Source: Bacteroidales bacterium (GTDB lineage Bacteria; Bacteroidota; Bacteroidia; Bacteroidales; Paludibacteraceae). From it: DNA of 64,000 nucleotides. The stretch lies in assembly GCA_015061165.1 (NCBI GenBank), contig SUXC01000005.1, positions 1 through 64,000 on the forward strand, in the 5' to 3' direction. The position numbers and the translations under genes were made by a program. The stretch's first letter is position 1. Every line of letters starts with the position of its first letter. The notes below the pieces were generated by a model. The model ran no database searches. It saw nothing but the letters and a program-made list of their open reading frames with translations, and was not told where the DNA came from. Shown piece after piece: positions 1-64,000 of the stretch.

Positions 1-85
1 TACTAATAAACTTATCCGTCAAGCATTCGCTGTTGTTAATAATAATCAACCTTATATCGATGGATATGTATCAACTTTTGCATAA
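1..85 (+). pseudogene. 3' end of a transposase-like CDS (probable IS110 family), truncated by the window edge
   Basis: Frame from nt 2 reads TNKLIRQAFAVVNNNQPYIDGYVSTFA*, resembling IS110/IS116/IS902 transposase C-termini. Only 27 residues are visible, and it may be intact outside the window. Confidence 0.45.
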
Positions 86-143
86 AAATCGCTTTTTTTG
101 TTAAAAATTTATTATAGTTCGTCAATTCATGTTTGTATTTTGT

Positions 144-187
144 TTTTCGCTCAAATAAATGCAACGAGTTGCATTGGTGAGCGAAAA
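144..187. terminator. Long inverted repeat (terminator or IS-end structure)
   Basis: TTTTCGCTCA (144-153) pairs with TGAGCGAAAA (178-187). Inside it, ATGCAAC (159-165) pairs with GTTGCAT (168-174). Lies between convergent genes. Confidence 0.55.
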
Positions 188-208
188 CAAAAATGGTTAC
201 TTGTTTTT

Positions 209-3200
209 TTATAGTTCTATTATTAACTGTTTGATTTCGCCATCGCGGGCGAAGATGTGTTTGCTTTGTTCTGGAGTGAGGGTTACACAACCTGTGCCCT
301 TGCCCGTTTTGCGGTAGATAATCTCTGTGCCACAATACGAGAAGCGCAGTTCGCCATGTTGAGGCGAAAGGTTAGAAGATTTGAAATCTACATCGGTGAG
401 CATGATGGGGCAGAAGGTGATTTGTCCATCTTGCACGTGTACGCCCAACTCGAAGAAGCGAGAGATAATGTCCTCCTTGACCTGTCCTGTCATGCCTGGT
501 TGTTGAACACCGCTCATAGAAGGCGTATGCGAATAAGCATCAAATGGGAAAGATCCGTACTCGGCAGGGGTCTTGTGGGAGCCGATGCCTTCTCTAATCG
601 CCTTGTAATGGGCGATTAGATTGGACGCAGCTTCGCTGCTATGGGACGGCGTTCCGCCTATTGGATATTGGCTATTGGCTTGAATACATTCGCCGACGGC
701 GAGGAGGAGTTTGCTGACCATGTGCCAGTAGATACAACTCAGACCTTCGTACTTGTAGAACGTGCCTGAACGACCTGTGAACGCATGGTGGTTGAAGAGC
801 TGTTCGTAGAGATTGAGCAGTTGCTCTGTCTCCTCTGGGGTGATGTCTTCGCTGCTCTTTTGGATAGCGCGCAGGAGGAAGTCGGCATTGTTGAAGTTAG
901 CCGAGAAATGTACCTTACCAGTGCAGTCCTGCGTGAGGATATCCGTAGCATGATGAGCCAAGAGGCGTTGCACGATAGGCAAGGATAATGCCTCCTCTGG
1001 CAGGGTGTTCATATCTAAGAAGGAAGCGCGTTTGCGTGCGGGATAGAGCATGTAGCTGCGTTGGTCTTCGCGATAAAGTGCGGATTGGCGCATAGCGTCC
1101 AGCAAGTCGGCTGCTTGCTCGGTATTCAAACGGCGAGAAGAGAGGACTGCCACCTGACCCTCGAGCATCTCATAGAGATGGCTGATGGAGATAGTGCCAC
1201 GGTCGAACTTCACGAGATTGTAGGCATGGTACAGACCATCTTCGCGCTGATTGACATCGATAGACTGGTCGATGAAATCAAGCGTCATAATGAGGAACTG
1301 GCAGATGAGCGATGCGTCCATCTCCACTTTCTTACCAGAGTGTCCTGCGTAGATAGCATTGCGGTATGCCTCGCCTGCACGACCTACTTGGTCGGTAAAG
1401 GTGCGGCGGGTGTGGTCTGTGAAGGTAATTGGTTGGTCGGCTTGCTCTGGCAAGTGATTGACCATAGCGGTCAGTATATTGCGCAGGAAGAGTACCACCT
1501 CTTCGGAGAGCGCGTAGGTGTCGGATATAGGCGATGAGGCGAGAGGCAAGGAAGAATGGGCTGCGCCATCATAGAGTTGAATAAGGAAGGTCACGAAGCG
1601 GCGCATATAGTAGAGCGTGACCATAGAGGCACCATTGCCTACCAACGCATTATTGGCATCGTTCCACTCAGGGCGCAGGGTGTTCATCCATATACCTGCT
1701 TCGGGAATGAAATTGCTGAGTTTGGTGAGTAGTGTGATGAGCAGTTTCTCGGTGAAAGTAACCAAGAGTGGTTGGTCGTCAGTACCCATCACGAGGCGCG
1801 CATCTTGTCCGTAGGTGGACAGCTGTGAGAAGATATGGTCGTGGGCTGCTTGGTCGAACGTGATGGTGTTCTTAGGATTGCGCACGATGTCCGCATACGA
1901 GCGGAAGCGATAAGGCACAGCAGCGAAAGCAAACTCGCGCATGCCCAACATATCGCGCAACGCCTGTGGGTTGTGCTGGTGGCTGAGTTCGAGTAGGCGA
2001 CAGAGATAGATAATCTGGTGGTCGCCCCAATAGCCGATGTTTGACCAAGGGTTCTCGGGCTCGATGACCTCCCAATCAATGCCTTCGGAGGTCACTTTGT
2101 ATGGATTATAGCCATCGGCTGTGGTTGCGTTGAGGAACTTAGCGATGATACTATTCACATAATCAGGGTAGGAGAGCGATAGGGCTTCCCAGTTCTGGAA
2201 TATGTCGCGCCAGTTGCCTTGGTAGGAGATGATATGGTGGTCTTGCTCATCCTTCACGCGGATATCAAAGAGGTTCCATGGACGGCTGGGGTCGCCATGA
2301 CGGCGCGAGAATGTGAGTGGCAAGTACTCCATGAAGAGGCGGTGGAGTTGGTGGTCCTGACGCTCCTGCACCGCTTGGTCGAGTTCGGCATGAGAGATGG
2401 ACTCGGGCAGATTGGTGAGGAAGGTATGGTGTTTGTCTGCCAAAGCACGGTTGAAGAGGGCGACATGCGCTGCGAAAGCGGGACCAGAGATATGATAATT
2501 GTCGCAATAGAAGCCACCGCGCATGGTATTGAAGAGCGTGTTGGCAAAATGGCGTACATCGTTGGCCTCATCCGCCGTGGATTGTACACCATCGTTCTGC
2601 GCCACTATTTGGCGAAGGTTGGCGGTAGTGGTTTGCAGGGCTGATTGCAACTGCGCTACTGCATCGGGTTGCTGCATGAACGCCATGCTGCGGCGAACAG
2701 AAACAGCATCCTGCATGACGTCGCAGATGAAGTGCCACTGAAGTTCAGAGGTTAAAGGTGAAAGGTTAGAGGTTAAAGGCTGGGACATGTCTTTAACAGG
2801 GATGGTAGCAGTGAAATGGGCGAAGATGGCTCCGCGAACACCTTTGGACTCGGATTCTGGTTGGATAGTGCCACCACGACGGAACGTGTCGAGTTGGGTG
2901 CTTGAACAGAGATATTGGGTATCGGGAATCGGGTGTCGGGAATCGGATAAGGTATAAACAGTGTTGCAACGAAGGGATTCGCTGGGTTCGGCACGGTCCA
3001 CAAGGATAGCCTCCATGCGGAAGAGTACCATACCATTGCCTACATGTTCGGTGCGCTTGTAGCCATCGACCAGTGTGGAGAAGGTGTTTTGCGTGATACG
3101 CTCTACTCCCGAAGGCATGACATTCTGCAAGCCATCTAATACCTCGACGGTGATAGGGGCATCGGTCTCGTTGGAGAGATGAGCAGTGCGCACCCAACCG

Positions 3201-3619
3201 AGATGGGTAGCAGGTGCCCACTCGTAGGAGAAGATAAGTCCTAAATCTACATTCTCCTCGCGGAAGAGCAGGCGGTTGCCCGTTACCGACTTGGCAATGG
3301 AGCGAATAATATGGTAGGTGCCCATCTGACGCGATGAGAAGGGTTCCCATAGTTGGGTGCCTTGGGCAGTGTGTACGCGGAGGATAGTCTTAGGACCAGT
3401 CTGCTCGTAGTTCTCGGTGATCTTATCATCGGTGTAGTAAGGGAAAAGCACCTGTTCGGGGTTGCGGCGACCACATGTGAGTCCGCCTGTGGATGAGATG
3501 TACATCCAAAGGTCGGTATCGCTGGCCAACGATATGAAGAACGGCTGCATGTGATCGTAGTGATAGATGCAGTAGAAGCGTTCGCCGTGGATGTCTATGT
3601 AGTGTCCTGTGGGGGTCAT
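209..3619 (-). CDS. GH94/GH149/GH161-type glycoside phosphorylase, probable beta-1,3-glucan phosphorylase
   Basis: 1136-aa ORF with an N-terminal GH94-like domain (GGLTCGRRNPEQVLFPYY...). Length and laminarin-locus context favour the large GH149/GH161-type enzymes. No signal peptide. Confidence 0.65.
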   Translation of the reverse strand: MTPTGHYIDIHGERFYCIYHYDHMQPFFISLASDTDLWMYISSTGGLTCGRRNPEQVLFPYYTDDKITENYEQTGPKTILRVHTAQGTQLWEPFSSRQMGTYHIIRSIAKSVTGNRLLFREENVDLGLIFSYEWAPATHLGWVRTAHLSNETDAPITVEVLDGLQNVMPSGVERITQNTFSTLVDGYKRTEHVGNGMVLFRMEAILVDRAEPSESLRCNTVYTLSDSRHPIPDTQYLCSSTQLDTFRRGGTIQPESESKGVRGAIFAHFTATIPVKDMSQPLTSNLSPLTSELQWHFICDVMQDAVSVRRSMAFMQQPDAVAQLQSALQTTTANLRQIVAQNDGVQSTADEANDVRHFANTLFNTMRGGFYCDNYHISGPAFAAHVALFNRALADKHHTFLTNLPESISHAELDQAVQERQDHQLHRLFMEYLPLTFSRRHGDPSRPWNLFDIRVKDEQDHHIISYQGNWRDIFQNWEALSLSYPDYVNSIIAKFLNATTADGYNPYKVTSEGIDWEVIEPENPWSNIGYWGDHQIIYLCRLLELSHQHNPQALRDMLGMREFAFAAVPYRFRSYADIVRNPKNTITFDQAAHDHIFSQLSTYGQDARLVMGTDDQPLLVTFTEKLLITLLTKLSNFIPEAGIWMNTLRPEWNDANNALVGNGASMVTLYYMRRFVTFLIQLYDGAAHSSLPLASSPISDTYALSEEVVLFLRNILTAMVNHLPEQADQPITFTDHTRRTFTDQVGRAGEAYRNAIYAGHSGKKVEMDASLICQFLIMTLDFIDQSIDVNQREDGLYHAYNLVKFDRGTISISHLYEMLEGQVAVLSSRRLNTEQAADLLDAMRQSALYREDQRSYMLYPARKRASFLDMNTLPEEALSLPIVQRLLAHHATDILTQDCTGKVHFSANFNNADFLLRAIQKSSEDITPEETEQLLNLYEQLFNHHAFTGRSGTFYKYEGLSCIYWHMVSKLLLAVGECIQANSQYPIGGTPSHSSEAASNLIAHYKAIREGIGSHKTPAEYGSFPFDAYSHTPSMSGVQQPGMTGQVKEDIISRFFELGVHVQDGQITFCPIMLTDVDFKSSNLSPQHGELRFSYCGTEIIYRKTGKGTGCVTLTPEQSKHIFARDGEIKQLIIEL

Positions 3620-3697
3620 TGTTGCTTTGTTTGAGTCGGGATTCGGGAGTCGGGAATCCGATCTTTTTTGGAATCGGGAGTCGGGAGTCCGAGGGTA

Positions 3698-5134
3698 TTA
3701 ATTGTTACGTTGTTCGAGCTCGGTTTTCATTTGTTGCAGGGTTGGGGTATCGAGGTTGTAGAATGCAAGCAGGATAGCGCATGATGCATAGAGTACACCT
3801 GGCAAGATGCCAAAGAGCCAATGGATACTGGTCATGATAGTAGGGTCGTTCTGGATTTGTTGCAAGCCCATTGTAGCATCAAAATGAACGGCTGTCATAA
3901 TGGCACCAAACAAGGCAGCACCGATAGACCAACCAATCTTCTGTGCAAAGACCGCAGCAGAGAGGCACAGACCTGTGGTGCGGCGTTGGAACTTCCACTC
4001 GCCATAGTCTGCTGCATCGGCAAGCATGGTCCATAGCAACGAGATAGCAGGTGCATAGGCAATCTTACCCAAGCAGTTGAAGACATTAATGAGTACGAAA
4101 TTGGTGCCTGCGAAATAGAGCAAGCAGAAGAATAGTCCTGAGAGTAATGAGCAGACAATATAGAGTTGCTTAGCGCCAAACTTCTTTACGAGTGGTTTGG
4201 TGGTAGGTATAGCGATGATGAGTGCTACTGTACCGAGGATGTTGAAGATTTGGCTCTTGGATTCGGCATCGAGGAAATACTTGAAGTAGTAGGTAGCGGA
4301 GATGTTTTGGATAGCAAACATGATAAACGATACAATACCAACAAGCATCAATACCACCCATGGGCGGTTCTTGAAGAGGTACTTGAAGTCATGTTTGAGG
4401 TCGGTCTCCTGACGTTTAGGTGGAGCAATACGCTCTTTGGTGGTAGCAAAAGTGATGAGGAAGAGAACCACCCCTATTACACCGAAGATAGCCACGAGGT
4501 ATCTGAAACCAATGATATAGGATGAGCGTACGAGGTCGGTATTACCCGCGCCGCTTTCCATAAAGAGTTTGCGCGCACCGTCATCAGACATAATGGAATA
4601 GTCCATGCCTGTAGCGTGCGAGCCGAGGTAGTACACGATATAGAGTGCGAAGCCCGAAACGAGTAACTGACCGATATTGGCAGCCACGAAACGGTAGGAG
4701 TTGAGTCCTGCGCGCTCGATGGAGTCGTTGGTCATCACGGCTCCCAAAGAGGAGTAAGGGATATTGACCACAGCATATATGATACGCAAGCCAATAAACA
4801 TAGGCAGGATATATGCGATGAGGGCATCGCCTTGCAGGTCAGGACCGAGGAAGGCAAGGAAGACAAACAGCGCAAAAGGAATGCAACCGTAGAGCAAGAA
4901 CGGACGGAACTTACCCCAACGGGTATTGGTGCGGTCTGCCCAGATACCTACGATAGGATCCATAACCGCATCCATGATAGTGCCAAGGATAGCGATGGCA
5001 GTGGACCATGCAGGGCTGATACCGAGTACGTCGGTATAGTAGAATATTAACCAGAAATTGACCATGTCCCACACAAAGTGTGAGGCGGTATCACCAAGGC
5101 TGTAGCCGAGTTTTTCTTTGATGGAGAGTTTCAT
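3698..5134 (-). CDS. GPH-family (MelB-like) sugar:cation symporter, MFS
   Basis: MKLSIKEKLGYSLGDTASHFVWDMVNFWLIFYYTDVLGIS...MDPIVGIWADRTNTRWGKFRPF; multiple TM helices. Confidence 0.88.
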   Translation of the reverse strand: MKLSIKEKLGYSLGDTASHFVWDMVNFWLIFYYTDVLGISPAWSTAIAILGTIMDAVMDPIVGIWADRTNTRWGKFRPFLLYGCIPFALFVFLAFLGPDLQGDALIAYILPMFIGLRIIYAVVNIPYSSLGAVMTNDSIERAGLNSYRFVAANIGQLLVSGFALYIVYYLGSHATGMDYSIMSDDGARKLFMESGAGNTDLVRSSYIIGFRYLVAIFGVIGVVLFLITFATTKERIAPPKRQETDLKHDFKYLFKNRPWVVLMLVGIVSFIMFAIQNISATYYFKYFLDAESKSQIFNILGTVALIIAIPTTKPLVKKFGAKQLYIVCSLLSGLFFCLLYFAGTNFVLINVFNCLGKIAYAPAISLLWTMLADAADYGEWKFQRRTTGLCLSAAVFAQKIGWSIGAALFGAIMTAVHFDATMGLQQIQNDPTIMTSIHWLFGILPGVLYASCAILLAFYNLDTPTLQQMKTELEQRNN

Positions 5135-5212
5135 GATTCATTATTTTTTTGAGAGTCGGGAGTCGCGAGTCGGGAATCGGGAATTGTGAATCGGGAATCG
5201 CGAGTCGGGACT

Positions 5213-6187
5213 CTAGTGGTTAAACTGGTATATGCGAATATAATCAATGTACATTTTGACAGGGGTGCCATCTGCGGGTAGGGCGGTTACACGTTGGAAG
5301 TTCTCGTGGTCGGCAGTATATACCTCGGGGTACTTCTCGTGCATTGGTAGCCCTGGGAAGAAGCCACCTACTGCTAAGTTGAGCACGATATAGAATGGAT
5401 GGTTGAAGTAGTGTCCTGGTTCGTTGATAGATTTATCACGCAGCGAGAGTGCGAAATAAGGTGCTACCTCAGGATATTGGTCTTGGTCAAGGTACATAGC
5501 CAGACTATCTTCCGTCCAAATGACGGTGAAGAGGTGGAAGTCGCCTTGCACAGGATAAGCAGCTTCGCATACGCCTGCTTCGTTAGGGTACTTGCCATCG
5601 TTAAAACTTTCGCCCCAGTGCGCAGCCCCGTTGAAATAGCGGTCGGAAAGACCTTTCTCGATACCATCTTTGTGACCCATCTCTACAATGTCGATCTCGC
5701 CGCATTTAGGCCATACTACGCGCCCTTGTGCAGCCAACTGCTCGCGCTGACGGTCGATAGAGTCATCGTTGCCGAGGTTGGTAGCAAGATTATTGCCGAG
5801 CATCCAGAACGCAGGCCACAAGCCATCGGCAGTGTGAGGGAAAGCGATACGCGCCTCGATCTTGCCATAACAAACGGTAACTTTGTCCTGAGTATTGACA
5901 CGTGCCGAAGTGGCAGGGCGATTGCGATAGTCCTCGCGTTTGGCATTGAGCACGAGGCATGACTCGCCCGATACGGGGTGGCGTTCGATAGTGACATTGC
6001 GGGGGGTGTAGTATTGCATCTCGGCATTGCCTCCACCACGAGCGTTATCGTCCACGTTCCAATAAGCAGTGTCCAGCGTAGGGGCATTGAAATCATCTTC
6101 CCATACGAGGGTATAGGGCTGTTTAGCGTGGCAGGATGATAGCAGCACTGCGCTTAACGATAAGAATATAAACTTAAAGGGTTTCAA
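5213..6187 (-). CDS. GH16 beta-glucanase (laminarinase-like) lipoprotein
   Basis: Lipobox LLSSC; GH16 motif GEIDIVE; C-terminal MYIDYIRIYQ. Confidence 0.88.
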   Translation of the reverse strand: MKPFKFIFLSLSAVLLSSCHAKQPYTLVWEDDFNAPTLDTAYWNVDDNARGGGNAEMQYYTPRNVTIERHPVSGESCLVLNAKREDYRNRPATSARVNTQDKVTVCYGKIEARIAFPHTADGLWPAFWMLGNNLATNLGNDDSIDRQREQLAAQGRVVWPKCGEIDIVEMGHKDGIEKGLSDRYFNGAAHWGESFNDGKYPNEAGVCEAAYPVQGDFHLFTVIWTEDSLAMYLDQDQYPEVAPYFALSLRDKSINEPGHYFNHPFYIVLNLAVGGFFPGLPMHEKYPEVYTADHENFQRVTALPADGTPVKMYIDYIRIYQFNH

Positions 6188-6207
6188 TGTTTTTATGTAT
6201 TAAAGGG

Positions 6208-7263
6208 TTATTGTATTTGTTGTCCTACGATATTGTATAGTTGTCCGTTTTTGCGGATGAAGATTTGTCCGTTGTGGATGATTTTTTGTGCAGGTTGGGA
6301 TAGAGTAATATCTTCTACTGCGGTATCGTCGTCGGGTTCGATTGCATCGGAAGGCGATGGAGAGATGAAAGTCTCTTTGTCGGTGCCCTGTTGGTAGATA
6401 CGAATCCAGTCAATATAGACCGAACGTGGGCCATCGGCAAGAGCCGTAATCTTGTTGATGTCCCAAATCTGAGGGAAGTTGCCACCTACGGCGAGGTTAG
6501 CGATGATGAAGTTAGGCTTAGCAAAGACACGACTGCGGTCGTAGTTAGCATCGTTGTTGGGCTCAAGGTCAGCGTGGAAGTATGGTTTTACGCCTGGGTT
6601 GGCATCGCGGTCCATATACATGTCGATAGAGGTGGGTGTCCAGATCATGGTGACAATATGGAAGGTGTCTTCTACGGAATAAGGATAGGTGATGTCTTGT
6701 GCATCGCACCACACGGTGTTCCATGCTGAGCCGAGATGGAGTGCGCCATTGAAGTAGCGGTCTTGGGTGCCACGGTTGATACCATTGGCATTGCCCAACT
6801 CAATGATGTCGGTCTCTCCGCAACGTGGCCATCCTACTTGGTCGAAGTCATTACCCATCTGCCAGAATGCAGGCCATAAGCCATTGGCAGTGTTGGGGAA
6901 CTTGATACGGGCTTCGATCTTGCCGAAGGTGTAGTAGAGATTATTCTTGCTATTGACACGACCCGAAGTGCATTTCTTACCTTGGTAATCCTCTTTGGTG
7001 GCAGTGAGCACAAGGCAATGCTTGCCGGTGATAGGTTCTACGTCAAGGGTTACACCTTTCTCGCAATAGTATTGCAACTCGTTGTTGCCACCACCATCGC
7101 CATTAACCTCTATGTTCCACACATTGCGGTCGAGGGTAGCGTCGGTGAAGTCTTCGTTCCAAACGAGGGTGTAGTCGTCTGCGATGAGGCGATAAGGCGA
7201 AGAGGCGAGGAGGATCGCGAAGAGAATTATGAATTTTGAATTTTGAATTAAGATAGTTTTCAT
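6208..7263 (-). CDS. GH16 beta-glucanase with short C-terminal tail
   Basis: GETDIIE motif; tail KIIHNGQIFIRKNGQLYNIVGQQIQ. Start trimmed from 7293 to the signal peptide MKTILIQNSKFIILFAILLASS. Confidence 0.83.
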   Translation of the reverse strand: MKTILIQNSKFIILFAILLASSPYRLIADDYTLVWNEDFTDATLDRNVWNIEVNGDGGGNNELQYYCEKGVTLDVEPITGKHCLVLTATKEDYQGKKCTSGRVNSKNNLYYTFGKIEARIKFPNTANGLWPAFWQMGNDFDQVGWPRCGETDIIELGNANGINRGTQDRYFNGALHLGSAWNTVWCDAQDITYPYSVEDTFHIVTMIWTPTSIDMYMDRDANPGVKPYFHADLEPNNDANYDRSRVFAKPNFIIANLAVGGNFPQIWDINKITALADGPRSVYIDWIRIYQQGTDKETFISPSPSDAIEPDDDTAVEDITLSQPAQKIIHNGQIFIRKNGQLYNIVGQQIQ

Positions 7264-7271
7264 GGGATTAT

Positions 7272-8516
7272 TTATTGTAAAAGTTGGTAGCAATTAAAGG
7301 TTCCTTTTAGTGCTTCAAGGCGGAGGGTATGGTTGCCGAGCGGTGGGATGACGGTAGTGGTGAGCGTAGTAGGGGCTTGCAAATCATTAGTTTTTGGCAT
7401 GTCCACTATAGCTTGGGCTACACCATCAATAGAAATACATACTTGACTATTGACGATGGAAGCGTATTGTATTTGCAGCGGTTGTTTGCTTTGTACATTG
7501 ATTTGATAATCAATCCATTGTCCTTGCATGAAGGATTGGATGTAGAGTTGGTTGTTATCAGTAACGCGCAAAGATATATTTTCCTCTTTCAGGGCGATGT
7601 ATTGGTGTGCACCTACGCCCTTTTCGAGAGAGAGGTAGGCGTTTTTGTCGAAAGAAGAGAACTGGGTGAAGATTTGTCCGAGTGGCGTGAGAAGGACTGG
7701 CGAGCCGTGGGTGAGGAGTTGCATATAAGGTGCAGAATCCACTTTGCCACTGGTGCGAGGCATGAACCATGCGTAGCGTTCTACGTGAGGGTTTTGCTCC
7801 ATGTGGTTGAGGACAGAGCACATATAGTCCATTTGCTTCTCTACATTGCTTGGCACAGGATCCCATGCGCAGAACTCGGTCATCCAGATGGGTTTGCCGT
7901 ATTTCTCAAAACGCTTGATATAATCTTTGACTGCAGAAGGCGATGCCATGTAGCAGTGGATAGCAATAGCGTGGATATTGTCAAGGGAGACGTTGGGCTG
8001 TGCAAAGAACTCATCGAGCCACTTGATAGGGTCGTGATAGCCCGCGAGTGTGCCATAGTTCATGGCAGGGGAGATGAGTTTGAGGTTCAGTTCTCGGGCT
8101 AATGCTACCACTTGTGGCCACTGCTCAGCCGCCTGCGCAGGGGTCATATTGCATTGGTCAGTGAGGTTAGGTTCGTTGAAGCCAAGCAGGTACTTGGTAT
8201 TAGGGTGCTCTTGCACGTACTGACGAATCTTGGCTGCACTATAGGAGCCATTCCAACACATAGGGCAGAAGTCCATCTCGTTGGTATCGAACCAAAGGGC
8301 AGCGGTGCTGTTTTGGTCGTTTGCCCAGTTGTAGGACCATGAGATAGCAGGCGAGAGTAATGGGAGGTCCTGGATATTGGTGAAGTTGAAGGACACACCG
8401 CGTTTGGCACTCTTCTGCATAAGAGAGGGCTGGTCGTGCGTAGGGGAGTTGCCGTTGCAAGAGATTAGGAAGAGAGCACTTATTACAACAAATATTTTAC
8501 TACTTAGCTGTTTCAT
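7272..8516 (-). CDS. GH128-like beta-1,3-glucanase lipoprotein
   Basis: Motifs YLLGFNEPNL and PIWMTEFCAWD; lipobox FLISC; C-terminal CBM-like extension. Confidence 0.8.
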   Translation of the reverse strand: MKQLSSKIFVVISALFLISCNGNSPTHDQPSLMQKSAKRGVSFNFTNIQDLPLLSPAISWSYNWANDQNSTAALWFDTNEMDFCPMCWNGSYSAAKIRQYVQEHPNTKYLLGFNEPNLTDQCNMTPAQAAEQWPQVVALARELNLKLISPAMNYGTLAGYHDPIKWLDEFFAQPNVSLDNIHAIAIHCYMASPSAVKDYIKRFEKYGKPIWMTEFCAWDPVPSNVEKQMDYMCSVLNHMEQNPHVERYAWFMPRTSGKVDSAPYMQLLTHGSPVLLTPLGQIFTQFSSFDKNAYLSLEKGVGAHQYIALKEENISLRVTDNNQLYIQSFMQGQWIDYQINVQSKQPLQIQYASIVNSQVCISIDGVAQAIVDMPKTNDLQAPTTLTTTVIPPLGNHTLRLEALKGTFNCYQLLQ

Positions 8517-8536
8517 AGTAACATTATCAAAATTAC

Positions 8537-9805
8537 TTAGGGTTGTTCTTGGCGTTGGTACACGCGTACCCAGTCCACGTACATGATACGTTGTTGGTTG
8601 AAGATGGAGTCGTCCACCTTACCGCCCATGTTGCCACCAATGGCGCAGTTGAGAATGATAAAGTGCGGTTGCGTGAAAGGCCATGAACGAGGATTGTCGA
8701 TAAGCGTTTCCCAAACCGTAGCATACTCTTCTCCGTCCACGAAGAAACGGATACAATCTTTGCCATCCTTCTCCTCTTGGCACCACTCCACGCCATAGGT
8801 ATGGAAGTCGTTAGACAATGGATGATCGAAGAAATGAGTAGCGTGCCAGTTCTTGCCATTGGTGCCGTTCTTCTCTGGGGTGTGGACAGCAAAAGAGGCG
8901 CGTGTGTCTTGTGAGCCGATATGCTCGATGATGTCAATCTCGCCACACGCCGGCCATCCGCCCGACTCGCCCATCATCCAGAAAGCAGGCCATGTACCCA
9001 TACCGCCTGGGAACTTGATATGGGCTTCCACCTTGCCGTAGAGGAAGGACTTTTTGCCTTTGGAGAGGAGGCGTGCAGAAGTATATTCGCGGTTTTCGTA
9101 GGTCTCTTTGCGTGCTTCAATCTCGAGACAACCATCTTTGACGCGCACGTTCTCGGGGCGTTGGGTGTAGTATTGCAACTCGTTGTTGCCCCAACCACCT
9201 CCACCGATGTTGTAGCCCCAAACGGACTCATCGAGGGTTGTGCCATTGAACTCGTCGGACCACACGAGCGAATAGTCGCCCCACTGGTGCTCTACAGCCA
9301 CGAGAGCGGATACCGATTCCACAGGAGTGGAAAGGGTGATGGTGGCATTACCCGATTTGAGCGCAGTGATAGTGCCTTGCTGATCCACTTGCACGATGTC
9401 TTCAGCAGAAGATGCCCATGTGAGATTGAGTCCATAGGTGTTGCCATATTGGAACTGGTAGGTATCGCCTTTCTTCAGAGATACGAAGGCTGGAGAGATA
9501 CGCAACGTAGAGCCATCGGTGCCACTGACAAAGACCTGTGCATTGACAATGGTAGAACCCGATTTGGCAGTGATGGTGGCATTGCCTATGGCATTGGCAG
9601 TGACAGTACCATGGAAAACGGTGGCTACCGAATCATCGGAGGAAGCCCACTCGATATTAGTAGCCTCGCCAATAATATTGATAGTGGTAATCTCACCCAC
9701 TTTCATTTGTAGAGAGTTGGGATTGAGCGAGAAATTGACTTCAGACTCGCACGCTATACACAGAATAGCGCAGAGGAATAGGAGGGTATGTAATGTTTGT
9801 TTCAT
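8537..9805 (-). CDS. GH16 laminarinase with N-terminal Big2 domains
   Basis: Lipobox LCIAC; Big2-type repeats (VGEITTINI..., KKGDTYQFQY...); GH16 motif GEIDIIEHIG. Confidence 0.88.
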   Translation of the reverse strand: MKQTLHTLLFLCAILCIACESEVNFSLNPNSLQMKVGEITTINIIGEATNIEWASSDDSVATVFHGTVTANAIGNATITAKSGSTIVNAQVFVSGTDGSTLRISPAFVSLKKGDTYQFQYGNTYGLNLTWASSAEDIVQVDQQGTITALKSGNATITLSTPVESVSALVAVEHQWGDYSLVWSDEFNGTTLDESVWGYNIGGGGWGNNELQYYTQRPENVRVKDGCLEIEARKETYENREYTSARLLSKGKKSFLYGKVEAHIKFPGGMGTWPAFWMMGESGGWPACGEIDIIEHIGSQDTRASFAVHTPEKNGTNGKNWHATHFFDHPLSNDFHTYGVEWCQEEKDGKDCIRFFVDGEEYATVWETLIDNPRSWPFTQPHFIILNCAIGGNMGGKVDDSIFNQQRIMYVDWVRVYQRQEQP

Positions 9806-9990
9806 GTTCGTTGGTTGTTCGTTTTAGGGCTAAGAGGAGGTAATCAGCCTCCTCAAAGCGGGGGAATTCATTGCTTACTGATACGCTATACCTATACGAA
9901 TGTACCGTTTATCTATCGTGTATCTAACGTATATCTATCGTGTATCTAACGTAACTAATAGCGTAGGAGTAGCGATGTGTTAGGGGTTGC

Positions 9991-10923
9991 TTATTTCTTG
10001 TAGAAGTAAACAGCATCGAGGTTGAGTTGTGCACCAGCAGTACCCTCAGTGAGTGCTACGAATACGTTTACGCCAGCAGCGCAAGTGGTGGTAGCGAGAG
10101 CAGTAGCGAAGCGTGACATTGGGATGTCGAACTCAGCCCATTCACCATTACGGGTGAAGTCTTCGTAGAGAGGACCATCGTAAACAGCAGTAGAACCAAT
10201 AACGAACTTAGTAGCCTCAGAACCGAAGATATAGAAGCAGTGTGATGCTTTGTCGGTAGATTTGAGTGCCATATGGAGATAGTAGTCGTCTGGACTTGCA
10301 ACGATAGCAGCGCGAAGAGCCTCTGCAGCTTGCCAAGCATTGCTTGCATCAGTCTCGGTGAGGCAGTAGCCACAACCAGCCCAACCTAAAGTGCTAACAG
10401 TGAGAGCAGTGAAACCATCGGTGTTGCCGTGGAAGTTGAGACCTGTAGGGTTGTCATTAGCCACGTAGGTAGCATCCCAAACATACAAGAATTTGCCTAC
10501 ATCGTCTGGACGGAAGTCACCCACTATCTTAGAAGCGTTAGCGTCAGCAGTGGTACCATCGATAGCGATTGGCCAGAATTGTGAGCCCTTGAGCGCACCT
10601 ATGCCACCTTGTGTTTGGTCAGCCTCTACGAGAACCACGCAAGTCTTGGTAACACCTGCAGCAGTAGCAGAGATGATAGCATTACCTGCGGATTTAGCAG
10701 TAACAAGACCATCAGCTACAGTAGCAACATCTTCGTTGGAAGAAGTCCAAGACTCAACGGCTACGTTAGCCTCGAGTTGATGCGTTTCACCGACTTTGAT
10801 AGTGATAGAACTTTCGGTGAGTTCCAGAGGTTCAGCTGGGTTCTTTTGTTCGCATGCAGTAAAACCTACTAATGCGAGTACTGCGAGAGCAGTAGCGAAA
10901 AATTTGTTAGTTTTCATACTCAT
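9991..10923 (-). CDS. Surface glycan-binding-type lipoprotein with Big2 domain
   Basis: Lipobox VGFTAC; Big2 (ITIKVGETHQLEANVAVESWTSSNEDVATVADGLVTAKSAGNA); follows susD in transcription order. Confidence 0.65.
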   Translation of the reverse strand: MSMKTNKFFATALAVLALVGFTACEQKNPAEPLELTESSITIKVGETHQLEANVAVESWTSSNEDVATVADGLVTAKSAGNAIISATAAGVTKTCVVLVEADQTQGGIGALKGSQFWPIAIDGTTADANASKIVGDFRPDDVGKFLYVWDATYVANDNPTGLNFHGNTDGFTALTVSTLGWAGCGYCLTETDASNAWQAAEALRAAIVASPDDYYLHMALKSTDKASHCFYIFGSEATKFVIGSTAVYDGPLYEDFTRNGEWAEFDIPMSRFATALATTTCAAGVNVFVALTEGTAGAQLNLDAVYFYKK

Positions 10924-10963
10924 TAAATTTTAATTGGTTGATAAATTATGTTGATTGGATTGA

Positions 10964-12562
10964 TTAATAACCCGGGTTTTGGTTCATCTGGGTGGGGTTG
11001 AGTTGGATTTCCTCTTGTGGGATAGGGAAAATCTCGTGCTTGCCTGCTACGAACTCTTGGATGTGGGATTGTGCTTCAGCCGATTCGGTAGCCTTGTAAG
11101 CATCCATATGGGCTTTGAGTCCATTGCCTGCTACACCTTCCCAGCGCACGAGGTCGAACCAGCGGTGCCCCTCCATAGCCAACTCGCAGCGGCGTTCGTG
11201 GCGAAGGGCTGCGTTGTCAGCGAGGGTGATCTCGGATAGTCCTACGCGTGTGCGTACCATATTGATATACGTGCGCGCGGTAGCCTCATCGCCTGCGCCG
11301 AGAGCAGCCTCGGCGTACATGAGGAGGACATCGGCATAGCGGATTTGACGATTATTGAGCGGACCGCGGGAAGCATGTAGCGCCCATTTGCCATAGCCAC
11401 CACCTTGGTCAGCAGGGTCGCGGTACATGCCGTACTTGTTGTTGAGGTAGCGTGAGCCGAGATAGATCTCAACGGAAGGAGTCTCGATGAGCGAATCCGC
11501 AGGATTGAGGATAGCCACATCGCGACGGATATCGGATGGTTCGAACTCATCGTAGAGGTTTTGTGTAGGGTGGTCGAAGCCCCAACCGCCACCAATGAGG
11601 GATGAGCGTGAACGCATGAGGATTTGCGTGAAGGAGCCAGCGGTGAAGCCAAAGCCCTCTCCGTAGTCGCCCCAAGGTACTTCCATGTATTGGATTTCGA
11701 AGACAGACTCTTGACCGTTTTCGCCAGCAAGGGTGAAGTTGTCCTCGTAGTTAGGGCAGAGCGAGTACTCGCCCGAAGCGATGATAGAGTCGCCCCATTG
11801 TTTAGCTGCTGCGTAATAGGTGGCAGGGGCTTGGGTGAGCTGCTTGTTCCAATAAGGCGAAGCCATATAGAGATTCACCTTAAGGAGCATGGCTTGTGCA
11901 GCACCCTTGGTAGCGCGACCAAGATCCTCAGCTTTCATAGCGCTGCGGAGTTGGAGCATGCTGTTGGCCTTGGTGAGGTCATCGAGAATGAGGGCATATA
12001 CCTGCTCAACCGAACTGCGATCGAGACCCCAACGGTCGGAGTCGTCAATGACATCCGTAGTAATAGGTACGCCCGCAAATACACGCACGAGGCGGAAATA
12101 GTAGTAAGCACGAAGGAAGTGTGCTTCGCCCAAGAGGCGATCCTTCATAGTAGGAGTGAAGATGGAGTCTGTACCTATCTCCATATTGGAGACATACTTA
12201 ATAGCGAGGTTGCAACGCGCAATGCCTTGGTATTGTGCACGATAGAAATCGAGCAGCAGGGTGTTTTGCGACGTGGTACGCCAGTTCTCCATATCATAGG
12301 CATCCGCCATATCGGTGGTGCTGCCACCGCCCTTGAGTGCATCGTCGCTGACGATGTCGCCGATAAACCATTCGGAGAGGTAAGTATTGTTGTATTCCCA
12401 CATGAGTGGTACATAGCAACCTGTGATATTTTGCTCAGCCGCAGCAGTGGAAGTGAAGAAATCACCCAGCAAGGTGGTTCCTGGCTCAATCTCTGTGAGA
12501 TAGTCGCGGCAACCTGTGAAGAGAAGGAGCAAAGCAAATATACTATATCTAAACGTTTTCAT
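10964..12562 (-). CDS. SusD/RagB outer-membrane glycan-binding lipoprotein
   Basis: LLLFTGCRDYLTEIEPG, LRAYYYFRLVRVFAGVPI, HERRCELAMEGHRWFDLVRW. Confidence 0.95.
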   Translation of the reverse strand: MKTFRYSIFALLLLFTGCRDYLTEIEPGTTLLGDFFTSTAAAEQNITGCYVPLMWEYNNTYLSEWFIGDIVSDDALKGGGSTTDMADAYDMENWRTTSQNTLLLDFYRAQYQGIARCNLAIKYVSNMEIGTDSIFTPTMKDRLLGEAHFLRAYYYFRLVRVFAGVPITTDVIDDSDRWGLDRSSVEQVYALILDDLTKANSMLQLRSAMKAEDLGRATKGAAQAMLLKVNLYMASPYWNKQLTQAPATYYAAAKQWGDSIIASGEYSLCPNYEDNFTLAGENGQESVFEIQYMEVPWGDYGEGFGFTAGSFTQILMRSRSSLIGGGWGFDHPTQNLYDEFEPSDIRRDVAILNPADSLIETPSVEIYLGSRYLNNKYGMYRDPADQGGGYGKWALHASRGPLNNRQIRYADVLLMYAEAALGAGDEATARTYINMVRTRVGLSEITLADNAALRHERRCELAMEGHRWFDLVRWEGVAGNGLKAHMDAYKATESAEAQSHIQEFVAGKHEIFPIPQEEIQLNPTQMNQNPGY

Positions 12563-12593
12563 ATTTCTGAGTTTTTAAGCGTTAAACGTTGTT

Positions 12594-15500
12594 TTAGAAA
12601 GTAGCATTCAAACCAAATGTGAATGTGCGACTTTGTGGGTAGTTGCCGTAGTCCACGCCCGAGCCAACCTCTGGATCATAACCAGAATACTTGGTGATGG
12701 TGAGCAGGTTGCTTGCAGTGAGATAGAAACGCAGACGAGAGCAGTGGAATTTCTCGGTGATGTTCTTGGGCAAGGTGTAGCCGATTTGGAGGTTCTTAAG
12801 ACGGAGATAGCTGCCATCTTCGATGAAACGAGTGGAGTTCTCGGTGTTGGTAGGCGAGCCAAGTGGGTTAGGAATGGTACCATTGCGGTTCTCGAGTTCC
12901 ATCCAATTGACACCCTTCGCCAACATAGCATCGCGTACCACATCGGTGTAGCCTACCCAAACTTCATCCGCCATATAGGTAGCAAGCGCATTGCTGGTAC
13001 CATCGCCTTCGAGGCGTTCGCGCATAGCGTTGTAAATCTTATTGCCACTGACACCTTGGAAGAAGATTTGGATATCCACACCATAGAAATCAGCACCGAG
13101 GTTGAAGCCATAGGTGAGTTTTGGGAATGGATTGCCAATGCACTTTTTGTCGGATTCATCGAGGATGCCATCTCCGTTTTGGTCTTTGTAGCGCGCATCA
13201 CCTGCGTGTACGCCGATGGTCTCGGCGGTGTAGGTATAGAGTTGCTGTAGCGCCTCTTCATCGGTTTGGTAGATGCCCTCGTACTCATATCCCCAGAAGG
13301 AGTTGAGTGCCATACCCTGGTCTATCTTGGTGCGGTCGCCCCAAAGAGGTGATCCACCATTGACAGCCGTGAGCTCGTTGTGGAGGAAAGAGACGTTACC
13401 ACCAATATTGTAGTGGAACTCACCGATATGATGCTTGTGATCTATAGCAATTTCTACACCCGTATTGCGGATATTGCCCACATTCTTGATGAGCGAATAA
13501 AGATTACCCACATGCGCAGGTGCGTTTACATATAGAAGTGCGTCCTTGGTGTCGCGGAGGAAGTAGTCGATTGTACCACTGAGTTTGCCATTCCAGAAAG
13601 AGAAGTCGATACCTGCATCCCATTGCTCGTTGGTCTCCCATTTACCTGCCGTATTGACTTGGGTGAGCATCGCAGCTCCACCAACCATCACTTGTGGATA
13701 GCCAAGAGGGTAGCCATAGAACACATCCTCGCTCGAACCCATAGTGGGAACAAACGAACCAGATGGAATACCATCATTACCTGCTTGACCAAAGCCGACA
13801 CGCAGTTTCAGGTTGTCAATCCATTGAACCTCTTTCAGCCATGCTTCCTCGCTCATACGCCATGCCAGAGCTACTGAAGGGAAGAAGCCCCAAGGGTCTT
13901 TGGTGAAGCGAGAAGATGCATCTGCACGGAAGTTAGCAGTAATCAGATAACGGTCTGCATACGAATAGAATGCGCGACCAAGGAAAGACAAACGACGGCT
14001 TCGACCTACTCTATCGGAAGCAGGCAGGCGATCTTCGGTCGTATTTTTTAAATACCAGTTGCTCTCCACAGGGTTGAGAATTTGTGCACCTGAACCACCG
14101 ATGCTATAGTAGTTATATTCTTCCCAAGTCTGACCCACCATGACGGAGAAATTGTGCTTGCCAATTTTCTTGGCATAGGTGGCAGTCACCTCTTCGAGGA
14201 GGGTGCAATAGCGATCCATAGAAGAGGAAAGGAAATTCTTCTCGGAGTAATTGTAGGATGTATAGGTATTAGGATATGTGAAGTTGCGATTGCGATTGAG
14301 CGAATAGTCCAACGAAATACTTGGACGGATAACGAGTCCTTCGATAGGTTTGATTTCGAGGTAGAAGTCGCCTACTACACGCTCGTTCTTGCTGGAAGGC
14401 TCGGTATTGAATGCCATTTGATATGGATTGGTTACATTCTTGAAGTTGGAACCTGCCGAGTAGTCGCCCGACATATCCTTGCCATCTGCATTGACACTGC
14501 CATCAGGATAATAGACCGGATCCCATTGCGACATCGCCATTGCAGCAGATATCACCGATGCACCCGCTGAAGAAGAGTTGTGCATCGCGTTGCGACCCGA
14601 AGTGGACACAAACGACAAGTGTTCGCCAATAGTGAGCCACTTGCGCACTTCGTAGTCGGTATTGAGGCGAAGAGTGAAACGATTATAGTCGGAGCCTATG
14701 ATTGTACCCTCTTGACCAAAATAGGAAGTAGAGAACGCATAGTGACCTCGGTCGCTACCACCATCAATACTGAGCGTATAATTATGCATGAAGGCATTGG
14801 CATTGAATACCTCATCTTGCCAATCGGTTTCCTGATGAGAATAATCAAAATTGATGGGGTAGTAAGGCGATTTACCTAACTTGTACATACTCAACCACTC
14901 GGAGAATCCACGTTGATTGTAGAAGGCAATCTCCTCAGCACCGTTACGCATGGCGCCAATACGCAACTCGGTTTCCACTTGCGCACGGGAATCCATGAGG
15001 TCGAGTTTCTTCCAACGATTTTGGATACCCCAATATGCGTCGAACGAAATGGTAGGTTTGCCTTTTCCGCCCGACTTGGTGGTGACAAGAATCACACCAT
15101 TGGCACCACGGGAACCATATATAGCAGTAGCGGAAGCATCTTTCAGAATCTCCATGGATTGGATGTCGGCAGGAGCCAAGAATCGAATATCGCCGGTGAT
15201 GACACCATCTACTACGAACAAAGGGTCGTTGCCGCCGATGGCAGAACCAATACCACGGATACGAATGGTAGCCCACTCGCCCGGCTGACCCGAATTGGTG
15301 GTAATAGTGACACCCGCTGCACGACCTTGCAATGCTTGGTCAAGACCCGCCACAGGGGCTTTGTTGAGGTCTTCTGCACTGACGGAAGTGATAGCACCTG
15401 TGAGGTCGGAACGCTTCATCGTACCATAACCTACAGCCACAACCTCATCAAGCATAACATTGTCGGGTTTGAGGGTGATGTGCATAGGAGTAGCAGTGGC

Positions 15501-15743
15501 TTTTACCTCTTGGGCAATGTAACCCATATAGGAAATAACCAATACATCTCCGACATTTGCATTGAGCAGGAAATTACCATCGAAATCGGTGATAGTACCA
15601 TTGGTAGTTCCTTTTACCATTACATTTGCACCGATTACAGGATCTGGTTCACCTTCTGCCATCACTATACCTGTGATAGTGGTCTGAGCCAAGACAAACA
15701 GTGGCATCAGAAGGAGTAACAGAAATAGATTTAAACGTTTCAT
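12594..15743 (-). CDS. SusC/RagA TonB-dependent transporter
   Basis: Carboxypeptidase-regulatory-like domain and plug (VVAVGYGTMKRSDLTGAI), SusC C-terminus. Start set at MKRLNLFLLLLL; the ORF-track start (15794) lies upstream of the promoter. Confidence 0.95.
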   Translation of the reverse strand: MKRLNLFLLLLLMPLFVLAQTTITGIVMAEGEPDPVIGANVMVKGTTNGTITDFDGNFLLNANVGDVLVISYMGYIAQEVKATATPMHITLKPDNVMLDEVVAVGYGTMKRSDLTGAITSVSAEDLNKAPVAGLDQALQGRAAGVTITTNSGQPGEWATIRIRGIGSAIGGNDPLFVVDGVITGDIRFLAPADIQSMEILKDASATAIYGSRGANGVILVTTKSGGKGKPTISFDAYWGIQNRWKKLDLMDSRAQVETELRIGAMRNGAEEIAFYNQRGFSEWLSMYKLGKSPYYPINFDYSHQETDWQDEVFNANAFMHNYTLSIDGGSDRGHYAFSTSYFGQEGTIIGSDYNRFTLRLNTDYEVRKWLTIGEHLSFVSTSGRNAMHNSSSAGASVISAAMAMSQWDPVYYPDGSVNADGKDMSGDYSAGSNFKNVTNPYQMAFNTEPSSKNERVVGDFYLEIKPIEGLVIRPSISLDYSLNRNRNFTYPNTYTSYNYSEKNFLSSSMDRYCTLLEEVTATYAKKIGKHNFSVMVGQTWEEYNYYSIGGSGAQILNPVESNWYLKNTTEDRLPASDRVGRSRRLSFLGRAFYSYADRYLITANFRADASSRFTKDPWGFFPSVALAWRMSEEAWLKEVQWIDNLKLRVGFGQAGNDGIPSGSFVPTMGSSEDVFYGYPLGYPQVMVGGAAMLTQVNTAGKWETNEQWDAGIDFSFWNGKLSGTIDYFLRDTKDALLYVNAPAHVGNLYSLIKNVGNIRNTGVEIAIDHKHHIGEFHYNIGGNVSFLHNELTAVNGGSPLWGDRTKIDQGMALNSFWGYEYEGIYQTDEEALQQLYTYTAETIGVHAGDARYKDQNGDGILDESDKKCIGNPFPKLTYGFNLGADFYGVDIQIFFQGVSGNKIYNAMRERLEGDGTSNALATYMADEVWVGYTDVVRDAMLAKGVNWMELENRNGTIPNPLGSPTNTENSTRFIEDGSYLRLKNLQIGYTLPKNITEKFHCSRLRFYLTASNLLTITKYSGYDPEVGSGVDYGNYPQSRTFTFGLNATF

Positions 15744-15771
15744 TGTCGTTGAGTTTTGATTAAAATGCGTG

Positions 15772-15803
15772 CAAAGATACAACTTTGTTCGCATACGCGC
15801 AAA
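15772..15803 (-). promoter_or_regulatory. Bacteroidetes promoter for the glucan susC operon
   Basis: Minus strand TTTG-N20-TATCTTTGC. Confidence 0.75.
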
Positions 15804-16009
15804 GAAACGTGAATATGTTTTACAACATGTTTATTGAATAAAAGCGAAAAATGTTAATACTACAAGCAATATATAATATACAGATAACTAACTATTTACA
15901 ATTTTGAAATAGTTTCTTATGAGAGATGTTTATGTGATTGGATTTTGTGAGTTTTCGTAGTAACGAAATCTCTAATAATGAAAGAATATTTTGTGCAAAA
16001 TAGCAATGT

Positions 16010-18832
16010 TTAATTGGTAATAGATTGCTGAATATTGGAGAAGTGTTGCTTGAGTGAAATAGAAGAATCTATGTCCATTTTCGTGCGGATACGATAGCGC
16101 ATCATCTCTATTCCACGTACAGATACATTCATGAGTGGAGCAATCTCTTTGGATGAGAGACCGATATGAATATACACACATAGACGACGTTCTTGTTTGT
16201 TGAGCCAAGGATATAATTTGGTTAGACGATTAATGAACTGGTTATTAACTATGTCGAAGTTTTCTTCGAATCGTTTCCAATTGATTGTCTTTTCTCCGTT
16301 TCGGGCAATGCGATTTTGCAAATGCTGGATTTTGCCTTTTGCTTCAGCAATACGGTCGTTATTTAGGCAATCAATGATGCGTCGAATTTCATTAAGAACA
16401 TCCTCGTTCCACTCCTTACGATTAGCCTCGGAAAGCAATAGATTGCTGAGTTCTTGGCTTTTGTTGCGGAGGTCGAATTGGGCCTTTTCATTTTCGAGTT
16501 GGAGAATACGCATTTGTTGCTGATATATCTCTTGGTTCTTAGCTTCAGTTAGTTGGCGTTTGCTGCGTTGAACGCGTTGATATATATTCCATATTACGAG
16601 CGCCACCAAAGCGATAAAGATTAATATATATATACCTTTTGCCCACCAAGTCAGGTAGAATGGATAGAGCAATTGGATAGGTAAAGAGCGAGTGATGATT
16701 TGCCCAGTAGTGGTGGAAAGCATTTCAATATCCAATCGGAAGTCACCGCCCGATGGTAGAGCCATAAAATCGCGGTACGGCGTTTGTTGCCATGGCGTGA
16801 AAGTCTCTTCTAACGGATATAGTCGAGAACGGAATAGCAGTGTCTCTGAAAAAGCATTATTACTGCTATAACGAATTCGGAGCGAGCGTTCTTTAGCAGG
16901 AATGACTGCTGTGTGTTCTTCGCCATCATAGGATTCGCCATACAAGATGGTGGAGGGTGAATAGAGAGAAATGATTTGTCGGATATATATGGAAGGCGTT
17001 TGCTTAGGCTGATTATCAGCAGCTTGCATGTAATAGAAACCATCTACACCTCCGACTATTACTCCACCTTTGCTGGATGGTGTGAGATTGGTAAATCCGC
17101 CTATGAACTGCGAGGCAGAGTATCGTAGTATTTGTTCGTTGTGATAAGATTGGCTCTGTGGGTCATAAGGGCGTACAGATACTTGATTATCATAGATATA
17201 CCATATGTTATGTTGCGTATCCTCTTCTACATTTAGATAGCGGTGATTACCCGATAATTGGTTTAGCAGTTGTGTGTCGGTAGAAATGATGCCATTGGTG
17301 TCCACCAGCAGACAATGGTTGTCGCTGGTGATGAGTACCTGCTTTTGCAAGTGGGTAAGCGAGTAAATGCGATGCGATGCACTTTGCTCGATAATGAGTT
17401 CGGGTACTACTTTGTTTTGAGCAAAGTCGATAGTTAGTCGCTCTACTCCGCGCGAAGAGAGTATCCAAATTTTGGCAGTAGCATCAAGTGTAAAGTAGAG
17501 TGCAGTCTCGGTGAAACCGTCCAAATATTGGAGTTGCCATTGTCCAGTAGTCGATAGGTAGAGATGGTAGAAGCCACTATACGTACCTACAATGGCAGAG
17601 GTGGAAGAGATTGGGCATATTTTCCATGCACCATCGTTGCTGTTGAGAGATTGTAGGTGATTATTTTTCACTATGAATAATCCTCGGTTGTGGCAGCAGA
17701 AGAGTGTCTTGCCCAGTTGTGCCAAGCCCCATACTTGTCCTTGACTACCCTCTACGAAGGTCAATACAGATGAATCGTTGGAGAGGCAATATAAGCCTTG
17801 ATTGGTGCCAAGATATAGTTTATCTTGATATTCGATGGATGTATAACCCGAACCGTAATCCAAATGTGGGTCTCGATAAAAAAGCACAGGATTGGAAGCA
17901 TCACTGACAGCGATACCCTTGTCCAGTCCCATCCAGATATTGCTTTGCGAATCAAAAAGCAGACTGAGAATGGTGTTGTTTTGCAATCCGCTTTCGCGGT
18001 TGATGTACTTGCAGTTTTTGCCCAATTCATCGATTAAAACAACACCACCTTGTACGGTGCCTAACGCTATTTGCTGGTTACGGATAGCCATTGTGTAGAG
18101 TTGGTTTTCAGCGATGTAGCGGTCAGCATCCGTATGAAAGCGTTGCACGTTCTGACCATCATAGATATATAGTCCATGGAAGTCGGTAGCAATGACCATC
18201 CCTTTCTCGCCCAAAGGCAATAGACTGCAAACTACCTTGTTGTGCAGCAGTTCGGCACCTCGCAGCGTATGAAGGCGTCCGCCAGTTTGCACGTATAAAT
18301 CGCGTGAAGTAGCAATATATAGATTTCCTTCCCAAACAAGCGACTCATAAATAATGGCTCCGGGATCAAGCACCTCCACATCGCCCGATAGGTTGTAGGT
18401 GAAAATATAGTGTCGTGTTTGGATGTACAGAATATTGTTGTCAATTTGCAAACGCCATACTTCTCCAAAATGGCGGTAGCGTTCGGGAATGTTGGTGGAA
18501 AGGTTTTCGTAGATTAGTCCTCCCAATCCATTGGATCGAAACACACCAAATTCATCGGTTCCACCGACATAAATTGCTCCGTCTTTTCCCAGTGCCAGCG
18601 AACGGATAGCCGTGCCGTTGTGTATGCCATATAGTTGCCACTGCGTGCCATCCGTTTCGAGCAGACCATAGTTGTTTGCCACATAAATCCAACCATTGGT
18701 ATGCTCCACAATGTCCCAGTTCTGGGTACCTGCAGCATAATCTTGTGGCGAAAACTGACGGATAATAGGACTCCATGCAGCCATGGATATGGTGCTATAG
18801 ATTAGAGCGAGCAGCAAGTGATAAAAACGCAT
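16010..18832 (-). CDS. Beta-propeller sensor / Y_Y_Y / TM / coiled-coil / LuxR-type HTH regulator without kinase domain
   Basis: Propeller repeats (NIWMGLDKGIAVSD...), TM WWAKGIYILIFIALVALVIW, C-terminal HTH LTKLYPWLNKQERRLCVYIHIGLSSKEIAPLMNVSVRGIEMMRYRIRTKM. Start trimmed from 18859. Confidence 0.85.
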   Translation of the reverse strand: MRFYHLLLALIYSTISMAAWSPIIRQFSPQDYAAGTQNWDIVEHTNGWIYVANNYGLLETDGTQWQLYGIHNGTAIRSLALGKDGAIYVGGTDEFGVFRSNGLGGLIYENLSTNIPERYRHFGEVWRLQIDNNILYIQTRHYIFTYNLSGDVEVLDPGAIIYESLVWEGNLYIATSRDLYVQTGGRLHTLRGAELLHNKVVCSLLPLGEKGMVIATDFHGLYIYDGQNVQRFHTDADRYIAENQLYTMAIRNQQIALGTVQGGVVLIDELGKNCKYINRESGLQNNTILSLLFDSQSNIWMGLDKGIAVSDASNPVLFYRDPHLDYGSGYTSIEYQDKLYLGTNQGLYCLSNDSSVLTFVEGSQGQVWGLAQLGKTLFCCHNRGLFIVKNNHLQSLNSNDGAWKICPISSTSAIVGTYSGFYHLYLSTTGQWQLQYLDGFTETALYFTLDATAKIWILSSRGVERLTIDFAQNKVVPELIIEQSASHRIYSLTHLQKQVLITSDNHCLLVDTNGIISTDTQLLNQLSGNHRYLNVEEDTQHNIWYIYDNQVSVRPYDPQSQSYHNEQILRYSASQFIGGFTNLTPSSKGGVIVGGVDGFYYMQAADNQPKQTPSIYIRQIISLYSPSTILYGESYDGEEHTAVIPAKERSLRIRYSSNNAFSETLLFRSRLYPLEETFTPWQQTPYRDFMALPSGGDFRLDIEMLSTTTGQIITRSLPIQLLYPFYLTWWAKGIYILIFIALVALVIWNIYQRVQRSKRQLTEAKNQEIYQQQMRILQLENEKAQFDLRNKSQELSNLLLSEANRKEWNEDVLNEIRRIIDCLNNDRIAEAKGKIQHLQNRIARNGEKTINWKRFEENFDIVNNQFINRLTKLYPWLNKQERRLCVYIHIGLSSKEIAPLMNVSVRGIEMMRYRIRTKMDIDSSISLKQHFSNIQQSITN

Positions 18833-18856
18833 AGTACAATCTTTTGAAAAACACTG

Positions 18857-18887
18857 CAAAGGTAGTTAAAATTTGTGACTTAACAAA
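18857..18887 (-). promoter_or_regulatory. Bacteroidetes promoter for the regulator
   Basis: Minus strand TTTG-N19-TACCTTTGCAG. Confidence 0.65.
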
Positions 18888-18912
18888 ATCGTATGCACAA
18901 TTTAGTACAAGA

Positions 18913-18945
18913 TTTGGGTATATCAGATATTTTTTGTACCTTTGC
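18913..18945 (+). promoter_or_regulatory. Bacteroidetes promoter upstream of mltG
   Basis: TTTG...GTACCTTTGCAG. Confidence 0.65.
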
Positions 18946-18988
18946 AGCCCCATTTAATAGATTAAAATGACTAAAACCGAACAATGAT

Positions 18989-20020
18989 ATGAAGAAACGA
19001 ACCATCTTACTTTTATTTATTGTTGCTTTATTTGTGGTAGGCTGTGGATTCTTGCAACAATATTATCGTTTAGAAGTATGCAACTTTGTCAGTCGTGATG
19101 GTGAGAGCCACGGATATTATGTCTATCCCGACATGTCTGCCGACTCGCTGTACACATTGATGTGTGTGGATTATGAAGTGCAAGATGAAGAGTCGTGGTA
19201 CACACACAGCAAGCATTTGCTGTATCAAAAGCCCAAATCAGGATATTATCGTTTCCCTGTAGAAATGGGTAATAAGCATCTAATCAGACGATTGCAATTA
19301 GGTCAAGAGACTCCCATCAAATTGTCGTTTACTCAATCTATCCGTACCCGCACACAATTGGCAGGTGCTATGGGTAAAAAACTATTGTTGGATTCCGCAG
19401 AGGTGCTACAACGATTGGAGGATAAGACTTATTTGGCACAATATGGATTGACACCAGAGACGGCTGTGTGTCTCTTTATTCCAAATACGTACGAGGTCTA
19501 TTGGACTATGAGTGCAGACCAACTCTTTGCGCGCATGCACAAAGAATATCTCCGTTTCTGGAATGAGGAGCGTCGTGCTAAGGCTAAGGCATTGGGTTTG
19601 ACACCAGTAGAAGTGGCTACATTGGCGTCTATTGTCGCATCCGAAACCAATAAGACGGCAGAACATCCACTGATTGCCTCGCTATATTTGAATCGTCTCA
19701 ACAAAGGCATCGCGTTGCAGGCTTGTCCTACGGTGATATATGCAGTAGGTGATTTTAAGATGCGTCGTGTGCTGAAAAGGCATTTGCGAATAGACTCGCC
19801 CTACAACACCTACACGCATCAGGGACTGCCTCCAGGACCTATTCGCTTGGCACGTCCAGATGTGATAGATGCTGTACTAAATGCGCCTAAGACCGATTAT
19901 CTGTATATGTGTGCTAATCCCGATTTCTCGGGTACTCACGTGTTCTCATCTAATTATACCAAACATAGTGCCGTGGCTCGCCAATATCAACGTGCACTCA
20001 ATCAGAAGAAAATTAGATAA
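18989..20020 (+). CDS. mltG: Endolytic transglycosylase MltG (YceG-like)
   Basis: ATLASIVASETNKTAEHPLIASLYLNRLNKGIALQACPTVIYA and SPYNTYTHQGLPPGPI. Confidence 0.95.
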   Translation: MKKRTILLLFIVALFVVGCGFLQQYYRLEVCNFVSRDGESHGYYVYPDMSADSLYTLMCVDYEVQDEESWYTHSKHLLYQKPKSGYYRFPVEMGNKHLIRRLQLGQETPIKLSFTQSIRTRTQLAGAMGKKLLLDSAEVLQRLEDKTYLAQYGLTPETAVCLFIPNTYEVYWTMSADQLFARMHKEYLRFWNEERRAKAKALGLTPVEVATLASIVASETNKTAEHPLIASLYLNRLNKGIALQACPTVIYAVGDFKMRRVLKRHLRIDSPYNTYTHQGLPPGPIRLARPDVIDAVLNAPKTDYLYMCANPDFSGTHVFSSNYTKHSAVARQYQRALNQKKIR

Positions 20021-20090
20021 TTTATACCAGACTCAGGAGTCCAGACTCAGGACTCTATAATCCAGAAGCCAGAAGCCAATATTCAACGTT

Positions 20091-22106
20091 ATGTATCGCC
20101 TCACTTCTCCATATCAACCTATGGGCGACCAGCCCGAAGCGATCCGCCAATTGGTGGGAGGGTTGCGTGCGGGAGCGGAAGCGCAGACATTGTTGGGCGT
20201 TACAGGCTCGGGAAAGACCTTTACGGTTGCCAATGTGATAGCCGAAGTCAATCGCCCCACGCTGATTCTCAGCCACAATAAGACTCTTGCTGCTCAGTTG
20301 TATAGCGAAATGCGGCAGTTCTTTCCGCATAATGCTGTGGAGTATTTTGTGTCGTACTATGACTACTATCAGCCCGAGGCGTATATCCCCTCAACCGATA
20401 CCTATATCGAAAAGGACCTGAGTATCAATGAGGAGATTGATCGATTACGATTGAGTGCTATTGCAGCATTGCTCAGTGGGCGAAAGGATGTGATAGTAGT
20501 GTCGTCGGTGAGTTGTTTGTATGGTATAGGTAACCCACAGGATTTCAGCCAATCGTGTATCACTGTGTCAAAAAATACTACAATGGTTATGAGCAAGTTG
20601 CTCAATGATTTGGTAGATTCGCAGTATATACGCAACGATGCGGAACTCACTCGCGGTCGCTTTCGTGTGAAGGGCGATACGGTGGATATTGCATTGGCAT
20701 ATGCTGATTATGTTCTGCGCATCGAGTTTTTTGGCAATGAGATAGATGCTATCACCACGTTGGACATCGTTACGCTTGACGTGATAGATGAGTTTGATAC
20801 CTACAATATCTATCCTGCTACTATCTTCTGCACCAATCCCGACAAAGTAGCCAATGCTATTGCTCAAATCAAATTAGATTTAGCCACACAGGTACTGCAT
20901 TTTCAAGATATAGGCGAACCGCTTTATGCCAAGCGCATAGAAGAACGGGTGAAATACGATTTGGAGATGATACAAGAGTTAGGCTATTGCTCTGGCATAG
21001 AGAATTATAGCCGCTATTTTGATGGTCGTGAGGCGGGTACTCCTCCGTATTGCTTGCTGGATTATTTCCCCAAGGATATGTTGTTGGTGATTGATGAGAG
21101 CCATGTTACTGTTCCGCAGATTCATGCCATGTACGGTGGTGACCGTGCGCGCAAGGACAATCTGGTGCAATATGGCTTCCGTTTGCCTGCTGCACGCGAT
21201 AATCGCCCCTTGACATTTGATGAGTTTGAGCAAAAGACAGGGCAAACCATCTATGTGTCTGCTACGCCTGCGGACTACGAGTTACGCCGTTCGGAGGGAA
21301 TCTTCATTGATCAACTCATTCGCCCAACGGGCTTGCTTGACCCTGAGATTGAGGTGCGCCCCTTGGATCATCAGGTGGATGACTTGATGGAAGAGATTCG
21401 CCAGCGTGTAGAACGTGAGGAGCGTGTATTGGTAACGACACTGACCAAACGTATGGCAGAGGAATTAGATGAGTATTTGCGTCGTTATGGGGTGCGTTCT
21501 GCCTATATTCACTCGGATATAGATACATTGGAGCGTGTGCAGATTATGGAGGATTTGCGTCGTGGCTTGTACGATGTGTTGGTTGGTGTAAACCTGCTGC
21601 GTGAGGGTCTGGATTTGCCCGAAGTGAGTCTTGTGGCTATTTTGGATGCTGACAAAGAGGGCTTCTTGCGTGACCATCGTTCGCTGACACAGACGGCAGG
21701 TCGTGCTGCGCGCCACGTGAATGGACATGTAATCATGTATGCTGACCGTATCACGCGTTCAATGCAAATGACTATTGATGAGACTAATCGCCGTCGTGCT
21801 AAACAAATAGCCTATAACGAAGCACATAATATAGTCCCTACTGCACTTAACAAGAAGATTGAAGCCAGTCCGCTCATAGCCCTTATGCGCAAAGAGCAAG
21901 AAGAGCAACAGGTGTTGGAGAAGAAGATCCAAGACGGTTGGAAGACGGCTGCATGGCAGCAGTATGATGCCAAGAACTTGCGCAAAGCCATCGACCAACA
22001 GCGTAAGACGATGTTGGCTGCTGCCAAAGACCTCAACTTTGACGTGGCTGCGCGCTTGCGCGATGAACTATTGCAGATGGAAGACAAATTGCAGGCGATG
22101 GAGTAG
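20091..22106 (+). CDS. uvrB: Excinuclease ABC subunit B
   Basis: YQPMGDQPEAI, GVTGSGKTFTVANVI, VEYFVSYYDYYQPEAYIP, TQTAGRAARHVNGHVIMYAD; UVR motif at the C-terminus. Confidence 0.98.
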   Translation: MYRLTSPYQPMGDQPEAIRQLVGGLRAGAEAQTLLGVTGSGKTFTVANVIAEVNRPTLILSHNKTLAAQLYSEMRQFFPHNAVEYFVSYYDYYQPEAYIPSTDTYIEKDLSINEEIDRLRLSAIAALLSGRKDVIVVSSVSCLYGIGNPQDFSQSCITVSKNTTMVMSKLLNDLVDSQYIRNDAELTRGRFRVKGDTVDIALAYADYVLRIEFFGNEIDAITTLDIVTLDVIDEFDTYNIYPATIFCTNPDKVANAIAQIKLDLATQVLHFQDIGEPLYAKRIEERVKYDLEMIQELGYCSGIENYSRYFDGREAGTPPYCLLDYFPKDMLLVIDESHVTVPQIHAMYGGDRARKDNLVQYGFRLPAARDNRPLTFDEFEQKTGQTIYVSATPADYELRRSEGIFIDQLIRPTGLLDPEIEVRPLDHQVDDLMEEIRQRVEREERVLVTTLTKRMAEELDEYLRRYGVRSAYIHSDIDTLERVQIMEDLRRGLYDVLVGVNLLREGLDLPEVSLVAILDADKEGFLRDHRSLTQTAGRAARHVNGHVIMYADRITRSMQMTIDETNRRRAKQIAYNEAHNIVPTALNKKIEASPLIALMRKEQEEQQVLEKKIQDGWKTAAWQQYDAKNLRKAIDQQRKTMLAAAKDLNFDVAARLRDELLQMEDKLQAME

Positions 22107-22144
22107 CGGAGATAGGAAATTGGAATCCGGAATCCAGATTTCCA

Positions 22145-24742
22145 TTATTTGCATAGCGCGGCAAAGGCGCAATGTTCGCATCGCTTGCTAACCGTAGTGG
22201 GAGCAAACGGTATGTCTGAGTCAAACATCTCTTGGAGTAGGGTAGTCAATCCCTCTACGAACGCATTTTTAATTTCCTCATTCCACACAAAATCGGTATT
22301 CCCTTTTTGATGAATATGTGTTTGCACTTCGTCTGTTTTTGACATGCTGCGAACAGGATAGATATGCGGTGCGATATGCGATGTGTTGCGGAGTAGTTGC
22401 GGTGCTTGTTGCTCCAGCAGCCAGCAGTAGAGCATAGTTTGTAGTGCTTTGTCTTGATTCTCCGACCGACTGAATATATGCTCCATATCTCGGTACTCCA
22501 ATTCGGCTTTTCCTGTCTTGTAGTCTATCACACGAAGGGTGTTACCTTGTTTGTCAAGACGGTCGATATAGCCATAAAATGGTACTTCTCCCACTTGTGG
22601 AATGGTTACGTTGGCGGCTATCCGCTGCTCGCCATTGAGGTAGATGAATGGGGCTTGCTTCTTGTCGTATAGCAGTATATAGCGCACATAATTCTTTACG
22701 ATGAGGCTTGCTAACATGTCGGTGCGTATGGCATCAATAGGCAGTTCGCTCCAACGTTCTTCCGTCAGCGAGTCTATGATTTGCTGAATGTCGCTCTCAG
22801 TTACAATGCGTTGTATATATGGTGTATAGAGTGTTTGTATTACCGCGTGCAGCACAGTACCTATCGTGGCTTCGGAGGTAGTAACATCCTCCACCTGCTC
22901 AGGTTCGTGAATCCTCTGCACATAACGATAAAAGAATTTCTTTTGGCAGAAGAGGTACGTATTCATTGCTGAGGCTGAGAATCCCCGTTGCTGTGCTTTG
23001 GATAGTTCTTGCATCACAACCTCATCTTTGCTAATCTCACTGGCTTTGGGTGCGGGAGTGGATAGCGCATTGACCACATTCACTTGCTCTATTTCCACAC
23101 CGTACTGCCATTGCAGTTGGTAGAAGTAACGCGACACTTCGCCCGAGTGTTGATCATCCGCTACGGCGTTAGTGATGAACCATACGCGTTTGGCGTATGA
23201 CAACATGCGGTAGAAGTTGTATGCGAAAATAGCATCTTGTCTTTCGGGCGTAGGCAGACCGAATCCGCGGCGAAGGATATATGGAATAAAACTATTGTTA
23301 TGTGCTCTACCTGGATACAGGTCATCGTTGAAGCCTGTGATAATCAGGTTGTCAAAGTTCAAGGCACGTGTCTCTAACACACCCATCACCTGTAATCCGT
23401 CCAACGGCTCGCCCGTGTAGGGGATGGTGCTTTGCATGGTCAGCATACGCATGATTTGCATGACCGCTTCGGCGGATATACATACCGCAGGGTATTGCAC
23501 TATTGCTCCTGCCACCATATCCAATGCTTTGGTCAGTAGGTAATGTGCCTCGCTATTAGCAGGCGTGCGGTTTGTATCTATGTATTGGCGCAAAGCGACT
23601 ATCATCTGTTCGCCCGTTGCTGGCATGGGTGCAAAGTATTTGTCAGGGTAGGCTATTGGCATATATAACTCGGATGCCCGTAGCGGATAACCCATAGTGA
23701 CGTTGATTTTTTTTACACCTTCAGGGAAACAGTCCAATAGCGGAATCAATAACTGCTCATCGGGTAGTACGACAGCCGTGCGTGTATAGTCGGTGGTCAG
23801 TGGTGTGTCTTTAGGGTATAACTCATTCAATACATGATATACTTCGCGTGCCTCTCCCACAGTAGAGTCCACTGATAGCAGAGTTATCTTGGCATGTTCG
23901 GCGTGTGTGCGCTCAGGTATTTCGTAGTGTGATGGGAAGGTGCGCAAGTTCTCTTCTCTAAAAAGTGATGCGCGGTTCTCAGGGTCGGATAGATAGGTAT
24001 CTTCATAGTCAAAATAGAAATCTGCACACCCGCGATCGCGCAAACGAATCAATAACTGACGTTCCGACTCGGTAAGCGCATTGAATCCCACAAACACGTA
24101 GTGTTGCTCAAAAGCGTTATCGGGTATCTGCTCCCAATGTTCAATCACCTGTCGGTGCAGCAGTCCTTCGTATGCCAATTGGTCCGATAGTAGGTTATCT
24201 CGTAGTCTTTGATAGAGGGGGTATAGTAATTCCCATGTACGGATGAACTGTTGATGCAGTCTGTTGCTATTCTTGTCGGATGAGGCATAGAAATCGCCCC
24301 AGAATTTCTTAATAGCATTGCGTTGTGTGTCGCTCAGCGTGAGGAAGTGGTCGTCAATATCGTGCAGATCTTTTACTGCTGCGTATAGGGCTTCTATGTC
24401 TTGAACCAAGTGGTTGTCTATCTCCGAGAAGTCTGCCAACATCATCTTGCCCCAATGTAGAAACTGCTCTATGGTCTCAGGCTCGGGGCGCAATTGTTGA
24501 TACTGCGCATATAGTCGCATGAGCAATGTCAGTTGGTCAGCAATGCGCAGGTCGGACAAGGAGGCAAAGCACTCGTTGATGGTCATTACGCGTGGGGAGA
24601 AGATAGGTTGTGATAGTGCTTGCCCCAAGTATCGGCGGAAGAATAGTCCCGCACGACGGTTGGGGAATACGAAGGTGTATCCCGTCAATTCGTTGCCCAC
24701 TTCTCGGGCAAACACTTGTGCTAATCGTTGTAAGTATGACAT
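22145..24742 (-). CDS. PD-(D/E)XK nuclease / AddB-like exonuclease protein
   Basis: YTFVFPNRRAGLFFRRYLGQ, LRVIDYKTGKAE and terminal CEHCAFAALC. Confidence 0.85.
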   Translation of the reverse strand: MSYLQRLAQVFAREVGNELTGYTFVFPNRRAGLFFRRYLGQALSQPIFSPRVMTINECFASLSDLRIADQLTLLMRLYAQYQQLRPEPETIEQFLHWGKMMLADFSEIDNHLVQDIEALYAAVKDLHDIDDHFLTLSDTQRNAIKKFWGDFYASSDKNSNRLHQQFIRTWELLYPLYQRLRDNLLSDQLAYEGLLHRQVIEHWEQIPDNAFEQHYVFVGFNALTESERQLLIRLRDRGCADFYFDYEDTYLSDPENRASLFREENLRTFPSHYEIPERTHAEHAKITLLSVDSTVGEAREVYHVLNELYPKDTPLTTDYTRTAVVLPDEQLLIPLLDCFPEGVKKINVTMGYPLRASELYMPIAYPDKYFAPMPATGEQMIVALRQYIDTNRTPANSEAHYLLTKALDMVAGAIVQYPAVCISAEAVMQIMRMLTMQSTIPYTGEPLDGLQVMGVLETRALNFDNLIITGFNDDLYPGRAHNNSFIPYILRRGFGLPTPERQDAIFAYNFYRMLSYAKRVWFITNAVADDQHSGEVSRYFYQLQWQYGVEIEQVNVVNALSTPAPKASEISKDEVVMQELSKAQQRGFSASAMNTYLFCQKKFFYRYVQRIHEPEQVEDVTTSEATIGTVLHAVIQTLYTPYIQRIVTESDIQQIIDSLTEERWSELPIDAIRTDMLASLIVKNYVRYILLYDKKQAPFIYLNGEQRIAANVTIPQVGEVPFYGYIDRLDKQGNTLRVIDYKTGKAELEYRDMEHIFSRSENQDKALQTMLYCWLLEQQAPQLLRNTSHIAPHIYPVRSMSKTDEVQTHIHQKGNTDFVWNEEIKNAFVEGLTTLLQEMFDSDIPFAPTTVSKRCEHCAFAALCK

Positions 24743-24753
24743 GTTCCTTGCCT

Positions 24754-26631
24754 TTAACCTCTAACCTTTAATCTTATCGCTTCCCATCCCTTGCGTAGTA
24801 ATCGCTTAACGCGTGCAATGATTGACCATGTCTTGCTGGCAGGCGGAATCTCCATCAATAGCGTATCCACATCGGGTCCTCCTGTCAATTGCTCTGGGTA
24901 AACGACCATCGAACTGAAGTTCGTGAAATGCTGTGTCAGCATGGTAGGAATCTCCTCAAATAGAGGATGATAACTGGCGGTGGACTTACGCGAAGATAGC
25001 AACACCAACATATCATTCTCCATGATGGTTTGGGATATGATTCCCACTTCTTCCCAACCTTCCATATTTCGGAATGAGGCGCGCAGGTACTTTCCCGGAC
25101 GGCGACACATGGCTTGCAATGCTACTTGGGTATCTGGATGCGCATAGAATATCACTTTTGCCCCTAACTCACCCGACAAACGGCGTACCAGACCGAAGCA
25201 AGTGATAAAGTCGCGTTCTTTCTCGGCATAGCGTGGTACAGCCACTACCAATCTATTAATAGTGTTGATAGGTTGCGCTTCGTGATAGACAATGACCGAC
25301 TTGCTGGTGTGCTCAACGATATTGCTCACATCCAGCCAGTCTGCAGACTGCTTGATTTCTATATTGTCCAATGTCGCCATCTCGCCTATCTCGCGCAAGG
25401 TAGGACGCAGGTCTTTGCCCACGGAAGTCAATAGCCAATAGTCGTCCTCGTGGTCGGCTTCCAGTTTGGCACTCTCCTGCAAGGCTAATTCCTTAGCAGC
25501 ATGTTCGGATATGAAACTGGCTGTTGTACACAGCACCAATATCATCAAGACTGATGCGTTCAGCACATCCGAGGATAGGAGCCCCATTTGATAAGCAATC
25601 GTCACGATAGCCAAGGTGCCTGCTGCGGTAGCATGCGATAGACCAAACACCAGTTGGCGCTCATGTTTCGAGAAACGGAAGACAAATTGGGCTATCCAAG
25701 CGGCAATACTCTTACCAACTAATTTTGTGGCTATCATCACGAGCGCTATTGTCAATGTGGTCCATCCACTCCAGAACGCATGAATATCAATCATCAGTCC
25801 AACGCTGATGAGGAATAGAGGCACGAAGATACTATTGCCCATAAAGGTGATACGATGCATGAGTGGCGAACGGTTGGGCAGTAGTCGGTTGAGTGAGACA
25901 CCGCAGAGGAAGGCGCCTAAGATACCCTCCAGTCCTGCCAAGTCAGCCAACAAGGCACTACCTACCAGCATCAGCATCACCACCATGAACTCAGAGATAG
26001 GGTCGCGATAACGCTTGAAGAACATCCGAGCGAAGCGAGGGAATAGCCATAATACGCTCACAAGGAACACCGCTAAAATGCCGATTTGGATGACATAGTC
26101 CATCGTGGTCTGTCCCGCATTGCTCCAGCCTTCCGCAATTGCCAACACCATGAGTGACAGCGTGATAGCCACCATGGTTGCACCTACAGTGATGTTCACG
26201 GCTACGTTCTTCTGTACGCCATAACGGCTCACAATAGGGTAGGTCATTAGTGTGTGACTACCATACATTGCCCCCAGCAACAAACTGGACAACCAGCCAT
26301 ATGGAAGTAGAAACCTACTGGTAATGATGCCCAAGGCAAAAGGTATAAAGAACGTGCACAGACCAAAGAACAACGAGCGGTATTTGTATTGCTTGAAGTC
26401 ATTGATATCTATCTCGCTGCCCGATTGGAACATGATATACAACATGCCCAGCGAGCCAAGAATCTTGATAGTAGGTCCTTCGTTCACAATGTTCAGCACC
26501 GACGGACCAATCACAATGCCCGCCAAGATAAAACCCACAATGCTCGGCACGTGAATCTTACGACACACGAGTGGCACAAACCAAATGATGCCAATAACAA
26601 GGGTGAGTATTAGTAATGGCGACAATGTCAT
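24754..26631 (-). CDS. Cation:proton antiporter (CPA2/Kef-like)
   Basis: Multiple TM helices; IVGFILAGIVIGPSVLNIV, LEGILGAFLCGVSLNRLLPN. Confidence 0.9.
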   Translation of the reverse strand: MTLSPLLILTLVIGIIWFVPLVCRKIHVPSIVGFILAGIVIGPSVLNIVNEGPTIKILGSLGMLYIMFQSGSEIDINDFKQYKYRSLFFGLCTFFIPFALGIITSRFLLPYGWLSSLLLGAMYGSHTLMTYPIVSRYGVQKNVAVNITVGATMVAITLSLMVLAIAEGWSNAGQTTMDYVIQIGILAVFLVSVLWLFPRFARMFFKRYRDPISEFMVVMLMLVGSALLADLAGLEGILGAFLCGVSLNRLLPNRSPLMHRITFMGNSIFVPLFLISVGLMIDIHAFWSGWTTLTIALVMIATKLVGKSIAAWIAQFVFRFSKHERQLVFGLSHATAAGTLAIVTIAYQMGLLSSDVLNASVLMILVLCTTASFISEHAAKELALQESAKLEADHEDDYWLLTSVGKDLRPTLREIGEMATLDNIEIKQSADWLDVSNIVEHTSKSVIVYHEAQPINTINRLVVAVPRYAEKERDFITCFGLVRRLSGELGAKVIFYAHPDTQVALQAMCRRPGKYLRASFRNMEGWEEVGIISQTIMENDMLVLLSSRKSTASYHPLFEEIPTMLTQHFTNFSSMVVYPEQLTGGPDVDTLLMEIPPASKTWSIIARVKRLLRKGWEAIRLKVRG

Positions 26632-26642
26632 ATGTTTTTATA

Positions 26643-27833
26643 TCAAATAGTTTTTAATTCACTTCCAGGGAAGTAGTGTGCGAGGATTTGTTCGTAGGTA
26701 TAGCCCTTATCTGCCATGACGGCTGCACCGATTTGGCACAGTCCTACACCATGACCCCAGCCCGCACCTGTGAGGATAAAGTCGCCTTGCTCGTTGCGAT
26801 CCACCACGAAGGCACTACTATATAAGTGGCTGCGGCTTAGCCATTTGCGAATTTCTAACTCCTTGCCAATCACCATTGTGCGCTTGCTGCCTACGATTTG
26901 CATCTCGTACAAACGCGCCGAAGGACCACGTTTGATAGGCACGAGGTCGAGTATCTCGCCGAAGTCAATGCCCGAACGCTCGCGGATGATGTCGCTCAGT
27001 TCGGCTGCGGTGTATTGCACCGTCCAACGGTAGAAGTCTTTGGTCTCTTGGTCGTAGTTGTTGAGCACTTGGCTCAGTACACGTGCGTCGGTAGTGTTGC
27101 AGTAGGCAGATGGTGAAGTGCGGATAAACTCCTGCGCATTCTCTTCAATGGTTAAGTCGGGTAGGGGAGTGCCTATCTCATCGCGGACTGCTTCGAGGTA
27201 TGGATAGTGTTCGTTTGCCCAAGCGTTCTCGAAGAGTTCGGTCGCACCGCCGCAGGACTTGTAGAAACGCGCATCGCACACTTTGCCGTCGTACATTAGC
27301 ACTTGTCCGCGTGTTGCATCAATGGCTTTTTGCACGTTGGCTGCTGCCTCGGGGTGCTCATCACGGCGGGTGATACCCTCATAGCGTTGGCAGTGGTCGT
27401 CGGCGCATACATCAAAGCCCTCGTGTGCATCTCTCTCGTACCAAACGACATGGCGATCTGGGTCGCTGAGGTCGGATTTGTCGGTGCAGGTGGATGGGCT
27501 GATGATTGGGCGAAGCACCCAACTGCGGGAGATGACTGCATGTGCTTTCAGTAGTTCGAGCGAGGAGGTGGCTGACATCTCGGAGGTGATTACCGAACTG
27601 AGGTAGTCTTCCACGTCAAGGCGGTTGATGGCGGTTTGTGTGCCATCAGCGTTATCGCGTATTTCGAGTGTACCTTCAAACTCTTGGTCTTCGAGGCGAT
27701 CCCAGTGGAATCCGATGCCAATGCGGACATTCTTGAGTAGGAAGGTAGGATGCTCTGGTGTAGAGTGAGGACCTGGTATGACTGCTTCAATCTTTGGGGC
27801 GGTCATTACGCCCACTGCAATTTCGTGTTTCAT
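26643..27833 (-). CDS. SpoIID/LytB-domain protein lacking an obvious signal peptide
   Basis: VEDYLSSVITSEMSATSSLELLKAHAVISRSW, FYKSCGGATELFENAW, TGAGWGHGVGLCQIGAAVMADKGYTYEQILAHYFPGSEL. N-terminus MKHEIAVGVMTAPKIEAVIPG is not hydrophobic. Confidence 0.92.
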   Translation of the reverse strand: MKHEIAVGVMTAPKIEAVIPGPHSTPEHPTFLLKNVRIGIGFHWDRLEDQEFEGTLEIRDNADGTQTAINRLDVEDYLSSVITSEMSATSSLELLKAHAVISRSWVLRPIISPSTCTDKSDLSDPDRHVVWYERDAHEGFDVCADDHCQRYEGITRRDEHPEAAANVQKAIDATRGQVLMYDGKVCDARFYKSCGGATELFENAWANEHYPYLEAVRDEIGTPLPDLTIEENAQEFIRTSPSAYCNTTDARVLSQVLNNYDQETKDFYRWTVQYTAAELSDIIRERSGIDFGEILDLVPIKRGPSARLYEMQIVGSKRTMVIGKELEIRKWLSRSHLYSSAFVVDRNEQGDFILTGAGWGHGVGLCQIGAAVMADKGYTYEQILAHYFPGSELKTI

Positions 27834-28031
27834 GAGTGTATGGGGTTAATTAGTTAATGTTTCTTTTAACGCTATACCTTTAATGAGTATAATCCATCTC
27901 AAATATATTTTCAGGAATATAGTTGATAGCAAGATTAGCTCGCAACTCGCTTTCATTCAAAACCGAAGATTTTTTCCATACAACTAACAATTATTTTCCT
28001 GCTTGTTTTCGAGGTTTCGGAAAACATGCTG

Positions 28032-28063
28032 CAAAGTTACAAAAATTTTCGCATATATGCAAA
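28032..28063 (-). promoter_or_regulatory. Bacteroidetes promoter upstream of the spoIID-like gene
   Basis: Minus strand TTTG-N20-TAACTTTGCAG. Confidence 0.65.
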
Positions 28064-28082
28064 TAGATTGCGAAAAATCTAT

Positions 28083-28508
28083 TTATTCATCGCTTTTAGT
28101 AGTTGTTGTTTCGGTTGCTGTCGCTTGTTTGGCAGATTTGAGTTCGGCGAGGATTTGGGCAACGACAAAACCAAGAATAGTGCTATAATGCTTCTCACCT
28201 TGTTTAGGATGCCTAAATTGCTTGTCAAACAATGGTTGCCAATATGCCAAGCGTTCAGGATTCCTTAACTCTTCACGCGCCAATAGTTGCGCTTGACGGA
28301 ATAACTGGCGGTTATCGACAATGGCTTGAGGCCATTCGCCCTCGTGAATAGTATAAACGAAGTGCTCGTTTGGACCATAAATAGGACGACCTTTTGCATC
28401 GTAACCGAAACATTTACGACGACTGACATACACTCGTCCATTGGACTGACGAGCAGATAACTTTCCTGATAGAGAATCAACAGGATCAGAATATTTGACT
28501 TTTGCCAT
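28083..28508 (-). CDS. Hypothetical protein
   Basis: 141-aa ORF, MAKVKYSDPVDSLSGKLSARQSNGRVYVSRRKCFGYDAKGRPIYGPNEHFVYTIHEGEWP... Confidence 0.75.
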   Translation of the reverse strand: MAKVKYSDPVDSLSGKLSARQSNGRVYVSRRKCFGYDAKGRPIYGPNEHFVYTIHEGEWPQAIVDNRQLFRQAQLLAREELRNPERLAYWQPLFDKQFRHPKQGEKHYSTILGFVVAQILAELKSAKQATATETTTTKSDE

Positions 28509-28524
28509 AGCGGGAGATAATTAT

Positions 28525-28590
28525 GAATTAAGAATTATGAATTTTTGAATTAAGAATTATGAATTTTGAATTAAGAATTATGGATTATGA
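28525..28590. repeat. Heptameric degenerate array (GAATTNN)n
   Basis: GAATTAA GAATTAT GAATTTT (T) GAATTAA GAATTAT GAATTTT GAATTAA GAATTAT GGATTAT. Confidence 0.9.
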
Positions 28591-28664
28591 GTGGCTGGAT
28601 TTTTTAACTTGTAGTGTCTGATTTTTTCGGGATACATCACGGTAATGTGCCATGCGAGTCTTAG

Positions 28665-28730
28665 AAACTCTACGGGAACTCTGCGGGAACTCTGCGGGAA
28701 CTCTACGGGAACTCTACGGGAATTGTACGG
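28665..28730. repeat. 11-nt tandem array, consensus GAACTCTACGG
   Basis: Six consecutive 11-mers: AAACTCTACGG, GAACTCTGCGG x2, GAACTCTACGG x2, GAATTGTACGG. Confidence 0.92.
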
Positions 28731-28772
28731 GATTGGCTATATAAAACATAGATTATTGTCGCGTTTTTGGGG

Positions 28773-29840
28773 TTATTTTATAACGGGACTGTTTACTACT
28801 TCTGTTACGGGATTTTCTTCTACTTCTGCAATGGGATTATCTGCCACTTCGCGGATGATGTCGCGGAGGCGGGCAGGAGTGAGGCGGTCAAAACTCTCAC
28901 GGTTGGCTACAATGCCAATACCTGCCATCTCAACCGTAGCAGGAGAGAACAATATACGTTCTTCCTCTGGAGCAAAGAAACACATTGGGCGGGATTCGCG
29001 GCGGAAGAAGATGATGGTATGAAACATACCGTTGTGTAGGGTGGTGTAGCGTTGTGTAGCGTTGTGTAGCGTTGTATTTTCGGCGGACGATTCTACACTA
29101 TTCTGCACCATGCTACACGATTCTACACTATCGCTATTTGGCGATGGCGTGTACCACGAAACAATATTCCACCGTGGTTCGTATTCTTCGGCATGAGAAG
29201 CACCGATAGTCAGAGAGCCCGTTTGGCTGGCTTCTTCGGGGATAGTGCCCATAGCAAGCACGCGCTTGACGGCTGCCAAATGGGATTGCAGATCCGTTTC
29301 TTGCACCAAGATAGCGTTGGCATAGTTGGTGGAGAAATGGTCTTCTATGGGGAGACTGTGGCGAGGCACAGCCTGGAAATGCATATGGTCGGGGGCACTG
29401 GCACCGCACATAGGACCATTGTAGAAAATGGTCATCTCGGGCAGCTCCTTCGCTAAATGCATCATGGCTTCGAGGTGAGGCAGCAGTTCTTGGCGTTCGT
29501 GTACGGAGGAAGAAACGGTGAAGTGCGGAGAGAAAATAGGGAAAGGGTTTACGCGTATATAATAGGTGTGCCCTGTTGGGGATTCCCAATTATGGGTGAG
29601 TTGGTTTGCCTCCACGCCATCGGGGCAGAGGAAGCAAGCGCGCTGTTGCAGAGCTTCGGGGCTGACGTCAGCCATGACGCTGCGGACACGAGCAGGGTTG
29701 AAAAACAATTTGGCAGGGAAACCGTCGATAGTCATATCCTTGACTTCGACCCCTGCAAGTGCTTCATAATTAAGGAATGCTCTCCCGTGAGCACTGAGCT
29801 CGCGGGAGAACATGTCAAATATTTGTTGATAAAGTGTCAA
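28773..29840 (-). CDS. DUF4922-type protein with HIT/GalT-like HxHxQ motif
   Basis: CFLCPDGVEANQ, YIRVNPFPIFSPHFTV, PDHMHFQAVPRHSLPIE. Confidence 0.85.
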   Translation of the reverse strand: MTLYQQIFDMFSRELSAHGRAFLNYEALAGVEVKDMTIDGFPAKLFFNPARVRSVMADVSPEALQQRACFLCPDGVEANQLTHNWESPTGHTYYIRVNPFPIFSPHFTVSSSVHERQELLPHLEAMMHLAKELPEMTIFYNGPMCGASAPDHMHFQAVPRHSLPIEDHFSTNYANAILVQETDLQSHLAAVKRVLAMGTIPEEASQTGSLTIGASHAEEYEPRWNIVSWYTPSPNSDSVESCSMVQNSVESSAENTTLHNATQRYTTLHNGMFHTIIFFRRESRPMCFFAPEEERILFSPATVEMAGIGIVANRESFDRLTPARLRDIIREVADNPIAEVEENPVTEVVNSPVIK

Positions 29841-29938
29841 AACAGTTTAAAGTTTATAGTTTAAAGTTTATAGGCACGGAGTATGCGGCTCTGCCGCCCT
29901 CGCCTTTAACCTCTAACCTTTAATCTTGAACCTAATGA

Positions 29939-31363
29939 TTACTTACCCTCGTTCATTTGGATACGTGCCTTCAACTCCCATGTACGGATACGATCTTTGT
30001 ACAAGTGGTTGTTGTTCATGGTCACGATATCGCAGTTAGCATCAGAGTTGTCATCCCAACGACGGCAGTTATACACTACGTCATAGATACGACCGATTTG
30101 ATACTCGCGGCTTACGCGCAAACCAACTGCATAATCCTCACCATACTTGGTGGTTGGGAAGTTGATAGTGCGGAGCATTGGAGTATAGAAACCGCGTGGT
30201 GCGCCAAGACCGTGGATACGGAGAGCGTTGTTACGACCGTTGTCTGGTGTCCACTCTTTGTGGTCGATTACTCCAGGAGGAATCATATTACCGTCAAAGT
30301 CGGTGAGTTGGTAGGTACCTACTACCATAGCGCAGTTTTGCTCGTGGAAAGCGTCGATGAACTTTTGAACGGTGTTCTCGTCGAAGTAAGTATCGTCAGA
30401 GTCAAGTTGGATAGCGAAACGACCGCATTTCTCGTGGTGGAGAGCTACGTTCCAGTTGCCACCGATAGCGTGCCATGTCTTGTCTTGAGCGATATAAACG
30501 AGGTTGTCGTGACCCTCAGCCACGATGCTCTTGATTACATCTACAGAACCGTCCTCAGAGTTGTCGTCCACAACGATAACGTTGTATTTATAAGGAGCCT
30601 TAACCACTTGGCTGAGCGCGCTCTTGATAGCTGTACCAATGGTACGAACGCGGTTCTTGCAAGGGATAATCACAGATGCCTCATACTCGAAGCCACCACC
30701 TTGGAGGTCAATGTCTTTGAAGCCAGGAGCGAGGTAACCGTTGATGTCTTTGAGGTGTTGGGTAACAGCCTTCTCCATCTCGATTTGTACGCCACGGTTC
30801 TTAGGATCTACATAGTCGAAGTTCTTCTCGCCAGTGGTACGGTTGTCGAGCTCTACATCATAATAGAGGTACTCGTTGATGTGCTCCAAAGCACCCTTTT
30901 GGCTCACTTTGAGGCGGAGGTCATACAGACCAGCGTATTGATAATCTACATCCATACGAGCAACAGCCTCCTTAAGAGCACTGGTGCGATAGAAAAGAAC
31001 AGAACCGAACTCAAAGTCGTCGCGAACAGAACCGAGTTGATAGTCAATCACAGGAGCGTTGGTACGAACCTCACCTACTTGGTTGAAGTGGTCCGCGTAA
31101 ACCATAGCAGCCTTGGTGTCCTCGATAAGTGCCTCCATACGCTCGAGAGCGAAGAGAACGAATGAAAGGGTGGTGTACTTGGTGTAAATCAATGTGTACT
31201 CGGTGTTAGCCTTAGCAGCGATCTCGCGAACGTTTGCTGTGGAGCGGATGTCACCGTGCAAATAATGAATGTCAGCTACCAATTCTTGAGCCTTCAAGTT
31301 GGCAACCGTTGCTTTTACTTGTTCCTCACTTTGGAAAGGAATAAAACATGTGATATTTTTCAT
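29939..31363 (-). CDS. Glycosyltransferase family 2
   Basis: ASVIIPCKNRVRTIGTAIKSALSQ, VIVVDDNSEDGSVDVIKS, FAIQLDSDDTYFDENTV. Confidence 0.9.
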   Translation of the reverse strand: MKNITCFIPFQSEEQVKATVANLKAQELVADIHYLHGDIRSTANVREIAAKANTEYTLIYTKYTTLSFVLFALERMEALIEDTKAAMVYADHFNQVGEVRTNAPVIDYQLGSVRDDFEFGSVLFYRTSALKEAVARMDVDYQYAGLYDLRLKVSQKGALEHINEYLYYDVELDNRTTGEKNFDYVDPKNRGVQIEMEKAVTQHLKDINGYLAPGFKDIDLQGGGFEYEASVIIPCKNRVRTIGTAIKSALSQVVKAPYKYNVIVVDDNSEDGSVDVIKSIVAEGHDNLVYIAQDKTWHAIGGNWNVALHHEKCGRFAIQLDSDDTYFDENTVQKFIDAFHEQNCAMVVGTYQLTDFDGNMIPPGVIDHKEWTPDNGRNNALRIHGLGAPRGFYTPMLRTINFPTTKYGEDYAVGLRVSREYQIGRIYDVVYNCRRWDDNSDANCDIVTMNNNHLYKDRIRTWELKARIQMNEGK

Positions 31364-31455
31364 ATTTGTAATAAATAAATTGGTTGTTTTCTGTGTTGTG
31401 TCAGGAATCGGGTATCGGGAGTCGAGCGCTTGGCATCCCGACTCCCGAATCCAGA

Positions 31456-33447
31456 TTAGAGAATATGATATTGCACAAATGCCTCTATTGCCTCATATTC
31501 AGCCAAGCCGAGCTCTGAGTACATTTTGGCGGTATCGTGGTTGCGGTCTTCTGCGCGTTGCCAGAACAGACGCTCATCGTCGCCAAGGAATGGAGCAGAC
31601 TCCATTTGGCTGGCGTGGCGGAGGATAGCATTGCGTTTAGAGCGAAGCTCCTCTGGGGACATAGGTACAGCCATCTCCACGAGATCCATCTCCCATTCCA
31701 TCCATGCACCACGGTACATCCATATACGGCAGTCTTTTAGCCACTCATCCCAAGCAGCAGTGTGCTTGAGTTCGTCCAATGCTGCAAGTACAGCGTCAAG
31801 ACATACACGGTGTGTGCCGTGAGGGTCTGCGAGGTCGCCAGCGGCGAAAATCTGTTGTGGTTTAACCTCTTCAAGCAATGCTTTCACGATATCCACATCG
31901 GCTTGCGAGAGAGGACCTTTCTTGATAGTACCTGTCTCATAGAATGGCAAGTTGAGGAAGTGGATATGGTCGGTTGGGAGGCCCATATAGCGGCATGCTG
32001 CGGTAGCTTCACCACGGCGGATAAGAGCCTTGAGGTTGAGAATCTCGCGGGTGTCGTTGTCGCCCACCTTCTCGTTGTGGAAGAAGTTCATATACTCATC
32101 GTACTTCTTCTCAATCACCTGATCCTCAGGGATAAGCATTTGCTTATAGCCCTTCATGAAGTCCATAAAGCGTACTACCTCCTCATCGCAAACGGCGATA
32201 CAACCGCTGGTCTCGTATGCCACGTGCACGTTGTGTCCTTGCTTGATAAGGCGTTGGAAAGTGCCACCCATAGAAATCACGTCGTCGTCTGGGTGAGGAG
32301 AGAAGATTACGATGTCTTTTGGGAATGGTTTAGCGCGCTCAGGGCGGTTGGTATCATCCGCATTAGGTTTGCCACCTGGCCAACCTGTGATGGTGTGTTG
32401 CAGGTCGTTGAATACCTTGATATTGCAGTTGTATGCAGATTCGTATTTGGTAATGAGTTCGCTCAATCCGAAATCGTTATAGTCCTTGTTGGTCAGTTTC
32501 AGGATAGGCTTCTTGGTTTGCTCGCAGAGCCAAACTACGGCGCGACGAATCAGTTGGTCAGTCCACTCGCAGTTGGTAACCTTCCAAGGGTGATTGATAC
32601 GAGTCAGTTTGTTGGCAGCCTCCAAGTCAAGTACGAACGATGCGTTCTTGTGGAGCTGCAAGTATGATGCAGGGCAAGCGGATGAAGCCACTTCCTCAAT
32701 GGCTTGCTTCAGGATACCCGCTTTGTGTTGTCCAAACGCCAACAGAATGACCTCTTTGGCTTGTAGGATAGTGTCAATACCCAATGTGATAGCGCAGGTA
32801 GGCACTTGTGTTACGTTGCCGAACAATGATTTCACATCCACACGCGAGTTGCCATCCATGATGACCAAACGGGTAGAGGAGTTAGGCTGTGTACCAGGCT
32901 CGTTCATAGCGATATTACCGCATTGACCAATACCCAATACTTGAATATCAATACCGCCAGCCTCTACGATTGCTTTCTCATACTCCTCGCAGAATGCGAA
33001 TACAGTCTCCTTAGGCAGGTCGCCAGGGAAGGTGTGTACGTTCTCAGGAAGAATGTCAATGTGAGCCAACAGTTGGCTTTGGATTTGTGCCATGCTGCCC
33101 AATGAAGAGTCGTTCAATGGATAGAACTCGTATGCGCCAAAAATAATCACATTCTTGAAGCTCAATCCCTCTTCTTTGTGCAATCGCACGAGTTCTACGA
33201 ACAAGTCGCGCATAGAGCGACCTGATGCCAAGGACAATACGGTTTTTTTGCCATTAGCCTCGCGATCGCGGATAACTCGTGCAATGCGGTTTGCCACGTT
33301 GGCAATACCCTCTTGTGGAGTCTCACAAATGGTGGTGTTCACATGTTCCAAACGGGTAACGCGCGATTGCTCATACGCATTCGCAGGACGATACAATTTC
33401 TCCTCGACTTTGCTCAGAGAAATCATTTGACTAAGATTATTTCTCAT
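31456..33447 (-). CDS. NagB-like (SIS/isomerase-fold) domain fused to a PIG-L deacetylase domain
   Basis: N-terminal VLSLASGRSMRDLFVELVRLHKEEGLSFKNVIIFGAYEFYPL and LGIGQCGNIAMNEPG; C-terminal PIG-L motifs IFSPHPDDDVISMGG and DPHGTHR. Start trimmed from 33489, which overlaps the promoter. Confidence 0.9.
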   Translation of the reverse strand: MRNNLSQMISLSKVEEKLYRPANAYEQSRVTRLEHVNTTICETPQEGIANVANRIARVIRDREANGKKTVLSLASGRSMRDLFVELVRLHKEEGLSFKNVIIFGAYEFYPLNDSSLGSMAQIQSQLLAHIDILPENVHTFPGDLPKETVFAFCEEYEKAIVEAGGIDIQVLGIGQCGNIAMNEPGTQPNSSTRLVIMDGNSRVDVKSLFGNVTQVPTCAITLGIDTILQAKEVILLAFGQHKAGILKQAIEEVASSACPASYLQLHKNASFVLDLEAANKLTRINHPWKVTNCEWTDQLIRRAVVWLCEQTKKPILKLTNKDYNDFGLSELITKYESAYNCNIKVFNDLQHTITGWPGGKPNADDTNRPERAKPFPKDIVIFSPHPDDDVISMGGTFQRLIKQGHNVHVAYETSGCIAVCDEEVVRFMDFMKGYKQMLIPEDQVIEKKYDEYMNFFHNEKVGDNDTREILNLKALIRRGEATAACRYMGLPTDHIHFLNLPFYETGTIKKGPLSQADVDIVKALLEEVKPQQIFAAGDLADPHGTHRVCLDAVLAALDELKHTAAWDEWLKDCRIWMYRGAWMEWEMDLVEMAVPMSPEELRSKRNAILRHASQMESAPFLGDDERLFWQRAEDRNHDTAKMYSELGLAEYEAIEAFVQYHIL

Positions 33448-33478
33448 ATATTTGTTGATTTTATAGTATATCGTGCTG

Positions 33479-33510
33479 CAAAGGTACAATATTTTTACGA
33501 GTTCTGCAAA
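33479..33510 (-). promoter_or_regulatory. Bacteroidetes promoter for the nagB-like operon
   Basis: Minus strand TTTG-N20-TACCTTTGCAG. Confidence 0.75.
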
Positions 33511-33577
33511 CGGTTGCGGAGATTTTTGTGAAAAAAAGATTTTTTATATGTTATACAACATAAAATAGGCATGTGCT

Positions 33578-33609
33578 ATTGCGCGCGTGAAAAAAAAATA
33601 GTACCTTTG
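33578..33609 (+). promoter_or_regulatory. Bacteroidetes promoter for the kinase-murQ-sus operon
   Basis: ATTG-N20-TACCTTTGC. Confidence 0.7.
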
Positions 33610-33688
33610 CAAACTGCTTTTAGTGTGGAGTGTATTTGTGGCGGAAGGAGCATAAAACTTGAATTAATCACAACATAAATTAACGAAT

Positions 33689-34546
33689 ATGATTTTAATA
33701 GCAGATTCTGGTTCAACCAAAACCCATTGGTGTTTGATGGCAGCCAATGGCCATTGCGAGGAGTATTTTACGGATGGTATTAATCCATTCCAACAAACCT
33801 CAGATGCCATTAAGAACAGTGTAAACAACCAATTGCTTCCTCAGATGGCGCACGCTATGTGGGCTGGTAGCATTGCAAAAGTATTTTTCTATGGCGCAGG
33901 TTGTACGCCTGAGAAGATTCCTGTAGTGGCATATGCCTTGGAGGCAATATTTAAGACCGCTAAGATTGAGGTATATTCCGACATGGTCGGTGCTGCTTGC
34001 GGTGTGTTAGGCGAAGAGCGCGGTGTGGCTTGTATCTTGGGTACAGGCGGTAACTCATGCTTGTGGAACGGCAAGGAGATTGAGAAGAATGTGCCTGCCC
34101 TTGGTTTTATCCTTGGCGATGAGGGTAGTGGTGCTGTCCTTGGCAAACGCCTTGTGGCAGACCTCTTCAAGAATCAACTGAGCGAGGAACTCAAAGAGAA
34201 GTTCCAAAATCAATATGGCATCACCGCTGCGGATGTGATTGATAATGTGTATCGTAAACCTTTCCCTAATCGTTACTTAGCCTCTCTCAGTAAGTTCTGT
34301 GCTGAGAATATTGAAAACCCATTGATTGCACAACTTGTTTACGACCACTTCGATTATTTCGCTAAGCGTATTTTGCCACAATATCCTGCTCTTCCAGTTG
34401 GATTCATTGGTTCTATCGCTTATTACTACCAAGATGTTTTGAAAAAGGTGTTGGCTGACAATGGCTTCCAAGTAGGTAAGATTCTGCAAGGTCCTATGGA
34501 GGGCTTGAAGGAGTATCACAAGAAAGATATTGTTCCTACTATGTAA
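33689..34546 (+). CDS. BadF/BadG-type N-acetylhexosamine kinase (MurNAc/GlcNAc kinase candidate)
   Basis: MILIADSGSTKTHWCLM, ACILGTGGNSCLWNGKEI, GFILGDEGSGAVLGKRLVADL. Confidence 0.85.
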   Translation: MILIADSGSTKTHWCLMAANGHCEEYFTDGINPFQQTSDAIKNSVNNQLLPQMAHAMWAGSIAKVFFYGAGCTPEKIPVVAYALEAIFKTAKIEVYSDMVGAACGVLGEERGVACILGTGGNSCLWNGKEIEKNVPALGFILGDEGSGAVLGKRLVADLFKNQLSEELKEKFQNQYGITAADVIDNVYRKPFPNRYLASLSKFCAENIENPLIAQLVYDHFDYFAKRILPQYPALPVGFIGSIAYYYQDVLKKVLADNGFQVGKILQGPMEGLKEYHKKDIVPTM

Positions 34547-34596
34547 TTCACATTTCAAAATTCATAATTTATAATTCAAAATTAAAAATTTCTATT

Positions 34597-35421
34597 ATGG
34601 CTTTTGTAAAAGTAACTGAGCAAACATCGCTGCACGATAATCTTGACCAAAAATCAGTGGGCGAATTGTTGCGCGAGATGAACGAGGAAGATCAAAAGGT
34701 GGCATTGGCTGTTCGCGAGTGTATTCCTCAGATAGAGAAATTGGTAGAGGGTATTGTAGAGCGCATGCAAAAGGGCGGTCGTATCTTCTATATGGGTGCA
34801 GGTACCAGTGGCCGTTTGGGCGTATTGGATGCCAGCGAGATTCCTCCTACTTTTGGTATGCCACCATCGTTTGTGATAGGTCTCATTGCGGGTGGCGATC
34901 ATGCGTTGCGCAACCCTGTGGAGAATGCTGAGGATGATCCAGAGAAATCATGGAAAGAATTGTTGGAGCATGATATTACTACGCTTGATACTGTGGTAGG
35001 TATTGCAGCTTCGGGTACAACACCTTATGTGATAGGTGCGCTCGAGCGCGCGCGTGAGTATGGCTGTTTGACCGCAGCTATCTCATGTAACCCTGGAGCT
35101 CCTGTGGGACAAGTGGCTGAGATTGCAATCGAGCCTATGGTAGGTCCAGAGTTCGTGACTGGCTCTACTCGCCTAAAATCAGGTACAGCGCAAAAACTTG
35201 TCTGCAACATGATTACCACCATTACCATGATTAAAATGGGTCGCGTGAAAGGCAACAAGATGGTGAACATGCAACTGAGCAACAAGAAACTCGTGGATCG
35301 CGGTACACGAATGCTCGTGGATGAATTGGGGCTCGAATATGACAAAGCGAAAGATTTGCTTCTTTTGCACGGTAGCGTGAAGAAAGCAATGGATGCCTAT
35401 CGCGCTAATAATCAAGAATAA
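34597..35421 (+). CDS. murQ: N-acetylmuramic acid 6-phosphate etherase
   Basis: IFYMGAGTSGRLGVLDASEIPPTFG, IGLIAGGDHALRNPVENAEDD, VTGSTRLKSGTAQKLVCNMITT. Confidence 0.97.
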   Translation: MAFVKVTEQTSLHDNLDQKSVGELLREMNEEDQKVALAVRECIPQIEKLVEGIVERMQKGGRIFYMGAGTSGRLGVLDASEIPPTFGMPPSFVIGLIAGGDHALRNPVENAEDDPEKSWKELLEHDITTLDTVVGIAASGTTPYVIGALERAREYGCLTAAISCNPGAPVGQVAEIAIEPMVGPEFVTGSTRLKSGTAQKLVCNMITTITMIKMGRVKGNKMVNMQLSNKKLVDRGTRMLVDELGLEYDKAKDLLLLHGSVKKAMDAYRANNQE

Positions 35422-35450
35422 AAACAATCTATAATAAACAATCTAAGTAT

Positions 35451-38400
35451 ATGAAGAAACTATTCTTTGTGCTAACTTGCTCGCTGATGTCGGTTGCTAT
35501 GATGGCAAGCATCACGGTAAGGGGTGTGGTTATTTCTACAGAGGATGGATTGCCAGTGATTGGTGCTTCTATTCTCGAGAAAGGTACATCAAACGGTACA
35601 ATTACCGATTTTGATGGTATGTATGAATTGACGGTGCAAGACGGTGCTGTACTTGTGGTAAGTTATGTGGGTATGACCTCCCAAGAACTGCCTGTTACAG
35701 GTCCACAAATGGATGTACGTCTGAGTAGTGATGCAATTGCTATGGAGGAAGTCGTGGTAACGGCTATGGGTGTGGTTCAAGAGAAAAAACGATTGAACTT
35801 TGCAGTGCAGAACATTGGTGGTGATGCGCTTACAGAGAATAAGAGTGCTAACTTTGTCAATTCGCTCCAAGGTAAGATTGCGGGTGTATCGGTTACTAAC
35901 TCGGGTGGTTCACCTAACTCAGGTAGCCAAATTATCATTCGTGGTATCTCGTCTGTAAATAATAGTCAAAGCAACGAGCCTCTCTTTATTCTTGATGGTG
36001 TGGCTATCTCTGGTGGTGCTTCTGCTGCAGCGGATATTAACCCTAACGATATTGAGAATATTACCGTCCTCAAAGGTGCTGCTGCGGCTGCTTTGTACGG
36101 TCAAGATGCTGCCAACGGTGTCATCATGATTACTACCAAGCAGGGTGAAGCAGGCAAAATCAAAGTTCAAGCCAACGGTAGTTGGCAATGGGATGAGCCT
36201 ACTCGTTTGCCACAATTGCAACAGACATATGGTCCAGGTGCTCAAGGATTCTATAAGGATAAAACTTCTGGAGGTTGGGGACCAATGTTAGGTCCAGACG
36301 ATGTTATCTACGATAATATTGGCAATTTCTTCAAGACTGGTTTCTATCACAAGTATGATTTCTCTGTGAATGGTGGTTCTGAGAAGTTCCAAGCATACGC
36401 TTCTGCTAACTATTCTAAAGCTGATGGTATTATTCCAGAGGATTATAAAACTCGTTTTGGTGCTCTTATCAAGGCGTCTTTCACTCCTGCTGAATGGGTA
36501 ACTTTCCAAATGGGTATCAATATCACCGATACGAAGTCACGTTCAACAGGTGGTGTAAGTTCTGTATATGGATGGCCTATTAACAATGACATTACTGATT
36601 ACAAGCATGATAATGGCTTACCTTCTCACCGCTATTGGAGTGACACAGAGAAAACAGGTTCTCCTCAAAGTCCACTCTATAGTATTTATGAGGATGATGG
36701 CGTGGCTAAGAAAACACGTAACGTAATCAACGGTAGTGTTACACTCAAACCTATCAAGAATCTCCAAATCGTGGGTCGCGTTAGTTATGATGTGAGCCAC
36801 TCTTCTTCAGATAGTTATACTGTGCCTCGTTGGGACGATAGTAGTGTAGTGCCGGCTGTAAAAGCACCAGATGGAGAGCGTCCTGCGGATTATGATGTTG
36901 CCATTCGTGGTACGTATCCTGAATGGGATAAGTATTATCAATATCTTGATTGGAAGGTATCTACTTCTGCTGACCAATATTTTGATCTTCTTGGTTTGAC
37001 AGGTGGTTACATGAATCCTGATAACTATATATTGACAAGCGATGATATTACCAATATGAGCAAATCTGCTTTGGGTTCGTATTCTGCTTCTATGAGTCGT
37101 AGCCAACTTTTTACGGCGGGTGCTAATGCAAGCTATAAAATAGAGTTGCCAAAGGATTTCTCAATTGATGTAATGGTGGGTACCGAACTCAAAATGTCAG
37201 AAGGTTTCTCCATGTCTAACTATGGTGTGGACTTCATGATTCCTGGTACATACAGTTTGTCTAATACCAACCGTGAATGGATGGAACTTTCCGATCGTAC
37301 TGCGGGACACTCAATGCGCCGTCGTTTTGGTTACTTTGGTGAACTTCGTGGTGATTACAAAGGCTTGGCTTCTCTCTCTGTTACAGCTCGTTGGGACTGG
37401 TCTTCTACGATTATCAACAACCCATTCTTCTATCCTTCTGTAACCGGTGGTGTAATTCTCTCTGAGCTGATTCCTGGATTGAATGAAACTAAGAATAACT
37501 GGTTCTCTTATTGGAAAATCCGTGGTAACTACGCTGTTGTAGGTAAGGATGCTCCAATCAATTTGTATGACCGTCGCTTTAAGCAATTTGGTACCTATCC
37601 AGATGGTGGTTATGGTATTGATCCTACTATGTCATCTGCTTCACGCGACCTCGCTCCTGAAATGTCTTATTCATGGGAGATTGGTATGGATATCAAATTA
37701 TTTGACAATAAGACACGTCTTGATATCGCTTACTACAACACTAAGGTGGACAACCAAATCGTAACCGTGCGTGTATCGCCATCTTCTGGTTATATCCTCC
37801 AAACTCGTAACGAGGGTGTGATTCGAAATCATGGTATGGAGCTCACTTTTGACCAAGATATTATCAAACGTAAAAACTTCAACTGGACTATGGGGCTCAA
37901 CTTCGGTCTCAACCGTGGTACTGTAGTGGGTCTTCCTGAAGATGTACATGAGATCACAGGTCCTCAATATGGTGATGTCTTTACTTCGGCTTATTTAGGT
38001 GGTTCGACTACCGCATTAACGGGTAAAGACTATCAACGCAATGCCGAGGGTCAGGTCATCGTGGACGAGAATGGTTATCCAAAGATTAATCCTAACAAGA
38101 ACGAGTTGATCGGTAACCGTGAAGCGAAATTCCAAGCTGGTTTGAACTCCAGTATGAATATCTATGGAGTACAATTCTCATTCCTCTTTGATGGTCGTTA
38201 TGGTGGCGATGTACTCAACGTTACGGGTCGTAACCTTATCTCCAGTGGTAACCACAAGATTCTTGAGACTTATCGTGGTCGCCAAGTGGTGTTCAATGGT
38301 GTAAAAGAACTGACAGATGCTGCTGGTAATGTATATTATGAGCCAAATACTACACCTATTACGCTCAACCAAACTACTATTACCAACTATTTCTATAATG

Positions 38401-38675
38401 TATCTACCAACTTTATTGAGGATGGTTCTTATCTGCGTCTAAGTTATGTAACCTTAGGTTATGACTTCGCGAAACTTATGAAGAATCAAAATGTGCTGAA
38501 GACATTGAAACTCAACTTCACTTGCAACAACGTATTTGTACTCACCAAATATACGGGTACAGATCCTGTCTGCAACGCATCTACTGGACAAGGTGGTACT
38601 GGTTCTGCGGGTATTGATAACAGCCCTGTTCCAAGTACACGTAGTTATAACATCAGCCTTTCGGCTTCTTTCTAA
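35451..38675 (+). CDS. SusC/RagA TonB-dependent transporter
   Basis: MKKLFFVLTCSLMSVAMMASITVRGVV; plug MEEVVVTAMGVVQEKKRL. Confidence 0.95.
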   Translation: MKKLFFVLTCSLMSVAMMASITVRGVVISTEDGLPVIGASILEKGTSNGTITDFDGMYELTVQDGAVLVVSYVGMTSQELPVTGPQMDVRLSSDAIAMEEVVVTAMGVVQEKKRLNFAVQNIGGDALTENKSANFVNSLQGKIAGVSVTNSGGSPNSGSQIIIRGISSVNNSQSNEPLFILDGVAISGGASAAADINPNDIENITVLKGAAAAALYGQDAANGVIMITTKQGEAGKIKVQANGSWQWDEPTRLPQLQQTYGPGAQGFYKDKTSGGWGPMLGPDDVIYDNIGNFFKTGFYHKYDFSVNGGSEKFQAYASANYSKADGIIPEDYKTRFGALIKASFTPAEWVTFQMGINITDTKSRSTGGVSSVYGWPINNDITDYKHDNGLPSHRYWSDTEKTGSPQSPLYSIYEDDGVAKKTRNVINGSVTLKPIKNLQIVGRVSYDVSHSSSDSYTVPRWDDSSVVPAVKAPDGERPADYDVAIRGTYPEWDKYYQYLDWKVSTSADQYFDLLGLTGGYMNPDNYILTSDDITNMSKSALGSYSASMSRSQLFTAGANASYKIELPKDFSIDVMVGTELKMSEGFSMSNYGVDFMIPGTYSLSNTNREWMELSDRTAGHSMRRRFGYFGELRGDYKGLASLSVTARWDWSSTIINNPFFYPSVTGGVILSELIPGLNETKNNWFSYWKIRGNYAVVGKDAPINLYDRRFKQFGTYPDGGYGIDPTMSSASRDLAPEMSYSWEIGMDIKLFDNKTRLDIAYYNTKVDNQIVTVRVSPSSGYILQTRNEGVIRNHGMELTFDQDIIKRKNFNWTMGLNFGLNRGTVVGLPEDVHEITGPQYGDVFTSAYLGGSTTALTGKDYQRNAEGQVIVDENGYPKINPNKNELIGNREAKFQAGLNSSMNIYGVQFSFLFDGRYGGDVLNVTGRNLISSGNHKILETYRGRQVVFNGVKELTDAAGNVYYEPNTTPITLNQTTITNYFYNVSTNFIEDGSYLRLSYVTLGYDFAKLMKNQNVLKTLKLNFTCNNVFVLTKYTGTDPVCNASTGQGGTGSAGIDNSPVPSTRSYNISLSASF

Positions 38676-38696
38676 CCCTATAATATACTAAGGAAT

Positions 38697-40517
38697 ATGA
38701 AAAAGTTATTTATTATATCAGCTCTTCTTGGAGCGATGTTCTTTACCAGTTGTGAGGATTTCTTGGATGTGAATTATACCAAGGATTCGCCTATCACAAC
38801 TTCGGTGGATCAAGTGTTGCCTGTAGCAACCTTCTATGCTTCGCAGATATGCTACGACCATGCTGAGTATGGCGTGTATATGTGTCAGGCACTCACCACT
38901 ACCGGCAAGAGCCAAACGGGTTCTTATCCATATAGCCAAGGTTGGGAGTTCCTCGGTGTGAACCGTCACCCAATGTGGCGCCGTCACTTCTATGACCTCG
39001 GTGCAAACATCCAAAAGATGAATGAGATAGCTATGGAGAACGGACAATACAATGCAGTGCTGATAGGTCGTACTGTTATGCTTATGTCCACCATGTTTAC
39101 TACCGATGCGTTTGGTGACATGCCTCGCTCAGAGGTGTATCAAAGTGCTTCACCTAAGTATGATACACAGGAGGAAGTATATGCATGGATGATGCAAGAG
39201 GCTGATGACTTGATAAAACTCTACAACGACCCAGCATGGGTAGATGCAAAGACCAATCTCCTCATTAATGAGAGAATGGATCGTATCTACGCAGGTGATA
39301 TGGATAAATGGGAAGTCTTCTGCAAGGCTCTTCGTGCGCGTCTTTGGTTGCGCAAATTGCCTAACTGGGATAACACCCCTGCGAATTGCCAAAAGATTAT
39401 TGCTATGGTGGACGATGTGCTTAATGATGCTAATTGGCAAGAGCCACGCTATTACTATCCAGGTGGTGTGACTGAGTCTAATTGTCCATGGGGACCTTTC
39501 AAGCCAATTATCAACTCATGGGAGAGTCGTGCCAACCGTTTGGATCAATCTGTACCTACAACATTCTTCTTGCATGGTATATTGGGTGGTATTGATGGTA
39601 CATATAACATCACTCGTGGTTATGCGCTTGATCCTCGAGCTGCTCGTATCATGGAGCCACGAGGTACAAAGGCTTTGTGGCATTTGGAGAGTAATATTGG
39701 TGTGGGCGATATTGACCGTGATGGTGAAGCTGATGCTATTTCTTCATTCCCAGATTTGCTATGCCAAACAAAAGAAAGCAATCCTTATACAAGAAATATG
39801 GGATACATCCCACTGATTACAAAAGAGGAGTTGATGTTCATCAAGGCAGAGGCGCAGTTATGGGCAGGCGACCGTGCAGGGGCATACGAGACGACTAAGG
39901 CTGCTACACTTGAGAATATGTCGCGTTATGGTATTAATGAAGTGAACTTGTCGGGAGATGCCTTGAATCAGTACCAACGTTTCTGGGAAATCAAATTGCC
40001 AGGTGCTGCTAACTTTAATATAGCTGATCTTATGCAACAAAAGTATGTGGCTATGTACCTCCAACCAGAGCAATGGACAGATATGCGTCGCTATAACTAT
40101 AGTTCTTCTCAAAATGGTATTGAATATGTGGTACCAGGACATTTGCCTGTTGCGGTATATGACGTGAAGAATGTGCATAATGGTAAGGTGGCTATGTTTG
40201 CTAAGGATGCTGAGAACTTTAATCTCGAATACGTATTGCGTCGTCCTTACAACCTCTATGAGGCATATTGGTCCACTCCTGATGACTATGGTGTGAATGC
40301 TACCCTTTCTCCTAATGCTTGGGTAAACCGACTCAATGCGGACACAGAGACAGAGACCAAGTACAACAAGAAAGAGCTTGATCGTATGGGCTACTATACT
40401 ACCAACGCTGCAGGAGAAAAGATACTTGATTATCGTATCCTCAAAAAACGTCTCATTTGGGCTAAGAAGAACCCTAATGTGGTGCAATGCGCAGATGATA
40501 ATATTGAATGGATGTAA
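38697..40517 (+). CDS. SusD/RagB family lipoprotein
   Basis: Lipobox MFFTSCEDFLDVN; GRTVMLMSTMFTTDAFGDMP; adjacent to susC. Confidence 0.92.
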   Translation: MKKLFIISALLGAMFFTSCEDFLDVNYTKDSPITTSVDQVLPVATFYASQICYDHAEYGVYMCQALTTTGKSQTGSYPYSQGWEFLGVNRHPMWRRHFYDLGANIQKMNEIAMENGQYNAVLIGRTVMLMSTMFTTDAFGDMPRSEVYQSASPKYDTQEEVYAWMMQEADDLIKLYNDPAWVDAKTNLLINERMDRIYAGDMDKWEVFCKALRARLWLRKLPNWDNTPANCQKIIAMVDDVLNDANWQEPRYYYPGGVTESNCPWGPFKPIINSWESRANRLDQSVPTTFFLHGILGGIDGTYNITRGYALDPRAARIMEPRGTKALWHLESNIGVGDIDRDGEADAISSFPDLLCQTKESNPYTRNMGYIPLITKEELMFIKAEAQLWAGDRAGAYETTKAATLENMSRYGINEVNLSGDALNQYQRFWEIKLPGAANFNIADLMQQKYVAMYLQPEQWTDMRRYNYSSSQNGIEYVVPGHLPVAVYDVKNVHNGKVAMFAKDAENFNLEYVLRRPYNLYEAYWSTPDDYGVNATLSPNAWVNRLNADTETETKYNKKELDRMGYYTTNAAGEKILDYRILKKRLIWAKKNPNVVQCADDNIEWM

Positions 40518-40537
40518 TTATTAATAGGATTATAAAT

Positions 40538-41650
40538 ATGAATAATATGAAAACAATATTCAAAACACTGGCACTCGGCTTTCTACTTATGACTGCTGTA
40601 GCATGTGAGAAACATGATCCCTTCGATGAGAATACAATCACAGGAGCAGTGGGTCCAGAAGCTAAATGGGATGTCGCAAGTAGTATGATTAAGGCGGGCG
40701 AAGCTATGGAGTTTACGGGACAGTATTACTCTACTGTAACGGATAACTTTATTGACCACTCGGAGGTATGGTACGAACTATTTGAGAAAGAAGATAAATT
40801 GGTGTCTGCATCGCTTATCAAAGCATTCTCATATAGCTACACCAGTAATACAACTGCGCAAAAGCGTATGTTGCAAACGATTCAATCATATCCTCATTCC
40901 GAAGACCTGTGGAACGATACGCTCCATGCGTATGTACTGCAAGATAAGTTTCCAGTAAGTTATACATTATCTCCAGTCGCTTGGGTACAGCCTAAGGATA
41001 CCAATGGATTTACAAAAAACTTGCATGCTTATTTCGGAGAGAATTTCGCTACTGAGTTCAAGCAAGGTTTGACAGCGAAGATGAACCCTACTGCTGAGGA
41101 GAGACATTATGGTGCTTATATGCAAGTTCTGAACGGATTAGGTCTGTTGAGTGATACTATTGTTACTCCTAATGGCGACCGTATGCCATACGTTCAATGG
41201 ATTTCCGATTCTACTTTCAATGCTAACACCAATGAGTGGAGTCGTTTCTTCAAGCAAACGGATACTATTTGGAGTAAGACAGATTTTGATACGCTTCAAA
41301 CAATTATTAAAGATACTTTCAGTGTGAGTAAACCAGACCGTTTTGGTAAGAGAGATACTACTTATTATACGGATACTACTTATATTACTCATCCTGTTTA
41401 CCTATCTAGTGTTGAGGTCTATCCACAAATCAAACATGCATTGGATAGCGTTTGGGAGAACCATGTGTCTTTCTACGATTTGATTCTTGGTGCTGAGGGA
41501 TACTCTATCGAATACAAACGTGAGTATTACATCAATGCTGAATTACGTATCTATGACAAGAAAGGCTTTGACCCTGCTAAGGATCAAGAGGGTTCCTACA
41601 CAGGCGGTACGTATAGTAAGACAGATGCGAAAGAAATTGCTATTAACTAA
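40538..41650 (+). CDS. Surface lipoprotein, sus-locus accessory
   Basis: MNNMKTIFKTLALGFLLMTAVACEKHDPFDE; between susD and the PKD lipoprotein. Confidence 0.7.
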   Translation: MNNMKTIFKTLALGFLLMTAVACEKHDPFDENTITGAVGPEAKWDVASSMIKAGEAMEFTGQYYSTVTDNFIDHSEVWYELFEKEDKLVSASLIKAFSYSYTSNTTAQKRMLQTIQSYPHSEDLWNDTLHAYVLQDKFPVSYTLSPVAWVQPKDTNGFTKNLHAYFGENFATEFKQGLTAKMNPTAEERHYGAYMQVLNGLGLLSDTIVTPNGDRMPYVQWISDSTFNANTNEWSRFFKQTDTIWSKTDFDTLQTIIKDTFSVSKPDRFGKRDTTYYTDTTYITHPVYLSSVEVYPQIKHALDSVWENHVSFYDLILGAEGYSIEYKREYYINAELRIYDKKGFDPAKDQEGSYTGGTYSKTDAKEIAIN

Positions 41651-41677
41651 TATGAACAAGACAAATATATCAATTGT

Positions 41678-43411
41678 ATGAAAACAAATTTTTTAAAAAC
41701 CTTATTGATTGCACTTTTGCCTATTTGTGCTGTGTCTTGTATTGACAATGTACCAGAGGAGGAAGTGCTCCCAAGAGACGCAGTTTCTTTTGACTATTAT
41801 ATCGATCAGAAGACTGAGCCAAAGTATTATTTGGACTACTATGTAGATTCGTATATTACTTTTGTAAATACATCACCTGAAACGACCAATGGTACACCTC
41901 ATTGGGATTTTGGCGAGAACTCTGTGCTTGTTGATCCTTCTGAGCAAGGACAAGATACCATTCGCTGCTACTACACTAAGGCTGGTACTTACAAGGTAAA
42001 ACTGACTGTTGGTGACTATAGCAAAGAGCAAGTTGTTATGATTGCTCCTATCAAGCCTATCGTAACCATCAAAATCGCAGACCCTGTGTGCGAGGTTCGC
42101 TCTTCGTTGGTTACTTTTGAGGTAGAGTTGCCTAACCCACAAAACAAACCTGCTGTCTTCAATTGGACATTCCCTGCTGATACTAAGAATGTTGATGATG
42201 AGGATTATGCTACTTTCCAGGGTCAAGGTATTGATGACCTACCTGCACCTGTTAAGTTCTCACACGTGGGCTCACAACAAGTGGCGCTCAATGTGGTATT
42301 GGGTGGCGAGGAGTTGGAAACCGCTACTATGAATGTGCAAGTTGGTTACAATGAGGCTGTTCCTACACTCTATTATGCTGTGCAAGGTGGACGTATCATG
42401 GCGCATAAACTCACTGGTGGCAAGCAACCTGCTGATATGAATATTTCTTCCTATGACCTTGGAGTATCTTCTGGTCAGCACCCATTCAATATCTTGTTCA
42501 AAGATTCTTCGCTCTATGTGCTTGACGCGGGTAAACAATTCTACTACGTGAATGACGTGGACGGCGTGTTGGGCGATGGTAAGATTTCTGTGGTATCTAA
42601 AGATGGTAAGAAGGTAGAGACAATGATTTCTAACGCTGGTCAAGCCGCTTTCGATGACCCATTCTATGGCTACATTGATGGCGATTACCTCTACTATGCT
42701 AACCGTAATACTGGTATTATGAAGGTGAAACTCACCGACCGTGACAAGGTGTATAACATCAACGAATATCCTTATTTCGTTCGTCACAACCATCTCCAAT
42801 ACTATGGCAACGGACTCGCATATGGTGCCGTTAGTCGTAACTTCGCGAAGATCAATGGCGTATGGCACTGGTCAACCTGCCACACATCTACCAACACCTT
42901 CTGCTTTATGGATGATGATATCTTGAAAGACCCTGTTACTACTGGTGATAAGACATTACTCCCTGAAGAAGGTATCATTTGTCCTTCTATCAAGGTTGGT
43001 TCTTTCTACTATTCTACCAAGCATGATAAGGTAGTCTTCTGTGCTATGGAGATGACTGCTAATGTGGTGAGTGTATGTACTTATGCAGAATGGAAGGCTA
43101 TGCAATCGGGTGGTGATGTTACGAAGAAGGCTATCAAGTTCGATGGCAAGAATTTCGAAAGCAACCTTGATAACAACCTTCCTGCTGTAGAAGGTACAGG
43201 TGTTGAATCTGTAGGTATTACCCAAATAGCGTATGACGATGTGAACGAATGTGTTTATTTCGCATATCGTAATAATGGTACTTCTACCTCCAGTCGCCCT
43301 GACACGGGTATCTATTGCTACAATCTCAATTCTGGCGAGGTTACTTGCCTTATTAAGGGAGTTAGTGCATACGGTGTGGCAGTCAATAATACACCTTCTA
43401 AATTGTTCTAA
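41678..43411 (+). CDS. PKD-domain surface lipoprotein (candidate glycan-binding protein)
   Basis: Lipobox CAVSC; PKD-like domain ending CYYTKAGTYKVKLTVGD. Confidence 0.75.
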   Translation: MKTNFLKTLLIALLPICAVSCIDNVPEEEVLPRDAVSFDYYIDQKTEPKYYLDYYVDSYITFVNTSPETTNGTPHWDFGENSVLVDPSEQGQDTIRCYYTKAGTYKVKLTVGDYSKEQVVMIAPIKPIVTIKIADPVCEVRSSLVTFEVELPNPQNKPAVFNWTFPADTKNVDDEDYATFQGQGIDDLPAPVKFSHVGSQQVALNVVLGGEELETATMNVQVGYNEAVPTLYYAVQGGRIMAHKLTGGKQPADMNISSYDLGVSSGQHPFNILFKDSSLYVLDAGKQFYYVNDVDGVLGDGKISVVSKDGKKVETMISNAGQAAFDDPFYGYIDGDYLYYANRNTGIMKVKLTDRDKVYNINEYPYFVRHNHLQYYGNGLAYGAVSRNFAKINGVWHWSTCHTSTNTFCFMDDDILKDPVTTGDKTLLPEEGIICPSIKVGSFYYSTKHDKVVFCAMEMTANVVSVCTYAEWKAMQSGGDVTKKAIKFDGKNFESNLDNNLPAVEGTGVESVGITQIAYDDVNECVYFAYRNNGTSTSSRPDTGIYCYNLNSGEVTCLIKGVSAYGVAVNNTPSKLF

Positions 43412-45909
43412 TGAAATTCATTAAACAAATATCGCTACTCGCTCTTGGCTTGTGCTTGGCGCTTGCGCTCCAAGCACAGCCTAAGCGTGAGTTTCGTGCT
43501 TCATGGCTAACGACGGCTTGGGCTATTGACTGGCCTAATCCACATAGCCAACATGATGAAGAGGGGCAACTCAAACAGCAAAACTATTTGATTTCTCTGC
43601 TCAAACTCCATGAGCAAGCAAATCTCAATGCTATTTTCTTTCAGGTACGTAGTTTCTCGGATGCTATGTACAAATCTAAGTACGAGCCATGGAGCCAATA
43701 CTTGACTGGTACACGTGGCGGTGAACCTACCTATGACCCACTTCAACTCCTTATTGATAGCGCGCATGCACGTGGTATAGAGGTACATGCTTGGCTCAAC
43801 CCTTATCGCTATGCCAGTTCAGAAACTACATTTGGCAAAAATCATCCGTTAGATTATTATAATACCCATCCTGAATGGTTGGTGGATTGCGGTGGTATCA
43901 CTATCCTCAATCCTTCATTACCTGAGGTGCGTGAGCAAATCTGCAAGGTGGTAGCCGACATTGTGGAGAACTACGATGTGGATGGAATCATCTTTGACGA
44001 CTACTTCCATCAATCGGGTTACAAAGATTCCTACGACCAAGAGCAATATGCTGCTACGGGCAATGGTATGTCGCGTGCCGATTGGCGTCGTGCGCAGAAC
44101 AACCTGATGGTGCGCATGGTCAATGATACTATCAAGGCTATCAAACCTTGGGTGAAGTTTGGTATTGGTCCTGCGGGTGTAGCGGGTAAGGCAAATACCT
44201 CAGCTCCCGTATATGGCGTAGAACCTTGTCCTACTCCTGCCAGCGATTGGCAGTATAACCAAATTTATGCGGATCCTCTCGCATGGTATAACGAGCATAC
44301 CATTGACTATATGGCACCACAAATCTATTGGACAATTGATTCTTGGTCTAACTACGATGTGATTTGCAAATGGTGGTCAGATATGGCTTGTCATTTCAAT
44401 CGTCATATGTATGTCAGTCATACGCTCCAAAATATGGTATCTGACAATCAGATTACAAGCGGTAAACATGGCAAACAGGAGATAGGAGACCAAATAGCAC
44501 TCAATCGTTTATATGACCGTATGGATGCTCCGGGTAGTTGTTGGTATAGTTTCAGCACGGGTATGAATACCCTAAATTTCTTCAAGTATATTGGTGCAGA
44601 TGTCAATACGCGTCCTGCTGTCGTTCCACAAATGACGTGGATGGCTACCAATGAGTGTGTGTATGTCAGCAATATCCATGTAGAGGGTAATAGACTCGTG
44701 TGGGATGCGCCGCGTGATAATCTTCGCTATGTGGTTTATCAAATTCCTATGGAGGAGCTTGGCTCGCATGGCGCAGTAGGCACCAGCCGCAACCTTTTAG
44801 GTACTACTTATACTACTTCGTTTGAATTGCCAAGCGAAGAACCTGCTATTCCGCTCACTTACGCGGTAGCTGTTCTTGACCGTTTTGGCAACGAGTATCC
44901 TGCGCGTACTATGGATAATACGGATTGGGGCAAGTCGCCTATGGCAGAGGTCGTTTATCCTGCTAATAACGCGAATGCGGTTATACCGTGCAATGTGTAT
45001 TGGAAAACGGTGGAAGGTGCCGACTCCTATTTCTTCCAACTCTCCAAGTCATCGGACTTCTCTACGTTGGATTATGAGTATGAGGTTACGGATACCCTCT
45101 TCTATTTGGGCAAAGTGTATTGGCTCAATCAGGATGGCACCTACTATTGGCGTGTGCGTACACGCAGTATTAATAAGGAAGATTCCTTTACGGATGTACA
45201 TACGTTCAATGGTTCCTATTTCCGTATGCAATCGCCTGCTGAGGGCGACACCTGCGACTTTAAGACTCCTACTTTCATCTGTGACAGTATTTCATATCCT
45301 ACGGTGGAATATACATTTGAAATAGCCTCTAATAATAAGTTCGATGATAATTCTATGGTGCATGTTGCTACTTCTTCTGTTCCTCGTTTCACCTTACCGT
45401 TTGACTTGCTTGCTTCACGCGACTATTTTGTGAGAGTCACTGCTTCGTTTAGCGGTATGGAGGTGATGACTAAGGAAGTTAAGTTCCGTACTATGGCGCA
45501 GTATGTACCTGTACCCGTCATCACATCGCCTGCTGATGGCACACATTTTGCAGGTAACGATGTAACGGTAACATGGCAGGAGCAGGCCTCCTCGGGATTC
45601 CAAGTAGAGTTTAGTCAAAAATCCAATTTCCCTCCTCGTTCCACTACTAAGGTTCGTGTGGATGACCCCACAGTTTTCTCTTGTACGAAAACGGAATTGA
45701 AGACAGGAACTTGGTATATTCGTGTGTTTGCGATAGCAGAAGGTGGATTGACCGACCCTTCGGAGGTAGTCACGATTTATACAGGCAGCACAACTCCTGT
45801 GGATAATATTTCTGTGGAAACTACTCCTATTAAGGTCGTTGAAAACGGACATGTAGTTATTTATCGCAACGGTAAACGCTATAATGTGTTGGGAAATATA
45901 GTAGAATAG
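43411..45909 (+). CDS. GHL10-family (DUF187/YddW-DigH-like) glycosyl hydrolase with fibronectin/Ig-like domains and C-terminal tail
   Basis: REFRASWLTTAWAIDWPNP, ANLNAIFFQVRSFSDAMYKSKYEPWSQYLTGTRG, YDVDGIIFDDYF; tail VVENGHVVIYRNGKRYNVLGNIVE. Confidence 0.9.
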   Translation: MKFIKQISLLALGLCLALALQAQPKREFRASWLTTAWAIDWPNPHSQHDEEGQLKQQNYLISLLKLHEQANLNAIFFQVRSFSDAMYKSKYEPWSQYLTGTRGGEPTYDPLQLLIDSAHARGIEVHAWLNPYRYASSETTFGKNHPLDYYNTHPEWLVDCGGITILNPSLPEVREQICKVVADIVENYDVDGIIFDDYFHQSGYKDSYDQEQYAATGNGMSRADWRRAQNNLMVRMVNDTIKAIKPWVKFGIGPAGVAGKANTSAPVYGVEPCPTPASDWQYNQIYADPLAWYNEHTIDYMAPQIYWTIDSWSNYDVICKWWSDMACHFNRHMYVSHTLQNMVSDNQITSGKHGKQEIGDQIALNRLYDRMDAPGSCWYSFSTGMNTLNFFKYIGADVNTRPAVVPQMTWMATNECVYVSNIHVEGNRLVWDAPRDNLRYVVYQIPMEELGSHGAVGTSRNLLGTTYTTSFELPSEEPAIPLTYAVAVLDRFGNEYPARTMDNTDWGKSPMAEVVYPANNANAVIPCNVYWKTVEGADSYFFQLSKSSDFSTLDYEYEVTDTLFYLGKVYWLNQDGTYYWRVRTRSINKEDSFTDVHTFNGSYFRMQSPAEGDTCDFKTPTFICDSISYPTVEYTFEIASNNKFDDNSMVHVATSSVPRFTLPFDLLASRDYFVRVTASFSGMEVMTKEVKFRTMAQYVPVPVITSPADGTHFAGNDVTVTWQEQASSGFQVEFSQKSNFPPRSTTKVRVDDPTVFSCTKTELKTGTWYIRVFAIAEGGLTDPSEVVTIYTGSTTPVDNISVETTPIKVVENGHVVIYRNGKRYNVLGNIVE

Positions 45910-45918
45910 CTATCTGCA

Positions 45919-45973
45919 CCACACAATAACCACACAATAACCATACAATAACCATACAATAACCACACAATAA
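45919..45973. repeat. 11-nt tandem array, CCAYACAATAA
   Basis: Five consecutive 11-mers: CCACACAATAA x2, CCATACAATAA x2, CCACACAATAA. Confidence 0.92.
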
Positions 45974-46064
45974 ATACAATTTTTACTTAACGCAACCGAG
46001 GTCCACCGTGGACGTGTCCACACGGATGAGGAAGCAATTTATTAACCAAAAAAACAACAAATTT

Positions 46065-48533
46065 ATGAAAAGATTTTCAATCTTTTGCGCAGCTCTTTTT
46101 GCTGCGGTAACTTCTTTTGCTGCCGTTACTTACGAGCTCAACGGTGGTGTGACCAATGATGAAAATTGGTTAGGAAAAGGCGACATGTTTGCTGCCTTCA
46201 TGACAGATGCTGGTGTATCTGGTTTCGAAACGTTGGAGTATTACATGCAACAAGCAGATCCTCTTGGCGCACCAAATATCTGCGCTAAGTTGACAGATGC
46301 TTCTCCTGCTTTACAAATGGAAAAATGGGCTTGGTTGAAAGCCTACATCGAGGCTGCTCACGTAGCACAGGCTGCTGATGGTGCTTCTGCTCTTCCTGCT
46401 GATGGTACTGGCGCAGCATGGCGTTATGCTGTGGGTGCTTTCTTTGTTTCAGGTCAACGTGCAAGTTGGCCTAAATCTGCTGATTTCTCAAGCCTTGGCT
46501 TGCCAGCAGCATTTATTCCATCTTGGCAACATGCTTTTGCTAACCCAACTGAAATTACAGAAGGTGAGTTCGTTTTAAATGAACCTTACAAAGAAGGTTC
46601 TACTTTCGATGGTTGGTATGCTGCTGCTGACTTCTCTGGCGAGAAAGTTACTGTTATCAACGCTGAAACTACTGGTACTCTCTATGCGAAATGGGTAGAG
46701 TATATCCCTACTATCGCTGAGGTAAAAGCGATGGCAGATGACACAGAAACCAAAGTTGCTGGTGTAGTTAACTTCATTTCTGGTAAAAACGTATACATCC
46801 AAGATGCTACTGGTGGTATCCTCGTTTATACCGCTGAGAATCCTACTTTTGCAGTTGGCGAGAAAATTATAGCTAAGGGTGTTAAGGTGATGTACGGTGG
46901 TGCTCCTGAGGTAAAGAGTGCAGTTATTGAGTCTGCTGAGGCTGGCGAATTGGCTGCCCCTGTTGTATTCGAGAACTTGGCTGCTCTCGTGGCTGATACA
47001 GAGTTCAAGTACTTTGCTACTCGCGTAAACGTGCCTGGCTTGAAGATTGTTTCTTACGATAGCTACAACAACCCTACCGTAGCAGATGCGCTTGGCAACC
47101 AAGCTGTTTGCTATAGAATGTCTCTTGATCCTGCTGAGGCTCCAGTAGGTTCTAAAATTACTGTTGATGCTGTGGCTGGTTGGTACAATGGTTTCCAATT
47201 CGTAGGTGATGTAGCTGGTTTGTCTGTAGTTCCAGGTCCAAAGAAAGATAGCTATGCTTATCCTACTCGTCACGAGAAATATACTTTGACCAACAATTGG
47301 ATAGTTTCTAACTTGGAAGACAACTTTGCTGCTAACAAGCCAGGTGGTACTGATTATGTTCGTGGTATGGCTGCTAAAGACGGTATCATGTACTTCATCA
47401 ACCGTGAGATTGAGGCTATTATTCCTGTAGTTGGTGCTACTGGCGAGATGCTTGATCCTATCAAGATTAAGGGCGAACACCTTTTCCAAAAGGTTACTGG
47501 TACTGATTCTATTACAGGCGAGCCTACCTATGGCGCTGGTGCTACTCTTCCATTCAACGATATCAAATTTGACCAAGCTGGCAACTGCTTGATTGGTGCT
47601 TGCGTATCTGCTTCTAGTGCTTGCCAACCATTCTTTATCTATACAGTAGATCTTGCTACTGGTGAGGCTAAAGAACTCATCAATGATGTTCTTTGGGATA
47701 ACCCAGGTTTGGATTCTGTTGTATTCCGTTTCGACGCATTTGGTGTAGCAGGTGATGTTACCAAGAATGGTGTTATTATGGCTGCTGATGCTACCTCTGG
47801 TAACTGGTTGGTTTATCGTTGGTTGATTACCGACGGCGTGGTAGGCGAAGGTGAGCAAATAGCTATCCTTTTGGACCCTGCTGTTGACCAATCATTGTAT
47901 ATCAATGCTGCTGGTTTCGGTACAGCTCCTCAAATCTTCCCACAAGATGAACTCGGTTCTCTCTTCTATGTGGACGGCTTCAATACATTGCCTATGTTGT
48001 TCTACGGAAACCCAGAAGAGGGTGCTACATTGGTAGATGACTTTATCTATGTTCCTACTGGTACAGTTGTAACTAATAACGAGGGTGATGAACTTTCTAT
48101 GAATACTGGTCACAACGGTCTTGTTGAGTTCCAAGTAGGTGAAGAGTACTTCCTCTTGATGACAGCTTCTAACACTGCTGCTTCTGTAACATCTTCTTTT
48201 GCTCTCTACAAGTTTGCGGATGAAGATCGTATGTTTGAGGGTATGGAACCACTTTGGTACTTCCCTGCTAAGGGTATGGGTGCTGCCACCAATGGTTGCC
48301 GTACAGCGGTTCCTTCTGTTGATGTTGTTGATGAGAATACTGCTATTCTTTATCTCTATACCAATAACAACGGTTATGCTGCTTATACCCTCAAGACTGA
48401 CGGTACAGTTCCTTCAGGTCTTGACAACGTAGAGCTTGAGACTATCGGTGCTCGCAAGGTGGTTGAGAACGGTCAAGTTTACATCATCAAGAACGGTGTG
48501 AAATACAACCTTCTCGGTGCAGAGGTAAAATAA
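46065..48533 (+). CDS. Secreted protein with InlB/Listeria-Bacteroides repeat, OB-fold-like region and C-terminal tail
   Basis: Signal MKRFSIFCAALFAAVTSFA; repeat YKEGSTFDGWYAAADFSGEKVTVINAETTGTLYAKW; tail VVENGQVYIIKNGVKYNLLGAEVK. Start trimmed from 46008. Confidence 0.75.
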   Translation: MKRFSIFCAALFAAVTSFAAVTYELNGGVTNDENWLGKGDMFAAFMTDAGVSGFETLEYYMQQADPLGAPNICAKLTDASPALQMEKWAWLKAYIEAAHVAQAADGASALPADGTGAAWRYAVGAFFVSGQRASWPKSADFSSLGLPAAFIPSWQHAFANPTEITEGEFVLNEPYKEGSTFDGWYAAADFSGEKVTVINAETTGTLYAKWVEYIPTIAEVKAMADDTETKVAGVVNFISGKNVYIQDATGGILVYTAENPTFAVGEKIIAKGVKVMYGGAPEVKSAVIESAEAGELAAPVVFENLAALVADTEFKYFATRVNVPGLKIVSYDSYNNPTVADALGNQAVCYRMSLDPAEAPVGSKITVDAVAGWYNGFQFVGDVAGLSVVPGPKKDSYAYPTRHEKYTLTNNWIVSNLEDNFAANKPGGTDYVRGMAAKDGIMYFINREIEAIIPVVGATGEMLDPIKIKGEHLFQKVTGTDSITGEPTYGAGATLPFNDIKFDQAGNCLIGACVSASSACQPFFIYTVDLATGEAKELINDVLWDNPGLDSVVFRFDAFGVAGDVTKNGVIMAADATSGNWLVYRWLITDGVVGEGEQIAILLDPAVDQSLYINAAGFGTAPQIFPQDELGSLFYVDGFNTLPMLFYGNPEEGATLVDDFIYVPTGTVVTNNEGDELSMNTGHNGLVEFQVGEEYFLLMTASNTAASVTSSFALYKFADEDRMFEGMEPLWYFPAKGMGAATNGCRTAVPSVDVVDENTAILYLYTNNNGYAAYTLKTDGTVPSGLDNVELETIGARKVVENGQVYIIKNGVKYNLLGAEVK

Positions 48534-48606
48534 TCTAACTGTCCAGTCTATATAGAATATCTATACCATATAGGACTTCTATACCATATAGACAATCTAT
48601 CTTTTC

Positions 48607-48635
48607 AGAGTGTGTCCTTCGGGGCACACTCTTTA
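48607..48635 (+). terminator. Rho-independent-like terminator with UUCG loop
   Basis: AGAGTGTGTCC-TTCG-GGGCACACTCT followed by TTATTT. Confidence 0.8.
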
Positions 48636-48642
48636 TTTCCAG

Positions 48643-48705
48643 CCTCTCGCCTCTAACCTTTCGCCTCTCGCCTCTAACCTTTCGCCTCTCGCCTTTAACC
48701 TATAA
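48643..48705. repeat. Heptameric degenerate array (CCTYTMR)n
   Basis: CCTCTCG CCTCTAA CCTTTCG CCTCTCG CCTCTAA CCTTTCG CCTCTCG CCTTTAA CCTATAA. Confidence 0.93.
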
Positions 48706-48729
48706 ACTTTACAAAAAAAAACACAAACG

Positions 48730-48761
48730 TTTGCATAATCCAAAAAAAAGTAGTAACTTTG
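48730..48761 (+). promoter_or_regulatory. Bacteroidetes promoter for the phosphodiester glycosidase gene
   Basis: TTTG-N20-TAACTTTGCG. Confidence 0.75.
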
Positions 48762-48787
48762 CGCGAAATTTTAGCTACAATAGTACC

Positions 48788-51088
48788 ATGAAGAAAATTC
48801 TACTCTCTATTTTTGCTTGTTGCATCAGTTTCTCATCTTTTGCAGCTCTTACGTTGAATGGTGTTGCTTACAACATTGACACCCTGTCCATGTACCCTGC
48901 TGGGCCAGGTGCGACTTTTTATGAACTGCGTATGCTTCGTCAGAGCGATGCTAAGGGGCGACTTGATTGCTGGCTTTTGACGGTGGACACACGTAACCCA
49001 TATGTGCATATCGAGGAGGTGCTTGGTAAAGGGCAGATTGTCGGCACTGAACGCCCGTCTGCTATGGCTACTCGTAGCACAACGGACACCAAAATCTTTT
49101 TTGCGGGTACCAATGGCGACTTCTTTGTAACGCAAGGAGATGTGGGTCTGCCTGTCGGTTTGACGGTTGTGAATAGCGAGTTCGCACATACGCCTTCTGC
49201 TGCCACTTCGCGTCGTGCTGGAGGCGTAACTGACGAGGGACTGGGTATCTTAGCTACTAATATCGGCTATTCATTCAGCCTCGTTACTGCGGATGATACC
49301 CTTAAAATCCATCATGTGAATTATAAGCGCAACGAGAACGAGCTTGTTCTCTATAACGCGCACAACGCCGCTACTACTGGCACGAATGCATACGGCACAG
49401 AACTTCAGGCAGAGCTTCTTCCTGGCGAACGTTGGCAAACCTCTGGTACGATGAAGTTGAAAATCACTGACAAACAGCAAAATGTAGGTTCTATGCCGCT
49501 TGCTGCTGGTAAAGTAGTATTGTCGGGTCATGGCACTATGGCTGCGGCACTCGATGCAATCAATGTGGGCGATGAGGTGGCAGTAAATATGTCGCTCCTT
49601 TTTGATGGCAAGGAGGTGGACGTAGCACAATGTATTGGTGGCGACACCTACGCGCTGATTGTTAATAATGGTCAGGTAGAGCAATCCAACTTCTGGAACG
49701 AATTGCACCCACGTACCGCTTTTGGTACTTCTGAAGATGGTCATATCCAATATTTCTTGGTGGTGGATGGACGTAGCAATAAGAGTGCGGGATGTACAAC
49801 CAAAGTGCTTGGTGAAATCATGCAGCACTACGGTGCGCATTATGCGGTGAACTGGGACGGCGGTGGCAGTTCGGGATTGTATATTCGTCCATTTGGACCA
49901 ATGAACAATGGTTCTGATGGAAGCGAACGTGCTTGCGGTAATGGTATGTTTGCTGTTGCTACTGTGCCTGAGGTGGATAATACCATCACGTCTATTGCGC
50001 CTTACCAACCTATCTATTCGTTGCCTCGTTATGGCGTAGCAGCACCAAAATTCTTGGGATACAACCAGTATGGTGTTCTTGTGGATACTAATCTGGTGGA
50101 TGTTAAGCTCTCTTGTGACCCTGCATTGGGCGAGATATTGCCTGATGGTCGCTTGTTGGCATCAGGTACTCAAGGTGGAAAACTCACTGCCACATGGGGA
50201 AATATCACTACCGAATTAGATGTGCGCATTATCTCTTCTGCATCTGTTTCTATTCGTCTTGATACGGTTTTGTGCGATGCGTTGCATCCTTATAAGGTGG
50301 AGGTTACAGGTGCTGTAGGTAACAATAAGATTGAGATTTTGGCTGAAGCACTGGATTGGGTTTCCTTAGATCCTGCGATTGCTACAGTCAATGAGTTGGG
50401 CGAGATTACTGGTCAGTCGAATGGTCAAACTATGGTTGTTGGTACATTGGGCGACTTCGCAGATACACTTGTGGTGAATGTGGAGGTGGCTGAAGCCAAC
50501 AAGATGGTCTGGGATGACTTCCGTGCCACCGATACATGGAAGGTTACTGGCTCTCCTTCTTCTTTCAAACCTGTTTTGTCTGTACCTCAAGACGACAATG
50601 CACCTGCTCTTCTCACTTTTACGTATGGGTCGGGTCGTAACAAGTTTGTGCAACTGGCCAAGGATTCACTCCTTTACTCATTGCCAGAGAAAATTCAAGT
50701 TCCTTTCACCAGTGATGCGGTTTATGATAAGGTCATCGTTATGATACGTGCCAATAATACGAATACTACCAATCAGATTACTTTTTTGAATCCGTTAGTG
50801 GGCGAAGAGAATGTGCTTGAAATTGATGTCAAAGAGGTTTTTGGTAGCGATGTGGCTATTTATCCATTGCTCTTCAAGGCACTGAAGTTCGTGCCTACAA
50901 CGGGAACCGAAAATGGCGAACGATATATCACATTACCTGGTATCATAGAGGTGTTTGGCGACGAGCATACGAACACGGGTCTGGAAAATACAATTGCTCC
51001 TTCCGAATATACCAAGTTCCTCGAGAACGGTCAGCTATTCATCCGCCACAACGGACAAATCTACACCATCTTCGGTACAAAACGCTAA
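48788..51088 (+). CDS. Phosphodiester glycosidase family (NAGPA/DUF2233) protein with C-terminal tail
   Basis: FAGTNGDFFVTQGDVGLPVG, YFLVVDGRSNKSAGCT, VNWDGGGSSGLYI; Big2-like region; tail FLENGQLFIRHNGQIYTIFGTKR. Start trimmed from 48731. Confidence 0.87.
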   Translation: MKKILLSIFACCISFSSFAALTLNGVAYNIDTLSMYPAGPGATFYELRMLRQSDAKGRLDCWLLTVDTRNPYVHIEEVLGKGQIVGTERPSAMATRSTTDTKIFFAGTNGDFFVTQGDVGLPVGLTVVNSEFAHTPSAATSRRAGGVTDEGLGILATNIGYSFSLVTADDTLKIHHVNYKRNENELVLYNAHNAATTGTNAYGTELQAELLPGERWQTSGTMKLKITDKQQNVGSMPLAAGKVVLSGHGTMAAALDAINVGDEVAVNMSLLFDGKEVDVAQCIGGDTYALIVNNGQVEQSNFWNELHPRTAFGTSEDGHIQYFLVVDGRSNKSAGCTTKVLGEIMQHYGAHYAVNWDGGGSSGLYIRPFGPMNNGSDGSERACGNGMFAVATVPEVDNTITSIAPYQPIYSLPRYGVAAPKFLGYNQYGVLVDTNLVDVKLSCDPALGEILPDGRLLASGTQGGKLTATWGNITTELDVRIISSASVSIRLDTVLCDALHPYKVEVTGAVGNNKIEILAEALDWVSLDPAIATVNELGEITGQSNGQTMVVGTLGDFADTLVVNVEVAEANKMVWDDFRATDTWKVTGSPSSFKPVLSVPQDDNAPALLTFTYGSGRNKFVQLAKDSLLYSLPEKIQVPFTSDAVYDKVIVMIRANNTNTTNQITFLNPLVGEENVLEIDVKEVFGSDVAIYPLLFKALKFVPTTGTENGERYITLPGIIEVFGDEHTNTGLENTIAPSEYTKFLENGQLFIRHNGQIYTIFGTKR

Positions 51089-51165
51089 CTTTCTCCGAAC
51101 TCTCCGAGAATTTCTGATTCCTTCCGAGTTCTTCTGAAAATAAAATAACTAAAAACAATACTTTT

Positions 51166-54100
51166 ATGAAAAAAATCTTTACTTTTATCACGATGCTCTG
51201 CGTTTGTGTATCAATGACTGCAGACATTCGTGTCCTCAGCGACACTCGCATTGGCGAAGGCTATTCTCCTCGTTTTGTGGATGCAGAGACTATTACGTAT
51301 CTTGCGTATAGCAATGCCGATTATCGCACAGTCGTTGATAACAACGCTGCACTTCGCGTGGACAATGAGAATCTTGAACTCAATCTCTATCGCAATGGCG
51401 AAAAGGTTGTGCTAAAACCTCATGGTGATGCCAATTATATTTGGGTGTCATTATCGCCTGATCAGACTAAGATTCTCTTCAACACCAAGTATGGTACAGC
51501 TATCTGCGATCTCAATGGTCAAGAAATCATCAACTTGGGTCAGGATTTCAATGCCCCTGTATGGTATGGCAACGACTATGTAGTGGGTATGGATGATAAC
51601 CATGATGGTTATTTCAATGTAGAGTCTTCTATTATGATGGCTTCTGTTGATGGTACCACTGTTCAACGCTTGACCAATCCAAAGGGAATGGGTATGTATC
51701 CTAATGTGGACGCTCGTTCTGGTCGCATTGTCTATGCTACTGAGAATGGTGAAATTCGCTTGCTTCAACTCAATCTTACGGAGGAGCCTATCCGCAAGCA
51801 TACCCCTCGTTTGGTAAAGGACATAGATGGCACTTTGCTCAATAAGATGCAACGTCAAGCGAAACGCGCTACTTCTACTAACCCTGCGGACTATAAGATT
51901 TATATCAACCCTGGTCATGGTGGCTATGATTCTGATGACCGTCTCATGTATCTCTATCCTATTTTTATCGATGGCAATGTGGTCAATGAGGCGGATGGAT
52001 ATACTCGTGAGCAGAGTTTCTGGGAGAGCGTATCTAACTTGGATAAGGGATTGCGCCTTGATACCATGCTTCGTGATCTTGGTTTCCAAACCAAGATGTC
52101 TCGTATTACTAACACTACCGCTGATGACCGTAGTCTGTCGGGTATTTCGAGAGAGGCAAGTGATTGGAATGCAGACTTTATGCTTTCTATCCACTCCAAT
52201 GCAGGTAATCCTTCCAACTATATCTTGCAACTACACTCTGGTATTACCCCCGGTGACCCATACGGTTTGAATGGCTATCCAGAGAAAGTCCCAGAGGAGA
52301 TTTGCAATGAAGCACGCACAATCACTACATTGATGGGGCAAAACCAGTATTCTAACCAAGTGAGCTGCTGGTCCCGCGAGCCTATGATTGCTGGTGATAA
52401 GACTTTTGCTCGTACTATTATGGGCTGGAGCAATGGCTATGGAGTAATGCGTAATTTGAAGGTGCCAGGTACTATCTCCGAGGGTATGATGCACGATTAC
52501 TTGCCCGAGACCTACCGTCTGATGAATATTGATTACAAGCGTCAAGAGTCCTTCCAATTTGCAAAGACTTTTTATGATCACTTCTGTGATGGCGAATTGC
52601 CATACGGTGCCATCGGTGGTAAGATACACGATGTATATCAAAAGCAAACATTCCCTGACTATAAGCCTCGCAAGAATACCCGCGATGTCTTCCGTCCTAT
52701 CAACCGTGGTATAGTAGAACTTTGGCAAGGCGACCAGCTCCTTGATACATACGTTACCGATACCCTTTACAATGGTGTGTACTATTTTTGGAATCTTCAA
52801 CCAGGCACTTATACAGTGAAGGCAAAACCAGAGGGCTACTATCCACAGGAGCAAACCCTTGAGGTAAAGAATAATGAGATCTCGTATGGTATCTTCGCTC
52901 TCTCTATGGCACGCCAAACACCTCCAGAGGTAACGAACTATAGTCCTAAGGTGGAGATTACGGATAGTGTACTTGTTTCTACACAGGTTACTATTTCATT
53001 CAACTGGGATATGAATGAGGAAGCTACTGCTGCTGCGTTGGAAATCTCGCCTGCGGTGGAGGGTACAGTCACGTTTGAAGATGATAGCCACACCATGCGT
53101 TTCACGCCTGCAACCCGATTCGAACCAGGTGTTGAATATATTGTTACTATTGGTACTGGTGCTTGTCACCCTGATACTACATACGAAAATCACTTGCAAG
53201 AGCCATTCTCCTTCAAGTTCCGCACACAGAATCGTGGTTCTGTTCGCCTGATTCAAACCTATCCTACGGATGGTGCTACGGAGGTTCCTGTTACTCCTGC
53301 TTTCATTGCTATTTTTGATGCCAAATTGGCTAACGCTTCTAATAAGTGCTTCAAGGTATATGATGCTGAGGGCAATGATATCAGCCCAGTCGCTCGTAAT
53401 GTCAAATTGAACGGCGTCGCTCCAGCACCTTATGGCTCTGCTAAATTTGAGTTAAAAGCAGGTGCATTGCAGCCTAATTCCACTTATACTTTTGTTTTGC
53501 AACCAGAAGTAAAGGATGTAAATGGTGTATTGCTTAACGACCCTGTTACAATCACATTTACCACAGGCAATGAAATTGAGCCAGAAATAGCTATTTATGA
53601 CAATTTAGATTCGTTGTTCTTTGAAGGCGACAAGGAAAACTCTGTAGGTGTAACCTCTGTTTCTACATTGCGTAATACGGCTTCTAAGTACGAGGGATTG
53701 GCTTCCAATAAACTGACTTACACATTTGCTGAGTTGAACGGTGAGGCTATTTATATTGCAGACAATGTCTCTTCCATCAAGGGAAATAGCAAGTCTGTGT
53801 TAGGTATGCATTTGTTCTCTGATTATTCGTTCAACACGTTGTATGCTAAATGGGCTGTTGAGGGTGATATTCAATATACCAAGATTTGTGATCTGGATTA
53901 TGCAGGTTGGTTGTATCAAGAAGCCGACATGTCCACCTTGCCAGAGGGAGTTGACTATCAATTTATGGGCTTCCGATTAGTTCGCCAAAGTTCATTCTTA
54001 TCTCAGAAAGGTGAGATTAGTGTAGATGCTTTGCGTGTTCAGTTCGAGCCTTCAACTCCTACCGCAGTAGAGGATATCATGCTGCCATCTGCCGAAGGCA

Positions 54101-54177
54101 AGATTATTGAGGGTGGCTATCTCTACATTCTGCTCAACGGCAAACGTTACAATGCCCAAGGTGCTGTGGTAAAATAG
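51166..54177 (+). CDS. N-acetylmuramoyl-L-alanine amidase (Amidase_3) with N-terminal TolB-like propeller, Ig-like domains and C-terminal tail
   Basis: IYINPGHGGYDSDDR, ADFMLSIHSNAG, SEGMMHDY; TolB-like N-terminus (ILFNTKYGTAICDLNGQEI); tail IIEGGYLYILLNGKRYNAQGAVVK. Confidence 0.87.
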   Translation: MKKIFTFITMLCVCVSMTADIRVLSDTRIGEGYSPRFVDAETITYLAYSNADYRTVVDNNAALRVDNENLELNLYRNGEKVVLKPHGDANYIWVSLSPDQTKILFNTKYGTAICDLNGQEIINLGQDFNAPVWYGNDYVVGMDDNHDGYFNVESSIMMASVDGTTVQRLTNPKGMGMYPNVDARSGRIVYATENGEIRLLQLNLTEEPIRKHTPRLVKDIDGTLLNKMQRQAKRATSTNPADYKIYINPGHGGYDSDDRLMYLYPIFIDGNVVNEADGYTREQSFWESVSNLDKGLRLDTMLRDLGFQTKMSRITNTTADDRSLSGISREASDWNADFMLSIHSNAGNPSNYILQLHSGITPGDPYGLNGYPEKVPEEICNEARTITTLMGQNQYSNQVSCWSREPMIAGDKTFARTIMGWSNGYGVMRNLKVPGTISEGMMHDYLPETYRLMNIDYKRQESFQFAKTFYDHFCDGELPYGAIGGKIHDVYQKQTFPDYKPRKNTRDVFRPINRGIVELWQGDQLLDTYVTDTLYNGVYYFWNLQPGTYTVKAKPEGYYPQEQTLEVKNNEISYGIFALSMARQTPPEVTNYSPKVEITDSVLVSTQVTISFNWDMNEEATAAALEISPAVEGTVTFEDDSHTMRFTPATRFEPGVEYIVTIGTGACHPDTTYENHLQEPFSFKFRTQNRGSVRLIQTYPTDGATEVPVTPAFIAIFDAKLANASNKCFKVYDAEGNDISPVARNVKLNGVAPAPYGSAKFELKAGALQPNSTYTFVLQPEVKDVNGVLLNDPVTITFTTGNEIEPEIAIYDNLDSLFFEGDKENSVGVTSVSTLRNTASKYEGLASNKLTYTFAELNGEAIYIADNVSSIKGNSKSVLGMHLFSDYSFNTLYAKWAVEGDIQYTKICDLDYAGWLYQEADMSTLPEGVDYQFMGFRLVRQSSFLSQKGEISVDALRVQFEPSTPTAVEDIMLPSAEGKIIEGGYLYILLNGKRYNAQGAVVK

Positions 54178-54223
54178 TTTATAGTATAGTTTATGGTTTA
54201 TAGTTTAAAGTTTATGGTTTAAA
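54177..54223. repeat. Heptameric degenerate array (GTTTANR)n
   Basis: GTTTATA...GTTTATG GTTTATA GTTTAAA GTTTATG GTTTAAA. Confidence 0.88.
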
Positions 54224-54276
54224 GGCTCGTAATAGCGGCTTGCCGCATCTTTCCTGCCTTTACACTTTCCTGCCTT

Positions 54277-54367
54277 TACACTTTACACCCTACACTTTAC
54301 ACTCTACACTTTACACCTTACACTTTACACCCTACACTCTACACTTTACACCCTACACCTTACACCA
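54277..54367. repeat. Heptameric degenerate array (TACACNN)13
   Basis: Thirteen consecutive heptamers: TACACTT, TACACCC, TACACTT, TACACTC, TACACTT, TACACCT, TACACTT, TACACCC, TACACTC, TACACTT, TACACCC, TACACCT, TACACCA. Confidence 0.95.
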
Positions 54368-54370
54368 TTC

Positions 54371-54396
54371 AACGGCTGCGACTTATCGCAGCCGTT
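54371..54396 (+). terminator. Perfect 11-bp hairpin, terminator-like
   Basis: AACGGCTGCGA-CTTA-TCGCAGCCGTT. Confidence 0.75.
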
Positions 54397-54586
54397 GTTC
54401 TTCCTGCTTCCAGCCTCTAACCTCTGTCATTCAACCGATTCTTGCTTCCTGATTCTCGATAAATAACAGATTATCAGCGAATTACCATCCTTATGTCTCT
54501 GAGTACACCAAAAAAGTGTCAATTCTTAAGATTTTTTGACAAAATATTGGAAAATGACCCTTTTTTGCAAAAAAAGCACAGAATCT

Positions 54587-54617
54587 TTTGTATATTCAAA
54601 AAAAAGTAGTACCTTTG
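54587..54617 (+). promoter_or_regulatory. Bacteroidetes promoter for the structured leader / 55029 gene
   Basis: TTTG-N19-TACCTTTGC. Confidence 0.72.
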
Positions 54618-54766
54618 CACCCGAATCTGCGCTGGAGGGAAGTGTCTCTCGAAAAAAAGGGGTGGATTTAGACATATTGAAATAGCGTTTATTGGCGCTT
54701 TGTGTTTTGTAGTTCGAAACTTCGCAACTTTTGAAACCTAATAGAGACCAAAGTAACAGTAGATGC

Positions 54767-54910
54767 CTATGGGTATGACTCATAGTACAATACACCGTTC
54801 TGGGTGTACTGTATCGTCATATCAGCGTAGGTTTCCTGTTGTTTATTTATTAGGTGGGCAATGCGAAGGCCTCGAACTGCGAATAGGCAACTCGAGGTCT
54901 GCGCTTTGTT
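54767..54910 (+). ncRNA. Candidate structured leader RNA or small RNA
   Basis: Three hairpins: CTATG/CATAG; GTACA-a-TACACC/GGTGTA-c-TGTAT; and a 19-position stem (54857-54875 with 54892-54910, 17 pairs including G-U). Sits between a promoter and the 55029 start. Confidence 0.6.
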
Positions 54911-55028
54911 ATGTAGTATATCGTTTCTTTTTGATTCGTTTATTTTTCAGACAAAGTTCAGGTGGAGAGAGTGGTAAGTTATTGAATTAAAGTTTGTTTG
55001 ATATAGATAAATGAATTAAAAAAAAGAA

Positions 55029-56117
55029 ATGAAAAAAAACGTAAATGTATTTATTGCCGTTTTATTGGTGGCGGTATTGTGTGGCGGAGTAATTTGGTTA
55101 CAGACGGCGGATGAAGAGAAGTTAGGTTGGAATATCCACGACAGTTATGGTGACACACCATCTTATTCTGATGGTGCTGCCTATACGAATGCTACGTTTG
55201 CTGGACCGTCCGCAGGTGAGGGTGGGGTAATGCCTTTATCCTCCTCATCTGCACTTCGCGCGCGTACCTCTTATTCATACGCGGGCGCGTATAGTGGCGC
55301 ATCCTCTTCGCCTAATAGCCTAATAGCCTCATCGCCCCTAAGCTCTGCGCCTTCAGGCGCAGGCTTGTACACCACTTCCAGCAAGACCTTCAATAGTTAC
55401 GGTGGCGGTGGCAATGGTGGTGCTGCTATGGGTGGTGCTATGCGTGGTAGTTCCTCGCCTAATAGCCTTATCGCCTCATCGCCTATCACCTCTATCTCCC
55501 CTATCGCCTACAGCACAGCCCGCCGTGGTGAGATGGTTGGTGGCGCAGCTGTAAACCCCGCGATGATGGCAGCCGAGAATCCAATGGTTGCTATGGCGAA
55601 TGCTGCTAATGCTGCCAATGCAGGTATGAACACATCGTTCTATGGAGGCATGTATGCTACAGCAGATTATTCTTCTGCCGATTACGGTCAATATTCAGGT
55701 ATGTTTGGTGGTGGCAGCCGCATGGGCGTCCGCGGAAGACAGAACTCGCCAATTCTCAATGATCCATGGTGGAGATGGTTTGATACATGGATTGAAACCT
55801 ATGGTGGTGGTTATTTTGATGCAGATGCCAATGGTTACACTTTCAATGGTACCACTCTTAGAGAAGTATATAATGCATTCCTCGCTGATTATTGGAACTC
55901 AGGTATGGGTGATGCGCCATCTTTTGAGGACTGGTTGGATTGGTATCAAGCGGCTATGGCTGAAAATGGATACTATGATTATGGTGATCATCGTTATTTT
56001 TGGGCACCCGTTGGCGACATTCTCCCATTGTTGTTGATTGCTTTGCTGTATCTGCTATTCGTTGCTATTAAATCTAAGTCATTAAAATCGTTATTGAAGA
56101 CTGAGCGCAGCGAATAA
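55029..56117 (+). CDS. Low-complexity membrane protein with N- and C-terminal TM helices
   Basis: MKKNVNVFIAVLLVAVLCGGVIW...; duplicated SSSPNSLIASSP; C-terminal ILPLLLIALLYLLFVAIKSK. Confidence 0.75.
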   Translation: MKKNVNVFIAVLLVAVLCGGVIWLQTADEEKLGWNIHDSYGDTPSYSDGAAYTNATFAGPSAGEGGVMPLSSSSALRARTSYSYAGAYSGASSSPNSLIASSPLSSAPSGAGLYTTSSKTFNSYGGGGNGGAAMGGAMRGSSSPNSLIASSPITSISPIAYSTARRGEMVGGAAVNPAMMAAENPMVAMANAANAANAGMNTSFYGGMYATADYSSADYGQYSGMFGGGSRMGVRGRQNSPILNDPWWRWFDTWIETYGGGYFDADANGYTFNGTTLREVYNAFLADYWNSGMGDAPSFEDWLDWYQAAMAENGYYDYGDHRYFWAPVGDILPLLLIALLYLLFVAIKSKSLKSLLKTERSE

Positions 56118-56188
56118 CCCCTGCCTTTACACTTTACACCTTACACTTTACACCCTAAAAATAAGAAAACTAAAAAAAACAAACAGAT

Positions 56189-58444
56189 ATGAAAAAACTT
56201 TTCTCCACACTCTTTGTAGTGTTGTTCGCCACTTCGATGATGGCGCAAACGGGTCTCACATGCGAGGACCCTATTCCCGTAGATAAGAGTTATACGGGTC
56301 AAGTAAATGCTGGTGATGAGTTATGGTACACGGCTTTTACTTATGATTTGCCAATGCACGTATATTTCTCACCCGATGTAGATAATAGCACATGGGGACC
56401 AGAGGTGCAAATCGATTTCACTTGTGATTATGGAGATTATAGTCACGATCACAAATTGGATAGTGTAATCAATATATTGAAAATGTTGGGTTTGAGTTTG
56501 CCTGTGGAGTTTATGTGTGATAAGGTGGTCCGCGATGGAAAGGTAGAGTGGGATTTGTCTATTGATGAGCGTTATCGTGACCAGTTGACTGAGTATGGAT
56601 TGACACACAATGTGCAAGCATTTGTTAAAGTATATTTTCCTGATGGTGGTAAAATTAGTTTAACTCCTGATCCAACTTTCCAAGATTGTATGGAGAATGG
56701 TCATTATGCTAAGCTGAGCGACACGATTGATATTGCAGCTAATGATTCCAATAAGATGATTATCTTGCCTTATTCCGAGTGGAAGGATGAGGATGTTCGT
56801 TTTGTATGGGTAGGTGAGAAACCAGCTCGTGTATGGGTAGCGGAAGATGAATGTGCATTCACACCTGTAGATGCCAGTGTATTTGTGAAAGCGAAATACG
56901 ATTTGGATGCAAATACGAATAAGGTATTAACCCCAGCCGATATGCAAGCAGCTATTGATAACTGGATTGGTGCGGGCATCTTCTATGGTAAGGTTCTTTC
57001 AGATGCTCCAGGTAAATTGGTGATTGAGCGTATTCCTTTGGGTGCTATTCAAGGCGATGCTATTTTGCTCAAACATGGTGAATCTGTACAGCTGCAGGCT
57101 AATGATGAGCGTGTGTTCTGTTTCCCTAAAACATGGAAATCCACCGAGTTCTTGGCAAATACGCAATACTTGATGGCGATGCATGTGTCTAATACACCAG
57201 AGTTTGAGCTTGGTGATGCGAATGTGATTTCTAAATACGCATTCAGTAAGGATGGTAACAAGCGTCAATTACAACTCTCAAAGGGTGATATTTCTAACTT
57301 AGGTACTTCTGCTACAGATGATTATTTGTATGTACGTTTCGTTTGCAATCAATCGACTCAATTAATTCCTTCATTGTGGAATGTAGAATCATGCGTGGCA
57401 AATACCATATTAATTCAGTCGGGAGAGGTATTTACAAATACTGATAAGAATGCAAACTATCGTATGGATTATAATGACTGGGTTGGTTATGACTTTAATA
57501 TAAAATGGACGGAAAAAGGTGTTCTTGCAACGCACTTCTCTGCTATCTGTGATTTTGTTTTAACTGATCCTGTTAAGTTAGAGGTGGTTTCTGTTCCTTC
57601 AAAGGGTTCAAAGGATGTTTCTCAAAGTGAATTGGATTCTTGGGCAACTTCTTTGGCTGAGGAAGGGTTTGTGTATATTCGATTCGAGTCTAGTCGTGCA
57701 GGTAACATTACCTTCACCTCTGCTAAACCAGCAGAAACTGACCCAGAAGGTCCAGTACTTGACCCCATTTACGACACCATAACCGCCGCTATCTGCTTCG
57801 GCGAGACCTACGAATGGAACGGTCAAACCTATTCCGAGACAGGCAAATATACCTATACTACTGTAGCTGCTAATGGTGCAGATAGTATCGTAACCCTTGA
57901 CCTCACCGTTCATCCACAAACAGAGGCTACTACAGAGAAGGTGGAAATCCCATTCGGTGAGACCTACGAGTGGAACGGCACTGTTTATACTGAGTCTGGC
58001 GAATATACCATTACTCTCCAAGATGAGAACGGTTGCGATTACCAAGCAACTCTTATCCTCACGGTATTGCCAGAGGAGAAACCTGTGAGCCCATGTGTAG
58101 CAGCGAGCACATTGCTTGAGCCTGTAGCACAATTGACTTTGAACCTCAGCGATGCGTTTGATATTTATCGCATTGATTATCAAGCGTGGTTGGCAAGTGG
58201 TGTGAACCTCGTTTGGACAGGTAAAGGTGCATTGCATACTTTCGTGGCTAAGGATTGCGAGTTCGCCGTGGCTATATATCATAAGGATGTAGTGAATTAT
58301 ACAGAGGTACCTGCTGAGGGCAATGTGATTTTGAATAAGGCTATTTTGGCTCCTTTGGCTCAGTATGTAGATGCGGACGGCTATTTGTATGTCCGTTTCT
58401 TGACCGAGTTGGAAGGCCAATTGACCACAGCGTTGGCAGAGTAA
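56189..58444 (+). CDS. Secreted multidomain protein with gliding/T9SS-associated-type repeats
   Basis: Signal MKKLFSTLFVVLFATSMMAQ; repeats ICFGETYEWNGQTYSETGKYTYTTVAANGADSIVTLDLTV and IPFGETYEWNGTVYTESGEYTITLQDENGCDYQATLILTV. Confidence 0.8.
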   Translation: MKKLFSTLFVVLFATSMMAQTGLTCEDPIPVDKSYTGQVNAGDELWYTAFTYDLPMHVYFSPDVDNSTWGPEVQIDFTCDYGDYSHDHKLDSVINILKMLGLSLPVEFMCDKVVRDGKVEWDLSIDERYRDQLTEYGLTHNVQAFVKVYFPDGGKISLTPDPTFQDCMENGHYAKLSDTIDIAANDSNKMIILPYSEWKDEDVRFVWVGEKPARVWVAEDECAFTPVDASVFVKAKYDLDANTNKVLTPADMQAAIDNWIGAGIFYGKVLSDAPGKLVIERIPLGAIQGDAILLKHGESVQLQANDERVFCFPKTWKSTEFLANTQYLMAMHVSNTPEFELGDANVISKYAFSKDGNKRQLQLSKGDISNLGTSATDDYLYVRFVCNQSTQLIPSLWNVESCVANTILIQSGEVFTNTDKNANYRMDYNDWVGYDFNIKWTEKGVLATHFSAICDFVLTDPVKLEVVSVPSKGSKDVSQSELDSWATSLAEEGFVYIRFESSRAGNITFTSAKPAETDPEGPVLDPIYDTITAAICFGETYEWNGQTYSETGKYTYTTVAANGADSIVTLDLTVHPQTEATTEKVEIPFGETYEWNGTVYTESGEYTITLQDENGCDYQATLILTVLPEEKPVSPCVAASTLLEPVAQLTLNLSDAFDIYRIDYQAWLASGVNLVWTGKGALHTFVAKDCEFAVAIYHKDVVNYTEVPAEGNVILNKAILAPLAQYVDADGYLYVRFLTELEGQLTTALAE

Positions 58445-58452
58445 AAAACACC

Positions 58453-58487
58453 CTCTTCCCCCTCTCCAAATGGAGGGGGGAAGGGTG
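58453..58487. terminator. C/G-rich imperfect hairpin (terminator or dispersed palindrome)
   Basis: CTCTTCCCCCTCTCCA-AA-TGGAGGGGGGAAGGG just after the 56189 CDS. Confidence 0.6.
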
Positions 58488-58757
58488 AAATGTTAGCGAT
58501 GAGGCTCCCTGCCTTTTGCTTCTAACCTCTCGCCTTTCGCCTCTCGGAAATCCCTGAGCGCCCAATGTGTTGTTTTGGGCGCAAAGTTGTTGAAACAAAG
58601 TTGTTTATGTTGTTGCAGACAAAAACCAGTTAATTGATTTTAATTGTCAATTAAGTTGTCTAAGTTGTCTGATGACAAAACAATAGCGCATACGCGCACA
58701 AGCGACCTTTGTAATCATGTACGCCTATGGCTTGCCTCTTGCTTGCCCTTCATCTCC

Positions 58758-58851
58758 ATTGGAACCTCATTGGAACCTGATTGGAATCTGATTGGAACCT
58801 CACCATAGGATAAGCAAGAGATAAGCATGGGATAAGTATGGGATGGGTGTT
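58758..58851. repeat. Two adjacent 11-nt arrays
   Basis: ATTGGAACCTC/ATTGGAACCTG/ATTGGAATCTG/ATTGGAACCTC, then GGATAAGCAAG/AGATAAGCATG/GGATAAGTATG. Confidence 0.9.
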
Positions 58852-58868
58852 CTTTCTATGTCCATTAT

Positions 58869-59110
58869 CCCGAATGTTATTCGGGTAATTCCATAGAGAA
58901 TTATCCCCCCCACACCTCCATAGGTTTAGTGCTCGGCGTTAGTTCGCCGAGTCTCCGCATTCGGTGGTACCCTTGGCATGCATGCCGAGTAAACGTAGTA
59001 ACTACCCGCCCTCGGGCGACAACATAAAAACAGTTTAGAGCGAAGCGATAAAAGCTCCGTGCCTTTAACCTCTCGCCTCTCACCTTTAACCTAAATAGCA
59101 GCTCTGCTGC
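58869..59110. repeat. String of distinct short palindromes
   Basis: CCCGAAT-gtt-ATTCGGG; TAATTC-catag-GAATTA; CTCGGCG-ttagtt-CGCCGAG; GGCATGCATGCC; CGCCCTCGGGCG; GCAGC-tct-GCTGC. Confidence 0.8.
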
Positions 59111-59211
59111 CTCCAACGTGAGCGCAGCGAGCAAAAAAGCGACCTTTGAAATATTGTATTTTGTAGAGTATAGAGATATATCATTTTTTGTGGTATATTT
59201 TTGCTCAAATA

Positions 59212-59243
59212 TTTGCATAAGTCAATAATTTTTAGTACCTTTG
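59212..59243 (+). promoter_or_regulatory. Bacteroidetes promoter for the BRO-family gene
   Basis: TTTG-N20-TACCTTTGCAG. Confidence 0.75.
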
Positions 59244-59263
59244 CAGCATAAATAGACAAATCT

Positions 59264-60112
59264 ATGGAGCAAAGCGAAATCAAATTATTCGAAGGGCAAA
59301 ACATCCGTTACGTATGGGACGAGGAGAAAGAACAATACTTCTTTTCCGTGGTAGATGTCATCCAAGTACTGACAGAGAGTGCCATTCCTCGTCGCTATTG
59401 GAGCGATCTTAAACGTAAGTTGGCAGCAGAAGGGAGTGAGTTGTACGAAAAAATCGTACAACTGAAATTACCCTCTTCTGATGGTAAAAAATATCTCACC
59501 GATGTGGCTACTACGGAGCAGTTGTTGCGCCTTATTCAGTCGGTGCCGAGCAAGAAAGCTGAGCCATTCAAGTTGTGGCTGGCTGAGGTAGGTCGCCTGC
59601 GCTTGGAGCAGTTGCAAGACCCCGAGCAAAGCATTGAGCAGGCTATTCGTGACTACCGTCGATTGGGGTACTCTGAGGCATGGATCAACCAGCGTATCAA
59701 GACAATTGAGGTGCGCAAGGCTTTGACTGATGAATGGAAACGTGGCGGTATGCAAGAGGAGCGTGATTATGCAGCGCTGACAGATATTATCTCCAAGGCG
59801 TGGAGTGGCATGACTACCCGCGAGTATAAACGACACAAGGGGTTACGCAAGGAGAACTTGCGTGATAATATGACCAATGTGGAGTTGATGCTCAATGGTT
59901 TGGCAGAGGCAGCAGCTACAGAGTTGAGTCAGCGTGAGAATCCGCAGGGTTTTCGTGAGAATGCCGAGATTGCGCATAGAGGAGGGAATGTCGCTCATGT
60001 GGCTCGTGAGCAACTGGAGCACGAGTTGGGAACGACGGTTATTTCCAATAAGCGCGCATTGCATTTCACTACCCCGCCTGATGAATTGCCATTAGTGACG
60101 GAAGAAGAGTAA
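59264..60112 (+). CDS. BRO-N / DinD-like protein
   Basis: IRYVWDEEKEQYFFSVVDVIQVLTES...YWSDLKRKL; C-terminal NAEIAHRGGNVAHVAREQLEHELGTTVISNKRAL resembles DinD. Confidence 0.85.
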   Translation: MEQSEIKLFEGQNIRYVWDEEKEQYFFSVVDVIQVLTESAIPRRYWSDLKRKLAAEGSELYEKIVQLKLPSSDGKKYLTDVATTEQLLRLIQSVPSKKAEPFKLWLAEVGRLRLEQLQDPEQSIEQAIRDYRRLGYSEAWINQRIKTIEVRKALTDEWKRGGMQEERDYAALTDIISKAWSGMTTREYKRHKGLRKENLRDNMTNVELMLNGLAEAAATELSQRENPQGFRENAEIAHRGGNVAHVAREQLEHELGTTVISNKRALHFTTPPDELPLVTEEE

Positions 60113-60587
60113 TTTCCATGTGATATTGAATCAACCACGGACGGCACGGATGGGCATGGGAACACGATAAACATATCCTTGTTTCAGTGTTGTTCCGTGA
60201 GTTTCAGTGGTCAGTACATACCCGCGGAAAGATGTCTCTCAGTGGGAGATAATTCCAACCACAGACGAGCACAGATTGCCACGGAAACTCGGAATTGATG
60301 ATAATACTCTACAAGTTCTTAATCATTGTATTAGGAACTTGTTTGTTTTGTGTCCGTTACCGAAACAAACGAAATACAACTACCCGCCCTCGGGCGACAA
60401 CATAAAATAACTTTGAGTGTAACGAAAAGTGCCCCCGCCTTTACACTTTACACTCTACGCTGTACACCAAAACAGCGGCTTCGCCGCAAAAGCGATCTTT
60501 GAAATATTGACATATTTGGATATAGAAAACGACAACCCATTTGTGTGGATTGTCGTTTAGGGAGTTTGAAATGGTTTTAGGTGGAAT

Positions 60588-61796
60588 TTAGTATAGGAAT
60601 CCGAATAGATATAACGGAATGCTATTACCGACACAATATTCCATTTCATCCAAAGCAAGAAAACTATTCGGTATATCTTTGATTTGTTGGAATGTTTTAC
60701 TTCGTCCTCCAATTTCAAATGTATATGTTTGATCTACTTTGAAATCTCCGTGTGTTGGCATTTCTACCAAATGACCTTGGCGCAGTTGATTGAGAAAAAA
60801 TGCTTCGCGCAATGTGCCAATGTTTACTTGATTGGTCAATGCAAACATCTGGTTGGTGTTATTGAGGAATATTTTATCAGGTCGAGATAATGTTTTATAA
60901 CTTTTGCTCTCTTTGCTAACAAGCATCAGTAGTCCAGCGCGTTCCATTAGATGCAGCAATTTGATGACAATATCACGTGTGGCTTCAATTTCGCGACATA
61001 GTGTGCTGATGTTTGGTTCTAATGGAACTTGAGTTGCCAATAACATGAGTAGTTTTTGTGCTTTTTCTAATGTAGCAAACGATAGGTCTTCTACACGAGG
61101 AATGTCTTGATTGATAATCAGTTTCATTACTTGTCCCAATCGCATGAGGTAGTCTTGTTTAGCTTCTAATACAAAGGGGTAGTATCCTTCGCGTAAGTAT
61201 TGCTCGAATAGTGGCAATGGCTTTATTTTAGATGCTAATTCCATTGCAATACTGGTATGATGCTCAATCAGGTGCTTCAAACTAATCGCTTCAGTGGATA
61301 GGATATTGTGGAATAGCAGGTATTCTCTAAACGAAAATCCATGCAATTCGTAAACGCTTTGTCGGCGAGATAAATCTGCTTGCGCATCATCGATTTGCAA
61401 CATGGAGGAACCAGTATAAACGATTTTTAGATCGCTGAAAGTATCAAATACTTGTTTGAGCATTTGTCCCCAATGTTTAGTGTAGTGTATCTCATCCACG
61501 AACAGGGCTTCAATCCCATGCGTATGAGCATACTCAGCAACATCATAAAGCGTTATGAGTTGAAACTGAAAATTATCCAACGAAATGTAAAGTGCTTTAC
61601 TCAGATTGTTGTAATGTTCTTTGATATACTGTAAAATCATCGTTGTTTTACCTGTACCTCGTGCTCCTCGTATGCATATGAGTCGAGCATCCCAATTAAT
61701 TTGATGGTAAAGATAGCGTTTGTTGCTTGTGTCTGTTTTTTGGATACGATGAAGATATTCATCTTGCAACATTCGGAATTGATATTCTTGTATCAT
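60588..61796 (-). CDS. AAA family ATPase (AAA_14/DUF4143 type)
   Basis: Walker A IRGARGTGKTTMILQYIKEHY, Walker B ALFVDEIHY, IVYTGSSMLQI, LHGFSFREYLLF. Confidence 0.92.
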   Translation of the reverse strand: MIQEYQFRMLQDEYLHRIQKTDTSNKRYLYHQINWDARLICIRGARGTGKTTMILQYIKEHYNNLSKALYISLDNFQFQLITLYDVAEYAHTHGIEALFVDEIHYTKHWGQMLKQVFDTFSDLKIVYTGSSMLQIDDAQADLSRRQSVYELHGFSFREYLLFHNILSTEAISLKHLIEHHTSIAMELASKIKPLPLFEQYLREGYYPFVLEAKQDYLMRLGQVMKLIINQDIPRVEDLSFATLEKAQKLLMLLATQVPLEPNISTLCREIEATRDIVIKLLHLMERAGLLMLVSKESKSYKTLSRPDKIFLNNTNQMFALTNQVNIGTLREAFFLNQLRQGHLVEMPTHGDFKVDQTYTFEIGGRSKTFQQIKDIPNSFLALDEMEYCVGNSIPLYLFGFLY

Positions 61797-61821
61797 AGTA
61801 GTAAAGTATTAAAATTCGCTG

Positions 61822-61853
61822 CAAAGGTAATGATTTTATTTTACAAAAGCAAA
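61822..61853 (-). promoter_or_regulatory. Bacteroidetes promoter for the AAA ATPase gene
   Basis: Minus strand TTTG-N20-TACCTTTGCAG. Confidence 0.75.
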
Positions 61854-62310
61854 TAATTAGGTAAATTTTACTTTTGAAAAAGTAATTTTATGTGTTATTT
61901 TCGCTTTTAGAAAAGTAATCTGGTACAAAAAAGAGGTTTGTGTTCGAAATTTTGGTGATTTGTCACTATTTTTTCGAGAAGTTATATAATGAAGGGCTAT
62001 AAGCTAAATATGTCAATAGTGCTTAGTTGCACAAATAATAACTATTGGGCATCGTTCATTGAGTTGAACCTTGCTCACAAATAAGAGCCACAGAGGTGCT
62101 ATAGATGTCCTATAGATGTCTTATGGTGGTCGCGAAACAAATAGCAAACCCCGCCCTCGGGCGACCAACATAAAATTTGAGCGTTAGCGATGAAGCCATT
62201 ACCTATAGCCAATCACCTATAGCCAATTGCCCAAAGCAACACTCTACGCTATACACCAAAACGCGGCTTCGCTGCCTAACAAAGAATATTAACAAAAAAA
62301 ACAAAATAAT

Positions 62311-64000
62311 ATGAAAAGTATTTTTTCTCAAATTTCTAAATCTTCATTGTTCAATCACGCAAAACGATTGGCAATAGTTTTGGTTTTCCTCTCCTATGCT
62401 GCTGCTGCTGCTGCTAATCACGGCACGCACTATTCTAAGGCAACGGTTAGTGCAAATCCTACTGGTGGTGGTACCGTGTATGTTGCCACGAGTAACTCCA
62501 AACCGCAAAATGCAACACCATCAGCAACACAAAATTGTAGTGGAAGTAGTAGTAAAGATAATCAGAAATACTATTTTTGGGCTGAGGCAAATTCTAATTA
62601 TACTTTCCTTAATTTTACGAGTGGGAATGATTCTTATACTACAGTCAGTGGACAAGAGATATCTGTAACAGCAAAAAGCACGAATCAAAGTGCGCCAACC
62701 GAATTAAATGTGGTTGCTAATTTTAGTCCTATTATAGCAGGTGAGAATGAGATCGTTATGTATAAAATGCCTGATGGCTCTTTGAGTCCAGGTACTGCTG
62801 ATGTTACGCTTAATAAAACCACCAGTTTAGATATTGAATGTAGTCGTTCAGACTTGTTTGATGTGACATCCAGTGCACCTCCTACTGGTGAAACAAACGA
62901 AATAATAACTATTTCAGTAAAAAAGAAAGCAACTGCGGGAGATATTCCATTAGGACAGGCTGCTACGCTTACGCTTACGCCCGCGAATGCCAGTTTGTCG
63001 CAATTGTCGCCAGAAGCGTATAATCCAGTTGCGAGAACAATAAAGATTACAATTAAGGAACCTTTAACGGTGACCTTCAATCCTGCTGTTAAGGGTGGTT
63101 ATTACACATTCCAACAAACATCTGTAGAAGGATCCGCTGTGGAGGTAAATACTCAAAAATCAATTGGAATTGTGAGTCCTCAGGAGGGTGTTGTGGAGTT
63201 AAAAGCCTATCCAACTACAGGTTATCGTTTTAGAAGATGGGTAATTGAGCGCGAAGCTGCAGAACCTGAGTATTTATACGAAGCCGTTGTCACTCCTAAT
63301 CGATTTAACTCTGATGCCACAGTTACCGCGGAGTTCGTGGATACCAAATACGCTCAGTTTATCATTTTAGGAACAGACACCGCCAAGTACAAGTATGCGC
63401 ACTTAGATGATGCTATTGCGGTAGCACAAAGAGATGGTAAAAACGTGGTTGCTGTGTATGTGCCAGGGCGTCTGAAAATAACATCTAAAACCACAAGAGG
63501 TACGGGAATACATATTTTTGAATATAACTTAACTATTAGTTCTATTGTATCAGAAGGAAAGACAGACTGGATTCTTCCTAAACCATCATCGGGAACCTAT
63601 ACCATTCCATCTGGTATTACATTTTTAGTTCCTGGACTAGATAAGGCTGCAATACAAAACTTAATTGATAATAGGGAGGTAAGAGAAGGTTATGTATCGT
63701 ATCATACCATTAATTATAGATACAATACAGGTGCTGGTGTGAATGATGATTTTTTAGAGTTGGCTCCTACTCCCAAATGTATATGTAAGTTATCTGTAGA
63801 GGATGGAACAAAGATTGAGGTGAATGGTGCTATCTCTGTATTTTCTTCTCCGTCAGCGAGCACGGGTTATACAGGACGTCCCACTGGGTACGGACAACTC
63901 CATTTGGGGGAGAATAGTACCATCGAAGTGAATGATGGTGGTATCTTACATGTGCTTGGATATGTTACTGGCAAAAATCTCAATTCCACTGTAACTGCAA
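62311..64000 (+). CDS. Large secreted protein, 3' truncated by the window; possible surface adhesin/beta-helix
   Basis: Open frame to the window end, absent from the ORF track. MKSIFSQISKSSLFNHAKRLAIVLVFLSYAAAAAANHGTHYSKATVSANPTGGGTVYV...; InlB-like YPTTGYRFRRWV. Confidence 0.85.
   Translation, partial: MKSIFSQISKSSLFNHAKRLAIVLVFLSYAAAAAANHGTHYSKATVSANPTGGGTVYVATSNSKPQNATPSATQNCSGSSSKDNQKYYFWAEANSNYTFLNFTSGNDSYTTVSGQEISVTAKSTNQSAPTELNVVANFSPIIAGENEIVMYKMPDGSLSPGTADVTLNKTTSLDIECSRSDLFDVTSSAPPTGETNEIITISVKKKATAGDIPLGQAATLTLTPANASLSQLSPEAYNPVARTIKITIKEPLTVTFNPAVKGGYYTFQQTSVEGSAVEVNTQKSIGIVSPQEGVVELKAYPTTGYRFRRWVIEREAAEPEYLYEAVVTPNRFNSDATVTAEFVDTKYAQFIILGTDTAKYKYAHLDDAIAVAQRDGKNVVAVYVPGRLKITSKTTRGTGIHIFEYNLTISSIVSEGKTDWILPKPSSGTYTIPSGITFLVPGLDKAAIQNLIDNREVREGYVSYHTINYRYNTGAGVNDDFLELAPTPKCICKLSVEDGTKIEVNGAISVFSSPSASTGYTGRPTGYGQLHLGENSTIEVNDGGILHVLGYVTGKNLNSTVTA

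Follow-up and report, generated by a model that had tools for sequence, protein, structure and literature searches.

Lineage-private, in-frame insertions of heptad repeats in a GH149 beta-1,3-glucan phosphorylase gene of an uncultured gut bacterium

The gene for a GH149 beta-1,3-glucan phosphorylase in an uncultured gut bacterium carries five private insertions built from seven-nucleotide (heptad) words that are dispersed through the same genome, and in-frame arrays of such words are present in several other conserved genes. The host belongs to an uncultured genus related to Paludibacteraceae, its relatives being labelled Paludibacteraceae or uncultured Bacteroidales, and the window referred to throughout is a stretch of 64,000 nucleotides of its DNA. 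To our knowledge, neither an origin nor an effect has been assigned to the heptameric repeats that are catalogued in bacteria. In this genome their acquisition can be dated between close relatives and is visible inside conserved enzymes, which offers a testable system for the spread of short repeats and for the extra peptide that bacterial enzymes tolerate.

Results and Discussion

The GH149 gene and its heptad arrays

The product of the 1136-aa ORF at the start of the window (Table 1) matches the NF058639 profile at 1379.5 bits and PDB 6hq6 with an E of 2e-291, and its AlphaFold model shows a TM-score of 0.90 to 6hq8. The GH149 family is characterized by a WND catalytic loop, an RD motif and a phosphate-site His (PMC6771811), all of which are found in this product: in an alignment of 30 sequences W652, N653, D654 and H966 are invariant, and R471 and D472 nearly so. 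Judged from these residues, the enzyme appears otherwise intact, its known catalytic residues being kept despite the five inserts.

The original prediction placed two 7-nt arrays in frame in this gene, and both are present in the minus-strand ORF, one at 2746-2780 encoding QPLTSNLSPLTSE (aa 280-292) and the other at 2911-2945 encoding SDSRHPIPDTQYL (aa 225-237), with period-7 scores of 13.6 (at 2749-2779) and 11.4 (at 2913-2946), respectively. The number was too low, a third array of CCAATAG words at 659-680 (score 12.4) and insertions at about 1520-1555 and 356-376 having been missed. These three arrays are the sole period-7 segments of the gene that score at least 7. Chance periodicity as their source was ruled out by codon shuffles: none of 1000 shuffles of codon order reached 11.4, the score of the weakest array, and with shuffling restricted to synonymous codons the best score came up to 13.6 in 0.4% of the runs and to 11.4 in 1.9%, and no run contained three such segments.

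Table 1. Repeat-bearing features of the window and the GH149 gene that carries five of them.
Feature	Position	Strand	Remarks
GH149 beta-1,3-glucan phosphorylase gene, 1136 aa, five private insertions	209-3619	minus	NF058639, PDB 6hq6
Site 1: CCGATTC/CCGACAC/CCGATAC array (GGGARTC family)	2911-2945	minus	private aa 226-230 (2930-2944), net +15 nt
Site 2: CCTTTAA/CCTCTAA/CCTTTCA array (RCCTYTM family)	2746-2791	minus	private aa 277-290 (2750-2791), net +42 nt, beta turn
Site 3: degraded RCCTYTM words GCCTCTC GCCTCAT	1520-1555	minus	aa 689-700, net +36 nt, absent in G061 and G063
Site 4: CCAATAG heptads (659-680), then two short GC hairpins	641-680	minus	aa 983-993, net +33 nt, present in G061, absent in G063
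Site 5: TCTTCTA ACCTTTC GCCTCAA	356-376	minus	aa 1082-1088, net exactly +21 nt, absent in G061 and G063
GGGARTC heptads adjoining the GH149 gene, family of site 1	3626-3696 (array 3626-3658)	plus	intergenic
GGGARTC heptad array, about 8 to 9 units	5146-5213	plus	intergenic
RCCTYTM heptads, family of site 2	24745-24781	plus	at gene boundary
Composite: AGTTTAA heptads, hairpin GCGGC-TCT-GCCGC, CCTTTAA heptads (29897-29933)	29841-29937	plus	compared with sister genome
RCCTYTM array, 21-nt higher-order unit GCCTCTC GCCTCTA ACCTTTC	48636-48712	plus	intergenic; 97% match at period 21
39-aa in-frame insertion relative to the sister, ten-base repeats GTGTAGAATC and ACAACGCTAC, two opposed arms able to pair	29020-29140 (gene 28773-29840)	minus	

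Private insertions and their order of acquisition

Alignment of the protein with 19 homologues from the genus and the order, the check proposed with the original prediction, revealed five private word-bearing insertions, and the residues of the two predicted peptides were not found at the same positions in any of these homologues. RCCTYTM words occupy sites 2, 3 and 5, CCGAYTC words (the complement of GGGARTC) site 1 and CCAATAG words site 4. The G063 protein, 78% identical over its whole length, is without all five. In the sister genome G061 (L100), a metagenome-assembled genome from roe deer, the contig ends inside the gene and the comparison covers aa 603-1136 (sites 3, 4 and 5), over which the proteins are 91% identical; G061 is without the insertions at aa 689-700 and 1082-1088 and has that at aa 983-993. 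Given that, of sites 3 to 5, G061 holds site 4 only and G063 none, the insertion at site 4 predates the divergence from G061 and those at sites 3 and 5 postdate it, and two sites being empty in G061 while a third is filled there and empty in G063 implies stepwise, partly recent acquisition. Loss of ancestral residues in the relatives was ruled out by the 19 homologues together with the polarity given by G063 and G061. An assembly artefact might be suspected from the fragmented draft state of the genomes and from the metagenomic assembly of the relatives; the occurrence of site 4 in the separate roe-deer genome, the intact frames in conserved genes and the arrays that other species have of their own leave this idea with hardly any credibility.

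All five inserts fall between secondary-structure elements of the AlphaFold model, which has some of its lowest-confidence segments at aa 281-285, 690-697 and 986-989. The repeat-encoded peptides of GH149 are private to the lineage and, by this model, inserted in loops, and the insertion of heptads into genes is real and larger than first described. Presence or absence in multiples of 21 nt had also been anticipated, which holds for two of the GH149 sites (+21 and +42) and for MutS2 (+21); other sites differ by +15, +33, +36 and +24 nt, so multiples of 21 nt are not general and the rule is that insertions are in frame. Beside site 4, at 590-625 of the window, codons differ from those of the sister and form a near-perfect inverted repeat, CTAATCGCC / GGCGATTAG, perhaps by a quasi-palindrome template-switch event.

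Arrays between genes and composite elements

The word families of sites 1 and 2 had been linked to four arrays outside the gene, and these were all found to hold the same words (Table 1). Many intergenic arrays show a composite layout, with purine-type heptads on the left, a hairpin ATGCGGC-NNN-GCCGC and pyrimidine-type heptads on the right. The genome contains 21 of these hairpins, one at 29883-29897 of the window and 20 others (L238-L258); the count for ATGCGGCNNNGCCGC is 21 against 0 for the reversed control pattern, and no composite-type hairpin was found in 550 kb of the sister genome. Relative to the sister, the copy at 29841-29937 makes a clean difference of 97 nt, and the flanks are identical in the alignment. 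The composite element is quasi-palindromic and folds modestly better than its shuffles, and the pyrimidine-type heptad array folds no better than shuffles. A known RNA family was rejected, as the window gave no Rfam match at the gathering threshold.

The composite units and their hairpins, the clean 97-nt difference and the combination of heptads and hairpins at GH149 site 4 would fit a palindromic element of MITE, REP or RPE type that has heptad arms and is moved by a transposase, the intragenic tracts being inserted or decayed pieces of it. Against this, no junction signature of movement was found, neither terminal inverted repeats, a clear target-site duplication nor fixed ends being seen at the two sites inspected (the 97-nt composite and the MutS2 site); moreover, the hairpin is missing from most intragenic tracts and the arm words differ among copies. 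We consider such an element possible above all for the composite form and quite improbable as an account of the whole. The core GGCTGGTAATATGCGGCTTCGCCGCTATTTCTCGCCT of the composite intergenic element recurs at several loci. A unit with CCCGCCCTCGGGCGAC and AAAAGCGACCTTTGAAATATTG is present three times in the window (58994-59156, 60372-60509 and 62139-62262), with heptads between its parts.

Heptads across the genome and in other genes

Arrays were surveyed in 759 kb, 31% of the genome, at a period-7 score threshold of 11. Period 7 was the commonest, with 103 arrays, the counts for periods 5, 8, 10, 11 and 13 being 4, 20, 29, 41 and 1. Sixty-two of the 103 lie outside and 41 inside ORFs called by a simple longest-first rule, by which a few short ORFs may be spurious; with about 90% of the sample called coding, heptads are overrepresented in its non-coding DNA.

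In-frame heptad arrays are present in MutS2, RecQ, FolK, UvrA, MurC, MtaB and a WecE-like transaminase, and insertions that preserve the frame were found in GH149, MutS2, FolK and RecQ. MutS2 has QLTNRQSPISNNRILV here and RLTDNRILV in its closest relatives G014 and G025; the insert, AATCGCC AATCACC AATATCC, adds a net of exactly 21 nt, and the array is absent from all other genus homologues read. At UvrA and at C13:12330 the tract substitutes for residues instead of lengthening the protein. The intragenic tracts are 15-60 nt of heptads and mostly of single-strand type, lacking a palindrome; genes yielded no conserved unit of 100-150 nt.

The sister comparison used 73 orthologue pairs with G061, scoring private insertions of at least 4 aa for 11-mers from the intergenic arrays of the present genome. 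These 11-mers occur in 10 of the 24 insertions private to this genome and in none of the 15 private to the sister (Fisher p 0.003), the test being one-sided in that it covers this genome's words only and one sister-private insertion being an (ACGGAAA)n heptad tract; among random coding segments the frequency is 1.8%.

We consider it probable that the arrays are copies of a few dispersed families of heptad words, and that the copies surviving inside genes are those that are in frame and in loops and leave the enzyme fold intact. The families (RCCTYTM, GGGARTC, CCAATNG, AATTCAA and others) are dispersed through the genome, with copies inside genes as well as between them, and their words may be copied from existing arrays by ectopic template switching or conversion and then undergo slippage. 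Insertions disrupting the reading frame or the fold would be lost; survivors would have a net length that is a multiple of 3, often 21, would be without an in-frame stop and would lie in loops, so that the enzyme keeps its fold and gains a small repeat-encoded peptide, which is likely to be near-neutral. Replication slippage of native loop codons in situ, that is, an ordinary minisatellite that each time arises on the spot from a seed present by chance, without copying from site to site, would account for the 21-nt higher-order units, and beside one insertion point in RecQ GGCGAAAGGCGA is already present in the sister. Slippage alone leaves unexplained, however, that the inserted words are those dispersed elsewhere in the same genome, and the empty sites of relatives have no seed at GH149 site 5 and MutS2; we regard it as unlikely.

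Species-specific words and the UvrA loop

The heptad words are species-specific. A run of three GGGARTC units is present 21 times here; elsewhere it is found in 1 of 60 genomes of the genus and in 3 of 294 of the class, and RCCTYTM triplets are present in 38 of 61 genus genomes at 0 to 107 per genome. Within a family, word variation is confined to the same two or three positions in intergenic and intragenic copies (e.g. R, Y and M of RCCTYTM). The UvrA loop that follows the CPCC(R/K)GLGK motif carries heptads in 9 of 27 species (per-species p <=0.02), the words being TCGGGAC here, ACGGAAA in the sister, AAAGGCG/AGAGGCA in G014, GAGTGAA in G027, AAAGTCG in G015 and GGCGAAC in G002. A pooled lag test on UvrA was set aside in favour of per-species shuffles, as a control region gave lag signals too because the sequences are related. 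As the words at comparable places differ from one related species to another, the repeats seem to be spreading and adding small peptides to proteins. The sister genome contains a heptad family of its own, ACGGAAA/TGAAAAC, which is likewise found in frame in genes (L222:3922-4009, L180 UvrA, L216:9707-9775).

Persistence in frame in conserved genes could also be expected if the peptides were selected functional additions, for example binding motifs. Such selection is very hard to reconcile with UvrA loop words, and hence peptides, that differ among species, with GGGARTC words that lie in genes in both orientations and with the same peptides recurring in unrelated proteins. It is conceivable, if doubtful, that each species of the genus has a heptad dialect of its own and that genome-wide copying or conversion rewrites permissive coding loops with its current words; in that case the UvrA loop would have been overwritten independently in species after species, and heptads would be an active source of protein loop sequence, not accidental insertions. 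Species-specific words could also act as strain markers.

Relation to known repeat systems

The likeness to Rickettsia palindromic elements (RPE) put forward in the original prediction extends to the outcome and stops short of family membership. RPE are in-frame elements in housekeeping genes whose peptides lie in loops or solvent-exposed areas, and they are palindromes of about 100-150 nt with conserved sequence and several families per genome (PMC3767692, PMC10969869). Dispersed repeats in frame in housekeeping genes, peptides in loops and several families per genome are common to both; here, in contrast, the tracts are 15-60 nt long, mostly non-palindromic in genes and variable in their words. 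Only the intergenic composites are quasi-palindromic, and at the sites read the palindromic version (heptads, GC hairpin, complementary-type heptads) is almost always intergenic. Since the intragenic tracts are not palindromic units of about 100-150 nt, the heptad insertions were not assigned to RPE and stand outside that family.

Heptameric G-rich repeats are known as GGGAATC in Xanthomonas and GGGGA(C/T)T in Nostoc, with repeat regions reportedly conserved for the most part between two species (83%; PMC4692102). The 103 arrays of the survey are likewise 7-nt tandem units dispersed over the genome, and they agree with the Xanthomonas repeats in the identical word GGGAATC, in mainly intergenic dispersal and in a minority inside ORFs, whereas several lineage-private insertions in enzymes and the coexistence of many word families set them apart from both. 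From the words themselves, formation of G-quadruplexes is plausible for GGGARTC only, the other families being without G tracts. TAACTGA heptamers occur in Beggiatoaceae, cyanobacteria and some Bacteroidetes, with one dominant word and some copies in ORFs, mostly at protein ends, and one reported case at a surface loop of an RNA polymerase-like protein (PMC4679880). The present repeats are also dispersed 7-nt direct repeats with some copies in ORFs; unlike TAACTGA, they comprise several words, are internal to conserved enzymes and have empty sites in relatives. The cyanobacterial STRR, 7-bp tandem repeats between genes of which some can form hairpins (PMC2670836), are alike in being intergenic 7-bp tandem repeats and differ in words and phylum. 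The present case combines two known things, heptamer repeats and in-frame palindromic insertions, and reaches the outcome of an RPE by means of heptads.

A palindromic repeat, CTCCCTTCCCTTTAGGGAGGGG..TGGGGGTAGGC, is found between genes and also in frame inside MutS2 and RecQ (C23:218375, 219612, 236754; C3:85414, 85474, 162519; C13:62588); being palindromic, it is closer to RPE. Arrays of period 11 (and 22), at 9906-9953, 28666-28732, 45918-45980, 58757-58844 and 62099-62124 of the window, form the second commonest class here and the commonest in the sister sample. At 7224-7249, in a minus-strand gene (6208-7293), AATTCAA heptads encode LIQNSKFIIL near the N-terminus, in an apparent signal peptide.
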